Source: Amycolatopsis acidiphila (GTDB lineage: Bacteria > Actinomycetota > Actinomycetes > Mycobacteriales > Pseudonocardiaceae). Taken from it: a stretch of DNA of 64,000 nt. A model generated the notes under the pieces. That model did not search any database and was not told the origin of the DNA. It saw only the letters and a program-made list of their open reading frames with translations. Below, one piece after another: positions 1 through 64,000 of this stretch. Both the position numbers and the translations under genes were made by a program. The stretch lies in contig NZ_CP090063.1 in the NCBI RefSeq assembly GCF_021391495.1, positions 6,944,001 to 7,008,000 on the forward strand. Direction: 5' to 3'. Position 1 is the stretch's first letter. Every line of letters starts with the position of its first letter.

Positions 1-2836
1 ATTTGTTATAGCCATCTAAGGCGTCCACAAGAAGTTTGACACGCTCGTCTGGGCTGTTTGTCAAGAGTGCTCGCAAGTGGTGCGCGAACGAGGTGTTCAG
101 TGCACTATCGTTCTCCTTCAGCGCTTCCTCTGCGGCGCGACGGATGTTCTCAAGTCGAGTAGGTAAGTCGTCAACTTTGGAGAGCCGCTTGGTTTTCGCC
201 TCCAATATCGTCATGGTCAACAACGGCTCGACCGCCCATTTCTCTGCCATAGCGACTTCGATCAAGCCCTTGAAAGCTTCATCGATGCGCCGATCACGTT
301 CCTCTTTTGGAAGTTCCCGAAACATACATATGATTTGCTCGACATAGAATGTAGTTAGAGCCGTATCCGGCACCTCGAGTGACATGGAGTAGTGCCATGA
401 ATCTTCGACCAGCTCCAATGACTTATCTGGAAGATGGACAAAAAGATGCGACGTGTAGGATTCTAGGAAATTTGATCGCTGGTGAGGCGAGACATTGGCT
501 CCTTCACTGAGCGAACGCAACCTGTGGTATGACTTCGACAGCCATGTATAAACGCTCTCAAGGTCGCGTGAATCGTCCACCGAGACGACGTCCAAGGGCA
601 GCATCTTGAGCATCTTCAAGCTGTCCCGAAATATTTCTCCGTAGTAAGGCCGTTCACACCACTGATCGCCAAACGCCTTGGTCATCTTCCCGAGCAGATC
701 GACTGCTGTCCTAAACTCAAGTTGCTCGAATACCTCCTTTTCGCGCCACTCGATCTTGAGAATCTCGAACCCAATTTGGTCCTGCCCTGGGCAATTAGGT
801 GCTGCCGCCGCTGTCTCCAAAAGATGTCGCGCAACCGCCAGCCAACGTGCATTATCATCCGCTTGCGCCCTGAGCTTGTCTGAAAGTAAGGCAATAAAAC
901 TCTCAGCGAAGCGGCACAGGTGGTCGTAGTTGTCACCGGCCACACCAGTTAGAGTGCTTTCCAGTCTATTCATCGGACGGAGCGCGCTTCGTATGCCCTC
1001 GATAGTCCATTTGCGTACTCTATTGGTTGCGTCCTCATTACCCACCGACTCCAGACCGCGCAGTGGCTTGACCATATACATAAGGCCGCTGACAATTTCG
1101 TTAAGCCGGAACCGGTCGGCATAATCGCTGGGGAGTTGATCAAGGACCACGTGCGGTTGGCTTTCTAACAGGACTTGAGCGATTACCTGGTGACGAGCCT
1201 TATGTTCGCGAGCGTGATAGACCCACGGATCGCGATTCGCGCGGTCGATCAGGTTCACGCCGGGCGCGAGAGCCGCGAGCATCGGACTGGTCAACTTGAC
1301 GCCGGTGACGGTCGCTAAGCAAACGTGGCAGTACGCTTGCTTGTCTTCAGCAGTGAGTCGATCAAGCTCCGACCAAACTTTCTGAACCATATCTTGGCCA
1401 TACACTGCCTTAATAAGCTTTACCAGCAAAGGCGAATCTCGGGCTTGCAGACAACTTGCTTGAGCATGCAATCGGAGGTCGATGAAGTCAGCAAGATTAG
1501 GATACTGAGTGGATACATCTTCTTCGCTGAGGCCTTCCTCGATCAAATTATCCCGTGCTCTGGTAATGAGCTTTGCCCAAGAGGTAGCCTCGGTCGCATT
1601 TAACGGCAGTAGATTCACTGACCGTACCCGCAGGTCCGCACGGACCCCGTCATAATCTGACCAGCGTCCATCAAGCACAACAACGGATCGGTCATTACCA
1701 CTGAGGGCGCGCGCGTGCAGCCCAGCACGCAAATGTGAGTCGAGATTCTGTCCGATATACCTGTCAATCGAATAGACAACGATAGGCGTCCAGGTAGTTG
1801 GCTCAATAAGTTCGTCAACCTCTCCCTGAAATTGAGCTAAGCACCCATGATCGTAGGGTTCATAGTAGTTGGACCACCGCAAGAACACATGAGTGGTTTT
1901 CGCCGCAGCGATTAGACTGTTAACGTAGGTACTTTTCCCGTCGCCAGCGTCGCCAGTGACAAAGAACGTCTTGCCGAACCGGCTGTCAAGATGCTCCAGC
2001 AGTTGCAGCGTCGTATACTCGCGACCGTCAAGCTCCACCCGACGGGTAATAATAGCGTCATGTCTAGCATAGGCTGGCGACAACTGGCCGCCGTCGAGCA
2101 CTACATTCCAGTCAATAGGGGTCTTGTCCGTAGTATCAAGATTTGCGTACTCAAGCCGCCATTCGGGGTGAGCCGCTAAGACCGTGCGTACCGCTACCGG
2201 AAGTGGTAGAGCCGGTCGAACTTTGGCTGGCGAATCAATCGTCGATGCATCTCCGATAGTTTGCTCAACCTCTTCCGGCTCCCCCAAAAGCGGAATGTAC
2301 CCAAATTTTTTAGCCTCACTGCGGGCTTCCTGCCAATGGTCTTGCAAGTAATTTGTAAGCAAGTTCGCAACAAGGGGGGCGCATTGATCCCGTCGGTAAG
2401 TCCTTGCGGATTCAACAGATACCAGCGGGGTACCCTTGGCCAATACGGCGATGAAGAGGCGGAACGTTACCGAGTCACGCCTCTTGCGTTCGTCTTCCTC
2501 GCCCAGCCACGATGGCGCCGACGCAGCTAGTGCGGCGTCGATAGCCTCTTCCGGCATGACGGGGAAACCAAGCAGCTCGGCAGCCGCCACGCGAATAGGG
2601 TCGTCGCGGTCGCTCGCTTCGTTCACGACACTTTTGAACAATTGATTCTTCATGAAAATCGTTTTACGTTCCGCGGAGACGCCCTCGCTACTTATATGCA
2701 GGTGCGTTTCGAGCGCTGCCTGCAGCCCTGTAGCACGCTCCATGTTTACTTCTAGCGACTTGTGCGGACCTGGGTAGCCACCCATGACTTTGGCAATGTG
2801 TTCCGAAAGGCTCTCAGACGTCGGCCAACTTGTCAT
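1..2836 (-). CDS. Large STAND/NACHT-like P-loop NTPase, partial (runs off the left edge)
   Basis: A single uninterrupted frame runs from ATG at 2836 to the window edge: 945 codons with no stop, checked triplet by triplet, and an in-frame TGA at 2858-2860 just upstream. GGAGG lies five bases before the ATG, so the start is well supported. Residues 295-303 read GDAGDGKST, a Walker A motif, and VVVLD at 385-389 looks like Walker B. Residues 1-280 contain a HEAT-like stretch around residue 80; after about residue 420 the chain is helical, Leu-rich and repeat-like, with no recognised catalytic domain. This layout fits signalling NTPases of the STAND class, which in bacteria often act in phage defence, but that role is inference. 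The frame contains eight TTA codons and is far less GC-biased than host genes. The C-terminus is missing, so effector and sensor domains may lie outside. Confidence 0.85.
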   Translation of the reverse strand, partial: MTSWPTSESLSEHIAKVMGGYPGPHKSLEVNMERATGLQAALETHLHISSEGVSAERKTIFMKNQLFKSVVNEASDRDDPIRVAAAELLGFPVMPEEAIDAALAASAPSWLGEEDERKRRDSVTFRLFIAVLAKGTPLVSVESARTYRRDQCAPLVANLLTNYLQDHWQEARSEAKKFGYIPLLGEPEEVEQTIGDASTIDSPAKVRPALPLPVAVRTVLAAHPEWRLEYANLDTTDKTPIDWNVVLDGGQLSPAYARHDAIITRRVELDGREYTTLQLLEHLDSRFGKTFFVTGDAGDGKSTYVNSLIAAAKTTHVFLRWSNYYEPYDHGCLAQFQGEVDELIEPTTWTPIVVYSIDRYIGQNLDSHLRAGLHARALSGNDRSVVVLDGRWSDYDGVRADLRVRSVNLLPLNATEATSWAKLITRARDNLIEEGLSEEDVSTQYPNLADFIDLRLHAQASCLQARDSPLLVKLIKAVYGQDMVQKVWSELDRLTAEDKQAYCHVCLATVTGVKLTSPMLAALAPGVNLIDRANRDPWVYHAREHKARHQVIAQVLLESQPHVVLDQLPSDYADRFRLNEIVSGLMYMVKPLRGLESVGNEDATNRVRKWTIEGIRSALRPMNRLESTLTGVAGDNYDHLCRFAESFIALLSDKLRAQADDNARWLAVARHLLETAAAAPNCPGQDQIGFEILKIEWREKEVFEQLEFRTAVDLLGKMTKAFGDQWCERPYYGEIFRDSLKMLKMLPLDVVSVDDSRDLESVYTWLSKSYHRLRSLSEGANVSPHQRSNFLESYTSHLFVHLPDKSLELVEDSWHYSMSLEVPDTALTTFYVEQIICMFRELPKEERDRRIDEAFKGLIEVAMAEKWAVEPLLTMTILEAKTKRLSKVDDLPTRLENIRRAAEEALKENDSALNTSFAHHLRALLTNSPDERVKLLVDALDGYNK

Positions 2837-2890
2837 AGCAGCCTCCTTACCGCGACCTCATAGTCTAGCACTACGTCCATACATCGCTCA

Positions 2891-2930
2891 CAATTTGCTA
2901 TTGCAAATAGTGTTACCGTTGTGTTATAAG
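2891..2930 (+). promoter_or_regulatory. Divergent promoter region with palindromic candidate operator
   Basis: The 133-base gap between the divergent genes at 2836 and 2970 is AT-rich. A perfect inverted repeat, ATTTGC-TATT-GCAAAT, occupies 2893-2908. It overlaps a -35-like TTGCAA (2901-2906), which is followed after 18 bases by a -10-like TATAAG (2925-2930) pointing at the 119-aa gene. A regulator binding the palindrome could control both genes, but no binding protein is identified. Confidence 0.45.
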
Positions 2931-2969
2931 TAAAGGCGGGGATCGGCTCTGCAATTGCTGGAGGCCGAT

Positions 2970-3329
2970 ATGTCGTCAATCATAGAGCGCGCCGCAGATC
3001 ATTTCTATATGTTCACCGACTACCGTCGAAGAGGCCACCTCAAACCCCTGTTCACTACCGTTGAAGAGCATATTGCGAACTGGGTTCAGAAAGGTGAGGC
3101 TTGGAAAGACTGCGCCGGTGATGTGCGCATCTACTTCGCCACGGTGGCATTCATCTTTGCTCAGTGGCATGACGACCGCGAGGCAGAAGATCATGCCCAC
3201 GCCGAACTGGCGGGCTGGGAGAGCCCGCTGGATTGGTGCATAAACAAAGCCCTCAAGAATGAACGCACCATTGGGGGTACTGAGATTTTTGACCCCTTTT
3301 TCTTCCAGGCTTCTCGTCCCTGCGACTAG
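2970..3329 (+). CDS. Hypothetical 119-aa protein divergent from the STAND-like gene
   Basis: ATG at 2970 is preceded by GGAGG with five bases of spacing, so this start is chosen over an upstream TTG at 2955. The product is acidic and aromatic-rich (for example HFYMFTDYRRR near the N-terminus and DPFFFQA near the C-terminus), with two Trp-containing helices and no signal peptide, membrane segment or motif that I recognise. It is transcribed divergently from the large NTPase and followed by a good rho-independent terminator. Its base composition is intermediate, like the rest of the element. Position suggests a partner, regulator or immunity factor of the neighbouring NTPase, but that is inference only. 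Confidence 0.7.
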   Translation: MSSIIERAADHFYMFTDYRRRGHLKPLFTTVEEHIANWVQKGEAWKDCAGDVRIYFATVAFIFAQWHDDREAEDHAHAELAGWESPLDWCINKALKNERTIGGTEIFDPFFFQASRPCD

Positions 3330-3373
3330 CTGAACTAGACGTTCGACACCTAAAACCGCCCGATCCCCGCTCG

Positions 3374-3402
3374 AGCCTGCCCCTTCCGGGGTGGGCTTTT
3401 TT
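3374..3402 (+). terminator. Rho-independent terminator
   Basis: A ten-base-pair stem (AGCCTGCCCC with GGGGTGGGCT, two G-U pairs) closes a TTCC loop and is followed by six T. It lies 45 bases after the stop of the 119-aa gene and ends that transcript. Confidence 0.8.
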
Positions 3403-3541
3403 CTGTTGCCGGATAGGTGCCAGGGAGCAATCGGAAGTTCCGAACTCCTTCCGAACGGCTTCCGAATTTCCGAACTCGTAAACGGTGCGCAGCTTGTTTT
3501 AGCGTTTTCTCGTCCCCATCACTCGAGGAACGGAGAACGCC

Positions 3542-3763
3542 ATGTCTCGTAACCGCTACACCCCAGCCGTGCGACGCTTGGAGCGCGCCCGCATTGCCCG
3601 TCAGGAAGCCGCACTGCGCCACCTCGACCGAGAGCTGCGCGGCGGCCCCGTGTCTCCACACATTTGGCCGGGTGGTAATCCCGTGAAAGAACAGCGCGCT
3701 GCTCGGTTGGAGTCCAAGCAGCTGCACCGTTTGCGGATAGCGGAGAGGAGATCGGTCTCGTAG
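3542..3763 (+). CDS. Small basic hypothetical protein, 73 aa
   Basis: ATG at 3542 follows GGAG with six bases of spacing. The product is short, very basic (rich in Arg) and predicted helical, with the stretch RLERARIARQEAALRHL in the first third. No family is recognised. Small basic proteins of this kind are common in actinomycete integrative elements and plasmids. A strong terminator follows directly after the stop, so it seems to be its own transcription unit. Confidence 0.55.
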   Translation: MSRNRYTPAVRRLERARIARQEAALRHLDRELRGGPVSPHIWPGGNPVKEQRAARLESKQLHRLRIAERRSVS

Positions 3764-3767
3764 TCGC

Positions 3768-3812
3768 AGCCGGACGCGTCGGGGGTCGCTCGACGCGTCC
3801 GGCTTTCGTTTG
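3768..3812 (+). terminator. Strong rho-independent terminator
   Basis: A perfect 14-base-pair stem (3768-3781 with 3791-3804, beginning AGCCGGACGCGTCG) is followed by TTTCGTTTGTT. It starts five bases after the stop of the 73-aa gene. Confidence 0.85.
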
Positions 3813-3865
3813 TTATGCCCCGCCGGGTAGGTGCGCGGGGATTTCGTTAAGTGAAGGAGGTATCG

Positions 3866-4168
3866 ATGAATGATCTTATTCATAATGATCGCGAGCTTGT
3901 GCCGTCTGCCGCGATGACCCGTCGGGCGCTCCGTGCCGCCCGGCCGGGGGTTGAGGAGGCGATGGCCAACGGGCTCGTCGCGAGTGCGCAAATAACAGCG
4001 ACGTCCTACGTGGCCGCCGAAGCGGTTCGCCGTACGACTCACCTGGCGAACCTCATGCAGCAGACCGCCGTCGAGCACCCCGAGCTGACGAATATCTACG
4101 CCGCCTACCTGGGCGACTTTACGCTGCTCGCTCGGCAGAGCATCGCCGGAACGGCGGTGTGGGAATGA
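3866..4168 (+). CDS. Hypothetical 100-aa protein, mobile-element associated
   Basis: ATG at 3866 is chosen because GAAGGAGG lies five bases upstream; a longer GTG-initiated form would overlap that ribosome site. The product has no membrane segment and a helical middle (SAQITATSYVAAEAVRRTTHL). I recognise no domain. Its stop TGA overlaps the ATG of the next gene (ATGA at 4165-4168), so the two are translationally coupled. The arrangement of a small soluble protein followed by a short membrane protein resembles the small transfer or accessory genes of actinomycete integrative plasmids. Confidence 0.6.
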   Translation: MNDLIHNDRELVPSAAMTRRALRAARPGVEEAMANGLVASAQITATSYVAAEAVRRTTHLANLMQQTAVEHPELTNIYAAYLGDFTLLARQSIAGTAVWE

Positions 4169-4677
4169 CCTGGCTCTACATCGCGGCCGGCCTGGGGGTC
4201 GTCTTCGTGCTCCTGCTGCTGTTGGCCGGAGCAGCGTATGGCGACTACTGCGTTGACACCCTCAAGACAGCCGGGCAAGCGAGCCATCCCCTTGGCAAAA
4301 ACCCCGGTGACGCCTGGTATCTATCCACCGGCAGTTACCGAGGCGCGCATTTCGCCAGCTTTCCGCTCAGCTTGGTTCGCCGCCCGCTCTTGGCCACGTG
4401 CCCCGCGCAGGTCTGTACCACCTGCGGCACTCCATGGCGACGCGCCCGACAGGTCATCAACGGACGGCCGCTTGCCGTCGGTCCCCTGCGCCCGGCCTGC
4501 CCTCATGACCAGTGGCGACCGGGCAGGGTGCTCGACCCGTTCCTTGGCGCGGGCACCGTCGCTCTGGCGGCCGAAATGCACGGCCGCGGCTGGATAGGGA
4601 TTGAGATCAACTCGACCTACGCCGCACTCGCCGAACAGCGCTTGGCTGCGTGGCGCATGACGGAGCGGGCGCAATGA
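4165..4677 (+). pseudogene. Membrane segment fused to the C-terminal part of a DNA methyltransferase (remnant)
   Basis: Translation starts at ATG 4165, coupled to the preceding stop. Residues 1-28 form a hydrophobic membrane segment (GLGVVFVLLLLLAGAAYGDY). From about residue 45 the sequence switches to the C-terminal half of an N4/N6-adenine DNA methylase: a GDAWYLSTGSYRGAHFA block, a cysteine cluster, and the SAM-binding motif VLDPFLGAGTVALAAE. The N-terminal half that should carry the DPPY/SPPY catalytic motif is absent. Complete enzymes of this type are normally well over 250 aa, against 170 aa here. An internal deletion joining a small membrane-protein gene to a methylase gene explains this best; the product is unlikely to methylate DNA. 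Confidence 0.7.
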
Positions 4678-4729
4678 ACCACCACTGCACCCGACCTCCG
4701 CCCGTCAACTGTGCCCCTTCTCGGTGCCG

Positions 4730-4783
4730 CGTGGCCGCCAAATACCACCTGTCTTCGCGCCGCGAACGACAGGGGCGGCCACG
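4730..4783. repeat. Long imperfect hairpin upstream of the RHH-like gene
   Basis: Three nested complementary pairs form one extended hairpin: CGTGGCCGCC (4730-4739) with GGCGGCCACG (4774-4783), CCTGTC with GACAGG, and TTCGCG with CGCGAA around a single C. The only sizeable interruption is eight unpaired bases on the left arm. It ends about ten bases before the ribosome site of the next gene. It could be an operator, an attenuator, or an oriT-like structure. Confidence 0.6.
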
Positions 4784-4807
4784 CCAACGCCGAGAAAGGC
4801 TCATCTC

Positions 4808-5128
4808 ATGTCCGAACCACGCAATGCCGGGGTGAAAACCTTGGGTATTAAGCTGCCCGACGCGCTGCACGCGCAGTTCACCCTCGTCGCGCAGCTCGAC
4901 GCCATCTCGTTGGCCGACGCTGCCCTCCGCGCCGTCGAGCTGTACGTGTCCACCAAGCGGCAAGAACCGGACTTCGCGGCGCGGGCTCAGGCCGCCCTCG
5001 AAGAAATCGAGCGCGAAGCCGCCGCCCGCCGCGGGGCCATTCAAGGTCTGTTCGGTACCAGCGAACCCGCCCCGGAAAGCGCAACCACCCGCAACACCAA
5101 GGGCCGTCGCACGGGCGCTGAAGGCTAA
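4808..5128 (+). CDS. Ribbon-helix-helix-like DNA-binding protein, 106 aa
   Basis: The start at ATG 4808 has AGAAAGG upstream. The N-terminal region (KTLGIKLPDALHAQFTLVAQ followed by an acidic hydrophobic helix) has the short strand plus two helices expected of RHH/CopG-like repressors, followed by a charged helical tail (EEIEREAAARRGAIQGLF). Such proteins in integrative elements act as copy control, partition or excision regulators, and sit close to the recombinase, as here. The long hairpin immediately upstream is a natural candidate binding site. The assignment rests on pattern only; the exact family is unknown. Confidence 0.55.
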   Translation: MSEPRNAGVKTLGIKLPDALHAQFTLVAQLDAISLADAALRAVELYVSTKRQEPDFAARAQAALEEIEREAAARRGAIQGLFGTSEPAPESATTRNTKGRRTGAEG

Positions 5129-5150
5129 TCGCTTTCGGCATGTCCGCTGA

Positions 5151-5185
5151 GGTGACGAGCAACGCACTCCGCGCTGCTCGTCACC
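5151..5185 (+). terminator. Hairpin after the RHH-like gene
   Basis: GGTGACGAGCA (5151-5161) pairs perfectly with TGCTCGTCACC (5175-5185), giving an 11-base-pair stem. It is not followed by a clear T run, so termination is likely but not certain. Confidence 0.55.
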
Positions 5186-5223
5186 CTCTATATCAAAAAT
5201 TGACAAAACCAAGGATAGGAAAT

Positions 5224-5248
5224 CCTTTCTTGGCACTTGCAAGAAAGG
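5224..5248 (+). promoter_or_regulatory. Nine-base inverted repeat upstream of the recombinase
   Basis: CCTTTCTTG (5224-5232) and CAAGAAAGG (5240-5248) flank a seven-base spacer, 31 bases before the recombinase start. A TTGACA lies at 5200-5205 without an obvious -10. An operator for the integrase gene or an arm of the attachment region is possible. Confidence 0.4.
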
Positions 5249-5279
5249 CTGAGAAAATGGATAGAGATAGGAGGGGATG

Positions 5280-7157
5280 ATGGCAGAAAAAGATTTCGAT
5301 CCCGGAACATCTAGCTCAACCGAAGGCTCACAAAACAAGCAGCTCGCCCTTGAGGCTGTTCGCAGTCTTCCAGGTGGCAAGACCGTTAGTCCCAGCTCTA
5401 GGTCCGAACGCGAAGGCGCTATCGGCTTCGCCTATCTGCGGGTTAGCACGCGAGAACAAGCCCGGACCGGCGGTGGCGCGGAGGGGTACTCCATTCCCGC
5501 CCAGCGCGAGGCGTGCCTGGTCAAGGCGCAGCAGATGAGAGTCACTATCCAGGCTGAGTACATTGATGCCGGAGAATCAGCCCGCTCCACTGACCGGGAC
5601 GATCTGCAGCGAATGTTGCGCGACATCAAGAAAGTCCGCCCAGACTACGTGTTCGTTCATAAGATCGACCGCCTTGCCCGCAACCGTGAAGACGACATAG
5701 CCATCAACCTGCTGTTACGTAAGCACGGTGTCAAGCTAATCTCCTGCACCGAGAACATTGATGACACACCGAGCGGAAAACTGTTGTACGGCCTCATGGC
5801 CGAGATCGCCCAGTTCTACTCCGCCAACCTGGCTCAAGAAGTGCTCAAGGGCCTACGCCGGAAGGCTGAGGAGGGCGGGACGCCATTCCGCGCGCCACTC
5901 GGCTACACCAATCGGCGCGAGAAGCGTGGCGGCGTTGAGTTCTCCTGGGTTGAACTGGACCCGGAGCGGGCCAAAATCATCAAGTGGTGTTTCGAGCAGT
6001 ACGCCACGGGCGAGTGGAGCGTGGCCGACCTCGTGCTTGCCGCCCGCAAGAAAGGGCTAACAACCCGCGCGACAGGCACCAAACCCGAATCCGAAGTGGG
6101 TTTGACCACTATGTACAGCGTGTTACGTAATCCATACTACATGGGTTTGGTGCCCTATCAAGGAATTCACTACGAAGGTAAACACCCAACATTAATCGAA
6201 CCCGACGCCTGGCTGGCCGTTCAGCACATCCTTGAGTCCCACAACCACACTGGCGAGAAAGACCGCATCCATACCCACTACCTGCGAAGCACGATCTACT
6301 GCTCGTCCTGCAGCGGACGGCTCGTTTTCTCCGCCAATACTGGCAACGGCGGCACCTACGTCTACTTCATGTGCGTGAAGAAGAAAACCAAGACCAATAA
6401 CTGCCGCCGCCCAGCAGTGCGCGTCGAGAGGATTGAGCAGGGCATCTCAAACTTCTACGGCCGATTCAAGATCAGATCGGAGCACAGCGAGCAGATTTGC
6501 ACAGCCGTCCGCGAGGAGCTTGCAAACCAGCAGGCCGAAGCAAGTCGCGGACTGGACCGCGCTACCCGGCGTAAAGCACGAGCTCTGGACGAGCGCCAGA
6601 AGCTGCTCCAGGCTCACTACGCCGGAGCCGTCCCGCAGGACCTTCTCGCCAGCGAGATGCAACGCCTCACCCGCGCTTTGGTCGAAATTGAAGCCGAGAT
6701 CAAGGCAGCCAAGACCACCGCCACAGATGTCGAAGCCACGCTCAGGCAAGCCCTGGCTGCGGCCCGCCACTGCGAACAGGCTTACCTCACGGCTCCAGAC
6801 CAAATAAAGAGACAAATCAACCAGGGATTTTTCGAGAAGTTGTTCATCGGCGAGGACGGCACTGTCGTACGTGCCGAACTCACAGAGCCGTTTGCCGCTC
6901 TCCTGGAAGAGATGCCGATCGCGCGGCCGTCCGGGTCGTCGGCAGATAACCCGCCATCAGCGCCTCAGACCGATCCTGGCGGGTCCCAGATGGCCGTTGG
7001 CCCACTCGGCCGTCCCGTCTTCCACAACCCCGCCAGGGCGGTTACAGAAAGCGGGAATGACAACACGTTCCGTAGTGTCGTTTCCTTTGCTAGCGGTTTG
7101 AATGATGAGTGCTTGGTGCCCCCGACGGGACTCGAACCCGCACTGAATCGATTTTAA
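5280..7157 (+). CDS. Large serine recombinase (integrase/resolvase family)
   Basis: ATG at 5280 is preferred over 5277 because AGGAGG (5269-5274) then has five-base spacing. The catalytic domain begins after about 45 residues with FAYLRVSTREQ; the nucleophilic serine is about residue 56, and KIDRLARNRED supplies the catalytic arginines. A recombinase domain (TTMYSVLRNPYYMGLVPYQG) follows, then a zinc ribbon (YCSSCSGRL ... MCVKKKTKTNNC) and a coiled-coil segment rich in Arg, Glu and Ala. The length, 625 aa, is normal for large serine integrases. It probably catalyses site-specific integration of the element. The last 14 residues are encoded by the antisense of a tRNA gene and the stop TAA falls in its anticodon loop. 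At least three TTA codons occur. Confidence 0.92.
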   Translation: MAEKDFDPGTSSSTEGSQNKQLALEAVRSLPGGKTVSPSSRSEREGAIGFAYLRVSTREQARTGGGAEGYSIPAQREACLVKAQQMRVTIQAEYIDAGESARSTDRDDLQRMLRDIKKVRPDYVFVHKIDRLARNREDDIAINLLLRKHGVKLISCTENIDDTPSGKLLYGLMAEIAQFYSANLAQEVLKGLRRKAEEGGTPFRAPLGYTNRREKRGGVEFSWVELDPERAKIIKWCFEQYATGEWSVADLVLAARKKGLTTRATGTKPESEVGLTTMYSVLRNPYYMGLVPYQGIHYEGKHPTLIEPDAWLAVQHILESHNHTGEKDRIHTHYLRSTIYCSSCSGRLVFSANTGNGGTYVYFMCVKKKTKTNNCRRPAVRVERIEQGISNFYGRFKIRSEHSEQICTAVREELANQQAEASRGLDRATRRKARALDERQKLLQAHYAGAVPQDLLASEMQRLTRALVEIEAEIKAAKTTATDVEATLRQALAAARHCEQAYLTAPDQIKRQINQGFFEKLFIGEDGTVVRAELTEPFAALLEEMPIARPSGSSADNPPSAPQTDPGGSQMAVGPLGRPVFHNPARAVTESGNDNTFRSVVSFASGLNDECLVPPTGLEPALNRF

Positions 7158-7190
7158 GTCGACTGCCTCTGCCGGTTGGGCTACGGGGGC
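7114..7190 (-). tRNA. tRNA with UAA anticodon and short variable loop (Leu by codon)
   Basis: Reading the minus strand from 7190, a perfect seven-base-pair acceptor stem (GCCCCCG/CGGGGGC) encloses a D arm with the conserved GG, an anticodon stem with loop CTTAAAA (anticodon UAA), a five-base variable loop, and a T arm with loop TTCGAGT. A CCA end is encoded at 7116-7114. Bacterial tRNA-Leu normally has a long class II variable arm; this one is class I, so its charging identity is uncertain. It is the apparent attachment site of the element on its left. Confidence 0.85.
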
Positions 7191-7258
7191 ACCGCTCAGC
7201 ATAATGCGGCGCCCCGTCCTCGCCGGGGACAACCCGGCAACCTGGCCGGGCAGCCCGA

Positions 7259-8584
7259 TCAGGACTTCGAGGCCCGGGCGAACTCTTCCTTCGGGTTGTT
7301 GATCTGCCCCAGCGAGACGACCTCGCGGCGGAACAGGCCACCGAGCATCCAGTCCAGCAGGATGCGCGTCTTCCGGTTGAAGGTGGGCATCGCCTTGAGG
7401 TGGTAGGCCCGGTGGAACAGCCACGCCGGAAAGCCCTTGATCTTGAGGTTCAGCGCATCCGCCACACCCTTGTGCAGGCCCAGCCCGGCCACGGCACCCA
7501 GGTTCTTGTGGAAGTAGTCCTTCGGCTGCCCACCGCGCAGCACGCGGATGATGTTCGCCGACAGGACGCGGGCCTGGCGGACCGCGTGCTGGGCGTTCGG
7601 CGGCGTGGTGGCCGTCGGGTCCTGCTCGGTGCGCGACAGGTCCGGCACGGCCGCGTTGTCACCGGCGGTCCACACGTCCGGGTGGCCGACGACCTGCAGC
7701 GAAGCCATCGCCTCGAGGCGGCCGCGCTTGTCGATCGGCAGGTCGGAGTTGGCGAGCACCGGGTTGGCCTTCACGCCGGCGGTCCAGATGATCGTGTCGC
7801 TGTCGAACTCGGTGCCGTCGGACAGCACGACGTGCCCGTTCTCGAACGACTTCGCCGCGGTGGACAGGAACACCTCGATGCCCCGCCGCTCGAGCTGCTC
7901 GACCGTCCACACCCCCAGCGTCTCGCGCACCTCGGGCAGGATCCGGCCGGCCGCCTCGACCAGCACCCAGCGAATGTCGGACGGGTGGATGTTCTCGTAG
8001 TACCGGGTGGCGAAGCGCGACATGTCCTCGAGCTCGGCCAGCGCCTCGATCCCCGCGAACCCGCCGCCGACGACGGTGAACGTGAGCAGGCGCTTGCGCA
8101 GCTCCGGGTCCAGCGTGCTGGACGCCTGGTCGAGCTTGGTCAGCACGTGGTTGCGCAGGTAGATGGCCTCGCCGATGGTCTTGATGCCGATGCCCTGCTC
8201 GGCCAGGCCGGGGATCGGCAGCAGCCGCGCGACGGCACCGAGCGCGACCACGAGCACGTCGTAGTTCAGCTGCTCGATGTGCCCGTCGGCGGCCTCGACG
8301 GTGACGGACTTGCGCTCGTGCTCGATCTTGTTGACCCGCGCGGTGAGCACGTGGCACCGCTTGAGCACCCGCCGCAGCGGCACGACCACGTGCCGCGGCT
8401 CGATGGCGCCGGCCGCCGCTTCCGGCAGGAAGGGCTGGTACGTCATGTGGGGCTGGGGGTCCACGATCGTCACGGACGCTTCATTGGCGCGAAGCTTCTT
8501 CTGCAGCCCCAACGCGGTGTAGAGCCCGACGTAACCACCGCCCAGGATCAAGATCCGGGTCGGTTCCGACTTCACTGCGGCCAT
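7259..8584 (-). CDS. ndh: Type II NADH dehydrogenase
   Basis: A 441-aa flavoprotein of the NDH-2 family that oxidises NADH and passes electrons to the quinone pool without pumping protons, at the inner face of the membrane. Residues 9-35 hold the FAD-binding Rossmann fold (ILILGGGYVGLYTALGL); a second nucleotide fold (TFTVVGGGFAGIEAL) lies in the middle for NADH, and TAGDNAAVPD contributes to FAD binding. The C-terminal amphipathic region (GFPAWLFHRAYHLKAMP) is typical of membrane association. ATG at 8584 is chosen because the family alignment begins there; the frame stays open upstream but looks non-coding. Confidence 0.93.
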   Translation of the reverse strand: MAAVKSEPTRILILGGGYVGLYTALGLQKKLRANEASVTIVDPQPHMTYQPFLPEAAAGAIEPRHVVVPLRRVLKRCHVLTARVNKIEHERKSVTVEAADGHIEQLNYDVLVVALGAVARLLPIPGLAEQGIGIKTIGEAIYLRNHVLTKLDQASSTLDPELRKRLLTFTVVGGGFAGIEALAELEDMSRFATRYYENIHPSDIRWVLVEAAGRILPEVRETLGVWTVEQLERRGIEVFLSTAAKSFENGHVVLSDGTEFDSDTIIWTAGVKANPVLANSDLPIDKRGRLEAMASLQVVGHPDVWTAGDNAAVPDLSRTEQDPTATTPPNAQHAVRQARVLSANIIRVLRGGQPKDYFHKNLGAVAGLGLHKGVADALNLKIKGFPAWLFHRAYHLKAMPTFNRKTRILLDWMLGGLFRREVVSLGQINNPKEEFARASKS

Positions 8585-8658
8585 ACCAGTATCTTCCCAC
8601 CTCGCCGCCCCCGGCGCTCGTGCACCCCAACCAGCTGTGACGGGGGTCGCGAAACGAT

Positions 8659-9357
8659 TCAGATCAATCCCGCGTGGGCCGCGCCGCGGGCCAGCACGTC
8701 CCGCAGCATCGCCGGGGTCAGCCTGCCGGTGAAGGTGTTCTGCTGCGACACGTGGTAGCACCCCAGCAGGTGGAGATCGTCGAGCACCACTTCGACGCCG
8801 TGGCCGAACTTCGGCAGCGGCTTGGGCAGCGTCCAGCCGCGCGCGAGTACCGGCAGCAGCGCCTGCCAGCCGAACGCGCCGAGCACGACGACCGCCCGCA
8901 ACCGGGGTTTGAGCAGCTCCAGCTCCCGTTCCAGCCACGGCCGGCACGCGTCGCGCTCGGCCGGGGTGGGCTTGTTCGCCGGCGGCGCGCAGTGCACCGG
9001 CGCGGTGATCCGCGTCCCGTACAGCTCCAGGCCGTCACCGCGATGGGTCGAGGTGGGCTGCGACGCCAGCCCGACGTCGTAGAGCGCCTGGAACAGCACG
9101 TCCCCGGAGCGGTCACCGGTGAACATCCGGCCCGTGCGGTTGCCGCCGTGCGCCGCGGGCGCCAGGCCGACGATGGCCAGCGACGCGTCCGCCGGCCCGA
9201 TGCCGGGCACCGGGCGCCCCCAGTACGTCTCGTTCGCGTATGCCGCGCGCTTCGTCCGGGCGACTTCCTCCCGCCACTCGACCAGGCGCGGGCAGCGACG
9301 GCAGTCCGAGACCGCGTCGTCGAGCTCCGAGATCCCGGCGGGCCTGATCTTCTTCAC
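8659..9357 (-). CDS. Uracil-DNA glycosylase, family 5 (UdgB type)
   Basis: A 232-aa base-excision repair enzyme that removes uracil, and in family 5 also hypoxanthine, from DNA. The motif GLAPAAHGGNRTGR is the family 5 form of motif A, and YHVSQQNTFTGR is the C-terminal active-site motif. Cysteines in DCRRCPRLV near the N-terminus and in HCAPPANKPTPAERDAC fit the iron-sulfur cluster ligands of families 4 and 5. It is transcribed divergently from the carboxypeptidase gene with only 22 bases between them, so both promoters must overlap. The short gap to ndh (74 bases) makes co-transcription with ndh possible. Confidence 0.9.
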   Translation of the reverse strand: MKKIRPAGISELDDAVSDCRRCPRLVEWREEVARTKRAAYANETYWGRPVPGIGPADASLAIVGLAPAAHGGNRTGRMFTGDRSGDVLFQALYDVGLASQPTSTHRGDGLELYGTRITAPVHCAPPANKPTPAERDACRPWLERELELLKPRLRAVVVLGAFGWQALLPVLARGWTLPKPLPKFGHGVEVVLDDLHLLGCYHVSQQNTFTGRLTPAMLRDVLARGAAHAGLI

Positions 9358-9379
9358 TCCACCAGGATAAGTTCATCCC

Positions 9380-10852
9380 ATGTCCGACACCCCTGCCGAG
9401 GAGACCTCCGAGAAGAAGGCTCCCGAGCCGAGCGACGACCTCGTCACCACCCAGCACACGCTCACCGTCAAGCGCCGCAAGCTCGCCTACACCGCCCGCA
9501 CCGGCCGCATCGTCCTGCGCAAGGAAGTGCTGACGGACGGCAAGTTCGAGGGCCACCAGGCCAAGGCCGAGGTGTTCCTCACCTCCTACACCCTCGACGA
9601 CGCCGAGCCCGGCTCCCGCCCGGTGACGTTCGCGTTCAACGGCGGCCCCGGCTCCGCGAGCGTGTGGCTGCACATGGGACTGCTCGGGCCGCGGCGCGCG
9701 GTGTCGGGTGACGTGGACTCCCCCGAGCCGCCGCCGTACCGCCTCGTCGACAACCCGGACACCCTGCTCGTGCACAGCGACCTGGTGTTCATCGACCCGG
9801 TCTCCACCGGTTACTCGCGCGCGGTGAACGGCGAGAAACCCAAGGAGTACCTGGGTTTCACCCCGGACCTCGAGTCGGTCGGCGAGATCATCCGGCTCTG
9901 GACCTCACGCAACGGCCGCTGGCTCTCGCCGAAGTTCCTCGCCGGCGAGTCCTACGGCACGCTCCGGGCCGCGGCGCTGGCCGCGCACCTGCAGGAGCGG
10001 CACGGCATGTACCTCAACGGCCTGATGCTCATCTCCTCCGTGCTCGACATGGGCACGATCCGCTTCACCGAGGGCAACGACAAGCCGTTCCCGCTGTACG
10101 TCCCGACGTACGCGGCGATCGCGCACTACCACGGCCGGCACGGCGACCGCCCGCTCGACGACGTCCTGGCCGACGCCGAGGAGTTCGCCGCGCGCGAGCT
10201 GCCGTACGCGCTGGAGCGCGGCGCCCGGCTGGCGGCCGAGGAGCGCACCGCGGCCGTGCAGACGCTCGCTTCGCTCACCGGGCTGGAAGAGTCCTATGTG
10301 GACAGGGTGAACCTGCGCATCGAGCACGTCCGGTTCTTCACCGAGCTCCTGCGCGACCGCGGGCTGACCACCGGGCGGATGGACGGCCGGTTCACCACCT
10401 GGGAACCGGACGGCGGCCGCGAGCACATGAGCGACGACGCCTCGATCTCCCGCATCATCGGCGCCTACTCGGCCGCGTTCAACCACTACGTGCGCGGTGA
10501 GCTGGAGTACCGGAACGACCTGCCGTACGAGATCCTCTCGATGGACGTCGTGCGCGACTGGTCGTACTCGGAGTTCGAGGGCCGCGCGGTCTCGGCGGTG
10601 GACGCGCTGAGCGCGGCGATGCGGGCGAACCCGCACCTGAAGGTGCACGTGGCGCTGGGCTACTACGACGGCGCGACGCCGTACTACGCGGCCGAGCACG
10701 TGCTGGCGCGGCTGCAGATCCCGGACGAGCTGCGGGAGAACATCGAGTCGGCGTACTACCCGGCAGGCCACATGATGTACGTGCACGAGCCTTCCCGCGT
10801 GCAGCAGTCGAAGGACCTGGGCGGGTTCGTCGCGGCGAGCGCCAACCGTTAG
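9380..10852 (+). CDS. Serine carboxypeptidase-like peptidase, family S10
   Basis: A 490-aa member of the alpha/beta-hydrolase fold S10 peptidases. FAFNGGPGSASVWLHMG is the oxyanion-hole motif, AGESYGTLRAAAL contains the nucleophilic serine, GYYDGATPYYAAEH holds the catalytic aspartate region and AGHMMYVHE the catalytic histidine. No signal peptide is seen at the N-terminus, which is charged and Glu/Lys-rich, so the enzyme appears cytoplasmic; that is common for the actinobacterial homologues. Its stop overlaps the end of the convergent lipoprotein gene by four bases. The substrate is unknown; removal of C-terminal residues from peptides is the family activity. Confidence 0.9.
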   Translation: MSDTPAEETSEKKAPEPSDDLVTTQHTLTVKRRKLAYTARTGRIVLRKEVLTDGKFEGHQAKAEVFLTSYTLDDAEPGSRPVTFAFNGGPGSASVWLHMGLLGPRRAVSGDVDSPEPPPYRLVDNPDTLLVHSDLVFIDPVSTGYSRAVNGEKPKEYLGFTPDLESVGEIIRLWTSRNGRWLSPKFLAGESYGTLRAAALAAHLQERHGMYLNGLMLISSVLDMGTIRFTEGNDKPFPLYVPTYAAIAHYHGRHGDRPLDDVLADAEEFAARELPYALERGARLAAEERTAAVQTLASLTGLEESYVDRVNLRIEHVRFFTELLRDRGLTTGRMDGRFTTWEPDGGREHMSDDASISRIIGAYSAAFNHYVRGELEYRNDLPYEILSMDVVRDWSYSEFEGRAVSAVDALSAAMRANPHLKVHVALGYYDGATPYYAAEHVLARLQIPDELRENIESAYYPAGHMMYVHEPSRVQQSKDLGGFVAASANR

Positions 10853-11301
10853 CGCACGCCCTGGGCGTCCACCACGAGGTTCGCCTGCGGGCCGCCGGCG
10901 CCGCAGTCAGGACCGTTGGGATACAACAGTTTCGGCGTGACGTCGACCGTCTCGCCGGAGAAGGTGACCCGCACGGCAGCGGCGGGAAGACCGGGCACGT
11001 TCGCGAACCCGGTCTTCCCGCCGGTCTCCCGCATCCGCGCCGTGCACGTGTCGTCCGGGGCGGTGCCGGTGCAGGTCGAGCCGGTGGCCGTCGTCTCCGG
11101 CGACAAGGCGACCGGGTACGTGTGGCAGGCGCCGTTCCAGCACGCCTCGAGGCTCGTCGTGCCGGTGAACCGCGCGGCGACGGACGGCGCGATCCGCACC
11201 CCGATGCCCACCGGGGTGCCGATCTCGGTGCAGGCCCGGTCCGGGGCGCCGGCCTGAGTCCCGCAGGCCGTCAGCACGACCAGCAACACGAGTATCCGCA
11301 T
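10849..11301 (-). CDS. Small secreted lipoprotein, unknown function
   Basis: A 150-aa protein with a short lipoprotein signal (MRILVLLVVLTACG, lipobox cysteine at residue 13), so it should be anchored to the outer face of the membrane. The mature part contains six further cysteines, in pairs that could form disulphides, and no domain that I recognise. It overlaps the convergent S10 peptidase gene by four bases and lies downstream of the subtilase gene on the same strand with a 37-base gap, so it may be co-transcribed with the subtilase. No function is proposed. Confidence 0.75.
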   Translation of the reverse strand: MRILVLLVVLTACGTQAGAPDRACTEIGTPVGIGVRIAPSVAARFTGTTSLEACWNGACHTYPVALSPETTATGSTCTGTAPDDTCTARMRETGGKTGFANVPGLPAAAVRVTFSGETVDVTPKLLYPNGPDCGAGGPQANLVVDAQGVR

Positions 11302-11338
11302 GACCCAAGGACGGCCGGCGCTCCCGGAACGGTTGCAC

Positions 11339-13057
11339 TCAGCCCCGGACGTACGGCGAACCGTGCGTCACGGCGGCGTAGGCGTCCACCGCGCCGTTGC
11401 CGTAGAAGCCGTTGAACTCCGGCGTGCCGGCGCAGGTCGCCGTGTAGGTGGCGTCACGCCCCTCGTCGAGGTAGTCGACCGTGCGGGGAACCGGGCACGC
11501 GATCGGCGCGGCCGTCCCCTCGATCACGCGCTGCACCGAGTCCGGGCTCAGCCCGAACCCGCCCTTGCCGGGCTTGCCGTACTGCGAAACGATCAGCGCG
11601 GCGACACCCGTCGCGTGCGGGGTGGCCATCGACGTGCCCTGCAGGAACTGGTAGTAGCCAACGCGGCCGTCCGGCGCGACCGCCTTCTGCACGCCGAGCT
11701 CGGCCCCGGCCGGGGTGATGTTGTCGTTCGCGTCGATGTTCCCTTCCGCCACGCCGACGTTCTTCGGGTAGGCCGAGAGGATCAGGTTCTCGTTGGTGCC
11801 GTACCAGTCCGTGCCGAAGCCGTCGCGGTAGTAGCCGCCGGGCGCCGAGACGGAGATCTGCTCGGTGCCGTAGTTGGAGTAGTCCGCCTTGGCGCCCGAC
11901 GGGCCGAACGCGCCGACACCGATGGTGTGCGGTCCCTCGGTCGGCATCGAGAGGCAGGTCGCGTTGTCGATCGTGCGTGGGTGCGTCGCGTTCGCCGGGT
12001 AGTCCGGGCTCGTGGCGTCCGGCTGCGGCGAGCCGAGGTCGGTGTGCTCGTTGCCCAGCGCGACCACCGACGTGACGCCGTTGCGGTAGGCGTAGTTCAG
12101 CGCCCGGCTGACGGCCTCGACGATCGTGCGCTGCTCGAGCCTTTGCGCGGTCGAGTCGGCCGGGTTGTTCACACAGTTGTAGAGCCACGGGTCGACGTAG
12201 AACGACATGTTGACCACGTCGATGCCCTCGTCACCGGCGTAGGTCAGCGCGTCCACGGTCGGCTGCAGGAAGAAGTAGCCGGAGTCCTGGCCCGCGCGGA
12301 GGTTGACCAGCGTGACGCCCGGCGCGACGCCGGAGACGCCGAAACCGTTGGCGGCAGCGGCGATCGTGCCCGCGACGTGGGTGCCGTGGCCGTTGTCGTC
12401 GTGGTCGGCGGGGTCGACGCAGCCGCGGTACTCGCACGGGCCGTCGACGACGGCGCCGGTCTCGTCGGTGGGGATGTCACGGGTGAAGTTGCGGGAGTCG
12501 GCCGCGTCGAAGTTCGGCGCGATGTCGGGGTGCGAACCGTCGATGCCGGTGTCGATGACGCCGACCTTGACGCGCTTGTCCCCGGGCTGCACGGTGCGCG
12601 CGATGTCCGAGCGCGTGGACTTCAGGCCCCACAGCTGGTCGTCGAGCGGGTCGGTGCCGACCGGCTTCTTGGCGCTCGGCTTCTTCTTCGCCGCGCCGCG
12701 TTCCTTCTCGACGGCGTCGGGCTTCTTGGTCGCCTTGTCCTCGGGCGCCTTGCCGATCGACGTCGCCTTCGCGGCGCCGTAGATCGCGCGGTCTGCCGAG
12801 ACGCGTTCGGCGAACCCGTCGGCCGGGGCGCTGGCGGTGACCAGCCCGACCGCGCTGTTGCTGTGCAGCACGGTGCCGCCCGCCTGGCGGATGGCCTGCT
12901 CGGCGGCGGGGACACTCTGCCCGGCGGCGGCCAGCACGGTGAACTCCGTTGTCGCACCGGAAAGCCGCGGTTGTGCCGCGGCGGCCGGCCCGGCGACCAC
13001 GACTCCGCCGATCAGCGGTACCGCGAGCGCGGCGATGAGCAACCTGGATCTTCTCAA
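11339..13057 (-). CDS. Secreted subtilisin-like serine protease (S8)
   Basis: The start is TTG at 13057, because AGGAGGAG lies six bases upstream and the following residues form a clean signal peptide (LLIAALAVPLIGGVVVAG, cleavage near AAA-AQP). An inhibitor_I9-like propeptide precedes the peptidase. The triad is complete: Asp in GVIDTGIDGSHPD, His in DNGHGTHVAGT, Ser in GTSMATPHATGVA; VVALGNEH gives the oxyanion asparagine. The 572 aa include a Lys/Glu-rich linker (residues about 100-135) between propeptide and catalytic domain. The product is an exported protease; the substrate is unknown. A longer frame upstream is antisense to ppx and is rejected. Confidence 0.92.
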   Translation of the reverse strand: MRRSRLLIAALAVPLIGGVVVAGPAAAAQPRLSGATTEFTVLAAAGQSVPAAEQAIRQAGGTVLHSNSAVGLVTASAPADGFAERVSADRAIYGAAKATSIGKAPEDKATKKPDAVEKERGAAKKKPSAKKPVGTDPLDDQLWGLKSTRSDIARTVQPGDKRVKVGVIDTGIDGSHPDIAPNFDAADSRNFTRDIPTDETGAVVDGPCEYRGCVDPADHDDNGHGTHVAGTIAAAANGFGVSGVAPGVTLVNLRAGQDSGYFFLQPTVDALTYAGDEGIDVVNMSFYVDPWLYNCVNNPADSTAQRLEQRTIVEAVSRALNYAYRNGVTSVVALGNEHTDLGSPQPDATSPDYPANATHPRTIDNATCLSMPTEGPHTIGVGAFGPSGAKADYSNYGTEQISVSAPGGYYRDGFGTDWYGTNENLILSAYPKNVGVAEGNIDANDNITPAGAELGVQKAVAPDGRVGYYQFLQGTSMATPHATGVAALIVSQYGKPGKGGFGLSPDSVQRVIEGTAAPIACPVPRTVDYLDEGRDATYTATCAGTPEFNGFYGNGAVDAYAAVTHGSPYVRG

Positions 13058-13134
13058 GGAAAACTCCTCCTCACCAAGGGGTGAGAGGAACCTACCTAAG
13101 GTTTTGGTAAACCGGAACAAAAAGCCGACTAAAG

Positions 13135-14097
13135 TCAGGCGTCCCCGCTGAGCGAGAGGGCGATCCCGTCGAGGATGTCGTGCTCGCTGACCACCAGCTC
13201 CGCCGGCCCGCCGCGCTGCGCGAGCTGCTCGGCGAGCAGCCGCACGATCAGCGCGCCGCCGCCGATGACGTCGACGCGGCCGGGATGGATCACCGGGTTC
13301 GCGGCCCTGGTGGCGTGGTCCGCGGCGAGCAGGTCGTCCGCGACCTCGAAGACCTGCGCCTGCGACAGCCGGGACAGGTGGGTGCGCTCGGAGTCGTACT
13401 CCGGCAGCTTCTGCGCCACGGCGGACAACGTCGTCACCGTCCCGGCGACCCCGATCCACGTCCGCGCCTTGGACACGTCGACCGCGTCGAAGGCCTGCGC
13501 CAGCACCCCGGCGGCGAACTCGCGCGCGGCGGCGACCTCGTCCGCGGTGGGCGGGTCGGACTTCAGGGCCCGCTCGGTGATCCGCACGCAACCGATGTCG
13601 ACGGACTTGGCCGCGGTGACCGACGCGCGCCGACCGTCCCAGTCGCCGAGCACCAGTTCGGTCGAGCCACCGCCGACGTCGACCACGAGGAACGGCCCGT
13701 CGTCCGGGTCCTGCTCGCCGACCGCGCCGGTGAACGACAGGCGCGCCTCTTCGTCGCCGCTGATGACCTCCGCCTCGACACCGAGGACTTCCCGTGTCAT
13801 GGCGAAGAACTCGTCGCGGTTGCTCGCGTCGCGGGTGGCCGAGGTGGCGACCATGCGCACGCGCTCGACGCCCTTGCGGCGGGCCGCGATCGTGTAGTCG
13901 GCGAGCGCCGCGCGGGTGCGCTCCAGCGCCTCCGGCGCGAGCCTGCCGGTGGCGTCCACCCCCTGCCCGAGCCGCACCACGCGCATCTCGCGGTGCAGGT
14001 CGCGCAGGTCGACGGTGCCGTCGTGGCGGTGCGTCAGCTCGGCGACGAGCAGGCGGATGGAGTTCGTTCCACAGTCGATCGCGGCAACTCGGGGCAT
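13135..14097 (-). CDS. ppx: Ppx/GppA family exopolyphosphatase
   Basis: A 320-aa ASKHA-fold phosphatase that hydrolyses polyphosphate or the pentaphosphate alarmone pppGpp. AAIDCGTNSIRLLVAEL is the N-terminal phosphate loop and LVVDVGGGSTELVLGDW the second phosphate-binding motif. Length matches the short actinobacterial form, which has only the phosphatase domains and no C-terminal HD extension. ATG at 14097 starts the conserved region directly. Its position beside DUF501, ftsB and eno matches the order known from mycobacteria (Rv1023-Rv1026), here with the transglycosylase gene ten bases upstream on the same strand. Confidence 0.93.
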   Translation of the reverse strand: MPRVAAIDCGTNSIRLLVAELTHRHDGTVDLRDLHREMRVVRLGQGVDATGRLAPEALERTRAALADYTIAARRKGVERVRMVATSATRDASNRDEFFAMTREVLGVEAEVISGDEEARLSFTGAVGEQDPDDGPFLVVDVGGGSTELVLGDWDGRRASVTAAKSVDIGCVRITERALKSDPPTADEVAAAREFAAGVLAQAFDAVDVSKARTWIGVAGTVTTLSAVAQKLPEYDSERTHLSRLSQAQVFEVADDLLAADHATRAANPVIHPGRVDVIGGGALIVRLLAEQLAQRGGPAELVVSEHDILDGIALSLSGDA

Positions 14098-14107
14098 GCC
14101 GACCACA

Positions 14108-15247
14108 TTACGAGGTCGCACTCGCCGTCGTGGTGGTGGTGGACTCGGGCGGCGGCGCGCACGGGTCCGGCGTTCCCGTCGGGGTGACCGTCGTCGTCGT
14201 GGTCGTCGTGGTCGTCGTGGTCGTCGATGTCGGCGTCGGCGAGGTGCTCGTCGGGCACGTCGGTGTCGTCGGCGGCGGCGGCGTGGTCGTGGTCGTGCCG
14301 GGTGGGGCCGAGGACGAGGGCGGCCGGCTCGGCGTGGGCGCCTGCGAACCGGTCGTCGGCGGCGGCATGATCGTGGTGACCGGCGGCGGCGCGGGGACGG
14401 CGGGCGTGGCCGGCGCCGCGATCGGCACCAGGCTGTCGGGCAGCTGCAGCACGCCCTTGCGGTACGCCTCCGCCCACAGGATCACGGTGTCGACGTAGAC
14501 GTCGGAGTTGTTGTAGCGGTAGATCGCCGACCGGAGCTGGTCGGGGTTCGCCAGGTCCAGCCCGCCCGAGCACAGGAAGCGGCCGGTGGCCAGGGTCGCG
14601 TCGTAGATGTTGTTCGGGTCCGCGACGCCGTCGCCGTTGCCGTCGGCGCCGTAGGTCAGCCAGGTGGACGGGATGAACTGCGTCGGCCCGACGGCCCGGT
14701 CCCACACCGTGTCGTGGTCCCAGCGGCCGTGGTCGGTGTCCGGGACCGCGGCGACCGCGCCGACGCCGTCGAGCACGGGGCCGAGGATCGGTTCGAGCGT
14801 GTAGCCGTTCTTGTCGACGTAACCGCCGCGGGCGTGGTTGGACTCGATCCGCCCGATGCTCGCGATCAGCGCCCAGTCGATGTGGCAGTTCGGCTGTACA
14901 CCGGCCATGACGTCGGCCGCGTTGTGGTACGCCTTGAGCGCGGTGCCGGGAATGCCCAGCGGGCCGCTCGGCAGCTCGTACGGCGGCAGCGGCAGGGTGA
15001 CGGCCGTGCGGCGCGGCAGCGAACCGTCCACGCTGAGCTGCACGAGTTTCGGGTCGAACCCCTCGACGAGCGGCGCGTCCCCGGTGTGCTCCGCGCTCGG
15101 GGTGCTGGACCAGTCGGAGGTGCCGCCGCTCGCGATCCCGGCCGGCACGATGGCGAGGACCCCGCCGATGGCCGCGACCAGCGTCCTGTGCCGCAGGCCG
15201 ATTCTGCGTGCCTTGCGCCGGGCGATGCGCATCCGCGTCAGTCGCAC
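14108..15247 (-). CDS. Secreted lytic murein transglycosylase with Pro/Thr-rich tail (LpqU-like)
   Basis: GTG at 15247 follows GGAGGAG with seven bases. An N-terminal basic stretch and hydrophobic segment (TLVAAIGGVLAIVPAGIA) export the protein. The lysozyme-like domain (residues about 125-260) contains ALIASIGRIESNHARGG, whose glutamate is the predicted catalytic acid, and GPTQFIPSTW. The last 100 residues are a Pro/Thr/Ser-rich tail ending in long Thr runs, probably a cell-wall spacer. It should cleave peptidoglycan glycan strands. In M. tuberculosis the equivalent position holds lpqU; here no lipobox cysteine is seen, so anchoring differs. Confidence 0.85.
   Translation of the reverse strand: MRLTRMRIARRKARRIGLRHRTLVAAIGGVLAIVPAGIASGGTSDWSSTPSAEHTGDAPLVEGFDPKLVQLSVDGSLPRRTAVTLPLPPYELPSGPLGIPGTALKAYHNAADVMAGVQPNCHIDWALIASIGRIESNHARGGYVDKNGYTLEPILGPVLDGVGAVAAVPDTDHGRWDHDTVWDRAVGPTQFIPSTWLTYGADGNGDGVADPNNIYDATLATGRFLCSGGLDLANPDQLRSAIYRYNNSDVYVDTVILWAEAYRKGVLQLPDSLVPIAAPATPAVPAPPPVTTIMPPPTTGSQAPTPSRPPSSSAPPGTTTTTPPPPTTPTCPTSTSPTPTSTTTTTTTTTTTTVTPTGTPDPCAPPPESTTTTTASATS
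14187..14228. repeat. GTC/GTG trinucleotide repeat coding for Thr run
   Basis: A run of GTC and GTG triplets on the plus strand encodes a block of about 13 consecutive threonines in the tail of the transglycosylase on the minus strand. Such triplet runs are prone to length change by slippage. Confidence 0.8.
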
Positions 15248-15339
15248 ACCCGCGCTCCTCCCAGGTTCAGACCCATCGTCACCCAGGGCCTGTTAAGCCC
15301 ACGTGACCGATGGGGCTATCCCCGAACGGAGGAGCAGTG

Positions 15340-15840
15340 TTACGCGGCGCAGTCGCCGGAGGGCCAGTCGGGCCGCAGGAGTTCGAGCGTCTCGTCGCCG
15401 AACGGGTTCACGCCGGGTCCACAGGCGAGGGTGTGCGCGAGGTGGACGTGCAGGCATTTGACCCGCCCGGGCATCCCGCCCGCGGTCACCCGGTGGCCGA
15501 GCGGCTCGATCGCGTCACGCTGGGCCAGGTACGACTCGTGGGCGCGCTGGTAGGCGGCGGCGAGCTCCTCGTCGACCGAGAGGCGCTCGGTCATCTCCTT
15601 CATCAGGCCGGAGGCCTCGAGCCGCCCGACGAGCGAGGTAAGCCGCGGGCAGGTCAGGTAGTACAGGGTGGGGAACGGCGTGCCGTTCTCGAGCCGGGGG
15701 TTGGTCTGCACCACGGACGGGTGACCGCTGGGGCAACGCGCTGCGATCGCGCGCAGCGCCCGCGGCGGCCGGCCGAGCTGCTGCGCGATGATCTCGCGGT
15801 CGGCTTCGGTCACCGGCTCGAACGAATGCGTCTTCTCCAC
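15340..15840 (-). CDS. DUF501 domain protein
   Basis: A 166-aa protein of the actinobacterial DUF501 family, whose biochemical role is not established. The conserved blocks CPSGHPSVVQTNPRLENGTP, FPTLYYLTCPRL and VKCLHVHLAHTLACG are present, with histidines and cysteines that could bind metal. GTG at 15840 is chosen from the start of family similarity; the ribosome site (GAGG two bases upstream) is poor. It sits directly after ftsB on the same strand with a 23-base gap, as in other actinobacteria, so it is probably part of the eno-ftsB-DUF501 unit. Confidence 0.85.
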   Translation of the reverse strand: MEKTHSFEPVTEADREIIAQQLGRPPRALRAIAARCPSGHPSVVQTNPRLENGTPFPTLYYLTCPRLTSLVGRLEASGLMKEMTERLSVDEELAAAYQRAHESYLAQRDAIEPLGHRVTAGGMPGRVKCLHVHLAHTLACGPGVNPFGDETLELLRPDWPSGDCAA

Positions 15841-15863
15841 ACCCTCATTGTCGCAAGCGGCGC

Positions 15864-16424
15864 TCAGCCGCCGAGCGTGGACCAGAGCTGGTCGTACCAG
15901 GCCACGCCACCGGGGTGCGGCGGCTGCTGGGCCTGCTGCTGTTTGCCCTGCGGGGTGTCCTCGGGCAGCTGGACGAGGTACGGCGTCTCGCCGGGCATCA
16001 CGTACCGCAGCCGGCGCCGCGCCTCGGCCTCGACCTGCGCGGGGTCGTTGAGCGCCGCCTGCCGGGCCTGCAGCTCGGTGACGTCGTTGCGCAGCTCGGC
16101 CTGCCGCTGCTCCTGCTCGGCGATCTCCGAGCGCTGGCTCAGGTACGTGCGCAGGGGGACGGCGAGGGTGAACGCCAGCGCGCACACCACGATCGCGAGC
16201 ACCGCGGCCCGCCGGGTGGTGGACATGCCGAGCACCCGGGTCGCCCCGGCCGCCTGCTTGGCGCCGAAGCCCCGGCGCAGCCGGGACTTGGCCGGCTCAC
16301 GCCGCACGCGGCGCGGCCGGCCCTCGACCCGGGGGGAAGCCGCGGCGCGGCGCACCGACTGGCCGTCCGCACGGCGATCCGTGCGGCGGCCTCGCCGGGT
16401 GCGCTCCCTGCCCCGCTGGTTCAT
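15864..16424 (-). CDS. ftsB: Septum formation initiator, FtsB/DivIC family
   Basis: A 186-aa bitopic division protein. A long basic, Arg-rich cytoplasmic N-terminus (about 70 residues) is followed by one membrane helix (AAVLAIVVCALAFTLAV) and a periplasm-side coiled coil (RSEIAEQEQRQAELRNDVTE) that in the family pairs with FtsL and contacts FtsQ in the divisome. The motif RRLRYVMPGETPY is typical of actinobacterial members. It lies 12 bases after eno and 23 bases before the DUF501 gene on the same strand, an order conserved across actinobacteria. Confidence 0.9.
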   Translation of the reverse strand: MNQRGRERTRRGRRTDRRADGQSVRRAAASPRVEGRPRRVRREPAKSRLRRGFGAKQAAGATRVLGMSTTRRAAVLAIVVCALAFTLAVPLRTYLSQRSEIAEQEQRQAELRNDVTELQARQAALNDPAQVEAEARRRLRYVMPGETPYLVQLPEDTPQGKQQQAQQPPHPGGVAWYDQLWSTLGG

Positions 16425-16436
16425 CCGCGCGGACCG

Positions 16437-18246
<1,810 letters not shown>

Positions 18247-18332
18247 AGCCGTGTAGTGCACCACGTCGCCGTCTCACCCGGTGATCGCACCCCTGCCGAA
18301 AGTGGCTCTTCCGGGGTAACGTCGATCGGACT

Positions 18333-18737
18333 ATGGATGACGAGAACCTGACTCTGGACCATCTCGGCGACAACCGGTTCGAGGCGTTCCGTCAGGCCGA
18401 GGCGTTGATCGAGAACCGACGCCCGCTGGACGCGCTCAAGGCACTGGAACCGGTGCTCGAGGCAGATCCGGACAAGCCGAGCGTGCAGCTGCTGGCCGGT
18501 CGCGCCTACTTCCACTCCGCGCAGCTCAACCATGCCGAGCAGGCCTTCACCCGCGTGCTGGAGCTTGATCCGTCCGACCACTACGCACGGTTCGTTCTGG
18601 GCCGCACACTGCAGCGCCTCGGCCGGTTGGTCGAGGCGCTCGGTCAATTACGGATGGCCTGGGCGATGAACCCGGTGCCGGAGTACCAGGACGCGGTCTC
18701 GGAGGTCAACGCCCGGGTACGGCTGCAAGGAACCTAG
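18333..18737 (+). CDS. Tetratricopeptide repeat protein, 134 aa
   Basis: Two to three TPR units can be seen (AEALIENRRPLDALKALEPV, LLAGRAYFHSAQLNHAEQAF, FVLGRTLQRLGRLVEALGQL), forming a short helical scaffold. No signal or membrane segment is present, so it is cytoplasmic; it probably mediates a protein contact whose partner is unknown. The codon for Leu in GQLRMAW is TTA (near 18649), a rare codon in such genomes that makes translation dependent on the UAA-reading tRNA. The stop overlaps the convergent MarR gene by four bases. Confidence 0.8.
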   Translation: MDDENLTLDHLGDNRFEAFRQAEALIENRRPLDALKALEPVLEADPDKPSVQLLAGRAYFHSAQLNHAEQAFTRVLELDPSDHYARFVLGRTLQRLGRLVEALGQLRMAWAMNPVPEYQDAVSEVNARVRLQGT

Positions 18738-19174
18738 GGGGCGAGCCGTTCCGCGCACGCGCGAAGCCAGGCCATGATCACGTCTTGGCGCGGGCCGGCT
18801 TCGTCCGCGAGGATGCCGTCGAGCTCCTGCACGCGCACGGCGGCCTCGGCCAGCCGCGCGCGCCCTTTCGCGGTCAGCGTCGTCCGGCGCGAGCGCTGAT
18901 CCGGCGTGCGGTCGGCGCGCACGATGAGGCCCGCTTCGCTCAGTGTGGTGAGGAACCTGAGCATCGTCGGCGGGGCGACGAAGGATCGGCGCGCCAGTTC
19001 GGCGTTGGAGATCCCGGGATGCTCGGCCAGCAGGCCGAGCACCGCGTAGTGCGGGCTCGTCAGCCCGAGATCGGCCAGCGCCGCGTCCATCCGCGCCCGC
19101 AACGCCTGCTGCAGTCGCTTCAACGCGAACCCCGGTGACCGGTCCGGATCCACGTGCGTGCTCACCAAGTCCAT
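18734..19174 (-). CDS. MarR-family transcriptional regulator
   Basis: A 146-aa winged-helix regulator: the recognition region GISNAELARRSFVAPPTMLRFL is followed by the wing RADRTPDQRSRRTTLTAKGR, both typical of MarR. It should act as a dimer on palindromic DNA and respond to small aromatic or oxidant ligands. It is divergent from a small monooxygenase gene, and two inverted repeats lie between them, which is the usual autoregulatory arrangement. ATG at 19174. Confidence 0.9.
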   Translation of the reverse strand: MDLVSTHVDPDRSPGFALKRLQQALRARMDAALADLGLTSPHYAVLGLLAEHPGISNAELARRSFVAPPTMLRFLTTLSEAGLIVRADRTPDQRSRRTTLTAKGRARLAEAAVRVQELDGILADEAGPRQDVIMAWLRACAERLAP

Positions 19175-19205
19175 ATTAGAAGCCTAATCCAGGTTAGCAT
19201 GCTAA
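19175..19205. promoter_or_regulatory. Candidate MarR operators between marR and monooxygenase genes
   Basis: Two inverted repeats share the half-site TTAG: ATTAG-AAGC-CTAAT (19175-19188) touching the marR start codon, and the perfect palindrome TTAGCATGCTAA (19194-19205), ten bases before the divergent gene. Their position suggests repression of both genes by the MarR protein. Confidence 0.6.
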
Positions 19206-19215
19206 TCTGAATGCC

Positions 19216-19548
19216 ATGACCACCACGATCACCACCGGCGCCGACCTCGTCACGCTGGTCAACGTGTTCACCGTCGACCCGGCCCGCCAGACGGAGCTCG
19301 TCGACTCGCTGGAGGCCGCGACCCGGGAGATCTTCGTGACCATGCCCGGTTTCCGGTCGGCGAACCTGCACACGAGCCTCGACGGGACGCGGGTCGTGAA
19401 CTACGCCCAGTGGGCGAGCGAGGACGAGTACCGGGACGCCCTCCGACGGCCCGAGGTGCGGGAGCACCTGACCAAGGCGATGGCCATCGCCGAGAAGGTG
19501 GAGCCGGCGCTGTATCGCGTCCATTCGGTCCACCACATCGGCGCGTGA
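19216..19548 (+). CDS. Antibiotic biosynthesis monooxygenase (ABM) domain protein
   Basis: A 110-aa single ABM/dimeric alpha-beta barrel domain: LVTLVNVFTVDPARQTELVD begins the fold and VVNYAQWASEDEYRDAL is a typical central block. Such proteins act as quinone or heme-related monooxygenases or as stress proteins, with no bound cofactor needed. It is divergent from the MarR gene, so it probably responds to the same signal. The actual substrate cannot be told. Confidence 0.8.
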   Translation: MTTTITTGADLVTLVNVFTVDPARQTELVDSLEAATREIFVTMPGFRSANLHTSLDGTRVVNYAQWASEDEYRDALRRPEVREHLTKAMAIAEKVEPALYRVHSVHHIGA

Positions 19549-19552
19549 CCGA

Positions 19553-20212
19553 TCAGGGCAGCTTGGCCGCCGCGAAGGTGTCGGCGGCGGCGAGCGTGTC
19601 CTGGGTGTCCGGAAGGGACCGCGTGTAGCCCAGGATCGTCTGCCACCAGCCGGTCGCGGTGGCGAGGTCGGCGCCGGTCGAGCAGAGGTAGCGCGCCAGC
19701 GTGTACGCCGCGTCGGCGGGGTTGCGCAGGTCGGCCGGCTTCGCGTCGTTGACCGCGCGCGAGGACCAGCGGTCCCAGATCTGCTGCGGCACCGGCAGCG
19801 GCCCGCTGCCCACCGCCTGGACCTGTCCCAGTCCGGCGAGCGTCGCCCAGGACAGGTGGCAGTTGGGCGCCTCGCCGTGCATCCGCATCTCCGCCCGCCC
19901 GTACGCGGACAGCACACCCGGTGCGAGCTTGGTCGGCACGGCGAGCTTCCGCGCCCAGGCGTCCAGTTCGGCCTCGTCGGACAACTTCGGCCGGTCGACC
20001 GGCGGGGCGACGGCGAGCCGCGGCGCGGCGGCCGCCGGCGGTGGGGAGGGCGGCGGAGCGGTGGACGGAGCGGGCGGCGCGGAGGTGTCCGGCCTGGTCG
20101 TGCCGATGGTGAACATCAGGACGAGCCCGGTCGCCACCACCCCGAGGGCGAGCCATAGCGACGACGACGAGCGACGCGGCGCGATGTCCCCTGAAGGGGT
20201 GGGCTCAACCAC
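19553..20212 (-). CDS. Membrane-anchored transglycosylase-like protein lacking the catalytic glutamate
   Basis: A 219-aa protein with GTG start at 20212, one N-terminal membrane segment (LWLALGVVATGLVLMFTIG) and a Pro/Ala-rich linker. The extracellular part resembles the lysozyme-like domain of the transglycosylase encoded at 14108-15247: NCHLSWATLAGLGQVQ here against NCHIDWALIASIGRIE there, and YTLARYLCSTGADL against DATLATGRFLCSGGLDL. The position of the catalytic Glu is Gln, and the ESNHARGG block is not conserved. It is therefore probably a non-catalytic, peptidoglycan-binding or regulatory paralogue. This is inferred by eye, not by a structural model. Confidence 0.7.
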   Translation of the reverse strand: MVEPTPSGDIAPRRSSSSLWLALGVVATGLVLMFTIGTTRPDTSAPPAPSTAPPPSPPPAAAAPRLAVAPPVDRPKLSDEAELDAWARKLAVPTKLAPGVLSAYGRAEMRMHGEAPNCHLSWATLAGLGQVQAVGSGPLPVPQQIWDRWSSRAVNDAKPADLRNPADAAYTLARYLCSTGADLATATGWWQTILGYTRSLPDTQDTLAAADTFAAAKLP

Positions 20213-20371
20213 CGGAACAGGTTAGCGGCATCACCCGATGGTGCTGGTGACGCCGGGATCACACAATTCGTTATCAAGCTTCCGCAGGACCCGCTGACCA
20301 GCGCAAACGCGTGCGCGATGTCCGTTTTATCCGGCATGGCGGACGAGCCGGGGCACTTCGGCACTGGACAT

Positions 20372-20390
20372 ACAGGCAAGGCTTACCTAA
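20372..20390 (+). promoter_or_regulatory. Candidate IdeR/DmdR iron box upstream of efeUOB
   Basis: The 19 bases at this position match the actinobacterial iron-box consensus (TTAGG-TTAGGCTA-ACCTAA form) at 14 of 19 places by my count, with the right half GGCTTACCTAA nearly perfect. It lies 37 bases before the efeU start, where a DtxR-family repressor would block transcription when iron is plentiful. Confidence 0.7.
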
Positions 20391-20426
20391 AAACATCACG
20401 TCGGATCGCTTCGAGGAGGCTCCAAG

Positions 20427-21260
20427 GTGCTGTTCTCCAGCCTGCTCATCGGTCTTCGCGAGGGGCTCGAAGCGGCCCTCGTGGTCAGCATCCTCGTCGC
20501 CTTCCTCGTCAAGACCGACCGGCGCGAGGCGCTGCGCTGGGTGTGGCCGGGTATCGCGGCCGCCGTGCTGCTGTCGATCGCGTTCGGTGCCGTGCTGACC
20601 TACACGACGGCGCAGCTGTCCTTCGAGCAGCAGGAGCTGCTGGGCGGCAGCCTCTCGATCGTCGCCGTCGGCTTCGTCACCGCGATGATCTTCTGGATGC
20701 GCAAGGCGTCGCGGACGATCGCCGCCGAGCTGCGCGGGAAGATGGACGAGGCGCTCGCGGTCGGCCCGCTCGCCGTGCTGCTGCTGTCCTTCCTCGCCGT
20801 CGGCCGCGAAGGCCTGGAAACCGCCGTCTTCTTCTACGCAACCGTGCAGAGCGCGCAGGGCGGCACGGCGCAGCCACTGATCGGGTTCGCCATCGGCATC
20901 GCCGTCGCGGTCGCCATCGCGTACCTGCTCTACCGCGGCGCCGTGCGCTTCGACCTCGGCAAGTTCTTCAAGATCACCGGCGTGCTGCTGGTCTTCGTCG
21001 CCGCCGGCGTGCTCGGCTACGGCCTGCACGACCTGCAGGAGGCCGCGTTCCTGCCCGGGCTGCACACGCTCGCCTTCGACGCGTCGAACGCGATCCCCGA
21101 GACCTCGTGGTACGGCGCGCTGCTGAAGGGGATCTTCAACTACTCGCAGCAGACGACCGTGCTGCAGGCCGTCGCGTGGGTGGCCTACGTCGTCATCGTG
21201 CTGCCGCTGTTCCTGCGGCGCACGAGCCCGAAACCAGCCCTCGCGGGCGCGAAGGAGTGA
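20427..21260 (+). CDS. efeU: Ferrous/ferric iron permease EfeU (FTR1 family)
   Basis: A 277-aa polytopic membrane protein that imports iron across the cytoplasmic membrane. The iron-binding REGLE motifs are at residues 11-15 and 127-131, each within a membrane helix; about seven helices can be drawn. GTG at 20427 follows GAGGAGG with six bases. It is the first gene of efeUOB, with efeO starting two bases after its stop. An iron box upstream indicates induction under iron limitation. Confidence 0.93.
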   Translation: MLFSSLLIGLREGLEAALVVSILVAFLVKTDRREALRWVWPGIAAAVLLSIAFGAVLTYTTAQLSFEQQELLGGSLSIVAVGFVTAMIFWMRKASRTIAAELRGKMDEALAVGPLAVLLLSFLAVGREGLETAVFFYATVQSAQGGTAQPLIGFAIGIAVAVAIAYLLYRGAVRFDLGKFFKITGVLLVFVAAGVLGYGLHDLQEAAFLPGLHTLAFDASNAIPETSWYGALLKGIFNYSQQTTVLQAVAWVAYVVIVLPLFLRRTSPKPALAGAKE

Positions 21261-21262
21261 CC

Positions 21263-22393
21263 TTGCCGAAGAGACTGTTCGCGCTGGCCGGTTCGGCCGC
21301 GTTGCTGACACTGGCCGCGTGTGCCGGCGGGCAGGACTCCGGCGCCCCCGGCGCCGCGGGCCCGGTCACCGTCGCGGCTACGGACACCACCTGCGAGGTC
21401 TCCACCGCCACCGCGAACGCGGGCAACGTGACCTTCGAGGTGACCAACAAGGGCACCAAGGTCACCGAGTTCTACCTCTACGCCGAGGGCGACCGGATCA
21501 TGGGCGAGGTCGAGAACATCGCACCGGGGCTGACCCGCAAGCTCACCGTCGAGGTCGCCGAGGCGGGCACCTACCAGACGGCGTGCAAGCCCGGCATGGC
21601 CGGCGACGGCATCCGGGGCGCGTTCACCGTCACCGGTGGCGCGACCAAGCAGGCCGACGCGAACACCGAACTGGCCGCCGCCACGAGCGGCTACGCGTCC
21701 TATGTCGCCACCCAGACCGCCGCGCTGCAGACCGAGACGCAGAAGTTCGCCGACGCGGTGAAGTCCGGCAACGTGGCGGACGCGAAGGCGCGTTACGCGA
21801 CCACACGCGTCTACTACGAGCGGATCGAGCCGGTCGCGGAGAAGTTCGGCGACCTGGACCCGGCCATCGACGTGCGCGAGGCGGATCTCGAGGAGGGCCA
21901 GCAGTTCACCGGCTTCCACCGGCTGGAGAAGGACCTGTGGGCGAACGGGCTGCAGGCCGACAGCGCGCAGGTCGCGGACAAGCTCGTCGCGGACGTCAAC
22001 GACCTGGTCGGCAAGACCAAGACGATCGAGCTGAGCCCGCTCGACCTGGCCAACGGTGCCAAGGAACTGCTCGACGAGGTCGCCACCGGCAAGATCACCG
22101 GCGAGGAGGAGACCTTCTCGCACACCGACCTGTGGGACTTCCAGGCCAATGTGGACGGTTCGAAGGGTGCGGTGCAGGCACTGCGGCCGGTGCTGCAGGC
22201 GCGGGACCCGCAGCTGGTGTCCACGATCGACGGCCAGTTCGCCAACGTGCAGAAGCTGCTCGACGCGACCCGCGCGGGCGACGGGTTCAAGTACTACACC
22301 GAGCTGAGCCAGGACCAGGTCAAGGAGTTCGCCTCGGCCGTCGACGCGCTGAGCGAGCCGCTGAGCAAGGTCGCGGAGGTCGTCGCGAAATGA
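21263..22393 (+). CDS. efeO: EfeO iron-uptake lipoprotein (cupredoxin plus M75 peptidase-like domain)
   Basis: The start is TTG at 21263, with GAAGGAG five bases upstream. A lipoprotein signal ends in LAAC, so the 376-aa product is anchored outside the membrane. The N-terminal half is a cupredoxin-like fold (residues about 35-130, ending with cysteine in TYQTACKPGM); the C-terminal half is the imelysin/M75 domain with the metal motif HRLEKD. In EfeUOB systems this protein captures iron and hands it to EfeU. It overlaps efeB by four bases (ATGA). Confidence 0.93.
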   Translation: MPKRLFALAGSAALLTLAACAGGQDSGAPGAAGPVTVAATDTTCEVSTATANAGNVTFEVTNKGTKVTEFYLYAEGDRIMGEVENIAPGLTRKLTVEVAEAGTYQTACKPGMAGDGIRGAFTVTGGATKQADANTELAAATSGYASYVATQTAALQTETQKFADAVKSGNVADAKARYATTRVYYERIEPVAEKFGDLDPAIDVREADLEEGQQFTGFHRLEKDLWANGLQADSAQVADKLVADVNDLVGKTKTIELSPLDLANGAKELLDEVATGKITGEEETFSHTDLWDFQANVDGSKGAVQALRPVLQARDPQLVSTIDGQFANVQKLLDATRAGDGFKYYTELSQDQVKEFASAVDALSEPLSKVAEVVAK

Positions 22394-23637
22394 GCGAGGT
22401 ATCGCGGCGCCGGATGTTCGGCCTCGCGGGTGCCGGGGTCGCACTCGCCGGGGCGGGTGCCGCTGGTGCCGGGATCGACCGCGCGCTCGGCTCGCACCCC
22501 GCCGCCGCGACGACGGACATCGTGCCCTTCTCCGGCGAGCATCAGGCCGGGATCGTCACGCCCGCGCAGGAGCACCTGCACTTCGCGGCGCTGGACGTCA
22601 CGACGAAGGACCGCGCGGAACTGGTGTCGCTGCTCAAGACCTGGACCGACGCCGCGCGGAAGATGACCAGGGGCCAGGACGTCGGGGCGACCGGGGCGAT
22701 CGGCGGTTCGCCCGCGGCTCCCCCGGCCGACACCGGTGAGGCGCTCGAACTGCCGCCGTCCGCGCTGACCCTGACCATCGGCTTCGGCCCGTCGTTGTTC
22801 GACGACCGGTTCGGCCTCGCCGCCAGCCGCCCGGCGGCGCTGGCCGAGCTGCCCGCGTTCCCCAAGGACAAGCTCGAGCCGGCACGCAGCGGCGGCGACC
22901 TGTGCATCCAGGCGTGCGCGAACGACCCGCAGGTGGCGGTGCACGCGGTGCGCAACCTGGTGCGGCTCGGCTTCGGCACCACCGAGGTCCGCTGGTCGCA
23001 GCTGGGCTTCGGGCGCAGCTCGTCGACCTCGACGACGCAGAGCACGCCGCGGAACCTGTTCGGCTTCAAGGACGGCACCAACAACCTCAAGGCCGAGGAC
23101 CCGGCCGCGCTGGACGAGCACGTGTGGGTCACCGAGGCCGACGGGCAGCCGTGGCTCGCGGGCGGGTCGTACCTGGTGGCGCGGCGGATCCGGATGCACA
23201 TCGAGACCTGGGACCGGACCTCGCTCGACGAGCAGGAGAAGGTCGTCGGCCGGGCGAAGGGCACCGGGGCGGCGCTGGGGCAGACCGCCGAGTTCGACCC
23301 GGTCGACCTGCACATCGGCGGCGCGGGCGGCGAACCGCTCGTGCCGGTGGACGCCCACATCCGGCTGGCGTCCGCGGAGTCGATGGGCGGCGCGAAGATC
23401 CTGCGTCGCGGCTACAACTTCGTGGACGGGTCGGACGGGCTCGGGCACCTCGAAGCCGGGTTGTTCTTCATCTGCTTCAACCGGGACCCGCGCAAGCAGT
23501 TCATCCCGATGCAGAAAGCGCTTTCGGCGAAGGACTCGATGATGGAGTACATCCAGCACACCGGTTCGGCGTTGTTCGCCGTGCCGCCGGGGGTCTCCGA
23601 AACGGGCTACTGGGGCGACACGCTGTTCGAGGGCTGA
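22390..23637 (+). CDS. efeB: EfeB, Tat-exported dye-decolourising heme peroxidase
   Basis: A 415-aa DyP-type peroxidase. The N-terminus carries a twin-arginine signal (SRRRMFGLAGAGVALAGAG). FGFKDGTNNL is the GXXDG heme-pocket motif, and the downstream LRRGYNFVDG region and distal residues fit the family. In EfeUOB it helps oxidise ferrous iron or release iron from heme at the outer face of the membrane. Its ATG overlaps the efeO stop, so it is translationally coupled. Its 3' end overlaps a decayed methyltransferase reading frame on the other strand. Confidence 0.93.
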   Translation: MSEVSRRRMFGLAGAGVALAGAGAAGAGIDRALGSHPAAATTDIVPFSGEHQAGIVTPAQEHLHFAALDVTTKDRAELVSLLKTWTDAARKMTRGQDVGATGAIGGSPAAPPADTGEALELPPSALTLTIGFGPSLFDDRFGLAASRPAALAELPAFPKDKLEPARSGGDLCIQACANDPQVAVHAVRNLVRLGFGTTEVRWSQLGFGRSSSTSTTQSTPRNLFGFKDGTNNLKAEDPAALDEHVWVTEADGQPWLAGGSYLVARRIRMHIETWDRTSLDEQEKVVGRAKGTGAALGQTAEFDPVDLHIGGAGGEPLVPVDAHIRLASAESMGGAKILRRGYNFVDGSDGLGHLEAGLFFICFNRDPRKQFIPMQKALSAKDSMMEYIQHTGSALFAVPPGVSETGYWGDTLFEG

Positions 23638-24496
23638 TTCCGGGCCAGTCCTTCACGGCCGCGACGAAGCGTTCGATCTCCGACACCACCAGCTCGCGCC
23701 CGAGCGGGCGCAGGTACCGCTCGGTGTACTGCGCCGCACCGACCTGCTCGCGCTCGGACCAGCCGTGCTCGCGCAGCAGTGGCTCCACTTCGGACGGATC
23801 GAGCGCGAAGTGCCAGACGCCGCCCGTCACGAACCTGCGGTGCAGCGGGCCGGCGCCGTAGAGGTTCGTGCCGTCGAAGAAGTCCTTGCGCACGTACGTG
23901 AAGACCAGTCTGCTGCCGGACGCGGCCGCCGACAGGAACCGCAACGTGCGGCGGATGTCGGCCTCGGCGAGGTACTGGGTGACCGCCTCCCACACGAACA
24001 TCGTGGGCAGCTCGGGCCGGAACCCCGCTCCCGTCAGTGCTTCGCCGAGGTCGTCGGACTCGAACCGCACCGGGACGAGGTGCACGTCGCCGGGCAGGCC
24101 GGCCAGCCGATCCCGCTTGGCCGCCACGTTCTCCGGCATGTCCACCTCGAACGCGGGCACCCGGCCGAGCACGCGAGCGGGTCCAGGCCCGCTCCGAGCA
24201 CCACGAGCTGCCCGATCCCGCCGGCGAGCGCTTCCCGCACCTGATCGCGCGTAGCGCTTGCGACACAACATCCCGCCCCACACTCCGCACGCGCTGCGGT
24301 CCGAGGCGCGCTCCATCCAGTGGCGCACACCGGCCCATCTCCCCGGAATCGCGGCGAGCCGCAAGGATCCCGCCAGCACGCGGCCGGCGAGCGGCTCGTC
24401 GACGATGCGCCGCGACGCGGGTTCGTATTGTTCGAGCGCGGTGACGTAGATCGGGCCGAACGCCGTCTGGGCGGCCGGTGGTCGCCGGGCTTGCAC
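23501..24496 (-). pseudogene. SAM-dependent methyltransferase of the LCMT/TIGR00027-like type, frameshifted
   Basis: The N-terminal part (ALEQYEPASRRIVDEPLAGR) and the C-terminal two thirds (PAFEVDMPENVAAKRDRL, PTMFVWEAVTQYL, SRLVFTYVRKDFFDGT) share one frame. The segment between about 24180 and 24255, which should encode the SAM-binding motif, reads correctly only in another frame, giving REALAGGIGQLVVLGAGLDP. Two compensating single-base indels therefore bracket the motif. As it stands the product lacks the SAM site and would be inactive. GTG at 24496 is the likely start. The 3' end overlaps efeB. Sequencing error is possible, but two errors 80 bases apart in one gene is a stretch. Confidence 0.7.
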
Positions 24497-24551
24497 CGCC
24501 GCGGGTTCTGGGGGGGGCTTCCTCGCGAGGACAGCGCCGACGTGGTGACCG

Positions 24552-24641
24552 GGCGGTCATGAGGAGGCGATCCCACAGCGAGGGGCCGCCTCAGGTTCCG
24601 CTCCGCACCGGCCCGCAAGCCACTTCTGAAACAGTCCCTAG
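24552..24641 (+). repeat. Copy A of a ~90-bp dispersed repeat, abutting the mazG stop
   Basis: This sequence recurs in inverted orientation at 61640-61732, differing only by two inserted bases and a change in the last few positions. The outer end reads GACTGTTTCAGAAG when viewed from the mazG side, like the terminal repeats of IS5-type elements, and is bounded by CTAG, which also supplies the mazG stop codon. No second terminal repeat is seen, so it looks like a solo end or a decayed insertion. Confidence 0.75.
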
Positions 24642-25585
24642 CCGCCCGAGGGCCAGAACCGCCGCCAGCCGTCGGCCTCCAGGGTCGAGGGATCGACACC
24701 GGCCGCGCGGGCGTTGGCCTCCGCCTGCCGGACCGAGGTGGCGAAGGCCTTCGCCACCGCACGCAGCTCGCCCTCCGGGTCCACGCCCGCACGCCGGGCC
24801 GTGGCGGCGAGCACGAACAGCCGGGTGGGCGCGTCCTGACCGGACGGGAACAGGTCCAGCGGGATGCCCGCACGGCCACTGCGCTGCCCGAGCTTCCCGG
24901 CGAGCGCGGTCGCGGGCTGGCCGAGCGCGACGCCGTCGACAAGAGACTCGCGCTGCTTCTCGGCCTGCTTGAGCTCCTCCCACTTCACTTCCTGGTGCTC
25001 GGGCGTCTGGATGCGGTCCGCGTCGGCGAACACATGGGGGTGCCTGCCGACCAGCTTCGCCACCAGCTCGCCGGCGACGGCGTCGATGTCGAACGGGTCC
25101 GCGGCGTCCTCCGCGGCCAGCCGGGCATGGAAGAGGACCTGCAGCAGCACGTCGCCGAGCTCCTCGCGCAGCGCCACGCGGTCGTTGTCCTCGATCGCCT
25201 CCAGCAGCTCGTAGGTCTCCTCCACGAGGTACTGGCGCAACGACTCGTGCGTCTGCGCCGCGTCCCACGGGCAGCCGCCCGGCGACCGGAGCCGGTCCAT
25301 CACCTGCGCGGCCTCGACCAGGCCGGCGCCCGGCGGCTGCCTGATCACGGTGGCACCGGGTAACGCCAGCACCGCGGGGTCCTGCGCGGACACCGCGAAC
25401 AACACCAGCGGGCCCTCCTCCGCCGCCAGCGCCGCCGCGTCGGGCGCCGGTTTCGCACCCAGCAGGTCGGTCAGCTCCGGGCCCAGTCCGCTCGCGTAGA
25501 CGGCACGCGCGCTCCGCAGGTGCGGGAACGCGGCGGGCGGCACGCCCGCGTCGGGATGGGGCAGGAGGACGACCGCGGCGGTCAA
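24638..25585 (-). CDS. mazG: MazG nucleotide pyrophosphohydrolase
   Basis: A 315-aa house-cleaning enzyme that hydrolyses (d)NTPs to monophosphates. The MazG domain contains the acidic metal-binding helices EETYELLEAIEDND and REELGDVLLQVLFHARL. The N-terminal 90 residues are the actinobacterial extension (LPHPDAGVPPAAFPHLRSAR). The start is TTG at 25585, overlapping the TGA of the upstream lipoprotein gene, which implies coupled translation. The stop codon is provided by a CTAG at the edge of the 90-bp repeat, so the last residue or two may differ from relatives. Confidence 0.9.
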   Translation of the reverse strand: MTAAVVLLPHPDAGVPPAAFPHLRSARAVYASGLGPELTDLLGAKPAPDAAALAAEEGPLVLFAVSAQDPAVLALPGATVIRQPPGAGLVEAAQVMDRLRSPGGCPWDAAQTHESLRQYLVEETYELLEAIEDNDRVALREELGDVLLQVLFHARLAAEDAADPFDIDAVAGELVAKLVGRHPHVFADADRIQTPEHQEVKWEELKQAEKQRESLVDGVALGQPATALAGKLGQRSGRAGIPLDLFPSGQDAPTRLFVLAATARRAGVDPEGELRAVAKAFATSVRQAEANARAAGVDPSTLEADGWRRFWPSGG

Positions 25586-26574
25586 GGCTGGACGGATCCC
25601 TTCACGGAGACGACGGCGCCGGTGGTCTCGGCGGCGCTGGCCGCGACGTCCATCGCGACCGGGTCCCACACACCGTAGCGCGGATTGACCTTCAGCCCCG
25701 CGTCGCCGACGTAGGGCTGCAGCAGCCGCTGCCCGACCGCGACCAGCTGGCTCGCGGTCGGCTCGGTCGCCTGGTCCACCGACTGCGGCGTGGTCAGGTC
25801 CCGCTGCCGGATCACCGCGACGATCCACGCCGCCTGCTCGGTGCTGGGCTGGAAGGCGATGACGGTGCCCGGCTGCACGCCGAACACCACGGTGGCGGCG
25901 AGGTCGGGCGCCTGCACGGCGGGCACCCGCTCGCCGACGCTGGTCTGCTGGCCCGCGGCGTTGTCGGCCTGGATGACCTGCGCGGCCGCCCCCGGGTTCG
26001 CGGCCATCTGCTCGGCCTTGGCGAAGGCCTTCTCGCGCATGCTCGCCGGCTGCGCGCCGCCGTCGTCGGACACCACGGAGGTGTAGTCGAAGGTGACCGA
26101 CATCTTGTCGAAGTACTTCTGCGCCAGCGCCCGCATCAGGACCTGGTCGGTGATCGCCTCGCGGTGGTCACGCACGCGGTAGGCGATCTGGCCGGGCAGC
26201 TGCGAAGGGTCGACGCCGGTGGTCGAGACGGGCGTGGCGAGCGGATCCTGCGCCAGCGTCTGCGAGACCAGCGTGTCGTCCACGGTCAGTCCCTCGCGCT
26301 GCGCCGCGCGGGTGACCAGCTCGTGCACGACGAGCTGGGACACGATCGCCCGGCCGAGCTGGTCGAGCTTGTGCTGCTGCGCCAGCTGCTGGGCGGCGGG
26401 CTGTTCGCGCACCGCCTTGTCGATCAGCTGTTGCACCTGGTCCTGGGTGACCTCGCGGTCGCCCATCAGGAACGCGGCCCGCACCTGGCTCGGCCCGGAC
26501 CCGCAGCCGGCGAGCAGCAGGCAGGCGGCGAGGACGGCGACCAGCACCCGAGGACGACCCATGATCCGCATCAC
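25582..26574 (-). CDS. SurA N-terminal domain lipoprotein (chaperone-like)
   Basis: A 330-aa lipoprotein: the signal ends at LLAGCG (lipobox cysteine about residue 24). The mature N-terminus (FLMGDREVTQDQVQQLID) matches SurA/PrsA-type chaperone domains; a parvulin catalytic domain is not obvious. It probably assists folding of exported proteins at the outer face of the membrane. It lies between mfd and mazG, 66 bases after mfd, and its stop overlaps the mazG start. ATG at 26574; a second ATG four codons later is also possible. Confidence 0.8.
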   Translation of the reverse strand: MMRIMGRPRVLVAVLAACLLLAGCGSGPSQVRAAFLMGDREVTQDQVQQLIDKAVREQPAAQQLAQQHKLDQLGRAIVSQLVVHELVTRAAQREGLTVDDTLVSQTLAQDPLATPVSTTGVDPSQLPGQIAYRVRDHREAITDQVLMRALAQKYFDKMSVTFDYTSVVSDDGGAQPASMREKAFAKAEQMAANPGAAAQVIQADNAAGQQTSVGERVPAVQAPDLAATVVFGVQPGTVIAFQPSTEQAAWIVAVIRQRDLTTPQSVDQATEPTASQLVAVGQRLLQPYVGDAGLKVNPRYGVWDPVAMDVAASAAETTGAVVSVKGSVQP

Positions 26575-26640
26575 ACGCGTACCCTCTCACAGCCGCCCGG
26601 CTTTCGGGACCCCGACTGCGAAGTGGCGCACCGGGACCCG

Positions 26641-30204
<3,564 letters not shown>

Positions 30205-30258
30205 GAAAAACTCCCCTGTGCAGACATGCGGACATACCGCTGCCCTGGACGAGAGGGA

Positions 30259-31173
30259 TCAGCGGCTCTCACCATCCAGCGTACGGCAGCAGTTCCGCGA
30301 GCTTCGCCAGTTGCCCGCGAAGGTGTCAGGTTCGATCGCGGCGATCCGGACGAGGACATGCCCCGCACCCGCTCCGGCGAAACGACCCAACTGGGCGAGG
30401 ACGCCGGGGCCGGTGAGCATGACCTGGATCTTGCCGATCACGTCGAGCGGGTGCCGGTAGGTGGCCCGGCAGTACGCGTCGAGCGCCTGCGTGCCGCGCT
30501 CCACGTCGTCGTCGAGGTAGACGGTCGCGAACAGGGCGGGCGTGACCGGTCGGCCGATCGTCGCCAGGGCGCTCGCGTATTCGGCCGGGTCCGGCGGGTA
30601 CGGCAACCAGCCGTCGTAGAGCTCCGCGGTGCGCCGCAGCGCGGACGGGGTGATGCCGCCGAGCCAGATCGGCGGGCCGCCGGGCTGCGCGGGCCGGGGC
30701 ACCTCGGGCAGCCAGCCGTAGTGCAGGACCTTGCCGTCGAACCGGTCCGGGCTCCCCGTCCACAGCTGCCGCCACAACTCGACCGTGTCGTCGAGCTGCG
30801 AGAACCGGGTCTTGAACCGCACCCCGGCCAGGTCGAACTCCTGCTCGCTGAAGCCGGGGAACCCGACGCCGACGCCGAGCACGAGCCGCCCGCCGGACAG
30901 CAGATCGAGCGAGGTGATGGTGAGGGCGGCGTGGACGGGATGGCGGTAGGCCGGGATCAGGACCGCGGTGCCGAGCGTGATCCGCTCGGTCGCCTGCGCG
31001 ATGGTGGCCAGCAAGGTCAACGGTTCGAGGCGGGCGCGCACCATCGAGTCGCCGGCCCACACCGAGTCGAAGCCGAGTGCTTCCGCTTGCACGGCCGTCT
31101 CCACGACGCCGCGCGCGGAGCCGCCTGCCTGCAGCTGAGCCTGCCCCGAGGGCAGGAGCAATCCGAATTTCAT
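30259..31173 (-). CDS. F420-dependent LLM-class oxidoreductase, C-terminus altered by frameshift
   Basis: A luciferase-like TIM-barrel protein of 304 aa that should reduce or oxidise a substrate with coenzyme F420 or FMN. MKFGLLLPSGQAQLQ, GFDSVWAGDSMVRAR and LVLGVGVGFPGFSEQEF are typical. The last residues read AGNWRSSRNCCRTLDG in the open frame. The other frame gives AGNLAKLAELLPYAGW and a stop at about 30276, which is the usual amphipathic end of this family. One missing C near 30311 would explain it. Activity may persist because the change affects only the tail. Divergent from the broken MmyB-type regulator. Confidence 0.8.
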   Translation of the reverse strand: MKFGLLLPSGQAQLQAGGSARGVVETAVQAEALGFDSVWAGDSMVRARLEPLTLLATIAQATERITLGTAVLIPAYRHPVHAALTITSLDLLSGGRLVLGVGVGFPGFSEQEFDLAGVRFKTRFSQLDDTVELWRQLWTGSPDRFDGKVLHYGWLPEVPRPAQPGGPPIWLGGITPSALRRTAELYDGWLPYPPDPAEYASALATIGRPVTPALFATVYLDDDVERGTQALDAYCRATYRHPLDVIGKIQVMLTGPGVLAQLGRFAGAGAGHVLVRIAAIEPDTFAGNWRSSRNCCRTLDGESR

Positions 31174-31249
31174 GCCATCACCGTCGTGCCGGGGCGCGGT
31201 ATGCGCTCAATTCCCTGGCGGGAATCGCCCGCGGTGCCACGATGAGCTG

Positions 31250-32015
31250 GTGAACGACTTCGGGGGCGCGCTGCGCGAGTGGCGTGGCAGACGGCGGTTG
31301 TCCCAGCTCGAACTGGCCCTGCGCGCCGGGACGACGCAGCGGCACGTCAGCTTCATGGAGAGCGGGCGCTCGACGCCGGGGCGCGGCATGGTCGTGCGGG
31401 TGGCCGAGTCGCTGCAGCTGCCGTTGCGCGAGCGGAACACGCTGCTGCTCACGGCCGGGTACGCGCCGAGCTATCCGGAGACGAGGCTGGACGACCCCGC
31501 TCCGGCCGGTGCTGGACAGCCTGCGCGCCCTGCTCGACGGCCACCGGCCGTATCCGGCGATCGTCATGGACCGCTTCGGCGATCTGGTGGCGGCGAACGA
31601 CGGGCTGGAGCTGCTCTCCGAAGGCGTCGCGCCCGAACTGCTCGAACCGCCGGTGAACGTGCTGCGGATGGCGCTGCACCCGCGTGGGATGGCGCCGCGG
31701 ATCGTGAACTTCGACGACTGGGCGCAGCACGTGCTGGAGCGGCCCCGCCAGGAGCAGGCCCGGGCGCCACACCAGCGTCACGCGTCGCTGCTCGCCGAGC
31801 TGGAGGGGTATCTTTCGCGGCCACCCGTGCCGGCGTCGGACCACCTCGGGTTCGCCGTGCCGCTGCGGCTGCGCTCACGGCTCGGGGAGTTGCGGTTGAT
31901 CACCGCGATCACCACTTTCGCGACAGCCGTCGACGTCACGGTGTCCGAACTGCGGCTGGAAACCTTCCTGCCCGCCGATCAAGCCACCGCGGAGGCGCTC
32001 TCCCGGCCACAATGA
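31250..32015 (+). pseudogene. XRE-family regulator with MmyB-like ligand domain, frameshifted
   Basis: The first frame from GTG 31250 encodes the HTH domain (REWRGRRRLSQLELALRAG, TTQRHVSFMESGRSTPGRGM) up to RLDDP near 31495. The rest is in the next frame: LRPVLDSLRALLDGHRPYP, IVMDRFGDLVAANDGLELL and RMALHPRGMAPRIVNFDDW, the MmyB ligand-binding domain. The break falls in a run of four C; removing one C restores DDPLRPVLD. As written, the protein loses its C-terminal domain. Homopolymer sequencing error is an alternative. These regulators usually control a neighbouring oxidoreductase, here the divergent LLM gene. Confidence 0.8.
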
Positions 32016-32019
32016 CGAC

Positions 32020-33174
32020 ATGCGCCGGATCGGAATCATCCTGTTCGCCCTGCTTCTCGCCGCTTGCACGAGTTCGCCCGCGGCGGTGCAGGAGCCGCCG
32101 CGGCAGACGAACCTGCACGTCGACGTGGTCGCGCGGGGTCTCGAGCACGGCTGGGACATCGGTTTCCTGCCGGACGGCAAGCTGCGGGTGACGCAGCGCC
32201 CGGGGCGGTTGTCGCTGGTGGACTCCACCGGCGCGCACGACGTCAGCGCGGACCTGTCCGACGTGTACGCGCGCGGCGAGGGCGGCCTGATGGGGCTGGT
32301 GGTGCATCCGGACTTCGCCCGGTCGCGGCGGTTCACGATGTGTCAGACGCATCAGGAGGGCGGCCAGGCGGTCGACATCCGGCTGACCACGTGGGCGCTG
32401 TCGCCGGACGAGCGGAGCGCAGCGAAGGTGCGCGACCTGCTGACGGGGTTGCCGGTGAACCCGAGCGGGCGGCATTCGGGCTGCCGCCCGGCGCTCGCCG
32501 CCGACGGGGCGTTGCTGGTGGGGACAGGTGACACCGCGCAGCCGTCGATCGCGCAGGACCGGCACAGCCTGGGCGGGAAGGTGCTGCGGATCGACCTGCA
32601 GACGGGTGGGCCGCTGCCGGACAACCCGTTCATCTCCTCGGCGGATGCCAACGAGCAGCGGATTTACTCCTACGGGCACCGGAACGTGCAGGGCGTGACC
32701 GTGCGGCCGGGGACGGGGCAGGTGTTCACGGCCGAGCACGGGCCGACGTTCGACGACGAGATCAACCTGAACCGCGCGGGCGGCAACTACGGCTGGGACC
32801 CGTCGAAGGGCGGCACGGACACGTCGTACGACGAGAGCGTCCCGATGACCGACACCGACCGCTTCCCGGACGCTGTTCGTCCACTGTGGACGTCAGGGAA
32901 GATCACGGAAGCCATTTGCGGCGCGGCATTCCTGACGGGCGCGCAGTGGGGCCCGCTGGAGGGCCGGCTCGCGGTGGTGGCGCTGAAGGGGCAGAAGTTG
33001 CTGCTGTTCAGCGTGGACGCGCAGGGGAGCATCACGGACGTCACCCTGCCCGCCGAGTTCGACGACAAGTACGGCCGCCTGCGGGCGGCGAGGACGGCCC
33101 CGGATGGGGCGTTGTACGTGACGACGTCGGATGGAAGCGACGACAAGGTTTTGCGGGTTACGCCTGGGGTGTAG
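32020..33174 (+). CDS. PQQ-dependent sugar dehydrogenase-like lipoprotein
   Basis: A 384-aa exported beta-propeller protein of the soluble aldose (GdhB-like) dehydrogenase family. The signal MRRIGIILFALLLAAC has a lipobox cysteine at residue 16. Family blocks seen: GLEHGWDIGFLPDGKLRVTQ, GEGGLMGLVVHPDF, LGGKVLRIDLQTG, YSYGHRNVQGV and AEHGPTFDDEINL, which carry the residues for PQQ and calcium binding and the catalytic histidine. It would oxidise a sugar outside the membrane. Starts four bases after the broken regulator. Confidence 0.88.
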   Translation: MRRIGIILFALLLAACTSSPAAVQEPPRQTNLHVDVVARGLEHGWDIGFLPDGKLRVTQRPGRLSLVDSTGAHDVSADLSDVYARGEGGLMGLVVHPDFARSRRFTMCQTHQEGGQAVDIRLTTWALSPDERSAAKVRDLLTGLPVNPSGRHSGCRPALAADGALLVGTGDTAQPSIAQDRHSLGGKVLRIDLQTGGPLPDNPFISSADANEQRIYSYGHRNVQGVTVRPGTGQVFTAEHGPTFDDEINLNRAGGNYGWDPSKGGTDTSYDESVPMTDTDRFPDAVRPLWTSGKITEAICGAAFLTGAQWGPLEGRLAVVALKGQKLLLFSVDAQGSITDVTLPAEFDDKYGRLRAARTAPDGALYVTTSDGSDDKVLRVTPGV

Positions 33175-33484
33175 GGGGGCGCGCGGGGCGCGGGTGGCTG
33201 GGGAACGCCCGTCCCACCCCGCTCGCGGAGTGTTCAGCCGTCGGCCCACCGCGTCAAGGCGGGAAAGATGCCTTGACCCGGCGTGCCGACCGCTGAGGGG
33301 CGCGGGGATCGGGGTTAGGGAGCGGGCTGGGCGCGGGCATTCTTGGCTGCCGTTGCCGGGTCGCCGTGGGTGGGTGGTTGGGCGGTGTCGGGTCCGGCTT
33401 GGGCGGGGGCGGGGGGGCGGGTTCGGCGTTGGCGAGTGGCTGGGCGACGCCGGGTTCGGCTTCAGTGCTCCTCACCACCCACCC
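33175..33484. other. Gene-free G-rich stretch
   Basis: No convincing gene on either strand. The plus strand from about 33350 to 33460 is strikingly G-rich and low in A, with several runs of three to seven G (for example GGGCGGGGGCGGGGGGGCGGG near 33402-33422), giving intramolecular G-quadruplex potential. It separates the PQQ dehydrogenase from the broken SDR gene. Confidence 0.6.
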
Positions 33485-33944
33485 TCAACGGCCCAGGTGG
33501 GCGCCCCCGTTGAGGTGGATCGCTTGGCCTGTCAGGTGGCCCGTGCCGGGGCCGGCCAGGAAGCCCACCAAGTCCGCCGCATCGTCCACCGTGCCGGCGC
33601 GCTTCGTCCTCGTGTTCGCCACCAGCATGTCGCGCCGCCGCTCGGTCAACGTGCCGCGGAAGAACTCCGTGCTCTCGATCAACCCTGGCGCGACGACGTT
33701 CGCCGTGATGCCGCGCGGGCCCAAGTCGCGGGAAATGCCCGCGGTCCAGGGGTCCAGGACTCGACCGCCGCTTTCGCCGCGCCGTAGGAGCCCGCGCCCC
33801 CAGCAGCGCGGCCGCCTCGGTCAGCACTTTCTCGCGCCGCCCGGTGATCGTCACCCGCTCGCCCGCCTTCGCGAACCAGGCCGCGACCGCATAACCGATT
33901 CCGGTCCCGCCACCGGTTACCACGACATTTCTGGTCTGCGCAAC
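33485..33944 (-). pseudogene. Short-chain dehydrogenase/reductase, internally deleted and frameshifted
   Basis: Three fragments in different frames belong to one SDR: the cofactor-binding N-terminus MVTGGGTGIGYAVAAWFAKA (about 33923-33800), a central SYGAAKAAVESWT with the catalytic Tyr/Lys region (about 33790-33750), and the C-terminal third GPRGITANVVAPGLIEST through GHLTGQAIHLNGGAHLGR (33724-33485). About 90 residues between the first two pieces are missing, including the NAG and Ser active-site motifs. It cannot be functional. It is divergent from an intact MarR gene, its probable former regulator. Confidence 0.85.
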
Positions 33945-33975
33945 GGAACATGTCCTTTATTGCTAAAGTACTAAT

Positions 33976-34524
33976 ATGGACGATCGTACCGGCGGCCCGG
34001 AAGAACCGCCGAGCGACATTGCCGAGGCCATTCAACAGGCCTGGGCGCGGGAACGGCCGCACACGCCGGTGGCCTCGATCGGGGTGATCACGCGCATCTG
34101 GCGGATCGGCAAGCTGCTCGACGAGGACAGGCGCGAGACGATGCTGCGGCTCGGCATGGACTCGGCCACGCTCGACCTGCTCTCGACGCTGCGGCGGGCG
34201 GGCCCGCCGTACCGGCTGCCGCCCGGCGAGCTCGCCCGTCGCTCGCTGGTGAGCGCCGGCGCGATCTCGCAACGCGTCGCCCGCTCCGAACGGGAGGGGC
34301 TGGTGCGCAGGCTGCGCTCGCCGGATGACGGCCGCGGCGTGCTCGTGGAACTCACCGAAGCCGGGCACGCCGAGATCGAGCGCACGGTCGACGACCTGCT
34401 GCGCCACGAGGAAGACCTGATTTCCGCGCTCAGCCAGGAGCAGCGCGACCAGCTCTCCGGGCTGCTCCGCATCCTGCTCGGGAGCCTTGCCGGTGACAGG
34501 GAGAGCCGCGCGAAGCCGGCCTAG
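33976..34524 (+). CDS. MarR-family transcriptional regulator
   Basis: A 182-aa winged-helix regulator: LPPGELARRSLVSAGAISQRVARSE is the recognition helix region and RRLRSPDDGRGVLVELTEAG the wing. It is divergent from the SDR pseudogene, with 31 bases between the starts. It may regulate it, or now only itself. The stop TAG is part of a CTAG that forms the left target duplication of the IS701-type element directly downstream, so the coding region is complete. Confidence 0.88.
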   Translation: MDDRTGGPEEPPSDIAEAIQQAWARERPHTPVASIGVITRIWRIGKLLDEDRRETMLRLGMDSATLDLLSTLRRAGPPYRLPPGELARRSLVSAGAISQRVARSEREGLVRRLRSPDDGRGVLVELTEAGHAEIERTVDDLLRHEEDLISALSQEQRDQLSGLLRILLGSLAGDRESRAKPA

Positions 34525-35954
34525 TACTCCAGCCGGACTTCGTGATCGGTGCTGGTGAGGGGGTGTCGGAGATGGGTGCGGCCGCCAGTTGACCATGGTC
34601 GGTTGTGTGGACTTCCCAAGATCGGCTGGCGGCCGCGGGCCCCAGCATAAACCCTGCTCGCTGGCAGGCGATGTTCGATGAGCTGACCGCGCGGATCGCG
34701 GGCCGTTTCAGCCGGGTCGAGCCCCGTCGTCGGGCGGAGAAACTGTTGCTGGGTCTGGTGTCTGAGCTGCCGCGGAAGAACTGTTGGACCATCGCCGAGC
34801 ATGTCGGAGACGCGACACCAGACGGCCTGCAGCACCTGCTCGCGCGGGCGGTGTGGGATGCCGACGCGGTGCGTGACGACCTGCGCGACTACGTCTGCGA
34901 CCACCTCGGCAGCCAGAACGCAGTCCTGATCGTCGATGAGACCGGAGACTTGAAGAAGGGCACGCGCACCGTTGGGGTGCAACGTCAATACACCGGAACC
35001 GCCGGTCGGATCGAGAACTCGCAGGTCGCGGTGTATCTGACGTATGCCACGACGGCCGGGCACGCGTTTATCGACCGGGCCTTGTATCTGCCGAAGTCCT
35101 GGACGAGCGACCGCGAACGCTGCGCCGCGGCTGGGATCAGCGAGAACATGCAGTTCGCGACCAAACCCGCCCTGGCCACCACCATGATCACCCGAGCCCT
35201 CGATGCCGGAGTTGATGCGCCGTGGGTGACCGGCGACGAGGTCTACGGCGCCGACCCCACGCTGCGCGCGGAACTGGAGCGCCGTGGCATCGGCTATGTG
35301 CTGGCCATCGGATGCGACCGCCGCGTCACTACCGGAGCGGGGACGTTCCGCCCGGACGAGTTGGCCACCCGACTACCGAAACATGTGTGGCAACGCCTGT
35401 CGGCCGGTACCGGGGCGAAGGGACACCGCTTCTACGACTGGGCTTTGGTCGACATTGATCAGGATGCCGAGGTGGGCGGGCATCGATGGCTGCTGATCCG
35501 ACGCAACCACCGCACCAGAGAGTTGGCGTTCTACCGCTGCTACGCGCCCACCCCCGTCGCGTTGCCCGTTCTGGTTCGCGTGACTGGAACCCGCTGGCGT
35601 GTCGAAGAATCCTTTCAAACCGGCAAAGGTCTGGCAGGCCTGGACCAGCACCAGGTCCGCCGCTGGCTCTCATGGCATCGCTGGACCGTTCTGGCGATGC
35701 TCGCGCACGCGTTCCTCACCGTCCTCGCCGCGACCGAACCCACCCAAACACCAACATCCACCCGCTGGATTTCCTTGACCTGCAACGAAGTCCAACACCT
35801 GTTCGCCACGATCACCACCACGCTGATCACAGGCACCACGCACCACCTACGCTTCTCAGCCTGGCGCCGACAGCATCAACACCGAGCCCGACAGGCCCAC
35901 TACCAGCGGCAATCCACCCGAGAACCATGAACATCACGATCTACGGCTGGAGTA
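34525..35954 (+). mobile_element. IS701-family insertion sequence, complete, with CTAG target duplication
   Basis: A 1430-base element bounded by inverted repeats beginning TACTCCAGCCG; the two ends match at 19 of the first 22 positions. It is flanked on both sides by CTAG (34521-34524 and 35955-35958), the four-base target duplication expected for IS701-type elements. One intact transposase gene fills it. Removing one CTAG plus the element rebuilds a single CTAG in which the convergent MarR and TetR genes would share overlapping stop codons. Confidence 0.92.
34605..35930 (+). CDS. IS701-family DDE transposase
   Basis: A 441-aa transposase. LIVDETGDLKKG holds the first catalytic Asp, VTGDEVYGADPTLR the second and RWRVEESFQTGKGLAG the Glu; the block GVQRQYTGTAGRIENSQV is typical of IS701. 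Length is full for the family and no frameshift is seen, so the element may be active. GTG at 34605 is the longest start; ATG at 34671 is an alternative. The gene lies 80 bases inside the left end. Confidence 0.92.
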   Translation: MWTSQDRLAAAGPSINPARWQAMFDELTARIAGRFSRVEPRRRAEKLLLGLVSELPRKNCWTIAEHVGDATPDGLQHLLARAVWDADAVRDDLRDYVCDHLGSQNAVLIVDETGDLKKGTRTVGVQRQYTGTAGRIENSQVAVYLTYATTAGHAFIDRALYLPKSWTSDRERCAAAGISENMQFATKPALATTMITRALDAGVDAPWVTGDEVYGADPTLRAELERRGIGYVLAIGCDRRVTTGAGTFRPDELATRLPKHVWQRLSAGTGAKGHRFYDWALVDIDQDAEVGGHRWLLIRRNHRTRELAFYRCYAPTPVALPVLVRVTGTRWRVEESFQTGKGLAGLDQHQVRRWLSWHRWTVLAMLAHAFLTVLAATEPTQTPTSTRWISLTCNEVQHLFATITTTLITGTTHHLRFSAWRRQHQHRARQAHYQRQSTREP

Positions 35955-36623
35955 CTAGTACAACCGCAGCTTCGGCTTGTGCTCCAGATGCGACAAGCCG
36001 TTCCACGCCAGGTTGACCAGGTGCGCCGCGACCTCGTCGCGCTTGGGCTTGCGCGCGTCGAGCCACCACTGGCCCGTCAGCGCGACCATCCCGACCAGCG
36101 CCTGCGCGTACAGCGCGGAGAGCTTCTCGTCGTAGCCGCGCGCGGCGAACTGCCTGCCGAGGATGTGCTCGACCTGGCTCGCGATGTCGTTCAACAACGT
36201 GGAGAACGTGCCGGTGGAGCTGGCGACGGGCGAGTCCCGCACGAGGATGCGGAACCCGTCGTGCGACTCCTCGACGTACCCGAGCAACGCGCTCGCCGCC
36301 TGCTCCAGCATCGCCCTCGGATGACCACCGTGCAAAGTGGACACCATCCGGTCCAGCAACAGCTGGGTCTCCCGATCCACGACGACGGCGTAGATGCCTT
36401 CCTTACCGCCGAAATGCTCGTACACGACGGGCTTGGAGACGTTCGCCCGATGAGCGATCTCCTCGATCGACGTGCCGTCGAAGCCCTTCTCCGCGAACAG
36501 CGCGCGAGCCACCTTCAGCAGCTGCTGCCGGCGTTCGGCGCCCGTCATGCGGACGCGTGCCACCGGAGCCGGGGGACGCGCCCCGGTGGCCACCTCTCGT
36601 TTCGCCCTGCGTCGCGCTGCCAC
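35955..36623 (-). CDS. TetR-family transcriptional regulator
   Basis: A 222-aa regulator with N-terminal HTH (GFDGTSIEEIAHRANVSKP followed by VVYEHFGGKEGIYAVVV) and a helical ligand domain. GTG at 36623 is chosen because the basic N-terminal extension (AARRRAKREVATG) is common in actinobacterial members; ATG at 36549 is an alternative. Its place between mfd and glmU corresponds to Rv1019 of M. tuberculosis. Its stop TAG lies in the right CTAG duplication of the insertion sequence, so it is intact. It is 56 bases upstream-divided from the desaturase gene on the same strand and may regulate it. Confidence 0.88.
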   Translation of the reverse strand: MAARRRAKREVATGARPPAPVARVRMTGAERRQQLLKVARALFAEKGFDGTSIEEIAHRANVSKPVVYEHFGGKEGIYAVVVDRETQLLLDRMVSTLHGGHPRAMLEQAASALLGYVEESHDGFRILVRDSPVASSTGTFSTLLNDIASQVEHILGRQFAARGYDEKLSALYAQALVGMVALTGQWWLDARKPKRDEVAAHLVNLAWNGLSHLEHKPKLRLY

Positions 36624-36679
36624 CGTTGAGACAGTACTGCGACGCGCAGCGTCCCGGTTGGGGGTGGCGGTGGGCCGGC

Positions 36680-37624
36680 CTACTTGGCCTCCGCCGCGAG
36701 GCGGGCCAACCGGGTCGGCGTCGGCCAGCGGACGTTGTCCACCCAGCCGAACTTCTCGAACGCCCAGATCATCCTGGCCGAGATGTCGATCTGTCCCCGC
36801 TTGACGCCGTGCCGCGCCGAGGTCGGGTCCGCGTGGTGCAGGTTGTGCCACGACTCGCCGAAGGACAGGATCGCCAGCGGCCAGAAGTTCGCCGACTTGT
36901 CCCGCGCGGCGAACGGCCGCTCGCCGATCATGTGGCAGATCGAGTTCACCGACCAGGTCACGTGGTGCAGCACGCACACGCGCACCAGCCCGGCCCAGAA
37001 GAACGCGGTCACGCCGCCCCACAGCGACCAGGTGACGAGCCCGCCGATGATCCCGGGCACGACCAGCGTCAGCAGCGTCCACAGCCAGAAGTACTCGTCG
37101 ACCTTCTTGATCGCCGGGTCCTTGAGCAGGTCCGGCGCGAACCGCTCGGCGTTGCTCTGGTCGCGCTCGAACAGCCAGCCCATGTGCGCGTGCCAGAAGC
37201 CCTTCGCGATGGCCAGCGGCGAGGTCCCGAACGCCCACGGCGAATGCGGGTCGCCGTCACGGTCGGAGAACGCGTGGTGCCTGCGGTGATCGGCCACCCA
37301 GGTGATCACCGGTCCTTGGACGGCAAGGCTGCCGGCGATCGCGAGCACGATCCGCAGCCAGCGCTTGGCCTTGAACGAGCCGTGGGTGAAGTACCGGTGG
37401 TACGAAACGGTGATACCGAGGCCGCTGATGCAGTAGAAGACCGCGAAAAGCGCGACGTCCACCCAGCTCAGCCCCCACCCCCAGGCGAAGGGCACCGCGA
37501 CCGCGAGCGCCAGCAACGGCATGATCACGCCGAGGTAGACCGCGAACTGTATGCCGAACGGACGCTGTCCGTTGATGACCGGTTTCGGACCTTTGGTGGG
37601 AGTTGGCTCCAGGGTAGCCGTCAT
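36680..37624 (-). CDS. Acyl-CoA/fatty acid delta-9 desaturase
   Basis: A 314-aa membrane di-iron desaturase introducing a double bond in fatty acyl chains. The three histidine boxes are present: HRYFTH, HRRHH and HNLHH. Four hydrophobic segments (for example FAVYLGVIMPLLALAVAV and TLLTLVVPGIIGGLVTW) place the active site at the cytoplasmic face. ATG at 37624; a TTG six bases upstream is possible. The TetR gene lies downstream on the same strand, a common pairing for membrane fluidity control. Confidence 0.93.
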   Translation of the reverse strand: MTATLEPTPTKGPKPVINGQRPFGIQFAVYLGVIMPLLALAVAVPFAWGWGLSWVDVALFAVFYCISGLGITVSYHRYFTHGSFKAKRWLRIVLAIAGSLAVQGPVITWVADHRRHHAFSDRDGDPHSPWAFGTSPLAIAKGFWHAHMGWLFERDQSNAERFAPDLLKDPAIKKVDEYFWLWTLLTLVVPGIIGGLVTWSLWGGVTAFFWAGLVRVCVLHHVTWSVNSICHMIGERPFAARDKSANFWPLAILSFGESWHNLHHADPTSARHGVKRGQIDISARMIWAFEKFGWVDNVRWPTPTRLARLAAEAK

Positions 37625-37788
37625 GCGCAACCACTTCTTCCTGCGGAAACGACCCTGCAAAGGGTCACCTAACCTACGTCTGCGTAAGTTACGGTACAGG
37701 AGGTTTACCCCCGTGGGGAGAGCCGAAAACCGGGCAGAACCCCAGGACCGCGACCTGTTTCCGACATCGCTATTCTGACCAGGCACGA

Positions 37789-37860
37789 TCCGCCGTAGTG
37801 TAATTGGCAGCACTTCAGATTTTGGTTCTGACAGTTCAGGTTCGAATCCTGGCGGCGGAG
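37789..37860 (+). tRNA. tRNA-Gln (UUG)
   Basis: A 72-base cloverleaf: acceptor stem TCCGCCG/CGGCGGA, D arm with TAATTGG, anticodon stem TCAGA/TCTGA enclosing TTTTGGT (anticodon UUG), and T arm with loop TTCGAAT. The CCA end is not encoded. Confidence 0.95.
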
Positions 37861-37942
37861 CTGCCGTGCTCGACCCCGACGAGCGAGGGGGTGCCCGCTG
37901 CAAGGCGAAAGCGAGACCAGCAAGAGGCCGGCGCTGGCGGAG

Positions 37943-39616
37943 TTGTCCGACGCCTGGCTGGTGGGGCGCGCCCGGGAACTGATCGCCGCCGTGCAGCACA
38001 GCGATCGCGTCGAGCAGCTGGAGATTGTGCACACGGTCGACGAGCTGCTCGACGAGACCCAGCGCCGCGGCGAACCCGTGCTGATCGCGCAGTTGCTGCG
38101 CGCGGCCGCACTCGCCCGGCTCGTGACGCGCGGCCTGGCCGCCGAGTCCGAACCGCTTCTCGACGAGATGCTCGCGCACACCCGCCGGCACGGCCTGTCG
38201 CTCTACCGCGCCGACGCGCACGCGCTGCGCGGCCGGCGGCTGGTGCTGGCCGCGCAGGAGGACGCGGCGCTCACCGAGATCGCCCGCGCGCTGGCGATCC
38301 TCGACGACTCCGACCGCCCCGACATGCAGATGCCGCGCCGGGAGTGGGCGAAGATGCAGTCGAGCGCCTTCATCGACTGCTGGCTCGTGCTCAACCAGCT
38401 CGGCGTGTACGAGGCCGCCGAGGAGGTCATCGCCAGGGCGCACCAGGCGGTCCGCGAGACGGCGGGACCGCACGAGATCACCCTGCAGCTGATCAACCGG
38501 GTCAAGATGCTGCTCGGCTGGGCGCTGCGGCTGGAGCGGGTCAACAGGCACCGCGACGCGGCGGCGAAGTTCGAGACGGCCGCGTCGATGGCGGTCGCGG
38601 TCGAGGCGCCGTTCGCGGAGTCGCTCTTCCCGCGCCGGACCGGGATGCCCGCCGTCGATCAGGTCGGCGTGCTCGCCGCGGCGCTCGCGCTCGCCGGCCC
38701 CGACGTCTCGCACGTGGACCGGTTGCAGCGGCTGCTCGTCGAGCCCGGCTACCCGCACGAGCAGGTCATCGTGACCATCGCGCTGTCGCGTTGCCTGGAC
38801 ATCGCCGGCAGGCGGGACGAGGCGCTCAAGGCCCTGCACGCCACCAGGCTCACCCTCGAAGAGGACAACTCGCAGCCGTCCATGCGGCTCAACCTGGTCC
38901 GCGAGCTGGCCCGGCTCGACTTCGAGGAGAACCCGGAGAGCGAGCGGCTCCGCTCGTTCGTCGAGTACGCGACGGCGCTGGAGCTGGAGTTGTGGTCGCT
39001 GCGCGAGTCGCAGATCGCCACGCTGAACACCCGCCGCGAGCACGAGCGGCTGTCCGCGCAGCACGGCGCGATCAGCCAGCAGGCGCTGCAGGACCCGCTC
39101 ACCGGCCTGCCGAACCGGCGTGCGCTCGACGAGCACCTGCGCACGCTGTCGCAGTCGACCACCGCGCAACCGCTTGCGGTCGCGCTGATCGACCTCGACG
39201 GGTTCAAGGGGGTCAACGACGAGCACTCGCACGCCGAGGGCGACGACGTGCTCCGCGTCGTGGCGAGCACGCTGCGCGACGCCCTGCGCGGGGACGACAT
39301 CGTGGCCCGCTACGGCGGTGACGAGTTCGTGGCGCTGCTGCCGGGCGCACCGGTGTCCGCCGCGAAGCAGGCGCTGGGCCGCGCGGTGAACGCGGTGTCA
39401 TCCCTGCCACACCACCTCTCGCACGGGGTGACGCTGTCCGTCGGGCTCGTTTCGCTGCGTCCGCAGGAGCGGGCGGACCAGGTCCTCTCGCGTGCCGACG
39501 CCGCCATGTACCAGGCAAAACGCGGCGGCGGCGACCAGGTCGCGACGGCGAACGCGATCCCGGGTGAGACGGTGGCGGGATGGGCGGAAGCCGACCCGGC
39601 ACCGAGCCTCGAATAG
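37943..39616 (+). CDS. GGDEF-domain diguanylate cyclase with helical N-terminal domain
   Basis: A 557-aa soluble protein. Residues 1-380 are helical and TPR-like without membrane segments; residues about 385-545 are a GGDEF domain starting DPLTGLPNRRALDEHL, with the active loop RYGGDEFVALLP. An RGDD motif five residues before GGDEF fits the inhibitory RxxD site. The intact motif suggests c-di-GMP synthesis, with the N-terminal half as sensor or partner-binding region. The start is TTG at 37943; no better in-frame start is found after the tRNA-Gln gene. Confidence 0.88.
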   Translation: MSDAWLVGRARELIAAVQHSDRVEQLEIVHTVDELLDETQRRGEPVLIAQLLRAAALARLVTRGLAAESEPLLDEMLAHTRRHGLSLYRADAHALRGRRLVLAAQEDAALTEIARALAILDDSDRPDMQMPRREWAKMQSSAFIDCWLVLNQLGVYEAAEEVIARAHQAVRETAGPHEITLQLINRVKMLLGWALRLERVNRHRDAAAKFETAASMAVAVEAPFAESLFPRRTGMPAVDQVGVLAAALALAGPDVSHVDRLQRLLVEPGYPHEQVIVTIALSRCLDIAGRRDEALKALHATRLTLEEDNSQPSMRLNLVRELARLDFEENPESERLRSFVEYATALELELWSLRESQIATLNTRREHERLSAQHGAISQQALQDPLTGLPNRRALDEHLRTLSQSTTAQPLAVALIDLDGFKGVNDEHSHAEGDDVLRVVASTLRDALRGDDIVARYGGDEFVALLPGAPVSAAKQALGRAVNAVSSLPHHLSHGVTLSVGLVSLRPQERADQVLSRADAAMYQAKRGGGDQVATANAIPGETVAGWAEADPAPSLE

Positions 39617-39683
39617 CTTCCGTAGGATCGTTGCCCGGTAACTAACACCGCATGAACATCGCCGTCTGCAGTTTGGGAGTGCC

Positions 39684-41156
39684 GTGACCGGCCCGCTGAG
39701 CACGTTGGTCCTCGCCGCGGGCGAGGGCACCCGCATGCGTTCCACCACCCCGAAGGTGCTGCACCCCATCGCCGGCAGACCCCTGGTCGAGCACGCCGTG
39801 CGCGCCGCCGCGGGCCTGGACCCCGAGCACCTCGTGGTGGTCGTGGGGCACGGCCGCGAAGCGGTCTCCGCCCACCTCGAAGGGCTGGGCAAGGCCCTCG
39901 GCCGCCCGGTCGGCACCGCCGTGCAGGAGGTTCAGCAGGGCACCGGGCACGCCGTGTCGTGCGCGCTGGAGACCCTGCCGGCCGGGCTGGGCGGCACGGT
40001 CCTGGTCAGCTACGGCGACGTGCCGCTGCTGGACACCGGGACGCTGTCGGCCCTGCTGGCCGAGCACCGCGACAACGGCAACGCGGTCACGGTGCTGACC
40101 GCCGTCCTCGAGGACCCGACCGGCTACGGCCGCATCATCCGCGACGCGAACGGCGCCGTGCGCGGCATCGTCGAGCAGCGGGACGCGACCGAGGACCAGC
40201 TCGACATCGCCGAGATCAACTCCGGGGTCTACGCGTTCGACGCCGCCCTGCTCGCCGAGGGCCTGACGCGGCTGTCCACCGACAACTCCCAGGGCGAGCT
40301 GTACCTGACCGACGTGCTCACCAACGCCTGTGCCGACGGCCGGAAGGTCGGTGCGCTCGTGCTCGACGACCCGTGGCTGACCGAGGGCGTGAACGACCGC
40401 GTGCAGCTCTCGGCGCTCGGTGCCGAGCTCAACCGCCGGATCGTGCGCCGCTGGCAGCTGTCCGGCGTGACGGTGGTCGACCCGGCGAGCACCTGGCTCG
40501 ACGCGGGCGTGACGCTCGCCCGGGACGTCCGGATCGAGCCGGGTGTGCAGCTGCACGGCGACACCACCGTCGGCGAGGGCGCGGTGATCGGCCCGGACAG
40601 CACGCTCACCGACGTCGAGATCGGCGCGGGCGCACGCGTCGTGCGCACGCACGGCTCGGAGTCACGCATCGGCGAGAACGCCAACGTCGGCCCGTTCGCG
40701 TACCTGCGCCCGGGCACGGTCCTGGGCGAGCAGGGCAAGATCGGCACGTTCGTCGAGACGAAGAAGGTGCACATCGGCAAGGGCTCCAAGGTGCCGCACC
40801 TGACCTACGTCGGCGACGCGACGATCGGCGAGAACAGCAACATCGGCGCGTCCAGCGTGTTCGTCAACTACGACGGCGTGCGCAAGCACCAGACCACGAT
40901 CGGTTCCCACGTGCGGACCGGATCGGACAACACCTTCGTCGCGCCGGTCTCGGTCGGTGACGGCGGGTACACGGGCGCTGGCACTGTGATCAGGGAGGAC
41001 GTCCCCCCGGGGGCGCTTGCCGTCTCGATGGGACCGCAGCGCAACATTGAAGGCTGGGTGGCCCGGCGCAGGCCGGGTACACCCGCGGCGGAGGCGGCAG
41101 CAGCCGCGCTCGCCGCTGAAGGGAACCAAGAAACCGAGCGGGAGTCGTCAGAATGA
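39684..41156 (+). CDS. glmU: Bifunctional N-acetylglucosamine-1-phosphate uridyltransferase/acetyltransferase
   Basis: A 490-aa cytoplasmic enzyme making UDP-GlcNAc for peptidoglycan. The N-terminal uridyltransferase begins [20 protein letters not shown]; the C-terminal half is a left-handed beta-helix with hexapeptide repeats ([19 protein letters not shown]) and the acetyltransferase residues around [18 protein letters not shown] at 39684. It overlaps prs by four bases (ATGA), as in related genomes. Confidence 0.97.
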
Positions 41157-42133
41157 GTCCTAAGTCCGGCACGCCGAAGAAGAACCTGATGCTCTTCTCC
41201 GGACGCGCATACCGGGAGCTCGCGGACGAGGTGGCGCAGCACCTCAACGTGACGATCACCCCGCAGACCGCGCACACGTTCGCCAACGGCGAGCTGTTCG
41301 TGCGGTTCGAGGAGTCGGTGCGCGGTACGGACGCCTTCGTGATCCAGAGCCACACCACTCCGATCAACGAGTGGGTGATGGAGCAGCTGATCATGGTGGA
41401 CGCGCTCAAGCGCGCGAGCGCCAAGCGGATCACCGTGGTCGTCCCGTTCTACCCGTACGCGCGGCAGGACAAGAAGCACAAGGGCCGCGAGCCGATCTCC
41501 GCGCGGCTGATCGCGGACCTGTTCAAGACCGCGGGCGCCGACCGGATCATGACCGTCGACCTGCACACCGCGCAGATCCAGGGCTTCTTCGACGGCCCGG
41601 TGGACCACCTGTTCGCGCAGAGCCTGCTCGCCGAGCACATCAAGAAGACCTACGGCGACGCCGACATCGCCGTGGTCTCGCCGGACTCGGGCCGGGTGCG
41701 GCTGGCGGAGAAGTGGGCGCAGCAGCTGGGCGACCGGCCGATCGCCTTCATCCACAAGACCCGCGACCCCGACAAGCCCAACCAGGCGGTCGCCAACCGC
41801 GTCGTCGGCCAGGTCGAGGGCAAGCTGTGCATCCTCGTCGACGACATGATCGACACCGGCGGCACGATCGTGAAGGCGTGTGACGCGCTGCTCGCCGAGG
41901 GCGCGGCGGACGTGGTCATCGCCACCACGCACGGCATCCTGTCCGATCCGGCGACCGAGCGGCTGTCGGAGTGCAAGGCCCGCGAGGTCATCGTGACGAA
42001 CTCGCTGCCGATCCCGGAGGAGAAGCGGTTCCCGGGCCTGACGGTCCTCTCGATCGCCCCGCTGCTGGCCGAGGCCATCCAGCAGGTGTTCGAGGACGGC
42101 TCGGTCACCAGCCTGTTCGACGGGCACGCCTGA
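41153..42133 (+). CDS. prs: Ribose-phosphate pyrophosphokinase
   Basis: A 326-aa enzyme forming PRPP from ribose 5-phosphate and ATP. The family signature [20 protein letters not shown] and the PRPP-binding loop [15 protein letters not shown] are present; length is typical. Coupled to glmU by start/stop overlap and followed by a terminator, so glmU-prs is an operon. Confidence 0.97.
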
Positions 42134-42138
42134 TCGTT

Positions 42139-42176
42139 CAGCCCCGGGCGAAAGCGACTGCGGACGCCCGGGGCTG
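42139..42176 (+). terminator. Terminator of the glmU-prs operon
   Basis: CAGCCCCGGGCG pairs perfectly with CGCCCGGGGCTG (12 base pairs) around a 14-base loop, followed by TCTCCT. It lies five bases after the prs stop. Confidence 0.75.
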
Positions 42177-42193
42177 TCTCCTACCTTGCCGGT

Positions 42194-43030
42194 ATGGACT
42201 ACCGGTTCGGAGTGAGCCTGCGGGCGGTCGACGGCCAGTTCGCCGCCAAGTGCCGCCGGGCCGAGGAGCTCGGCTACGACGTCATCACCATCCCCGATCA
42301 TCTCGGCGCGCCCGCGCCCTTTCCGGCGATCGTCGCCGCCGCGGCAGCGACCGGGCGGACGCACGTGGGTCCGCTGGTGCTGAACGCGCCCTTCTACAAC
42401 CCGGCGCTGCTCGCCCGGGACGTCGAGTCCACGGTCCAGCTCACCGGTGGCCGGTTCGAGCTGGGCGTCGGCTCCGGCCACATGAAACGGGAGTTCGACG
42501 ACGCCGGGCTGCCCTGGTGGCCCGCGAAACAACGCATCGCTTACCTGGAGAGCACCCTCACCGAGCTGCGGGAGCGCCTGCCGGAGCTGCCGCCGCTGCT
42601 GATCGCGGGCAACAGCGACGGCGTGCTGTCCCTCGCCGCGCGGCAGGCCGACATCATCGGGTTCGCGGGCCTCAAGCAGGCGCCCGGCGAGCCGCCCGGC
42701 ACGTTCGACCTCGCCACGGCCGACGAACTGGCCGAGCGCGTGGCCTTCGTGCGCGGGCAGGCCGAGCGCGAGCTGGAGTTCAACATGCTGATCCAGAAGG
42801 TGGTCGCGCAGGAGGACCCCCGCGCGGAGCTCGACAGCTGGCTGCCCGGCTACGGCGCGGACGACCTCCTCGCCGCCCCGCAGATCTTCGCGGGCCCGGT
42901 CGAGCACATCGCCGAGCAGGTCCAGCGCCGCCGCGAACGCTTCGGCTTCACCTACTACACCGTCTTCGAGCCCGCGATGGAGGACTTCGCGCCGGTCATG
43001 GACCTAGTTCGGTCGCGGCCGACTGCTTGA
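42194..43030 (+). CDS. F420-dependent LLM-class oxidoreductase (TIGR03621-like)
   Basis: A 278-aa luciferase-like oxidoreductase. FGVSLRAVDGQFAAKCRRAE, TIPDHLGAPAPFPAIVAAA and FELGVGSGHMKREFDDAG match the F420-dependent subgroup. No partner pathway is evident. Its 3' end overlaps the convergent lipoprotein gene by 35 bases. ATG at 42194 follows prs by 60 bases, beyond a terminator, so it is expressed separately. Confidence 0.88.
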   Translation: MDYRFGVSLRAVDGQFAAKCRRAEELGYDVITIPDHLGAPAPFPAIVAAAAATGRTHVGPLVLNAPFYNPALLARDVESTVQLTGGRFELGVGSGHMKREFDDAGLPWWPAKQRIAYLESTLTELRERLPELPPLLIAGNSDGVLSLAARQADIIGFAGLKQAPGEPPGTFDLATADELAERVAFVRGQAERELEFNMLIQKVVAQEDPRAELDSWLPGYGADDLLAAPQIFAGPVEHIAEQVQRRRERFGFTYYTVFEPAMEDFAPVMDLVRSRPTA

Positions 43031-44024
43031 GCTCTTCGGTGTCGACGGTCGCGACGGGCTCCGCGGTCACCACCGGCACCGCGGACACCTTCGCGGTCCC
43101 GGCCAGCTTCGGCAGCGTGTACCGCACCGAGCAGGCCATCGTCGTCGCGGCATTGAGCGGCGTGACGAGCTCCTGGCCGCAGTCCTGCCCGCCAAGCCTG
43201 CTCGAGGTCACCGAGGACTTCAGCACCAGCCGCGCGGATGCCCTCGGCGCGTCCCCGAGCAGCTTGTTCGAGACCTGCACGGTGTCCGTGCAGGACCCGG
43301 TCGCGGTGCAGCGCAGCGTGTTGTCCGAGACCGCGGTCGCGACCACCGGGCCGGCCACGAACGGCTGGCCCAGGCTGTCGACCGCCCCGTCGAACGCCGT
43401 CCGCAGCTCGCCGAGCTCATCGGGCTGGAGCGCGCGGACGCCGATGGTCGTGTCGCCGAGGGTCTGCGCCACCGCCGGACCGAGCAGCGCGGGCGGGAAG
43501 CTCACCACCCGATAGGGGGGTACGGCGGTGATCCGCAGGCCCGCGAGGTCGAAGACGTCCAGACCGTCCGCGAGCGTGATCCGCGACGGCCGGGCCGCGC
43601 CCGCCAGCCCCGCCCGCAGCGCCTGCGCGACGATCGGCGGGGCGAAGGACCAGCCGGGATCGAAGGCCAGCTGCGACCGGGCCCAGCGCGTGCCGTACTC
43701 CGCGGCGCGGGCGGCCGCCATCCCCTGGGCCCGCCAGTGCTCGGCGGGTGCGCGCAGGTAGAGGTCGCCGTCCGCGCGCAGCGCGCTGACCTGCTGCCCC
43801 CGCAACGAAAGGACGCCCTGCACGAGGCCCTTGCCGGTGACGTTCAGCACCGCGCCGCCGGCCAGGTCGTAGGCCACCGCGGTCTGCCCGGACAGCGCCG
43901 TCAGCGCCCCGTTCACGGCGACGCGGGAGTCCGGCCCGGTGGCACTGGGCGGGGTGGACTCACAGCCCGTCAACGCCAGTAGCGCGACGACGACGAGACA
44001 GCCCCGCACCATCCACCCCGGCAT
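42996..44024 (-). CDS. Lipoprotein of unknown function between prs and rplY
   Basis: A 342-aa exported lipoprotein with signal CLVVVALLALTGC (lipobox cysteine about residue 21). The mature region contains short beta-rich repeats (VLNVTGKGLVQGVLSLRG) that recall LprG/LppX-like lipid-binding folds, but similarity is weak and no firm family is named. The same position in M. tuberculosis is occupied by the lipoprotein gene lpqT; whether they are homologous cannot be judged here. Overlaps the LLM gene end by 35 bases. Confidence 0.75.
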   Translation of the reverse strand: MPGWMVRGCLVVVALLALTGCESTPPSATGPDSRVAVNGALTALSGQTAVAYDLAGGAVLNVTGKGLVQGVLSLRGQQVSALRADGDLYLRAPAEHWRAQGMAAARAAEYGTRWARSQLAFDPGWSFAPPIVAQALRAGLAGAARPSRITLADGLDVFDLAGLRITAVPPYRVVSFPPALLGPAVAQTLGDTTIGVRALQPDELGELRTAFDGAVDSLGQPFVAGPVVATAVSDNTLRCTATGSCTDTVQVSNKLLGDAPRASARLVLKSSVTSSRLGGQDCGQELVTPLNAATTMACSVRYTLPKLAGTAKVSAVPVVTAEPVATVDTEELKQSAATELGP

Positions 44025-44272
44025 CCCAGCACCCCCTGACTCCCAAGCTTTTACTTGGCGGAGCGACCCACCGCAACCCCTGGACGACGGGTTGCCTACA
44101 CTGAACAGGTTGTCTCGGCGAGGCGGGCTCAGGTACCTCCGGGGCCCGACGTGATCGACGCGGCGGCTTGAGTAGCCACGCGCTGTCCACGTTCGCAGAG
44201 CTCGCCGCCGCAGACACCGCCCGCCTGATCCCCGTGCAACCCAGATCCACCGTGTTGAAGGAGTGCAAGACC

Positions 44273-44884
44273 GTGTCCGAGGTACGTCTGTCCGTCGAGC
44301 CGCGCACCGAATTCGGCAAGGGCGCCGCGCGCCGCACCCGTCGCGCCGGAAAGATCCCCGCCGTGTTGTACGGCCACGGCACCGACCCCCGGCACCTGGC
44401 CCTGCCGGCGCTGGAGTTCGCCCGCGTCGTGCGTGAGAACGGCAGCAACGCCGTGCTCACCCTCGACGTGGAGAACAGCATCGAGCTTGCGCTCACCAAG
44501 ACCATCACCGTCCACCCGCTCAAGAACTACATCGAGCACGTGGACCTGCTGGTCGTGAAGAGCGGCGAAAAGGTCACCGTCGACGTGCGCGTCGTGATCA
44601 ACGGCGAGCCGGCACCGGGTGGCCTGGTCAACCAGGACCTCGACGCCCTCTCGATCGAGGTCGAGGCCCTGCACATCCCCGAGCAGGTCGAGGTCTCCAT
44701 CGAGGGCGCCGAGGTCGGCACCCAGATCCTCGCCTCGCAGGTCACCCTGCCGGCGGGCGCGACCCTGCTGACCGACCCGGAGGCCCTGGTCGTCGCGGTG
44801 AGCGAGCCGCAGGCCGAGGCCGCCGAGGGCACCGAGGGCGAGGCCCCCGCGGGTGAGGGCGAAGCCGAGGCCGCCGCGGAGTGA
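44273..44884 (+). CDS. rplY: 50S ribosomal protein L25/general stress protein Ctc
   Basis: A 203-aa 5S-rRNA-binding ribosomal protein of the long Ctc type. [20 protein letters not shown] and [14 protein letters not shown] are the N-terminal L25 signature; the C-terminal domain ends in an acidic Glu/Ala tail. GTG at 44273 is chosen because AAGGAG lies nine bases before it. The 248 bases upstream contain no gene and probably hold its promoter and leader. It overlaps pth by four bases. Confidence 0.95.
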
Positions 44885-45474
44885 CCGCTGATCTGCCCGG
44901 GGCCGGCGAGCAGGTGCTGCTCGTCGGCCTCGGTAATCCCGGACCCCGCTACGCCGGCAACCGGCACAACGTGGGGTTCATGGTGCTGGACGAGCTGGCC
45001 GCCCGCGTCGGCGGGAAGTTCAAGGCCCACAAGGGCGGCGCCGAGGTGCTCGAAGGCAGGCTGGCCGACCGGCGCGTGGTGCTCGCGAAGCCGCGCTCGT
45101 TCATGAACCTCTCCGGCGGCCCGGTCTCGGCGACCGCCAAGTTCTACAAGATCGAGCCGAGCGGGATCGTCGTCGTCCACGACGAGCTGGACCTGCCGTT
45201 CGGCAGCCTCAAGCTCAAGCTGGGCGGGGGCGACAACGGCCACAACGGGCTGCGGTCGATCACCAAGTCGCTCGGGACGAAGGACTACTTCCGGGCGCGG
45301 TTCGGCATCGGCAGGCCGCCCGGCCGGATGGACCCGGCGGATTTCGTGTTGAAGGACTTCTCGTCGGTCGAGCGCAAGGAGCTCCCGTTCGAGGTCGACC
45401 GCTGTGCCGACGCCGTCGAGGCGCTCATCGGCAAAGGACTGACAGCGGCGCAGAACACCTTCCACGCTGCGTAG
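44881..45474 (+). CDS. pth: Peptidyl-tRNA hydrolase
   Basis: A 197-aa enzyme releasing peptides from prematurely dissociated peptidyl-t[23 protein letters not shown] carries the catalytic His, [20 protein letters not shown] and [20 protein letters not shown] the remaining signatures. GTG at 44881 overlaps the rplY stop, so rplY-pth is an operon, as in other actinobacteria. Confidence 0.97.
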
Positions 45475-45610
45475 TTGTTCGTCACTCACACGCGTGCGGC
45501 AGGCTCCTCCATCGAGTTCATGCGGACCTCGGACCTTCCGAGCGCGTTTCACCGCGGCTAGGACTGGATATGGGAAGTGTCCCGTCCTAGCTGAATGTGG
45601 AGAACTCTTC

Positions 45611-45970
45611 ATGTCCCTTACCGCCGAAGACGTCTACCGCGTGGAGTTCGGTAACGCGCCGATCGGTCGGCGTGGTTACGCCAAGAACGAGGTCGACGCA
45701 TTCGTCCGGCGCATCGCGAAGACCCTGGAGGACGAGGACGACCTCACCGCCGCCGAGGTGCACCACGTCGAGTTCGACAAGCCGCTGCTGGGCAAGCGCG
45801 GCTACGACGAGCGGGAGGTCGACGAGTTCCTGGAGCGGGCCGAGGACACCCTCGCGCAGCGCTTCGGCCAGGCCCACCGCCTGCCGGCCGCCCGCACGGG
45901 CACGGAAGCCACGGCACCCTCGCCGACCCCGCGGGTCACGGACGCGGGCCCGCTGAGCACGGCGCCCTGA
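45611..45970 (+). CDS. Small protein with two DivIVA-like motifs
   Basis: A 119-aa protein containing two tandem copies of the short DivIVA N-terminal motif: VYRVEFGNAPIGRRGYAKNE with VDAFVRRI, then VHHVEFDKPLLGKRGYDERE with VDEFLERA. Full DivIVA/Wag31 proteins have one such motif followed by long coiled coils; those are absent, and the tail is Pro/Thr-rich. It may modulate polar growth or bind curved membrane, but this is inference. ATG at 45611 has GGAGA upstream. A strong bidirectional terminator follows. Confidence 0.8.
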   Translation: MSLTAEDVYRVEFGNAPIGRRGYAKNEVDAFVRRIAKTLEDEDDLTAAEVHHVEFDKPLLGKRGYDEREVDEFLERAEDTLAQRFGQAHRLPAARTGTEATAPSPTPRVTDAGPLSTAP

Positions 45971-45974
45971 CAGG

Positions 45975-46022
45975 CCGCACGGAGAACGGGCACCTCGGCC
46001 GAGGTGCCCGTTCTCCGTGCGG
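45975..46022. terminator. 48-base perfect palindrome, bidirectional terminator
   Basis: The 48 bases are an exact palindrome of two 24-base arms with no spacer (left arm begins CCGCACGGAGAACGGGCACC). It fills the gap between the stop codons of two convergent genes (45970 and 46023), so it probably terminates both transcripts. Confidence 0.85.
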
Positions 46023-47792
46023 TCAGCGGGTGGCCGACTGCTGGATCCGGTCCGCGAACTGGGTGGCCGTGGCGGCGCGTTTGACCTTGCCCGAGGGGGT
46101 CTTGGGCAGGCTCCCCGACGGGAGCACGACCACCGCGAACGGGCGCAGGTCCACGGCGTCGCGCACCCGCGCCACCACCTGCTTCACCAGCGTCCGCTCC
46201 GCCTCGGCGTCGCCGGCGAGCTTCGACTCCAGCACCACCGCGAACCGTTCGCGCCGGGTACCCGCGTCGATCCGGACCGCCACCGCGTTGCCCGCGCGCA
46301 CGCCCTCGACCGAGGTGGCCGCGCGCTCGATATCCGTCGGGTAGATGTTGCGCCCGCCCATGATGATGACGTCCTTCTGCCGGCCGCAGATGACGATCTG
46401 CCCGTCGATCAGGTACCCCAGGTCGCCGGTGGCCAGCCAGCCCTCCGCGTCCTGCGTCGGCACCGGGCCGTCGACCGTCAGGTACCCCGGGGTGACCGCC
46501 TCGCCGCGCAGCCGGATCTCGCCGACCTGCCGCTCGCCCAGCACGTTGCCCTCGCCGTCGACGATCTGCGCCTCGAGCCCGTCCAGCGGCCGCCCCAGCA
46601 CCGCGAACGAACGCACCTCGTCGGTGCCGCGGCGCAGGTCGCCCTCGGGCACCGGGACGGCACGGTTGTCCGCCTCCAGCGCGTCCGCCTCGACGAAGTC
46701 CAGCGTCAGCCCGGTGAACAGCGGCGCGAACGACACCGCGAGCGTCGCCTCCGCCATGCCGTACGCCGGGAACACGCACTCCGCAGGCATCTTGAACCGC
46801 GCACCGGCGTCGGTGAACGTCTGCACGGCGGTCTCGTCGATCGGCTCGGCGCCGTTGAGCGCGATCCGCAGGGTCGACAGGTCGTAGGCGTCGTCCTCCT
46901 CGACCCTGGCCAGCCGCCGGCCGACGATGGCGTACGCGAAGTTCGGCGCGGCCGTCGTCGTCGCGCGGTACTTGGTGATCAGCGCGGGCCAGATCAGCGG
47001 CCCGGACAGGAACTCGACCGGCGTGATCTTGATCAGCTCGACGCCGAAGGTCATCGGCACGGTCAGGAACCCGACCATGCCCATGTCGTGGAAGGTCGGC
47101 AGCCACGACACCATCACGTCGGACTCGAACACGAACTCCGCGCGCTCGACCATCGCCTTGATGTTGACGTAGAGGTTGCCGTGGTTGATCCGGACGGCCT
47201 TGGGCTCCGCGGTAGACCCGCTGGTCAGCTGCAACAACGCGAGGTCGTCCTCGCCGACCGGCACCGGCTCGGCGAGCGGTTCGGCCTCGAGCAGCTCGGA
47301 GATCAGCCGGAACGCGATGCCGTGCTCGGTGAGCACCGGGGCGAGCGCGTCGAACGGCTCGCCGAGCAGGACCAGCCCGGCGCCGATCATGTTCAGCACC
47401 TTGACGGTGTCCTCGGCCCACACCGCCAGATCGGTGCGCGGGGTCGGCTGGTGCAGCATCGTGACGCTGCCACCGGCGAGCCAGACGCCCTGCACGGTGG
47501 GCGCGATCAGCGCCGGCGCGGCCGCGAGCACGGCGACGGGGGTGCCGGGCTTCAAGCCTCCGGTGTCCTGCGGGACACCCGCACCCGGTCGGTCCTCCTC
47601 CGCGCGGGCTCCTTCGTCGGGCGCGCTCCGTGCGGGCACTCCGGTGACCAAGCCGCCGGCCAGTTTCTTCGCCTGCTCGTGGATCTCCGCCCAGGTCCGC
47701 CGGACCGGCTCCGTGGGCTCTCCCGTGACCATTCCCCGCTGCTGACCGCCACCCGCCGCGGTGGCGACGAGCGTGTCCACGAACCGACTCAT
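46023..47792 (-). CDS. Fatty acyl-AMP ligase/acyl-CoA synthetase (FAAL-like, FadD family)
   Basis: A 589-aa adenylating enzyme that activates long-chain fatty acids as acyl-AMP. LLQLTSGSTAEPKAVRINHG is the AMP-binding signature, SWLPTFHDMGMVGF the FAAL-type block, ATGDLGYLIDGQIVICGRQK the hinge and PKTPSGKVKR the catalytic lysine region. The M. tuberculosis gene at this place is pks16. An unusual Ala/Glu/Pro-rich insertion of about 25 residues (ARSAPDEGARAEEDRPGAG) lies near residue 60. ATG at 47792. Confidence 0.92.
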   Translation of the reverse strand: MSRFVDTLVATAAGGGQQRGMVTGEPTEPVRRTWAEIHEQAKKLAGGLVTGVPARSAPDEGARAEEDRPGAGVPQDTGGLKPGTPVAVLAAAPALIAPTVQGVWLAGGSVTMLHQPTPRTDLAVWAEDTVKVLNMIGAGLVLLGEPFDALAPVLTEHGIAFRLISELLEAEPLAEPVPVGEDDLALLQLTSGSTAEPKAVRINHGNLYVNIKAMVERAEFVFESDVMVSWLPTFHDMGMVGFLTVPMTFGVELIKITPVEFLSGPLIWPALITKYRATTTAAPNFAYAIVGRRLARVEEDDAYDLSTLRIALNGAEPIDETAVQTFTDAGARFKMPAECVFPAYGMAEATLAVSFAPLFTGLTLDFVEADALEADNRAVPVPEGDLRRGTDEVRSFAVLGRPLDGLEAQIVDGEGNVLGERQVGEIRLRGEAVTPGYLTVDGPVPTQDAEGWLATGDLGYLIDGQIVICGRQKDVIIMGGRNIYPTDIERAATSVEGVRAGNAVAVRIDAGTRRERFAVVLESKLAGDAEAERTLVKQVVARVRDAVDLRPFAVVVLPSGSLPKTPSGKVKRAATATQFADRIQQSATR

Positions 47793-47823
47793 GTTCGGCA
47801 GACTACTGGGCGTCGGCGCCGCT

Positions 47824-49638
47824 TCACTCCACCAGCTCGGACGTTTCCAGCCAGCGCGCCTCGACCTCGTCCTTCTCCGCCAGTACCGACTTCAGCTCCG
47901 CGTTGAGCTCGACGAGCTTGTCCGGGTTCGTGGCGTTCGCGGCGAGCTGTTCGTGCAGCTCGCTCTCGCGCTTCGTCAGCTGGTCCAGGCGGCGCTCCAG
48001 GCGGCCCAGCTCCTTCATCGCCGCACGGTGCTCGGCCGCGTTCGATCGGGACGGCGCGGGAGCGGGAGCGGGGGGAGCCGCGGTCTGCACCGCGCGGGCC
48101 CGGCGCGTCAGGTACTCGTCGACACCGCCGGGCAGATGCGTCACCCGGCCGTTGCCGAACAGGCCGTACACCCCGTCGCACACCCGCTCGAGCAGGTAGC
48201 GGTCGTGCGAGACGACCACGAGCGTGCCCGGCCACGAGTCGAGCAGGTCTTCCAGCTGCTGCAGCGTGTCGATGTCCAGGTCGTTCGTCGGCTCGTCGAG
48301 CAGGAGCACGTTGGGCTCGGCCATCAGCAGCCGCACGAGCTGCAACCGCCGCCGCTCGCCGCCGGACAGGTCGTCGACGGGGGTCCACTGCCGCGCGGGC
48401 GGGAAGCCCAGGCGCTCCGCGAGCTGCGACGCCGACATCTCCTGCTTGCCCAGCACCACGCGCCCGGCGATCTCCTCGACGGCTTCGAGCACGCGCAGCT
48501 GCCCGGGCAGCTCCTCCAGCTCCTGCGACAGGTGCGCGAGCCGCACGGTCTTGCCCTCGACCCGCCGCCCCGACTCGGGCTCGGACTCCCCGGCGAGCAG
48601 CTTCAGCAGCGTCGACTTGCCCGAGCCGTTGACGCCGACCAGGCCGATCCGGTCGCCGGGGCCGATCTGCCACGTGAGGTGGTCGAGAATGGGCTTCTCC
48701 CCCGCGTGCAGCGTGACGTCCTCCAGCTCCAGCACGGTCTTGCCGAGCCGCCGGCGCGCGAAGCTCAACAGCTCGACCGAGTCGCGCGGTTGCGGCACGT
48801 CCGCGATGAGCGCTTCGGCCGCTTCGATGCGGTACCGCGGCTTCGACGTCCGCGCCTTGGCGCCGCGCTGCAACCACGCGAGCTCCTTGCGCGCGAGGTT
48901 GCGCCGCTTCTCCTCGGCGCTCGCCGCGAGCCGCGCCCGCTCGGCACGGGCGAAGATCCAGTCCGCGTAGCCGCCTTCGTACTGCTCGACGTTGCCGTTC
49001 GTGACCTCCCACGTCCGGCCGCACACGGTGTCGAGGAACCACCGGTCGTGGGTGACCACGACGAGCGCGGTGCGCCGGGCCAGCAGGTGGTCGGCGAGCC
49101 AGCGCACACCCTCGATGTCGAGGTGGTTGGTCGGCTCGTCGAGCACGACCAGATCGAGGTCGCCGACGAGCGCGGCGGCCAGCGAGATGCGCCGCCGCTC
49201 CCCGCCGGACAGGTTCGCCGTCGGCGAGTCCAGGCCGAGCGCGGTGAGACCGAGTCCGTCCACAATAGACCTGACTCGCGCGTCGGCGGCCCACTCGTGC
49301 TCGGCCGAGTAGTGCGACAGCACGGCGTCGCGCACCGTGGTCCCCTCGCCCAGCTCGGTGCGCTGGGTGACCACGGCCATCCGCAGGTCGCGGACACGGC
49401 TCACCCGGCCGGAGTCGGGCTCGGCGATCCCGGCCAGCACTTCGAGCAGCGTCGTCTTGCCGCCGCCGTTGAGGCCGACGACACCGATGCGCTCGCCTTC
49501 GGCCACGCCGAGCGAGACCCGGTCGAGCAACGGCTTGACGCCGTAGGACTTGCTGACGGACTCGAGGTTGATCAGATTCGCCCGCCCGTCACCCGACCAC
49601 CGCCCCCCACGGGGGCGCTGCGCGCCACTGTTTTTCAC
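47824..49638 (-). CDS. ABC-F family ATPase
   Basis: A 604-aa protein with two ABC nucleotide-binding domains and no membrane segments: Walker [17 protein letters not shown] and [16 protein letters not shown]; signatures [11 protein letters not shown] and [15 protein letters not shown]; Walker [13 protein letters not shown] and [12 protein letters not shown]. The C-terminal coiled coil ([20 protein letters not shown]) resembles Uup. ABC-F proteins act on ribosomes in translation or antibiotic protection. GTG at 49638 overlaps the ispE stop, so translation is coupled to ispE. Confidence 0.93.
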
Positions 49639-50597
49639 GCGTGCACCTGGGGAGGAGGAGTGGGGCGGTGAAGGTCGTCACCGCCGACGAAACGGGCACC
49701 GGGCACCGGGCCGTGTGCGACGCGGACCGTCCGGCAGACCCCGGCGCCGGCCAGCTCGGCGGCCACCTCGAGCGCCGATTCCCCGTCCTCGCACAGGAAG
49801 GCGCAGGTCGGGCCGGAACCGGACACGGTACCGGCCAGCGCACCGGCGTTGACGCCCGCCCGCAGCGTGCGGCGCAGCCCCGGCCGCAGCGAGACCGCCG
49901 CGGCCTGCAGGTCGTTGCCCAGCAACAGCGCGAGCTGCCGCGGGTCGCCGGACGCGAGCGCCTCGACGACGGGCGCGTGCGAGCCGACGCGCGGCGGGTC
50001 GCCGTTCTCCCGCAACCGATCCAGCTCGTTGAACACCTGCGGAGTGGACAGTCCACGATGGTCGAACGCGAGCACCCAGTGGAAGGTGTGCCGGGAGAGC
50101 ACCGGGACGAGCTGCTCGCCACGGCCGGTGCCCAGCGCGGTGCCGCCGTAGAGCGCGAAGGGCACGTCGCTGCCGAGCTGCGCCGCGACCTCGGCGAGCT
50201 CGTCGCGGCCGAGGTCCAGTTTCCACAACGACGTCAGCGCGACGAGGGTGGCCGCGGCGTCCGCGCTGCCTCCCGCCATGCCGCCGGCGACGGGAATCCC
50301 CTTGCGCAGCACCACGCGCACCTTCGGCTCCGGCTTGTCGACGTGCGCGGCGAGCGCCTCGACCGCGCGCCAGGCAAGGTTGTCCGTGCCCGTCGGCACC
50401 GCGTCCTCACCCTCGCCGTAGACCTCGACGCCGGGCTCCTCGGCGAGCGCGACGGTCACCTCGTCCGACAGCGACAGGGCGTGGAACACCGTGGTCAGCT
50501 CGTGGAACCCGTCCCCGCGCAGGTCACCGACGGACAGGTGCAGGTTGATCTTCGAGGGCACCCGCACGGTGACTGGTGGCGGTACGACGGCTAGCAC
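49635..50597 (-). CDS. ispE: 4-diphosphocytidyl-2-C-methyl-D-erythritol kinase
   Basis: A 320-aa GHMP kinase of the non-mevalonate isoprenoid pathway. [20 protein letters not shown] is the substrate-binding start, [20 protein letters not shown] the ATP-binding loop and [14 protein letters not shown] the C-terminal motif. Length is normal. It is followed with four-base overlap by the ABC-F gene and preceded by a TetR gene ten bases away on the same strand; in mycobacteria its neighbour is ksgA, which here lies 3.3 kb away behind inserted accessory genes. Confidence 0.95.
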
Positions 50598-50606
50598 CCG
50601 TCAAGA

Positions 50607-51185
50607 CTACGTGGCCTCCCCTGCCCCTCGCCCGCGAGGAGAAGCAAGCTCGAGAGCGACCTGGAGCGCGGCTTCCGGCTGCGCCACGCCGCCGGTCTCC
50701 TCCAGGAACCGGGGGTGGTTGCCCAGCAGGAGCGCGACCAGCGAGAGCCGGGCGCGCAGCTGCGCGGCCGGCTCCCGCTCGCCGGCCGCGATGATCGTGA
50801 ACAGCTCCTTCATCCGCGTGATGAGCGGGTTGCGGTCGGCGAAGTCCTTCAGCGCGGGCTGGTTCTCCTGCATGAACCGCATGATCGGGCCCAACCGGCC
50901 CGCGATCAGCTGCGCCAGCCGCCGGATCAGCTCCGCGCGCGCCTCGCCTTGGTCGGGCTGCTCGCGCGCCCACTCCAGCACCTCGTCCACCGACCCCGCG
51001 AGGTCGTCGAGCAGGCTCGCGACGATGTCCTCCTTGGTGCGGAAGTGGTAGTACAACGCGGCCTTGGTCACGTCGAGCTTTTCCGCGATCTCCCGCAGTG
51101 AGGTCTTCTCGTAGCCCTGCTCCACGAACAGGTCGAGCGCGACCTGCTGGATGCGCTCCCTCGTGTCACTGCGACGCCCCGCCAT
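50607..51185 (-). CDS. TetR-family repressor of the adjacent transporter
   Basis: A 192-aa regulator with HTH region YEKTSLREIAEKLDVTKAAL and YYHFRTKEDIVASLLDDLAG. It is divergent from an MFS transporter gene, and two ACTTG/CAAGT palindromes lie between them, so it very probably represses both. ATG at 51185 starts the conserved region. It remains intact although the transporter has decayed. Confidence 0.9.
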   Translation of the reverse strand: MAGRRSDTRERIQQVALDLFVEQGYEKTSLREIAEKLDVTKAALYYHFRTKEDIVASLLDDLAGSVDEVLEWAREQPDQGEARAELIRRLAQLIAGRLGPIMRFMQENQPALKDFADRNPLITRMKELFTIIAAGEREPAAQLRARLSLVALLLGNHPRFLEETGGVAQPEAALQVALELASPRGRGAGEAT

Positions 51186-51216
51186 GACCGTCCTTCCTGA
51201 GAACCTTCTCAAACTA

Positions 51217-51280
51217 ACTTGACGCCCGGCAAGTCGAAGCTCGTCTTACGGCTAGCCAATTGACTTGTCGGCCGACAAGT
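51217..51280. promoter_or_regulatory. Two TetR operators between the repressor and the MFS gene
   Basis: ACTTGACGCCCGGCAAGT (51217-51234) is an imperfect and ACTTGTCGGCCGACAAGT (51263-51280) a perfect 18-base palindrome with the same outer half-sites. Both lie in the divergent promoter region, the second 39 bases before the transporter's probable start. Confidence 0.8.
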
Positions 51281-51318
51281 AATGCCGCTTCTCAGCTTAC
51301 TTCCACAAGGGGATCACC

Positions 51319-52476
51319 ATGACAACCACCATGAGCGCGCCTGGGGCGTGCGCACGGACCAGCGCCGGTGGTGGGCGCTCGTCGCGATCGGACTGGCCCA
51401 GCCGCTGGTCATCGTCGACACCACCATCGTCAACATCGCCCTGCCCTCGGCGCCGCGCGAGCTCGGCATGTCCGACGTCGCCCGGCAGTGGACGATCAGC
51501 GCCTACACCCTCGCCTTCGGTGGGTTGCTGCTGCTCGGCGGGCGCCTGGCCGACCGGCTCGGGCGCAAGAACACGCTCATCGTCGGCGCGATCGGGTTCG
51601 CGCTCGCCTCGGTCGTCGGCGGGGCGGCGACCGGGCCGGGCATGCTCATCGCGGCCAGGGCGGCGCAGGGGGGCTTCGCCGCGCTGCTCGCGCCGTCCAC
51701 GCTGTCGCTGCTGACCGTCACGTTCACCGAGGCCCGCGAGCGGGCCAAGGCCTTCGGCATCTACAGCGCGATCATGATGTCCGGCGCCGCGCTCGGCCTG
51801 ATCGCCGGTGGCGCCCTCGCCGAGTACCTCGACTGGCGCTGGTGCCTCTACGTGAACCTGCCGCTGGCCGCGATCGCCGCGGTGCTGGACTGGTCCGTGC
51901 TGCCGAAGGTCGAAGGCCACCGCGAGACCCGGCTGGACTGGATCAGCGCGATCCTGGGCAGCGGCGGCATCGTGTCGCTCGTCCACGCACTGGCGGAAGT
52001 CGCGACGCGCGGTCGGGTTCCGGCGTGGTGCTGGGCTTCGCCGGCGCGGCAGTCGTGATCATCGGGCGTTCGTGTTCCGGCAGACGCGGGTCGCGAACCC
52101 GTTGCTGCCGCTGCGGATCCTCGCCGACCGCACGCGTTCGGCCGGTTACCTGACCATCGGCGCGGCCTCGTTCGGCATGTTCGGCCTGTTCCTGTTCCTG
52201 ACCTACCAGCTGCAGGGGATCATGCACTACGGCGCGTTCCAGGCCGGGCTGGCGTTCCTGCCGTTCCAGCTGGGCAACGTGCTCGTGTCGACGCTGCTGT
52301 CGCGCCGGCTGCTGCCGCGCACCGGGCCGCGGCCCCTGCTGGTGATCGGCATCCTGCTGATGGCAGCCGGGCTGGCGACGCTGACCCAGCTGACGCCGTC
52401 GCGACCGGATGGGGCGGCCGGGGTCCTCGCCTTGGCCGCGATCGGCGTCGGCGTCCTGGTCGGCCCGAAGAAGTGA
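51319..52476 (+). pseudogene. MFS drug exporter (DHA2 type), multiple frameshifts and truncated
   Basis: The likely start is ATG 51319 (AAGGGGA upstream), encoding MTTTMSAPG. The homologous chain then moves through three frames: WGVRTDQRRWWALVAIGLAQ to VHALAEVATRG (to about 52015), a short GSGVVLGFAGAAVV piece, and FRQTRVANPLLPLRILADR to the stop at 52476. Each break is consistent with loss of one base. The conserved helices include DTTIVNIALPSA and GGRLADRLGRKN. The last two to four of the usual 14 membrane helices are missing. It probably exported a drug under TetR control and is now inactive. Confidence 0.85.
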
Positions 52477-52481
52477 CCGGT

Positions 52482-52518
52482 GCTTTCCCGCAAGAGCACC
52501 CGGCTCTTGCGGGAAAGC
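52482..52518. terminator. Perfect 16-bp hairpin between convergent genes
   Basis: GCTTTCCCGCAAGAGC (52482-52497) and its exact complement (52503-52518) enclose a five-base loop. It separates the MFS remnant from the convergent MetN-like gene, whose stop is at 52524, and likely ends both transcripts. Confidence 0.8.
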
Positions 52519-52523
52519 GCTGT

Positions 52524-53546
52524 TCAGGCCGCGATGCTCTGCGGGCCCTCGGCGAGATGCGTGACGTACGCGCCGCGCTCGGCGATCCAGGCCAGCGCGC
52601 TGTCGGCCTGCCGGCCGCGGACGCCGACGCGGAAGCGGGCGACGGGGGTGTCGCCGACGCGGGTCAGCCCGCCGCCGATGGTCGCGAGCTCGACGTCGAA
52701 CCGCGTCGCGGCCTCCGGCAGCAGCGCGCCGACGGCGGCGAAACCGATCAGCACCACGTCGGCGGCACGGTCGTACGCGGCGGTCTGGGCGCGGGGGGTG
52801 TCGATGGCGGGAAGCAGCGCGTCGGCGGTCCGGCTGCCGGGCGCGGCCAGCAGGTCCAGCACCGTGCCGTGCTCGACGACGCGGCCCGCGTCGAGGACAG
52901 CGACCTGATCGCAGACGCGCCGCACGACCGTGCTGTCCGGCGTGGTGAGCAGCACGGTGACGCCGAGTTCGGCACGGGCCCGGTCGAGGACGGTCAGCAC
53001 CGAGGTGGCCTCCTCGGCCGCGATACCGGCTGTCGGGTCGTCGGCGAGCAGCACCGCGGGACCGGTCGCCAGGGCACGGGCGACCGCGACGCGCCGGCGC
53101 TGCGCCTCGGTCAGCTCGCCCGGCTGCTGGTTCGCGCGCTGGGTGAGGCCGACGATGTCGAGCACGCGGCCGACCCGGTTGCGCCGCTGCGGGCCGTCGA
53201 CACCGAGCCGCTCCAGCGGGGCGGCGATGTTGCCGGCGACGGTGCGCTCGGCGTGCAGCGCCGGCACGGCGTCCAGCACGGCGACCTGGCGGCGCACCTC
53301 GCGCAGCCGGCGCCCGTCGAGGCCCGCGGTGTTCAGGCCGTCGAGGCGCACCGTGCCGCGGTCAGGTTTCTCTTGCAGGGCAACGACTTTGGCGAGAGTG
53401 GACTTGCCGGACCTGGCGGGGCCGACGACGCCGTAGAGCGCGCCCGCGCCGATCTCGAGGTTCACCTCGCGCAGGGCGAGGACCGGGGAACTCTTGCCGG
53501 GGAAGGACTTGGACAGATTTTCGACAGTGATCAACGGAAGCTCCAT
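52524..53546 (-). CDS. MetN-like ABC ATPase with NIL domain, degenerate motifs, no permease nearby
   Basis: A 340-aa protein: ABC domain (residues 5-240) plus a C-terminal NIL-like regulatory domain (VLIGFAAVGALLPEAATRFD to about residue 330), the layout of methionine importer ATPase MetN. Walker A is GPARSGKST. The signature motif reads GELTEAQRRR instead of LSGGQ, and Walker B reads AVLLADDPTAG with Asp in place of the catalytic Glu. MetI and MetQ genes are not adjacent. A SAM riboswitch lies upstream on the same strand, which supports a methionine-related role. ATG at 53546 lacks a clear ribosome site; a GTG at 53576 is an alternative. Confidence 0.8.
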   Translation of the reverse strand: MELPLITVENLSKSFPGKSSPVLALREVNLEIGAGALYGVVGPARSGKSTLAKVVALQEKPDRGTVRLDGLNTAGLDGRRLREVRRQVAVLDAVPALHAERTVAGNIAAPLERLGVDGPQRRNRVGRVLDIVGLTQRANQQPGELTEAQRRRVAVARALATGPAVLLADDPTAGIAAEEATSVLTVLDRARAELGVTVLLTTPDSTVVRRVCDQVAVLDAGRVVEHGTVLDLLAAPGSRTADALLPAIDTPRAQTAAYDRAADVVLIGFAAVGALLPEAATRFDVELATIGGGLTRVGDTPVARFRVGVRGRQADSALAWIAERGAYVTHLAEGPQSIAA

Positions 53547-53582
53547 GCTGCGGGCGCCGCGGGCGCCGGACGTCACCGAACA

Positions 53583-53603
53583 GACTGTCCGCAAAGGACA
53601 GTC
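53583..53603 (-). promoter_or_regulatory. Leader hairpin between riboswitch and MetN-like gene
   Basis: GACTGTCC and GGACAGTC pair perfectly around a five-base loop, about 120 bases downstream of the SAM aptamer and 37 bases before the gene. There is no T run, so it might act on translation or as part of the expression platform. Confidence 0.4.
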
Positions 53604-53721
53604 GCGAAAGGAATCGAACTCAGCGGGTGAGAACGGTCAGTGACGACATGCACACACGGTGCGGCGGCACTCATCAACGACTCGGCGCTTGGTGAGCATT
53701 CGCGTCCGGTACACGGCTTCC

Positions 53722-53808
53722 TCCATCGATCCTGGCGGTAGCACCTGCCCTGTGGAGGGTGGTTGCTGCGACTTCGGCGAGCCAGGTCTCTCAGTCGCTC
53801 GGGATGGA
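53722..53808 (-). ncRNA. SAM riboswitch (S-box, SAM-I type)
   Basis: Reading the minus strand from 53808: P1 TCCATC/GATGGA closes the aptamer; P2 GCGACT/AGTCGC encloses GAGAGACCTGGC, matching the kink-turn and pseudoknot part; the conserved AGCAACC follows; P3 CCCT/AGGG has loop CCAC; then the conserved AGGTGCTA leads into the CGCCAGG region and back to P1. These are the S-box hallmarks. It is placed to reduce expression of the MetN-like gene when S-adenosylmethionine is plentiful. Confidence 0.88.
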
Positions 53809-53922
53809 TACGATAGAAGTAGAACGGATGTCCTGTGTTCTGCGCAAGTATCCTGGTCGAGATCACACAGGTTAATCACACGTACGGCGGTAAGGACCGG
53901 CCGCTGCGCCCTCGCGGAGACG

Positions 53923-54777
53923 CTACGCGTTGCTGCGTTGACGCTCCGCTATCCGCGCGAAGTCGGCGACGGTGATTTGCTCACCGCGGGCGCGGGGATC
54001 GACGCCCGCCGCCTGGAGCACCGCCCCGGCCCGTTCGGCCGAACCGGCCCACGAGGCGAGCGCGGCGCGCAACGTCTTGCGCCGCTGGGCGAACGCCGCG
54101 TCGACGACCGCGAACACGGCGGCCCGGTCGGCGGCGGTATCGGGCCGGGCGGCGCGTTCGAAGGACACCAGCGCGGAGTCGACGTTCGGCACCGGCCAGA
54201 ACACCGCGCGCGGCACGGGGGCGACCTTGCGGGCCTTGCCGTACCAGGCGAGCTTCACGCTCGGGACGCCATAGATCCGGCTTCCCGGCCCCGCGGCCAT
54301 CCGGTCGGCGACCTCGGTCTGGACCATGACCAGTGCGCGGCTCAGCGACGGCAGCTCGGCGAGCAGGTGCAGCACCACGGGCACGGCGATGTTGTAGGGC
54401 AGGTTCGCGACCAGTGTGGTGGGCGGTGCGGGCAACTCACCGGGCGCGAGTCTGAGCGCGTCCCGTTCGAGCACCGTGAGCCTGGCCGCGGCCTCAGGTG
54501 CGCGCTCCCGCACGGTCACGGGCAGCCGCGTGGCGAGTACCGGATCGATCTCGACGGCCACCACGTGGGCACCGGAGGCCAGCAGGCCCAGCGTGAGCGA
54601 GCCGAGCCCGGGCCCGACCTCGAGCACGGTGTCCTCCGCGCCCACCCCGGACAGCTCCACGATCCGCCGGACCGTGTTGGGGTCGTGCACGAAGTTCTGG
54701 CCGAGCTTCTTCGTCGGCTGTACGTCCAGCTCGGCGGCCAGCCCGCGGATCTCGGCCGGACCGAGCAGTTGTGCCAC
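53923..54777 (-). CDS. ksgA: 16S rRNA dimethyladenosine transferase
   Basis: A 284-aa methyltransferase that dimethylates A1518 and A1519 in 16S rRNA helix 45. [20 protein letters not shown] begins the family; [16 protein letters not shown] is the SAM site and [18 protein letters not shown] the catalytic NLPY motif. GTG at 54777 starts the conserved region. It follows rpfB by 55 bases on the same strand, the order known from mycobacteria. Confidence 0.95.
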
Positions 54778-54832
54778 GCCGGAGACTCTACCCAACGTCA
54801 GGAACGGTCCCCGGCGAGCACAACGCGCTCGG

Positions 54833-56281
54833 TCAGGCGATCCCGGCCTTCTTGGAGCACACCGGCCACGCGCCCCAGCCCTGTCCGGCCTGAACCCGCT
54901 GCGCGACCACGATCTGCTGCTCGCGGCTGGCCTGGTAGGCGTGCTGCGCGTAGGCGCCGCCGCCGTAGGCCTGCCAGGTGCTGTTGGTGAACTGCAGACC
55001 ACCCTCGAAGCCGTTGCCCGTGTTGGCCGCCCAGTTGCCGGTGGACTCGCAGCTCGCGAGCCGGTCCCACAGCGCGCCGTTGCTGATGTCGGGCTGCTTG
55101 GTGCCGACCCGGACGATCTTCGGCTTGGCCTCGGTGAGGACCTTCACCGACAGCTGCTCGCGGTCGGTCTCCGCGCCGTTCTTCTTGGTCACGCGGTAGG
55201 TGACGATCTGCTTGCCCGGCGCGCCGGGATCCTGCACGACCTGCTTGCCCGCGTCGAGCGTGGCGTCCTTGATCTGCTGGACGGGCGGGTCGATGTCCTC
55301 CTGCTGGTTGATCACCGAGACGCCGGTGCGGCTGATGTGCACCTCGGCGCCGTCGGCGATCTTGAACTGCAGACCACCCTCGACCTCGTCGTCCGGGCCC
55401 AGCGAGAGGTTCTGGTCCTTGAGGAAGTCGGCCGCGGTGACGGCCGTGCTGGTGACCTGGCGGGGCGCGGAGTCGCCGTCGTAGACGGTGACGTGCTTGA
55501 GGGTGTTGATCGTGACGGTCGAGCCCTCGAGCGGCAGCTCGGCGTTGGGCGCGATCGAGAAGAAGCTGCCCTGGCCGAACTTGCCGCTCATGCCCAGCTG
55601 GTCGAGCGCCTCGGCGAGCGTGTCGGCGCGGACCCAGGAGTCCTTCGCGACGCCGTCGACGACGAGGTTGAGGTGCCGGCCGCGCTCGAGCTTGATGACG
55701 CCGCCGTCGCCGACGGGAGCCTGCGGGGACGGGGAGAGCGCGTCGTGCTCGCCGACGGTCAGGCCCGCGTCGTGCAGCACCTCGCCGACGGTCTTGCCGT
55801 AGCTGTGCACGGTCTCGGTGTGCCCGTCGACGTCGACGGTGACGCTCTTGTTCATGGCCAACGCGGCCGCGCCGCCACCGGTGATGCTGATCAGCAGGGC
55901 CAGGACCGAGCCGCGCAGAAAGCGCTTCTTCCAGGTCTTGACCGCGGTGACGAGTGCCCGCTCGGGCTCCTCCTCGGCCTCCACGATCGCCGTGCGGTCC
56001 GCGGAAGCCAGATCCGGCAGCGCGAGCGCGGGCAGCATGGTCGTCTCGGCGTTGATCAGCCGGATGAGCTCGTCGACGTCGAGCTCGGCCTCCGCCATCA
56101 TGTCGTCGGCGTCGGGACCGAGGACCGTGCGGAGGTCGTGCTCCGTGATGGCGAGGTCGTCGGAGAAGTCCCAGTCGTCCTCAGGATTCGGCCAGTCCAG
56201 CGTGCCGACGCCAGCACGCGAGGACGCGTACCAGTCCATCGTGTCGTCGAGGCGCGCGTGAGCCTGTCTACTACCAGTCAC
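54833..56281 (-). CDS. rpfB: Resuscitation-promoting factor RpfB
   Basis: A 482-aa cell-wall hydrolase that promotes growth after dormancy. A cytoplasmic N-terminal region of about 150 residues precedes one membrane helix ([19 protein letters not shown]); outside follow three DUF348 repeats ([20 protein letters not shown] begins the first), a G5 domain (about residues 320-400) and the Rpf domain with catalytic Glu in [20 protein letters not shown] and the closing [12 protein letters not shown] at 56281. The acidic cytoplasmic extension is longer than in mycobacterial RpfB. Confidence 0.95.
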
Positions 56282-56504
56282 AGCAGGTCGTTCCCTTTCG
56301 CACTAGCGGCATCCGCAGTTCCGTGTCATCCCCAACCCCGACCTGCACTGACACGACTGCGGTTTTGCGCCTACCGATTAATCGGGTGGCACGATCACGG
56401 GACAGTAACGGGTCCCGCGAGGTTGCGCAAACACCGACCGGAATCTAGTGGTCTTCGTCACTCCTCCGTGTGGTGGGTGAGCGTCCACGAATGTCGCAAT
56501 GCGT
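56282..56504 (-). promoter_or_regulatory. Intergenic leader of rpfB
   Basis: No gene in 223 bases. It contains the 12-base palindrome CCGATTAATCGG (56374-56385), roughly 90 bases before the rpfB start, set in an AT-richer pocket. I looked for a c-di-AMP (ydaO) aptamer, which precedes rpf genes in some actinobacteria, and did not see its conserved core. Confidence 0.35.
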
Positions 56505-57344
56505 TCAACCCGTTGTGACAGAAGGGAGTTGGAACACGCGCTCGGCGTTCCGGCAAGCCGCCGATGCGACGTCTTCCAGACTCTGTTCTCGCAGCTCAGC
56601 CAGGTAACGAACGGTATAAGCGGTGCAATACGGTTCATTCGGCCTGCCGCGGAACGGATGCGGCGTCAGGAACGGTGCGTCCGTTTCGACCAGGAATTGC
56701 TCCGAAGGGACCAATCTCGCCGCTTCGTGCAGGTCACGGGCGTTCTTGAAGGTCACCGTGCCGGCGAACGACAGGACGTACCCGGCGTCGACACAGCGGC
56801 GGGCGATGGCCGCGTCCCCGGAGAAGCAGTGGAACACCACCCGCTCCGGCACGCCCTCCTCGGCCAGGATCCGCAGCACGTCCTCGTGCGCGTCCCGGTC
56901 GTGGATCATCAGCGGCTTGCCCACCCGCTTGGCGAGATCGATGTGCCAGCGGAACGCCGCCTGCTGGGCGTCGTGCGGCGCGTAGTCCCAGTAGTAGTCC
57001 AGACCCGTCTCGCCGACGGCGACTACACCGTCCGCCCGCGCCAGACGCTCTATTTCGGACCGCTCGGCGTCGCCGAAATCCTTGGTACGGGTGGGATGGA
57101 CGGCCACCGCGGCGAACACGCGGGGGTCCCATGTGGACGCCTGCGCGGCCCAGCGGGCCGCGGCGAGGTCGTCCGCGACGGTCACCACGCGGGTCACCCC
57201 GGCGGCCTCCGCGCGGTCGACCATGGTCGCCACGTCGGCCGCAGTGACCGCTCCGCAGGCGTCGAGATGCGTGTGGGCGTCGACCACCGGCACCGGGAGG
57301 CGCTCCGGCACCGGCGGTCGTTCCTTCTTATTCGGCTTCGTCAC
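56505..57344 (-). CDS. tatD: TatD-family metal-dependent DNase
   Basis: A 279-aa TIM-barrel hydrolase with two metal ions, acting as 3'-5' exonuclease or deoxyribonuclease in DNA repair. [12 protein letters not shown] gives the first metal ligands, [10 protein letters not shown] the acidic ligand and [12 protein letters not shown] the later histidine; [19 protein letters not shown] is the family's C-terminal signature. ATG at 57344 overlaps the metG 3' end by 17 bases, so the two are co-transcribed. Confidence 0.95.
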
Positions 57345-59133
57345 GTTCGATCGGCGCCCACTCGGGCCCGGTCTCGCCGAGCTTCGGGTCGAGCTTCGCG
57401 AACAACGGGGTCGGCTTCGCCAGCGGACGCCCGACCTCGACCGGCGTGGACTGCCAGCGTGCCTGCTCGGCCGCGTAGTCCCCGGTGAGGATCGGGTTCG
57501 TCCGGCCGGGGATGTCGAGGTCCTCGACGTCGTGCAGCTCGGGCTGGGCCGCCCAGACCCCGGTCCCGCCCAGCGCCTCGTGCACCTTCTGCGCCGAGTG
57601 CGGCAGGAACGGCGTGAGCAGCGTGTTCGCGTCCGAGACCACCTGCAGCGCGGTGTGCAGCACCGCGTCCCGGCGCTCCGGGTCGTCCTTGAGCTTCCAC
57701 GGCTCCTGGTCCGACAGGTACCGGTTCGCGGCCGTCACGACGCGCATGGCCTCGCCTGCGGCCAGCTTGAACCGCGAGCGCTGCAGGTGCCCGCCGACCG
57801 TCTCGAACGCCTTGCGTGAAAGCGCCTTCAGCTCCTCGTCCGCGGGTGCGGGCTTCGCCGGGGCCGGGACGGCGCCGTTGTTCTTGTGCGCCATCGAGAT
57901 CGACCGGTTGACCAGGTTGCCCCACTCGTTGGCGAGCTCGAAGTTGGTCCGCCGGACGAACTCGTCCCAGGTGAAGTCGGTGTCCTGGGTCTCCGGGCCC
58001 GCCACCGAGATGAAGTAGCGCAGCGAGTCCGGGCCGAACTCGCGCAGGAAGTCGTGCACGTAGATGACCGTGCCCCGCGAGGTGGAGAACTTCGAGCCGC
58101 TCATCGTGAGGAACTCGCTGGAGACGATCTCGTCCGGCAGGTTCAGCGTGCCGTACCGGCCGATCTCGCCGCCGCGGTCGCCCGCGCCGTTGTGGCCGAG
58201 CAGCAGCGCCGGCCAGATCTGGGCGTGGAAGGTGATGTTGTCCTTGCCCATGAAGTAGTAGCCCCGCGCGTCGGGGTTCGTCCACCACTCCTGCCACTGG
58301 TCGGGGTTGCCCGTCCGGCGCGCCCACTCGACGCTCGCGGAGAAGTAGCCGATGACCGCGTCGAACCACACGTAGAACCGCTTGAGCGGCTGGTCGTGCC
58401 AGCCGTCCAGCGGGACCTTCACGCCCCAGTCCAGGTCGCGGGTGATCGGCCGGGGCCGCATGTCCTCGACCAGGTTCCTGGTGAACTTCAGGACGTTGGG
58501 CCGCCAGTCGGTGCGGGTCGAGAGCCACTTGCCCAGCGTCTCGGTGAACGCGGGCAGGTCGAGGAACAGGTGCTCGGTCTCGACGAACTTCGGCGTCTCG
58601 CCGTTGATCCGCGACTTGGGGTTGATCAGGTCGGCCGGGTCGAGCTGGTTGCCGCAGTTGTCGCACTGGTCGCCGCGCGCACCGTCGTACCCGCAGATCG
58701 GGCAGGTGCCCTCGATGTAGCGGTCGGGCAGCGTGCGGCCGGTGGACGGGCTGATCGCGCCCGTCGTGGTCTTCGGCACGACGTAGCCGTTGCGGTAGAG
58801 CGCCAGGAAGATCTGCTGGGTGACCTCGGCGTGGTTGCCGGTGGTGGTGCGGGTGAACAGGTCGTAGCTCAGGCCGAGGCCCTGCAGGTCCGAGCCGATC
58901 TGGCGGGTGTACTTGTCCGCCGTCTGCTGCGGGGTCAGCCCCTCCTTGTCCGCCTGCACGGTGATCGGGGTGCCGTGCTCGTCGGTCCCGGACACCATGA
59001 GCACCCGGTTGCCGGCCATTCGCTGGTAGCGCGAGAAGACGTCCGAGGGGACGCCGAAGCCGGACACGTGGCCGATGTGGCGGGGCCCGTTGGCATAGGG
59101 CCAGGCCACCGCCGTCAACACATTGGTGCTCAT
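57328..59133 (-). CDS. metG: Methionyl-tRNA synthetase
   Basis: A 601-aa class I synthetase that charges tRNA-Met. The HIGH motif is in [19 protein letters not shown], the KMSKS-equivalent in [12 protein letters not shown], and a zinc knuckle in [18 protein letters not shown]. The C-terminal tRNA-binding (EMAP-like) domain of some homologues is absent, as in the mycobacterial enzyme. ATG at 59133. It heads metG-tatD and is divergent from the padR gene. Confidence 0.96.
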
Positions 59134-59181
59134 GCTTTATTAGCGTACGGGGGCTGTCAGCTCACTTAATGGGAGGTGCTC

Positions 59182-59817
59182 GTGTCCGCGACCCGGCTGC
59201 TGGTGCTCGGCGTCGTGCGGATGCACGGCAGCGCACACGGCTACCAGGTGCGCCGCGAGCTGCTCAGCTGGTCCGCGGACAAGTGGGCCAACGTCCAGCC
59301 CGGCTCCATCTACCACGCGCTGAAGAAGATGACGACCGAGCAGCTGCTGGAACAGGTCGCGACCGAGGCGGGCAGCGGCCCCGACCGGACCGCCTACCGG
59401 CTCACCGAGGACGGCGAGGCCGAGTTCCAGCTCCTGCTCGCGCGCGCACTGTCCCAGCCGGACCCGGCGAGCCAGGAACGCTCGGCGGCGATCGTGCTGA
59501 TGACCGCGCTGCCCCGCGAGCGGGTGCTCGGGCTGCTCCGGCACCAGCTGGTGCAGCTGGAGGCCGAGCACCGCACGGCCGGGATGCTGGCCGACGAGCG
59601 GACGGCCGGGGAGAAGCCGGCGCACGTCCACGAGCTGTTCCGGCTGTGGCAACTGCACGCCGACGCGAACGTGACGTGGCTGCGCGAGCTGGTCGCGCGA
59701 CTCGAAGCCGGGGAATATCTCATGGCGGACGATTCCGGACAGTCATTCGGCGAACCCCCCGCCCGTCGCCCGACCACCGCCCGTGGTCGAGGCGCTTCGC
59801 GCCACTGTGCTGACTGA
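59182..59817 (+). CDS. PadR-family transcriptional regulator
   Basis: A 211-aa regulator: winged helix in the first 90 residues (LVLGVVRMHGSAHGYQVRRE, GSIYHALKKMTTEQLLEQV) and a C-terminal helical dimerisation domain. GTG at 59182 is chosen because GGGAGG lies five bases upstream. The two ABC exporter genes follow on the same strand, with two repeated operator-like sites in between, so it probably represses the exporter until a drug binds. Its tail (PTTARGRGASRHCAD) looks atypical. Confidence 0.9.
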   Translation: MSATRLLVLGVVRMHGSAHGYQVRRELLSWSADKWANVQPGSIYHALKKMTTEQLLEQVATEAGSGPDRTAYRLTEDGEAEFQLLLARALSQPDPASQERSAAIVLMTALPRERVLGLLRHQLVQLEAEHRTAGMLADERTAGEKPAHVHELFRLWQLHADANVTWLRELVARLEAGEYLMADDSGQSFGEPPARRPTTARGRGASRHCAD

Positions 59818-59886
59818 TCAAGTTTGACTACCGGCTGACACTGGGAGATAGAGTGCCGACTCACGCTAGTCAAATTTGATTACCGG
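59818..59886 (+). promoter_or_regulatory. Two direct-repeat operators upstream of the ABC exporter
   Basis: TCAAGTTTGACTACCGG (59818-59834) and TCAAATTTGATTACCGG (59870-59886) are repeats 52 bases apart, about five helical turns. Each begins with a TCAA-NTTTGA palindrome. They start right after the padR stop and end 11 bases before the ATPase gene, so PadR binding to both is likely. Confidence 0.75.
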
Positions 59887-59897
59887 AAGGGGAGGCC

Positions 59898-60887
59898 ATG
59901 ATCAGGGCACGCGGTCTCGCGCGCAGCTTCACCGCGCGCGGCCGCACGGTCGAGGCCGTCAAAGGCGTCGACATCGACGTCGCCGAGGGGGAGCTCGTCG
60001 GTTTCCTCGGCCCGAACGGGGCCGGGAAGACGACCACGCTGCGGATGCTGACCACGCTGCTGCGCCCGACCGCGGGCGAGGCCACGGTCGGGGGCTGTGA
60101 CCTGCGGACGGACCCGCTGGGGGTGCGGCGGCGGATCGGGTACGTCGCCCAGGGCGGCGGGACCGCCCCCGAGTGCAAGGTGCTCGAGGAGATCGAGCTG
60201 CAGGGCCGGCTGTACGGCCTCTCGAAGACCGACGCGCACCGGCGCGGCGCCGAGCTGACCGAGCAGCTCGACCTGTCGGGTCTGGATCAGCGGTTGACGA
60301 AGACGCTCTCCGGCGGGCAGCGGCGGCGGCTGGACATCGCGCTGAGCCTCATCCACGACCCGAAGCTGATCTTCTTCGACGAGCCGACCACCGGCCTGGA
60401 CCCGCAGAGCCGGGCGAACCTGTGGGAGCACACCCGGCGGCTGCGCAGCGAGCACGGCGCGACGCTGTTCCTCACCACGCACTACCTGGACGAGGCCGAC
60501 TCGCTGTGCGACCGGATCCTGGTGATCGACAACGGCGAGATCGTCGCCGAGGGCACCCCGGACTCGCTGAAGTCGCGGGTGTCGGGCGACGGTGTCACGG
60601 TCGGCGTGGCGGAGGACTCGGTTTCCGCCGCGGCGGAGGTCGCCGGCCGCCTGCCGGGTGCGCACGAGGTGACCACTGTGGACGGTGCCGTGACGTTCCG
60701 GGTGCCGCGCGGGGACACCGCGATGCCGGACCTGCTGCGCGCGCTGGACGCGGCGGGTATCGCGATGACCTCGATCCAGGTCCAGCGCCCGACCCTGGAC
60801 GACGTGTTCCTGACCCTGACCGGGCGCAGCCTGCGAGACGCGGAGCAGGGTCCGCCGGCGCCGAAGGAGGCCGTCCATGTTGCGTGA
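59898..60887 (+). CDS. DrrA-type ABC exporter ATP-binding protein
   Basis: A 329-aa ATPase of the daunorubicin-resistance (DrrA) group. Walker A GPNGAGKTTTLRMLTTLL, signature TLSGGQRRRLDIALSLIHD and Walker B IFFDEPTTGLDP are all intact; the C-terminal DUF4162-like region (about 230-310) is typical. ATG at 59898 follows GGAAGGGGAGG. It overlaps the permease gene by 11 bases and forms with it an exporter controlled by the upstream PadR gene. Confidence 0.93.
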   Translation: MIRARGLARSFTARGRTVEAVKGVDIDVAEGELVGFLGPNGAGKTTTLRMLTTLLRPTAGEATVGGCDLRTDPLGVRRRIGYVAQGGGTAPECKVLEEIELQGRLYGLSKTDAHRRGAELTEQLDLSGLDQRLTKTLSGGQRRRLDIALSLIHDPKLIFFDEPTTGLDPQSRANLWEHTRRLRSEHGATLFLTTHYLDEADSLCDRILVIDNGEIVAEGTPDSLKSRVSGDGVTVGVAEDSVSAAAEVAGRLPGAHEVTTVDGAVTFRVPRGDTAMPDLLRALDAAGIAMTSIQVQRPTLDDVFLTLTGRSLRDAEQGPPAPKEAVHVA

Positions 60888-61644
60888 GACGTGGTTGATC
60901 TTCCGGCGGGACATGATGCTGTCGTTGCGCAATCCCGCGTGGATCATGATCGGGATCATGCAGCCGGTGCTGTACCTCGTGCTGTTCGGTCCGCTGATGG
61001 AGAAGGTCGTCAACAACACGCCGGGCTTCCCGCCGGGCAGCAGCTGGACGATCCTGACGCCCGCGCTGATCATCCAGCTGGCGCTGTTCAGCTCGTCGTT
61101 CGCCGGGTTCTCGATCCTGACGGAGTACCGAAGCGGGGTCCTGGAGCGGTTGCGGGTGACGCCCGCGAGCCGGGTCGCGCTGCTGATGGGGAAGGTGCTG
61201 AACAACGCGGTGCAGGCCGTGGTGCAGGCGGTGCTCATCACCGTGCTGGCGTACCTGGTGTTCGGCCTGGACGCACCGTTCGGCGGGGTGCTGCTGAGCC
61301 TGGTGATCGTCGCGTTGACGGCGGTGACACTGGCGTCGGCGTCGTACGCGGTGGCGCTGACGATCAAGAGTGAGCAGGCTTTCCCGGCGTTGCTGAACGC
61401 GGTACTGATGCCGGTGCTCCTGTTGTCGGGGATCCTGCTGCCGATCACGAGCATCCTGGCGCCGAACTGGCTGTACGTGATCTCGCGGATCAACCCGTTC
61501 ACCCACGTCGTGGACGCCGAACGAGCCACTTTCCGCGGCGATTTCACGTTCGGCGCGCTGTATGTCGGCGGGATCGTGCTCCTCGTGATGGCGTTGCTCG
61601 CCGTGTGGTGGGGCGCGCGGACCTTCCAGCGGGAGAACGCTTAG
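60877..61644 (+). CDS. DrrB-type ABC-2 exporter permease
   Basis: A 255-aa membrane protein with six helices (for example MIGIMQPVLYLVLFGPLM and ALLNAVLMPVLLLSGILLP) and the ABC-2 signature between helices 5 and 6 (YVISRINPFTHVVDAERA). It forms the export channel with the preceding ATPase. Its stop TAG is in a TTAG that borders the second copy of the 90-bp repeat. The drug or lipid exported is unknown. Confidence 0.93.
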   Translation: MLRETWLIFRRDMMLSLRNPAWIMIGIMQPVLYLVLFGPLMEKVVNNTPGFPPGSSWTILTPALIIQLALFSSSFAGFSILTEYRSGVLERLRVTPASRVALLMGKVLNNAVQAVVQAVLITVLAYLVFGLDAPFGGVLLSLVIVALTAVTLASASYAVALTIKSEQAFPALLNAVLMPVLLLSGILLPITSILAPNWLYVISRINPFTHVVDAERATFRGDFTFGALYVGGIVLLVMALLAVWWGARTFQRENA

Positions 61645-61732
61645 AGACTGTTTCAGAAGTGGCTTGCGGGCCGGTGCGGGTAGCGGAACCTGAGGCGGCC
61701 CCTCGCTGTGGGATCGCCTCCTCATGACCGCC
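61640..61732 (-). repeat. Copy B of the ~90-bp dispersed repeat
   Basis: Inverted relative to copy A at 24552-24641 and identical over nearly its whole length (two extra bases AC and a changed end). It starts with TTAG, which supplies the stop of the ABC permease, directly followed by AGACTGTTTCAGAAG. No gene is seen in 61645-61880 apart from this repeat. Confidence 0.75.
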
Positions 61733-61880
61733 AGGCCAAGCCACCCAATTCCATGAAGTGGATCCCCCCGTGCGCTCGCTGTGACGCTTCCGCTTTCCCC
61801 TGGGTGAGTCAATCCCGCATCCGGGCCTTTTCGCACTTAGAGTGGCTGGACAGGGTCACGGGGAGTGCGAAGGTGGAGGT

Positions 61881-62495
61881 TTGACAGAGGGCGAAACGGC
61901 GCGTGGGATCAACCTGTCGCTGCATGCGACCGTGGCCGACTGGGGCACGGTCCGGTCCGCTGCTGTCGTTTTCGCCTCGATCACCGTCACCGAGAACGTC
62001 AACTGGAGCGACGCCGGTGCCCAGCGTCAGATCGCTGCCGCGCAGGAGGCCGGGGTGCGCGCCGGGATCCGGCACTACGCCCGCCCCGGCGCCCCGCAGG
62101 ACCAGGCCGAGCACTGCGTCCGCCTGGGCAAGCAGCTCGGCGTGTTCGGCCCCGGCTCGCTCGCGCCCGCGCTCGAGGTGGACGCCGTGGGCGTGGACGA
62201 CCGGTTCATCAAGGCCTGGATCAAGGGCGTCCGCCACGCCGCGGGCATCCGGCGCGTGCTCGTCTACGCCCGCTACGACACCTGGCTGCACCACCTGCGG
62301 CCGGACAAGTGGGCCGACTCCGACGTGGTGCTGTGGGTGCGCCGGCACAACGGCATCCCGGGCAGACCCGGCTGGTTCCACCCGCGGCTGGGCCTGCACC
62401 AGCACCGCGCCGCCCCGATCGCGCCCGGGCTGAACGGCCCGATCGGCCTCGACGCGATCGTCTACCCGTTCACGATGACGGACGTCCTGCTGTAG
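61881..62495 (+). CDS. Glycoside hydrolase family 25-like protein
   Basis: A 204-aa TIM-barrel protein resembling GH25 lysozymes: RGINLSLHATVADWGTVRSA, VFASITVTENVNWSDAGAQR and GVRAGIRHYARPGAPQDQAE. In typical GH25 enzymes a D-x-E pair is catalytic; here LAPALEVDAVGVDD occupies that place, so activity is plausible but not certain. No signal peptide is present, which is unusual for a wall hydrolase. TTG at 61881 is chosen from family similarity (GAAGG seven bases upstream); a GTG at 61842 is possible. Confidence 0.7.
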   Translation: MTEGETARGINLSLHATVADWGTVRSAAVVFASITVTENVNWSDAGAQRQIAAAQEAGVRAGIRHYARPGAPQDQAEHCVRLGKQLGVFGPGSLAPALEVDAVGVDDRFIKAWIKGVRHAAGIRRVLVYARYDTWLHHLRPDKWADSDVVLWVRRHNGIPGRPGWFHPRLGLHQHRAAPIAPGLNGPIGLDAIVYPFTMTDVLL

Positions 62496-62505
62496 CCGAC
62501 CGCGC

Positions 62506-63489
62506 TCACCCGGCGGCGAGCCGCGACCGCATGAGGAACACGTTGTACGGGCCCCACTGCGACATCAGGTAGTAGATGTCAGGGCCGTCAAGGGCCCACG
62601 GGTGGAGATAGCCGCCGTACAGGCCGGGGTACTGCGCCCCGGGGACGGCCACCTCGCCCGGGGACCACGGGCCTTCGAGGCGGTCGGCGGTGTGCAGCAG
62701 GATCGCGCCGCCGGGGTCGTCGAGGTGCATCGCGAGCCACTGTCCCAAGTGGACGTCGTAGGCGACGGAGAGCTCGCCGACCGGGCCGGGCAGCACCGGT
62801 ACGGCGGCGGACTCGTCGCGCGTCCAGCCGGTGCCGGTGAAGTACTCGTAGGCCTGGGCGTTCAGGATTTCGGGCACCGCCGCGCGGGCGAGGTAGGCGT
62901 CGCCGTGGCGGCCGTTGGTGGTGCCGAAGAGGTACAGGTGGTCCCCGTGGCGGGCGAATGCGCCCATCTGGAACGGGTCGTCGCGGCGGCTCTTCCGGTT
63001 GCGCCAGCGGGCGTCGGACGGCTTTTCCCAGGTGACGCCGCCATCCGCGGAGTAGGCGATGCCGCCGTAGTTGGTGTGCCAGTAGCCGGGCGGCCCCCAC
63101 TCGCGGACGGACATGTACTGCACGTACTGGACGCCGTCGATCGCGATGCCCGTGTTCGGGATGACGGTGACCTCGCCGCGTCGCTTGTCGCGCGGGATGA
63201 CCTGGGCGGCCGTGCCGTCGGGGCGGGGGATGAAGCCGTCGAGCAGCAGGCCCTGGGAGAGGTCCGTCGTCCGGGAGAACCCGAGGACGTTGCACCGCCA
63301 GTCCGCGCTGTTCGGGCCGCCGCCGTCGCCGCCCCATCCCTCGCCGAAGGTGTCCCCGAACAGCACGAACACCCGCCCGTCGCCGCCGTCCCACAGGATC
63401 CCGAGATCGGTCCCGTGCACGGCGAACCGCCGGTCGGTGTACCCGGGCCCGGTCACCTTCGCGACGAGCTCCGTCCCCTCGACTCGCAT
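62506..63489 (-). CDS. DUF4185 domain protein, beta-propeller-like
   Basis: A 327-aa protein: FVLFGDTFGEGWGGDGGGPN, WHTNYGGIAYSADGGVTWEK and LFGTTNGRHGDAYLARAAVP are typical of DUF4185, a group of carbohydrate-related beta-propeller proteins without proven activity. No signal peptide is seen with ATG at 63489. A GTG at 63531 would add 14 residues. It is convergent with the GH25-like gene, with ten bases between their ends. Confidence 0.8.
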   Translation of the reverse strand: MRVEGTELVAKVTGPGYTDRRFAVHGTDLGILWDGGDGRVFVLFGDTFGEGWGGDGGGPNSADWRCNVLGFSRTTDLSQGLLLDGFIPRPDGTAAQVIPRDKRRGEVTVIPNTGIAIDGVQYVQYMSVREWGPPGYWHTNYGGIAYSADGGVTWEKPSDARWRNRKSRRDDPFQMGAFARHGDHLYLFGTTNGRHGDAYLARAAVPEILNAQAYEYFTGTGWTRDESAAVPVLPGPVGELSVAYDVHLGQWLAMHLDDPGGAILLHTADRLEGPWSPGEVAVPGAQYPGLYGGYLHPWALDGPDIYYLMSQWGPYNVFLMRSRLAAG

Positions 63490-63615
63490 GCCTCCCACGT
63501 TAGGCGATGCAGATTTTGTGACGCGGGTCACGCGAACGCGATAAGATCAGCGTTTCTGTCGTCGCCAGCAGGGAGGATGGAGCAAGACAAGAGCCGAGGT
63601 GCGACCGGAGGCGTT

Positions 63616-63804
63616 ATGACGACCATTGTGAAGGTCAGCCGTGCCACGCTGCTCGCTCGCCGTGCCCGAATTCTTCGGCGTCTGGGCACGAACCTCGAAG
63701 AGTTCACCGAGCGCGCGCATGCCTTCGGTCTCGTCGGCGAAGAATGGGACGCTTGGGACCAACTCCAGAACATCGCGTTCCTGCTCGGCGATGACAGGTC
63801 CTGA
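63616..63804 (+). CDS. Small protein, 62 aa
   Basis: ATG at 63616 follows GGAG with appropriate spacing. The product is basic at the N-terminus (VSRATLLARRARILRRL) and acidic with aromatic residues at the C-terminus (GEEWDAWDQLQNIAFLLG). No family is recognised. It overlaps the next gene by 14 bases, which suggests a two-gene unit. Confidence 0.6.
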   Translation: MTTIVKVSRATLLARRARILRRLGTNLEEFTERAHAFGLVGEEWDAWDQLQNIAFLLGDDRS

Positions 63805-64000
63805 CCTCGCGACGGAAGTCCAGCTGTTCACCGCCGAAACGGAGACTTTGCTGCGCGCCTGCTTCTCGCGGGTGAACGAGCCGAGGATCGAGGACAGCGG
63901 TGCTCGTGTCGTCGTCGAGATCAGCGCGGTGGCCTCGGGCAGGACGGGCAGGAGCTCGCCGACCTCGACATCTGTCAGCGGTTCTGCCTCGACAGCACGG
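63791..64000 (+). CDS. Hypothetical protein, partial at the right edge
   Basis: An open frame starts with ATG 63791 inside the end of the 62-aa gene and stays open to the edge (70 codons). The first 50 residues (DLATEVQLFTAETETLLRAC, RIEDSGARVVVEISAVASG) look like a real protein. After about 63945 the frame turns Ser/Thr-rich, while another frame reads GQELADLDICQRFCLDST, so a frameshift or sequence error there is possible. Confidence 0.45.
   Translation, partial: MTGPDLATEVQLFTAETETLLRACFSRVNEPRIEDSGARVVVEISAVASGRTGRSSPTSTSVSGSASTAR

Follow-up and report, generated by a model that had tools for sequence, protein, structure and literature searches.

A divergent gene pair with a constant small partner and exchanged sensor halves on actinobacterial integrative elements: a candidate self-regulated sensor module

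The left edge of the 64,000-nucleotide stretch of DNA analysed here (the window; G000:C1:6944001-7008000, from a genome of one contig of 8,183,622 bases) carries a minus-strand gene, LARGE, that a first-pass annotation had taken for a giant NTPase and a candidate STAND-type immune sensor, possibly with a new effector at its N-terminus. What is this protein, and what does it do on the DNA that carries it? In the open reading frame (ORF) listing, its frame occupies positions 2 to 2836 as 945 amino acids and remains open at the window edge, with the ATG preceded by a GGAGG 5 bases upstream, as had been described. Leftward extension, which the annotation had called for, reached the stop codon 152 bases left of window base 1, and the whole gene encodes 995 aa (15849-18836 on the minus strand of the extended stretch L002, whose coordinates are those of the window plus 16000). 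Because full-length relatives exist at 37-40% identity (P0002 and the protein of genome G217), the frame is not a chance one. The features of the locus are collected in Table 1.

Table 1. Features of the LARGE/SMALL locus in window coordinates
Feature	Position	Strand	Remarks
LARGE (P0001)	1..2836	-	945 codons in the window; last 152 bases left of the window
LARGE layout	residues 1 to about 190; 295-303; remainder		adaptor-like region (predicted); P-loop; STAND-like NTPase and helical C-terminus
Palindrome ATTTGCTATTGCAAAT	2893..2908	.	operator candidate; core TTTGCTATTGCAAA at 2894-2907
Putative SMALL promoter	2901..2930	+	TTGCAA 2901-2906, TATAAG-like element 2925-2930; from conservation between loci
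SMALL leader hairpin (predicted)	2942..2969	+	includes the GGAGG of SMALL
SMALL	2970..3329	+	119 aa, divergent from LARGE, acidic, helices predicted; start at TTG 2955 in the ORF listing
Backbone ORF, MPRNRY type	3542..3763	+	47% identical to the G217 copy
N6/N4 DNA methyltransferase remnant	4159..4677	+	172 aa; the G217 and G113 copies have 344-345 aa
Backbone ORF, 134 aa	4724..5128	+	59% identical to the G217 copy
Large serine integrase	5277..7157	+	phrog_95, 283.6 bits; runs into tRNA-Leu
tRNA-Leu	7114-7190	-	overlapped by the end of the integrase gene

LARGE is a multidomain protein whose Walker A motif (GDAGDGKST, from residue 295) lies mid-protein, after about 290 residues without a recognised family; its G, K and T are invariant in a three-sequence alignment. 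No curated STAND, NACHT or AAA model of Pfam was passed: AAA_16 scored 24.6 bits against a cut-off of 32.6 (residues 269-337), two further matches were weaker, and NACHT scored 13 bits against 26.7. Three relatives of LARGE (G155, G243 and G383) pass the NACHT cut-off. NCBIfam and PHROGs returned no match for LARGE, and PADLOC 2.0 returned none at E < 0.01, its best being SspF (E 0.025, 11 bits, residues 277-311). None of ten LARGE and class-B proteins (class B is introduced below) matched a whole PADLOC model, the matches being at the level of the P-loop only. The Walker B region, located by eye, reads VVYSID in LARGE (P0001), LVYEIN in P0002 and VVLAEL in the G078 relative, and a conserved acidic pair is absent. 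We call LARGE STAND-like, a designation drawn from its sequence, below every curated cut-off and with an apparently non-canonical Walker B. An AlphaFold model, built from two sequences (mean pLDDT 46.8), is unreliable for residues 1-420 and poor outside the helical C-terminus, where helices run from residue 640 onward (pLDDT about 50-90). Foldseek matched this C-terminus mostly to proteins with TPR or comparable helical repeats, with query-normalised TM-scores of 0.06-0.18, one of the matches being a STAND-TPR protein (E 2.7e-3). Sequence, predicted helices and Foldseek hence bear out the annotated order of a P-loop followed by a long helical C-terminus, and the annotation was also right to see no nuclease, TIR or SIR2 domain, since no such family was matched in Pfam, NCBIfam, PADLOC or PHROGs.

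Relatives of LARGE are few. Among the best 7997 candidates scored from 5.8 billion clustered proteins, its sole relative besides itself was P0002, a 1025-aa protein of Kibdelosporangium aridum with 37% identity. LARGE matches were found in 4 of 390 genomes of the family, namely its own (G000), G217 with a relative of the same full-length type, G078 and G113. The 789-aa G078 relative has the NTPase and the C-terminus without the N-terminal region, gives weak nSTAND_NTPase5 and TPR matches, and lies at a locus with neither element genes nor the partner gene described below; the 460-aa G113 relative has only about residues 1-176 of LARGE in common. As G078 has the NTPase part alone and G113 the N-terminal part alone, the two halves are separable. 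A GTDB scan with P0001 gave no match and one with the LARGE alignment gave a single match, the G217 contig itself; plasmid sequences held no match for P0001 or its partner, phage sequences none for P0001, and IMG/VR none for the LARGE alignment. No housekeeping match was found, and the homologues were not core genes.

Head to head with LARGE stands a small gene, SMALL, and this arrangement recurred in all 12 loci found, which are spread over the family of the window and two other families of the same order; the named carriers are Amycolatopsis, Kibdelosporangium and Umezawaea (Pseudonocardiaceae). Three routes led to these loci. A SMALL profile from three sequences (G000, G113 and G217) matched in 7 of the 390 family genomes, each time head to head with a large gene, and a wider profile matched in 4 genomes of an order-wide sample of 397, namely the source genome, G227 from the same family, and G393 and G482 from the two other families, again with SMALL head to head with a large gene. 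By the second route, a profile of the LARGE N-terminal region matched in 12 of the 390 family genomes: eight known carriers, G243, where SMALL was afterwards found at the expected place (E 1e-19), and three matches left out as chance (G204, G205 and G267; E 5.5e-4 to 9.4e-4). The G204 and G267 loci were both examined and lack a SMALL gene. The E-values of this profile are inflated for the eight carriers included in it and are replaced below by leave-one-out figures. The third route, via the coupling protein of the carrier element, yielded the twelfth pair, G383, among 17 sites examined; two profile searches took in all 17, and the gene listing was whole for 16 and partial for L082. Neither SMALL nor the LARGE N-terminal region matched anything in Pfam, NCBIfam, PHROG, PADLOC or the PDB, and Foldseek with the SMALL model (mean pLDDT 65.6) gave no match at E below 1. 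The hydropathy of SMALL showed no window above 1.6 in 11 of the 12 proteins, with one marginal window at 1.70 in that of G113.

Which parts of the pair are constant? Leave-one-out profiles, measured against a small ORF set, recovered SMALL at 12 of 12 loci (E up to 9.4e-8) and the N-terminal region of about 190 residues at 7 of 12 (E up to 4.8e-7); this region was marginal at three (G155, G393 and G227; 0.004-0.016) and not recovered at G384 and G482. Similar C-termini were seen in no more than 4 of 66 locus pairs, G000 with G217 and G155, G243 and G383 with one another. The types are a STAND-like NTPase followed by helices (G000 and G217), NACHT accompanied by 2-5 predicted membrane spans (G155, G243 and G383), NB-ARC with a long C-terminal part (G393), one or three predicted spans with an outer part (G212, G163, G384, G482 and G227), and, in G113, a part with neither membrane spans nor an assigned family; STAND, NACHT or NB-ARC matches above or near cut-off occur in four of the LARGE proteins. 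SMALL distances tracked those of the N-terminal region, with rho 0.46 (p 0.001) overall and 0.85 when restricted to the seven firm loci, but tracked neither coupling-protein distances (rho 0.18, p 0.13, 11 loci) nor those of the C-termini (-0.22); the loci number only 12, and poorly alignable N-termini contribute noise. By this pattern, SMALL and the N-terminal region move together from one element backbone to another while the putative sensor half is swapped. At the nine loci compared, third-position GC was 0.47-0.65 in the LARGE genes against 0.69-0.82 in the coupling-protein genes.

These comparisons bear on the new effector that had been raised as a possibility for residues 1-280. That idea was not supported, as the first 190 or so residues recur in proteins without this NTPase. 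Residues 1-290, searched for such an effector, resembled nothing in Pfam, NCBIfam, PADLOC, PHROGs or the PDB, and the region recurs before other sensors. Because it recurs and a separate small gene stands beside it at all 12 loci, an adaptor that acts together with SMALL seems more likely here than a new effector. The fusion of a swapped sensor to a constant region that co-varies with SMALL likewise suggests a receptor plus adaptor.

The pair resides on mobile DNA. With element gene queries taken from G217, G163, G212 and the window, and stretches of 11.5-26 kb, we found a TraG/D-type coupling protein at 11 of the 12 loci, a Replic_Relax relaxase at 8, a serine integrase at 7, and an N6/N4 methyltransferase also at 7, the window copy being a fragment. 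Coupling protein, relaxase and integrase together class the host of the pair, by gene content, as an integrative conjugative element; of these three, the window copy keeps just the integrase. The first-pass view of LARGE as cargo near an integrase thus agrees with the element genes around the pair loci. The element in the window has no relaxase and no coupling protein in the 26 kb searched and, on its gene content, is a decayed copy with an intact LARGE/SMALL pair. A second copy of the tRNA end, allowing up to 2 mismatches, was found neither in 43 kb leftward nor genome-wide. Past the other end of LARGE, AmcB (438 bits, cut-off 425) starts after 63 bases on the same strand and is followed by AmcA, a proximity that could make LARGE an accessory of the AmcAB cyclophane-peptide genes. 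We rejected this partnership as highly improbable: AmcB adjoins 1 of the 12 pairs and occurs in the stretches of neither the remaining 11 nor G078, and P0001 matches no NCBIfam model.

The position of SMALL makes control of transfer a real rival to a role in defence. SMALL is codirectional with and upstream of the coupling protein at 10 of 11 loci, and the pair, with LARGE divergent from SMALL, occupies a fixed site in the element. LARGE could sense a cue, intracellular for STAND, NACHT and NB-ARC forms and at the cell surface for membrane forms, and, through SMALL, control element excision or conjugation; SMALL would be the first gene in the transfer direction and act as an anti-activator or activator. 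The membrane-receptor forms would suit outside cues. At the same site, at least four other elements (G147, G215, G239 and G060) carry a different large and small unit, class B, whose large proteins have N-termini 34-38% identical to the first and, in three of four, sub-threshold NTPase matches; its partner, at three of the four loci, is a related protein of 179-200 aa encoded on the same strand as the large gene. Merging class B and the LARGE/SMALL pair (class A) into one family found no support (hhalign probability 0.3%). The coupling protein was found at 23 places at 42% identity or more, of which 7 have the LARGE/SMALL pair (6 already known and G383). Against transfer control, the orientation is reversed in G212, and the decayed element of the window keeps its pair intact without transfer genes. 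With the regulatory evidence given next, we regard transfer control as somewhat unlikely.

The region between the two genes holds two candidate control elements, a palindrome and a leader hairpin, both first spotted by eye and then tested on the same sequences. The core TTTGCTATTGCAAA, at up to one mismatch, occurs in the intergenic region of five loci (G000, G217, G113, G163 and G155) and, among 30 stretches scanned, only there; in G163 it forms the centre of a perfect 26-base palindrome, and from the other 7 of 12 intergenic regions the palindrome is absent (at least 4 mismatches). In shuffled sets of 12 intergenic regions the palindrome was present in 1 of 1000. A search of the five whole genomes located six copies, five at this promoter, and no instance of the reversed control pattern; the sixth place (G217:C3) has neither LARGE nor SMALL, and no copy lies at transfer genes in the five genomes searched, which speaks against transfer control. 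A palindrome found about once per genome suggests a regulator encoded in the module or the element, and self-regulation of the SMALL/LARGE module is likely on these sequence comparisons. The putative SMALL promoter, whose TTGCAA and TATAAG-like elements are 17-18 bases apart, overlaps the palindrome in the five loci; it is not among the predictions of a consensus promoter scan.

The leader is able to pair with the SMALL ribosome site at 10 of 12 loci and is missing in G393 and G227. Folding z-scores of the ten leaders were -3.19, -2.06, -0.86, -3.12, -0.39, -2.75, -0.81, -2.79, -1.95 and -2.64, so that for three of the ten the fold is hardly more stable than in shuffled sequence; G113 and G384 have a different minimum-energy fold, and there the hairpin appears in the centroid only. 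When the arms were aligned by hand, 87.5% of cells pair (reached by 17 of 500 shuffles), with two-sided changes at four of eight pairs and a covariation score reached by 8 of 500 shuffles. Support for the leader is moderate, because the structure was read off sequences that were also used for testing. A text pattern that catches 8 of the 10 leaders gave nine matches at 16 other element sites, none judged a leader, a second regulatory observation that counts against transfer control.

Since SMALL is small, acidic and apparently locked at both promoter and ribosome site, we read it as a dose-sensitive output. The same traits, with the private palindrome and the survival of the pair within a decayed element, would also fit addiction. 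SMALL would then be harmful unless restrained by LARGE, so that cells losing the element would suffer and the sensors would be secondary, in the manner of the kil-kor control of pSAM2, an AICE (Ghinet et al., 2011; PMC3218068). It would be unusual for an antitoxin to reach 370-1044 aa and to carry swapped halves of STAND, NACHT or receptor type, and SMALL has no recognised toxin motif or fold and no match to a known toxin-antitoxin family in Pfam. We consider addiction distinctly unlikely.

The reading that we prefer, and hold with just under even confidence, is that LARGE and SMALL form an element-borne two-protein sensor/output module that is self-regulated and most likely serves defence. 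The C-terminal part of LARGE would be the exchangeable sensor, here a STAND-like NTPase with helical repeats responding to an intracellular cue; STAND, NACHT and NB-ARC forms would see an intracellular signal and membrane forms an extracellular one. The helical N-terminal region of about 190 residues would act as the adaptor, probably touching SMALL, and SMALL would be the constant output, kept scarce by the private palindrome across its promoter and by the hairpin that covers its ribosome site. Once the sensor is triggered, SMALL would be released or made and then act, most likely protecting the host or the element from phages or rival elements. We put defence, or conflict between elements, first because STAND and NACHT proteins with such layouts are known or predicted to serve immunity elsewhere and anti-phage families occur on the same elements: Gabija in G482 (GajA 670 bits, GajB 290), a dCTP deaminase in G113 (PADLOC 432 bits; NCBIfam 357, cut-off 400), ThsA in G155 (306 bits) and, more weakly, an AriAB-type protein in G217 (112 bits). 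A TrlF/Ppl relative lies beside the window. These neighbours come from seven hand-picked proteins and seven more, chosen by eye and without a background rate, and two of the seven hand-picked had no anti-phage match. Of the immune sensor originally proposed, the layout and mobile location stand, and a patchy distribution (4 of 390 family genomes, its own included) supports it, while the defensive role is one that we infer.

STAND/NACHT immune sensors include Avs and bNACHT. LARGE resembles them in its central P-loop NTPase, in a C-terminal sensor that is helical or of another kind, and in patchy, mobile occurrence; it differs in matching no PADLOC model beyond the P-loop and in having no N-terminal effector domain, the output seeming to be a separate small protein.

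Among described systems, the nearest are the two-gene conflict systems EACC1 and EACC2 (Kaur et al., 2020, PMC7159879; Kaur et al., 2021, PMC8195603); the accessible text of these papers also treats STAND/NACHT proteins of similar layout as predicted or known immune parts. In that text, these systems, common in actinobacteria, pair a constant component with a protein of constant N-terminus and highly variable C-terminus, the latter including STAND NTPases and membrane or outer domains. LARGE/SMALL shares this constant-plus-variable plan, SMALL being one family and the C-termini resembling each other in 4 of 66 locus pairs. As far as the same text goes, EACC1 and EACC2 differ in bearing a caspase or cyclase at the constant N-terminus, neither of which was matched by Pfam in the LARGE proteins scanned, and in a 5'/3' gene order, whereas LARGE and SMALL are head to head at a fixed site on conjugative elements; the EACC1 partner spans the membrane, unlike SMALL in 11 of 12 cases. 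The carrier elements resemble AICEs of actinobacteria, which, in the accessible text of Ghinet et al. (2011; PMC3218068), are tRNA-linked and have a serine or tyrosine integrase, NsdA-like regulators and NB-ARC cargo. That text describes no large/small head-to-head sensor pair, and the pair-bearing elements are set apart by a TraG/D-type coupling protein and a Replic_Relax relaxase. Titles and the opening lines of abstracts, with subscription journals thinly covered, contained no description of the LARGE/SMALL pair.

The two-protein sensor module would extend the short list of described systems in which an exchangeable sensor accompanies a constant partner, and its private palindrome and natural sensor swaps make it testable. 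A bolder possibility, which we consider doubtful, is a plug-in platform in which sensors are swapped onto a constant adaptor and one double-locked output, joining immunity and conjugation in one switch. Because the module heads the transfer-direction genes of the element, one cue could then protect the host and also trigger escape of the element. The fixed site in this family of actinobacterial elements may be a place for more such units, of which at least one unrelated kind, class B, is present.

The large+small unit of class B can occupy the slot, the fixed site of related integrative conjugative elements. Its large protein carries an N-terminal family different from that of LARGE, the STAND-like NTPase, and a partner protein of 179-200 aa was present in three of the four class-B loci. 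The run of three genes conserved in several elements encodes products of approximately 270-300, 360-385, and 235-245 aa, and no Pfam or NCBIfam model matched the copies in L019.

Gabija, dCTP-deaminase, and ThsA-type anti-phage genes lie next to three pairs of LARGE and SMALL in all. The TrlF-family ATPase is a relative of the anti-phage protein Ppl.

The genes following LARGE were assigned by family model matches to AmcB, a radical-SAM cyclophane maturase (438 bits against a cut-off of 425), and the precursor AmcA (59.8 bits against a cut-off of 40), the latter with a repeated DNRP/WDN core.

Features at the slot, near the pairs, and around the window's element (L, DNA stretches; L002 coordinate = window coordinate + 16000)
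Feature	Coordinates	Strand	Remark
Class-B unit	L077:3339-7206; L078:5161-7809; L081:4250-6406; L079:4891-6813		same site in element as LARGE+SMALL
Three-gene run	L019:10817-13538; L042:9801-12408; L080:2206-4849; L081:6928-9505		between slot and coupling protein
Gabija genes	L027:1-2437		adjoin one pair
dCTP-deaminase gene	L009:17827-19419		adjoins one pair
ThsA-type gene	L021:383-1246		adjoins one pair
TrlF-family ATPase	L002:237-3053	minus	521 bits, cut-off 350
Pentapeptide-repeat gene	L002:13773-14432		convergent to AmcB/AmcA genes
AmcB and AmcA	L002:14429-15785	minus	left of window, 63 bases after LARGE
Methyltransferase remnant	window 4159-4677
tRNA-Leu(TAA)	window 7114-7190		integrase end of element

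A second copy of the tRNA-Leu(TAA) end was found neither in the 43 kb to the left nor in the whole genome with up to 2 mismatches. In the window's element, searches of 26 kb recovered neither a relaxase nor a coupling protein, and this element looks incapable of transfer by itself.
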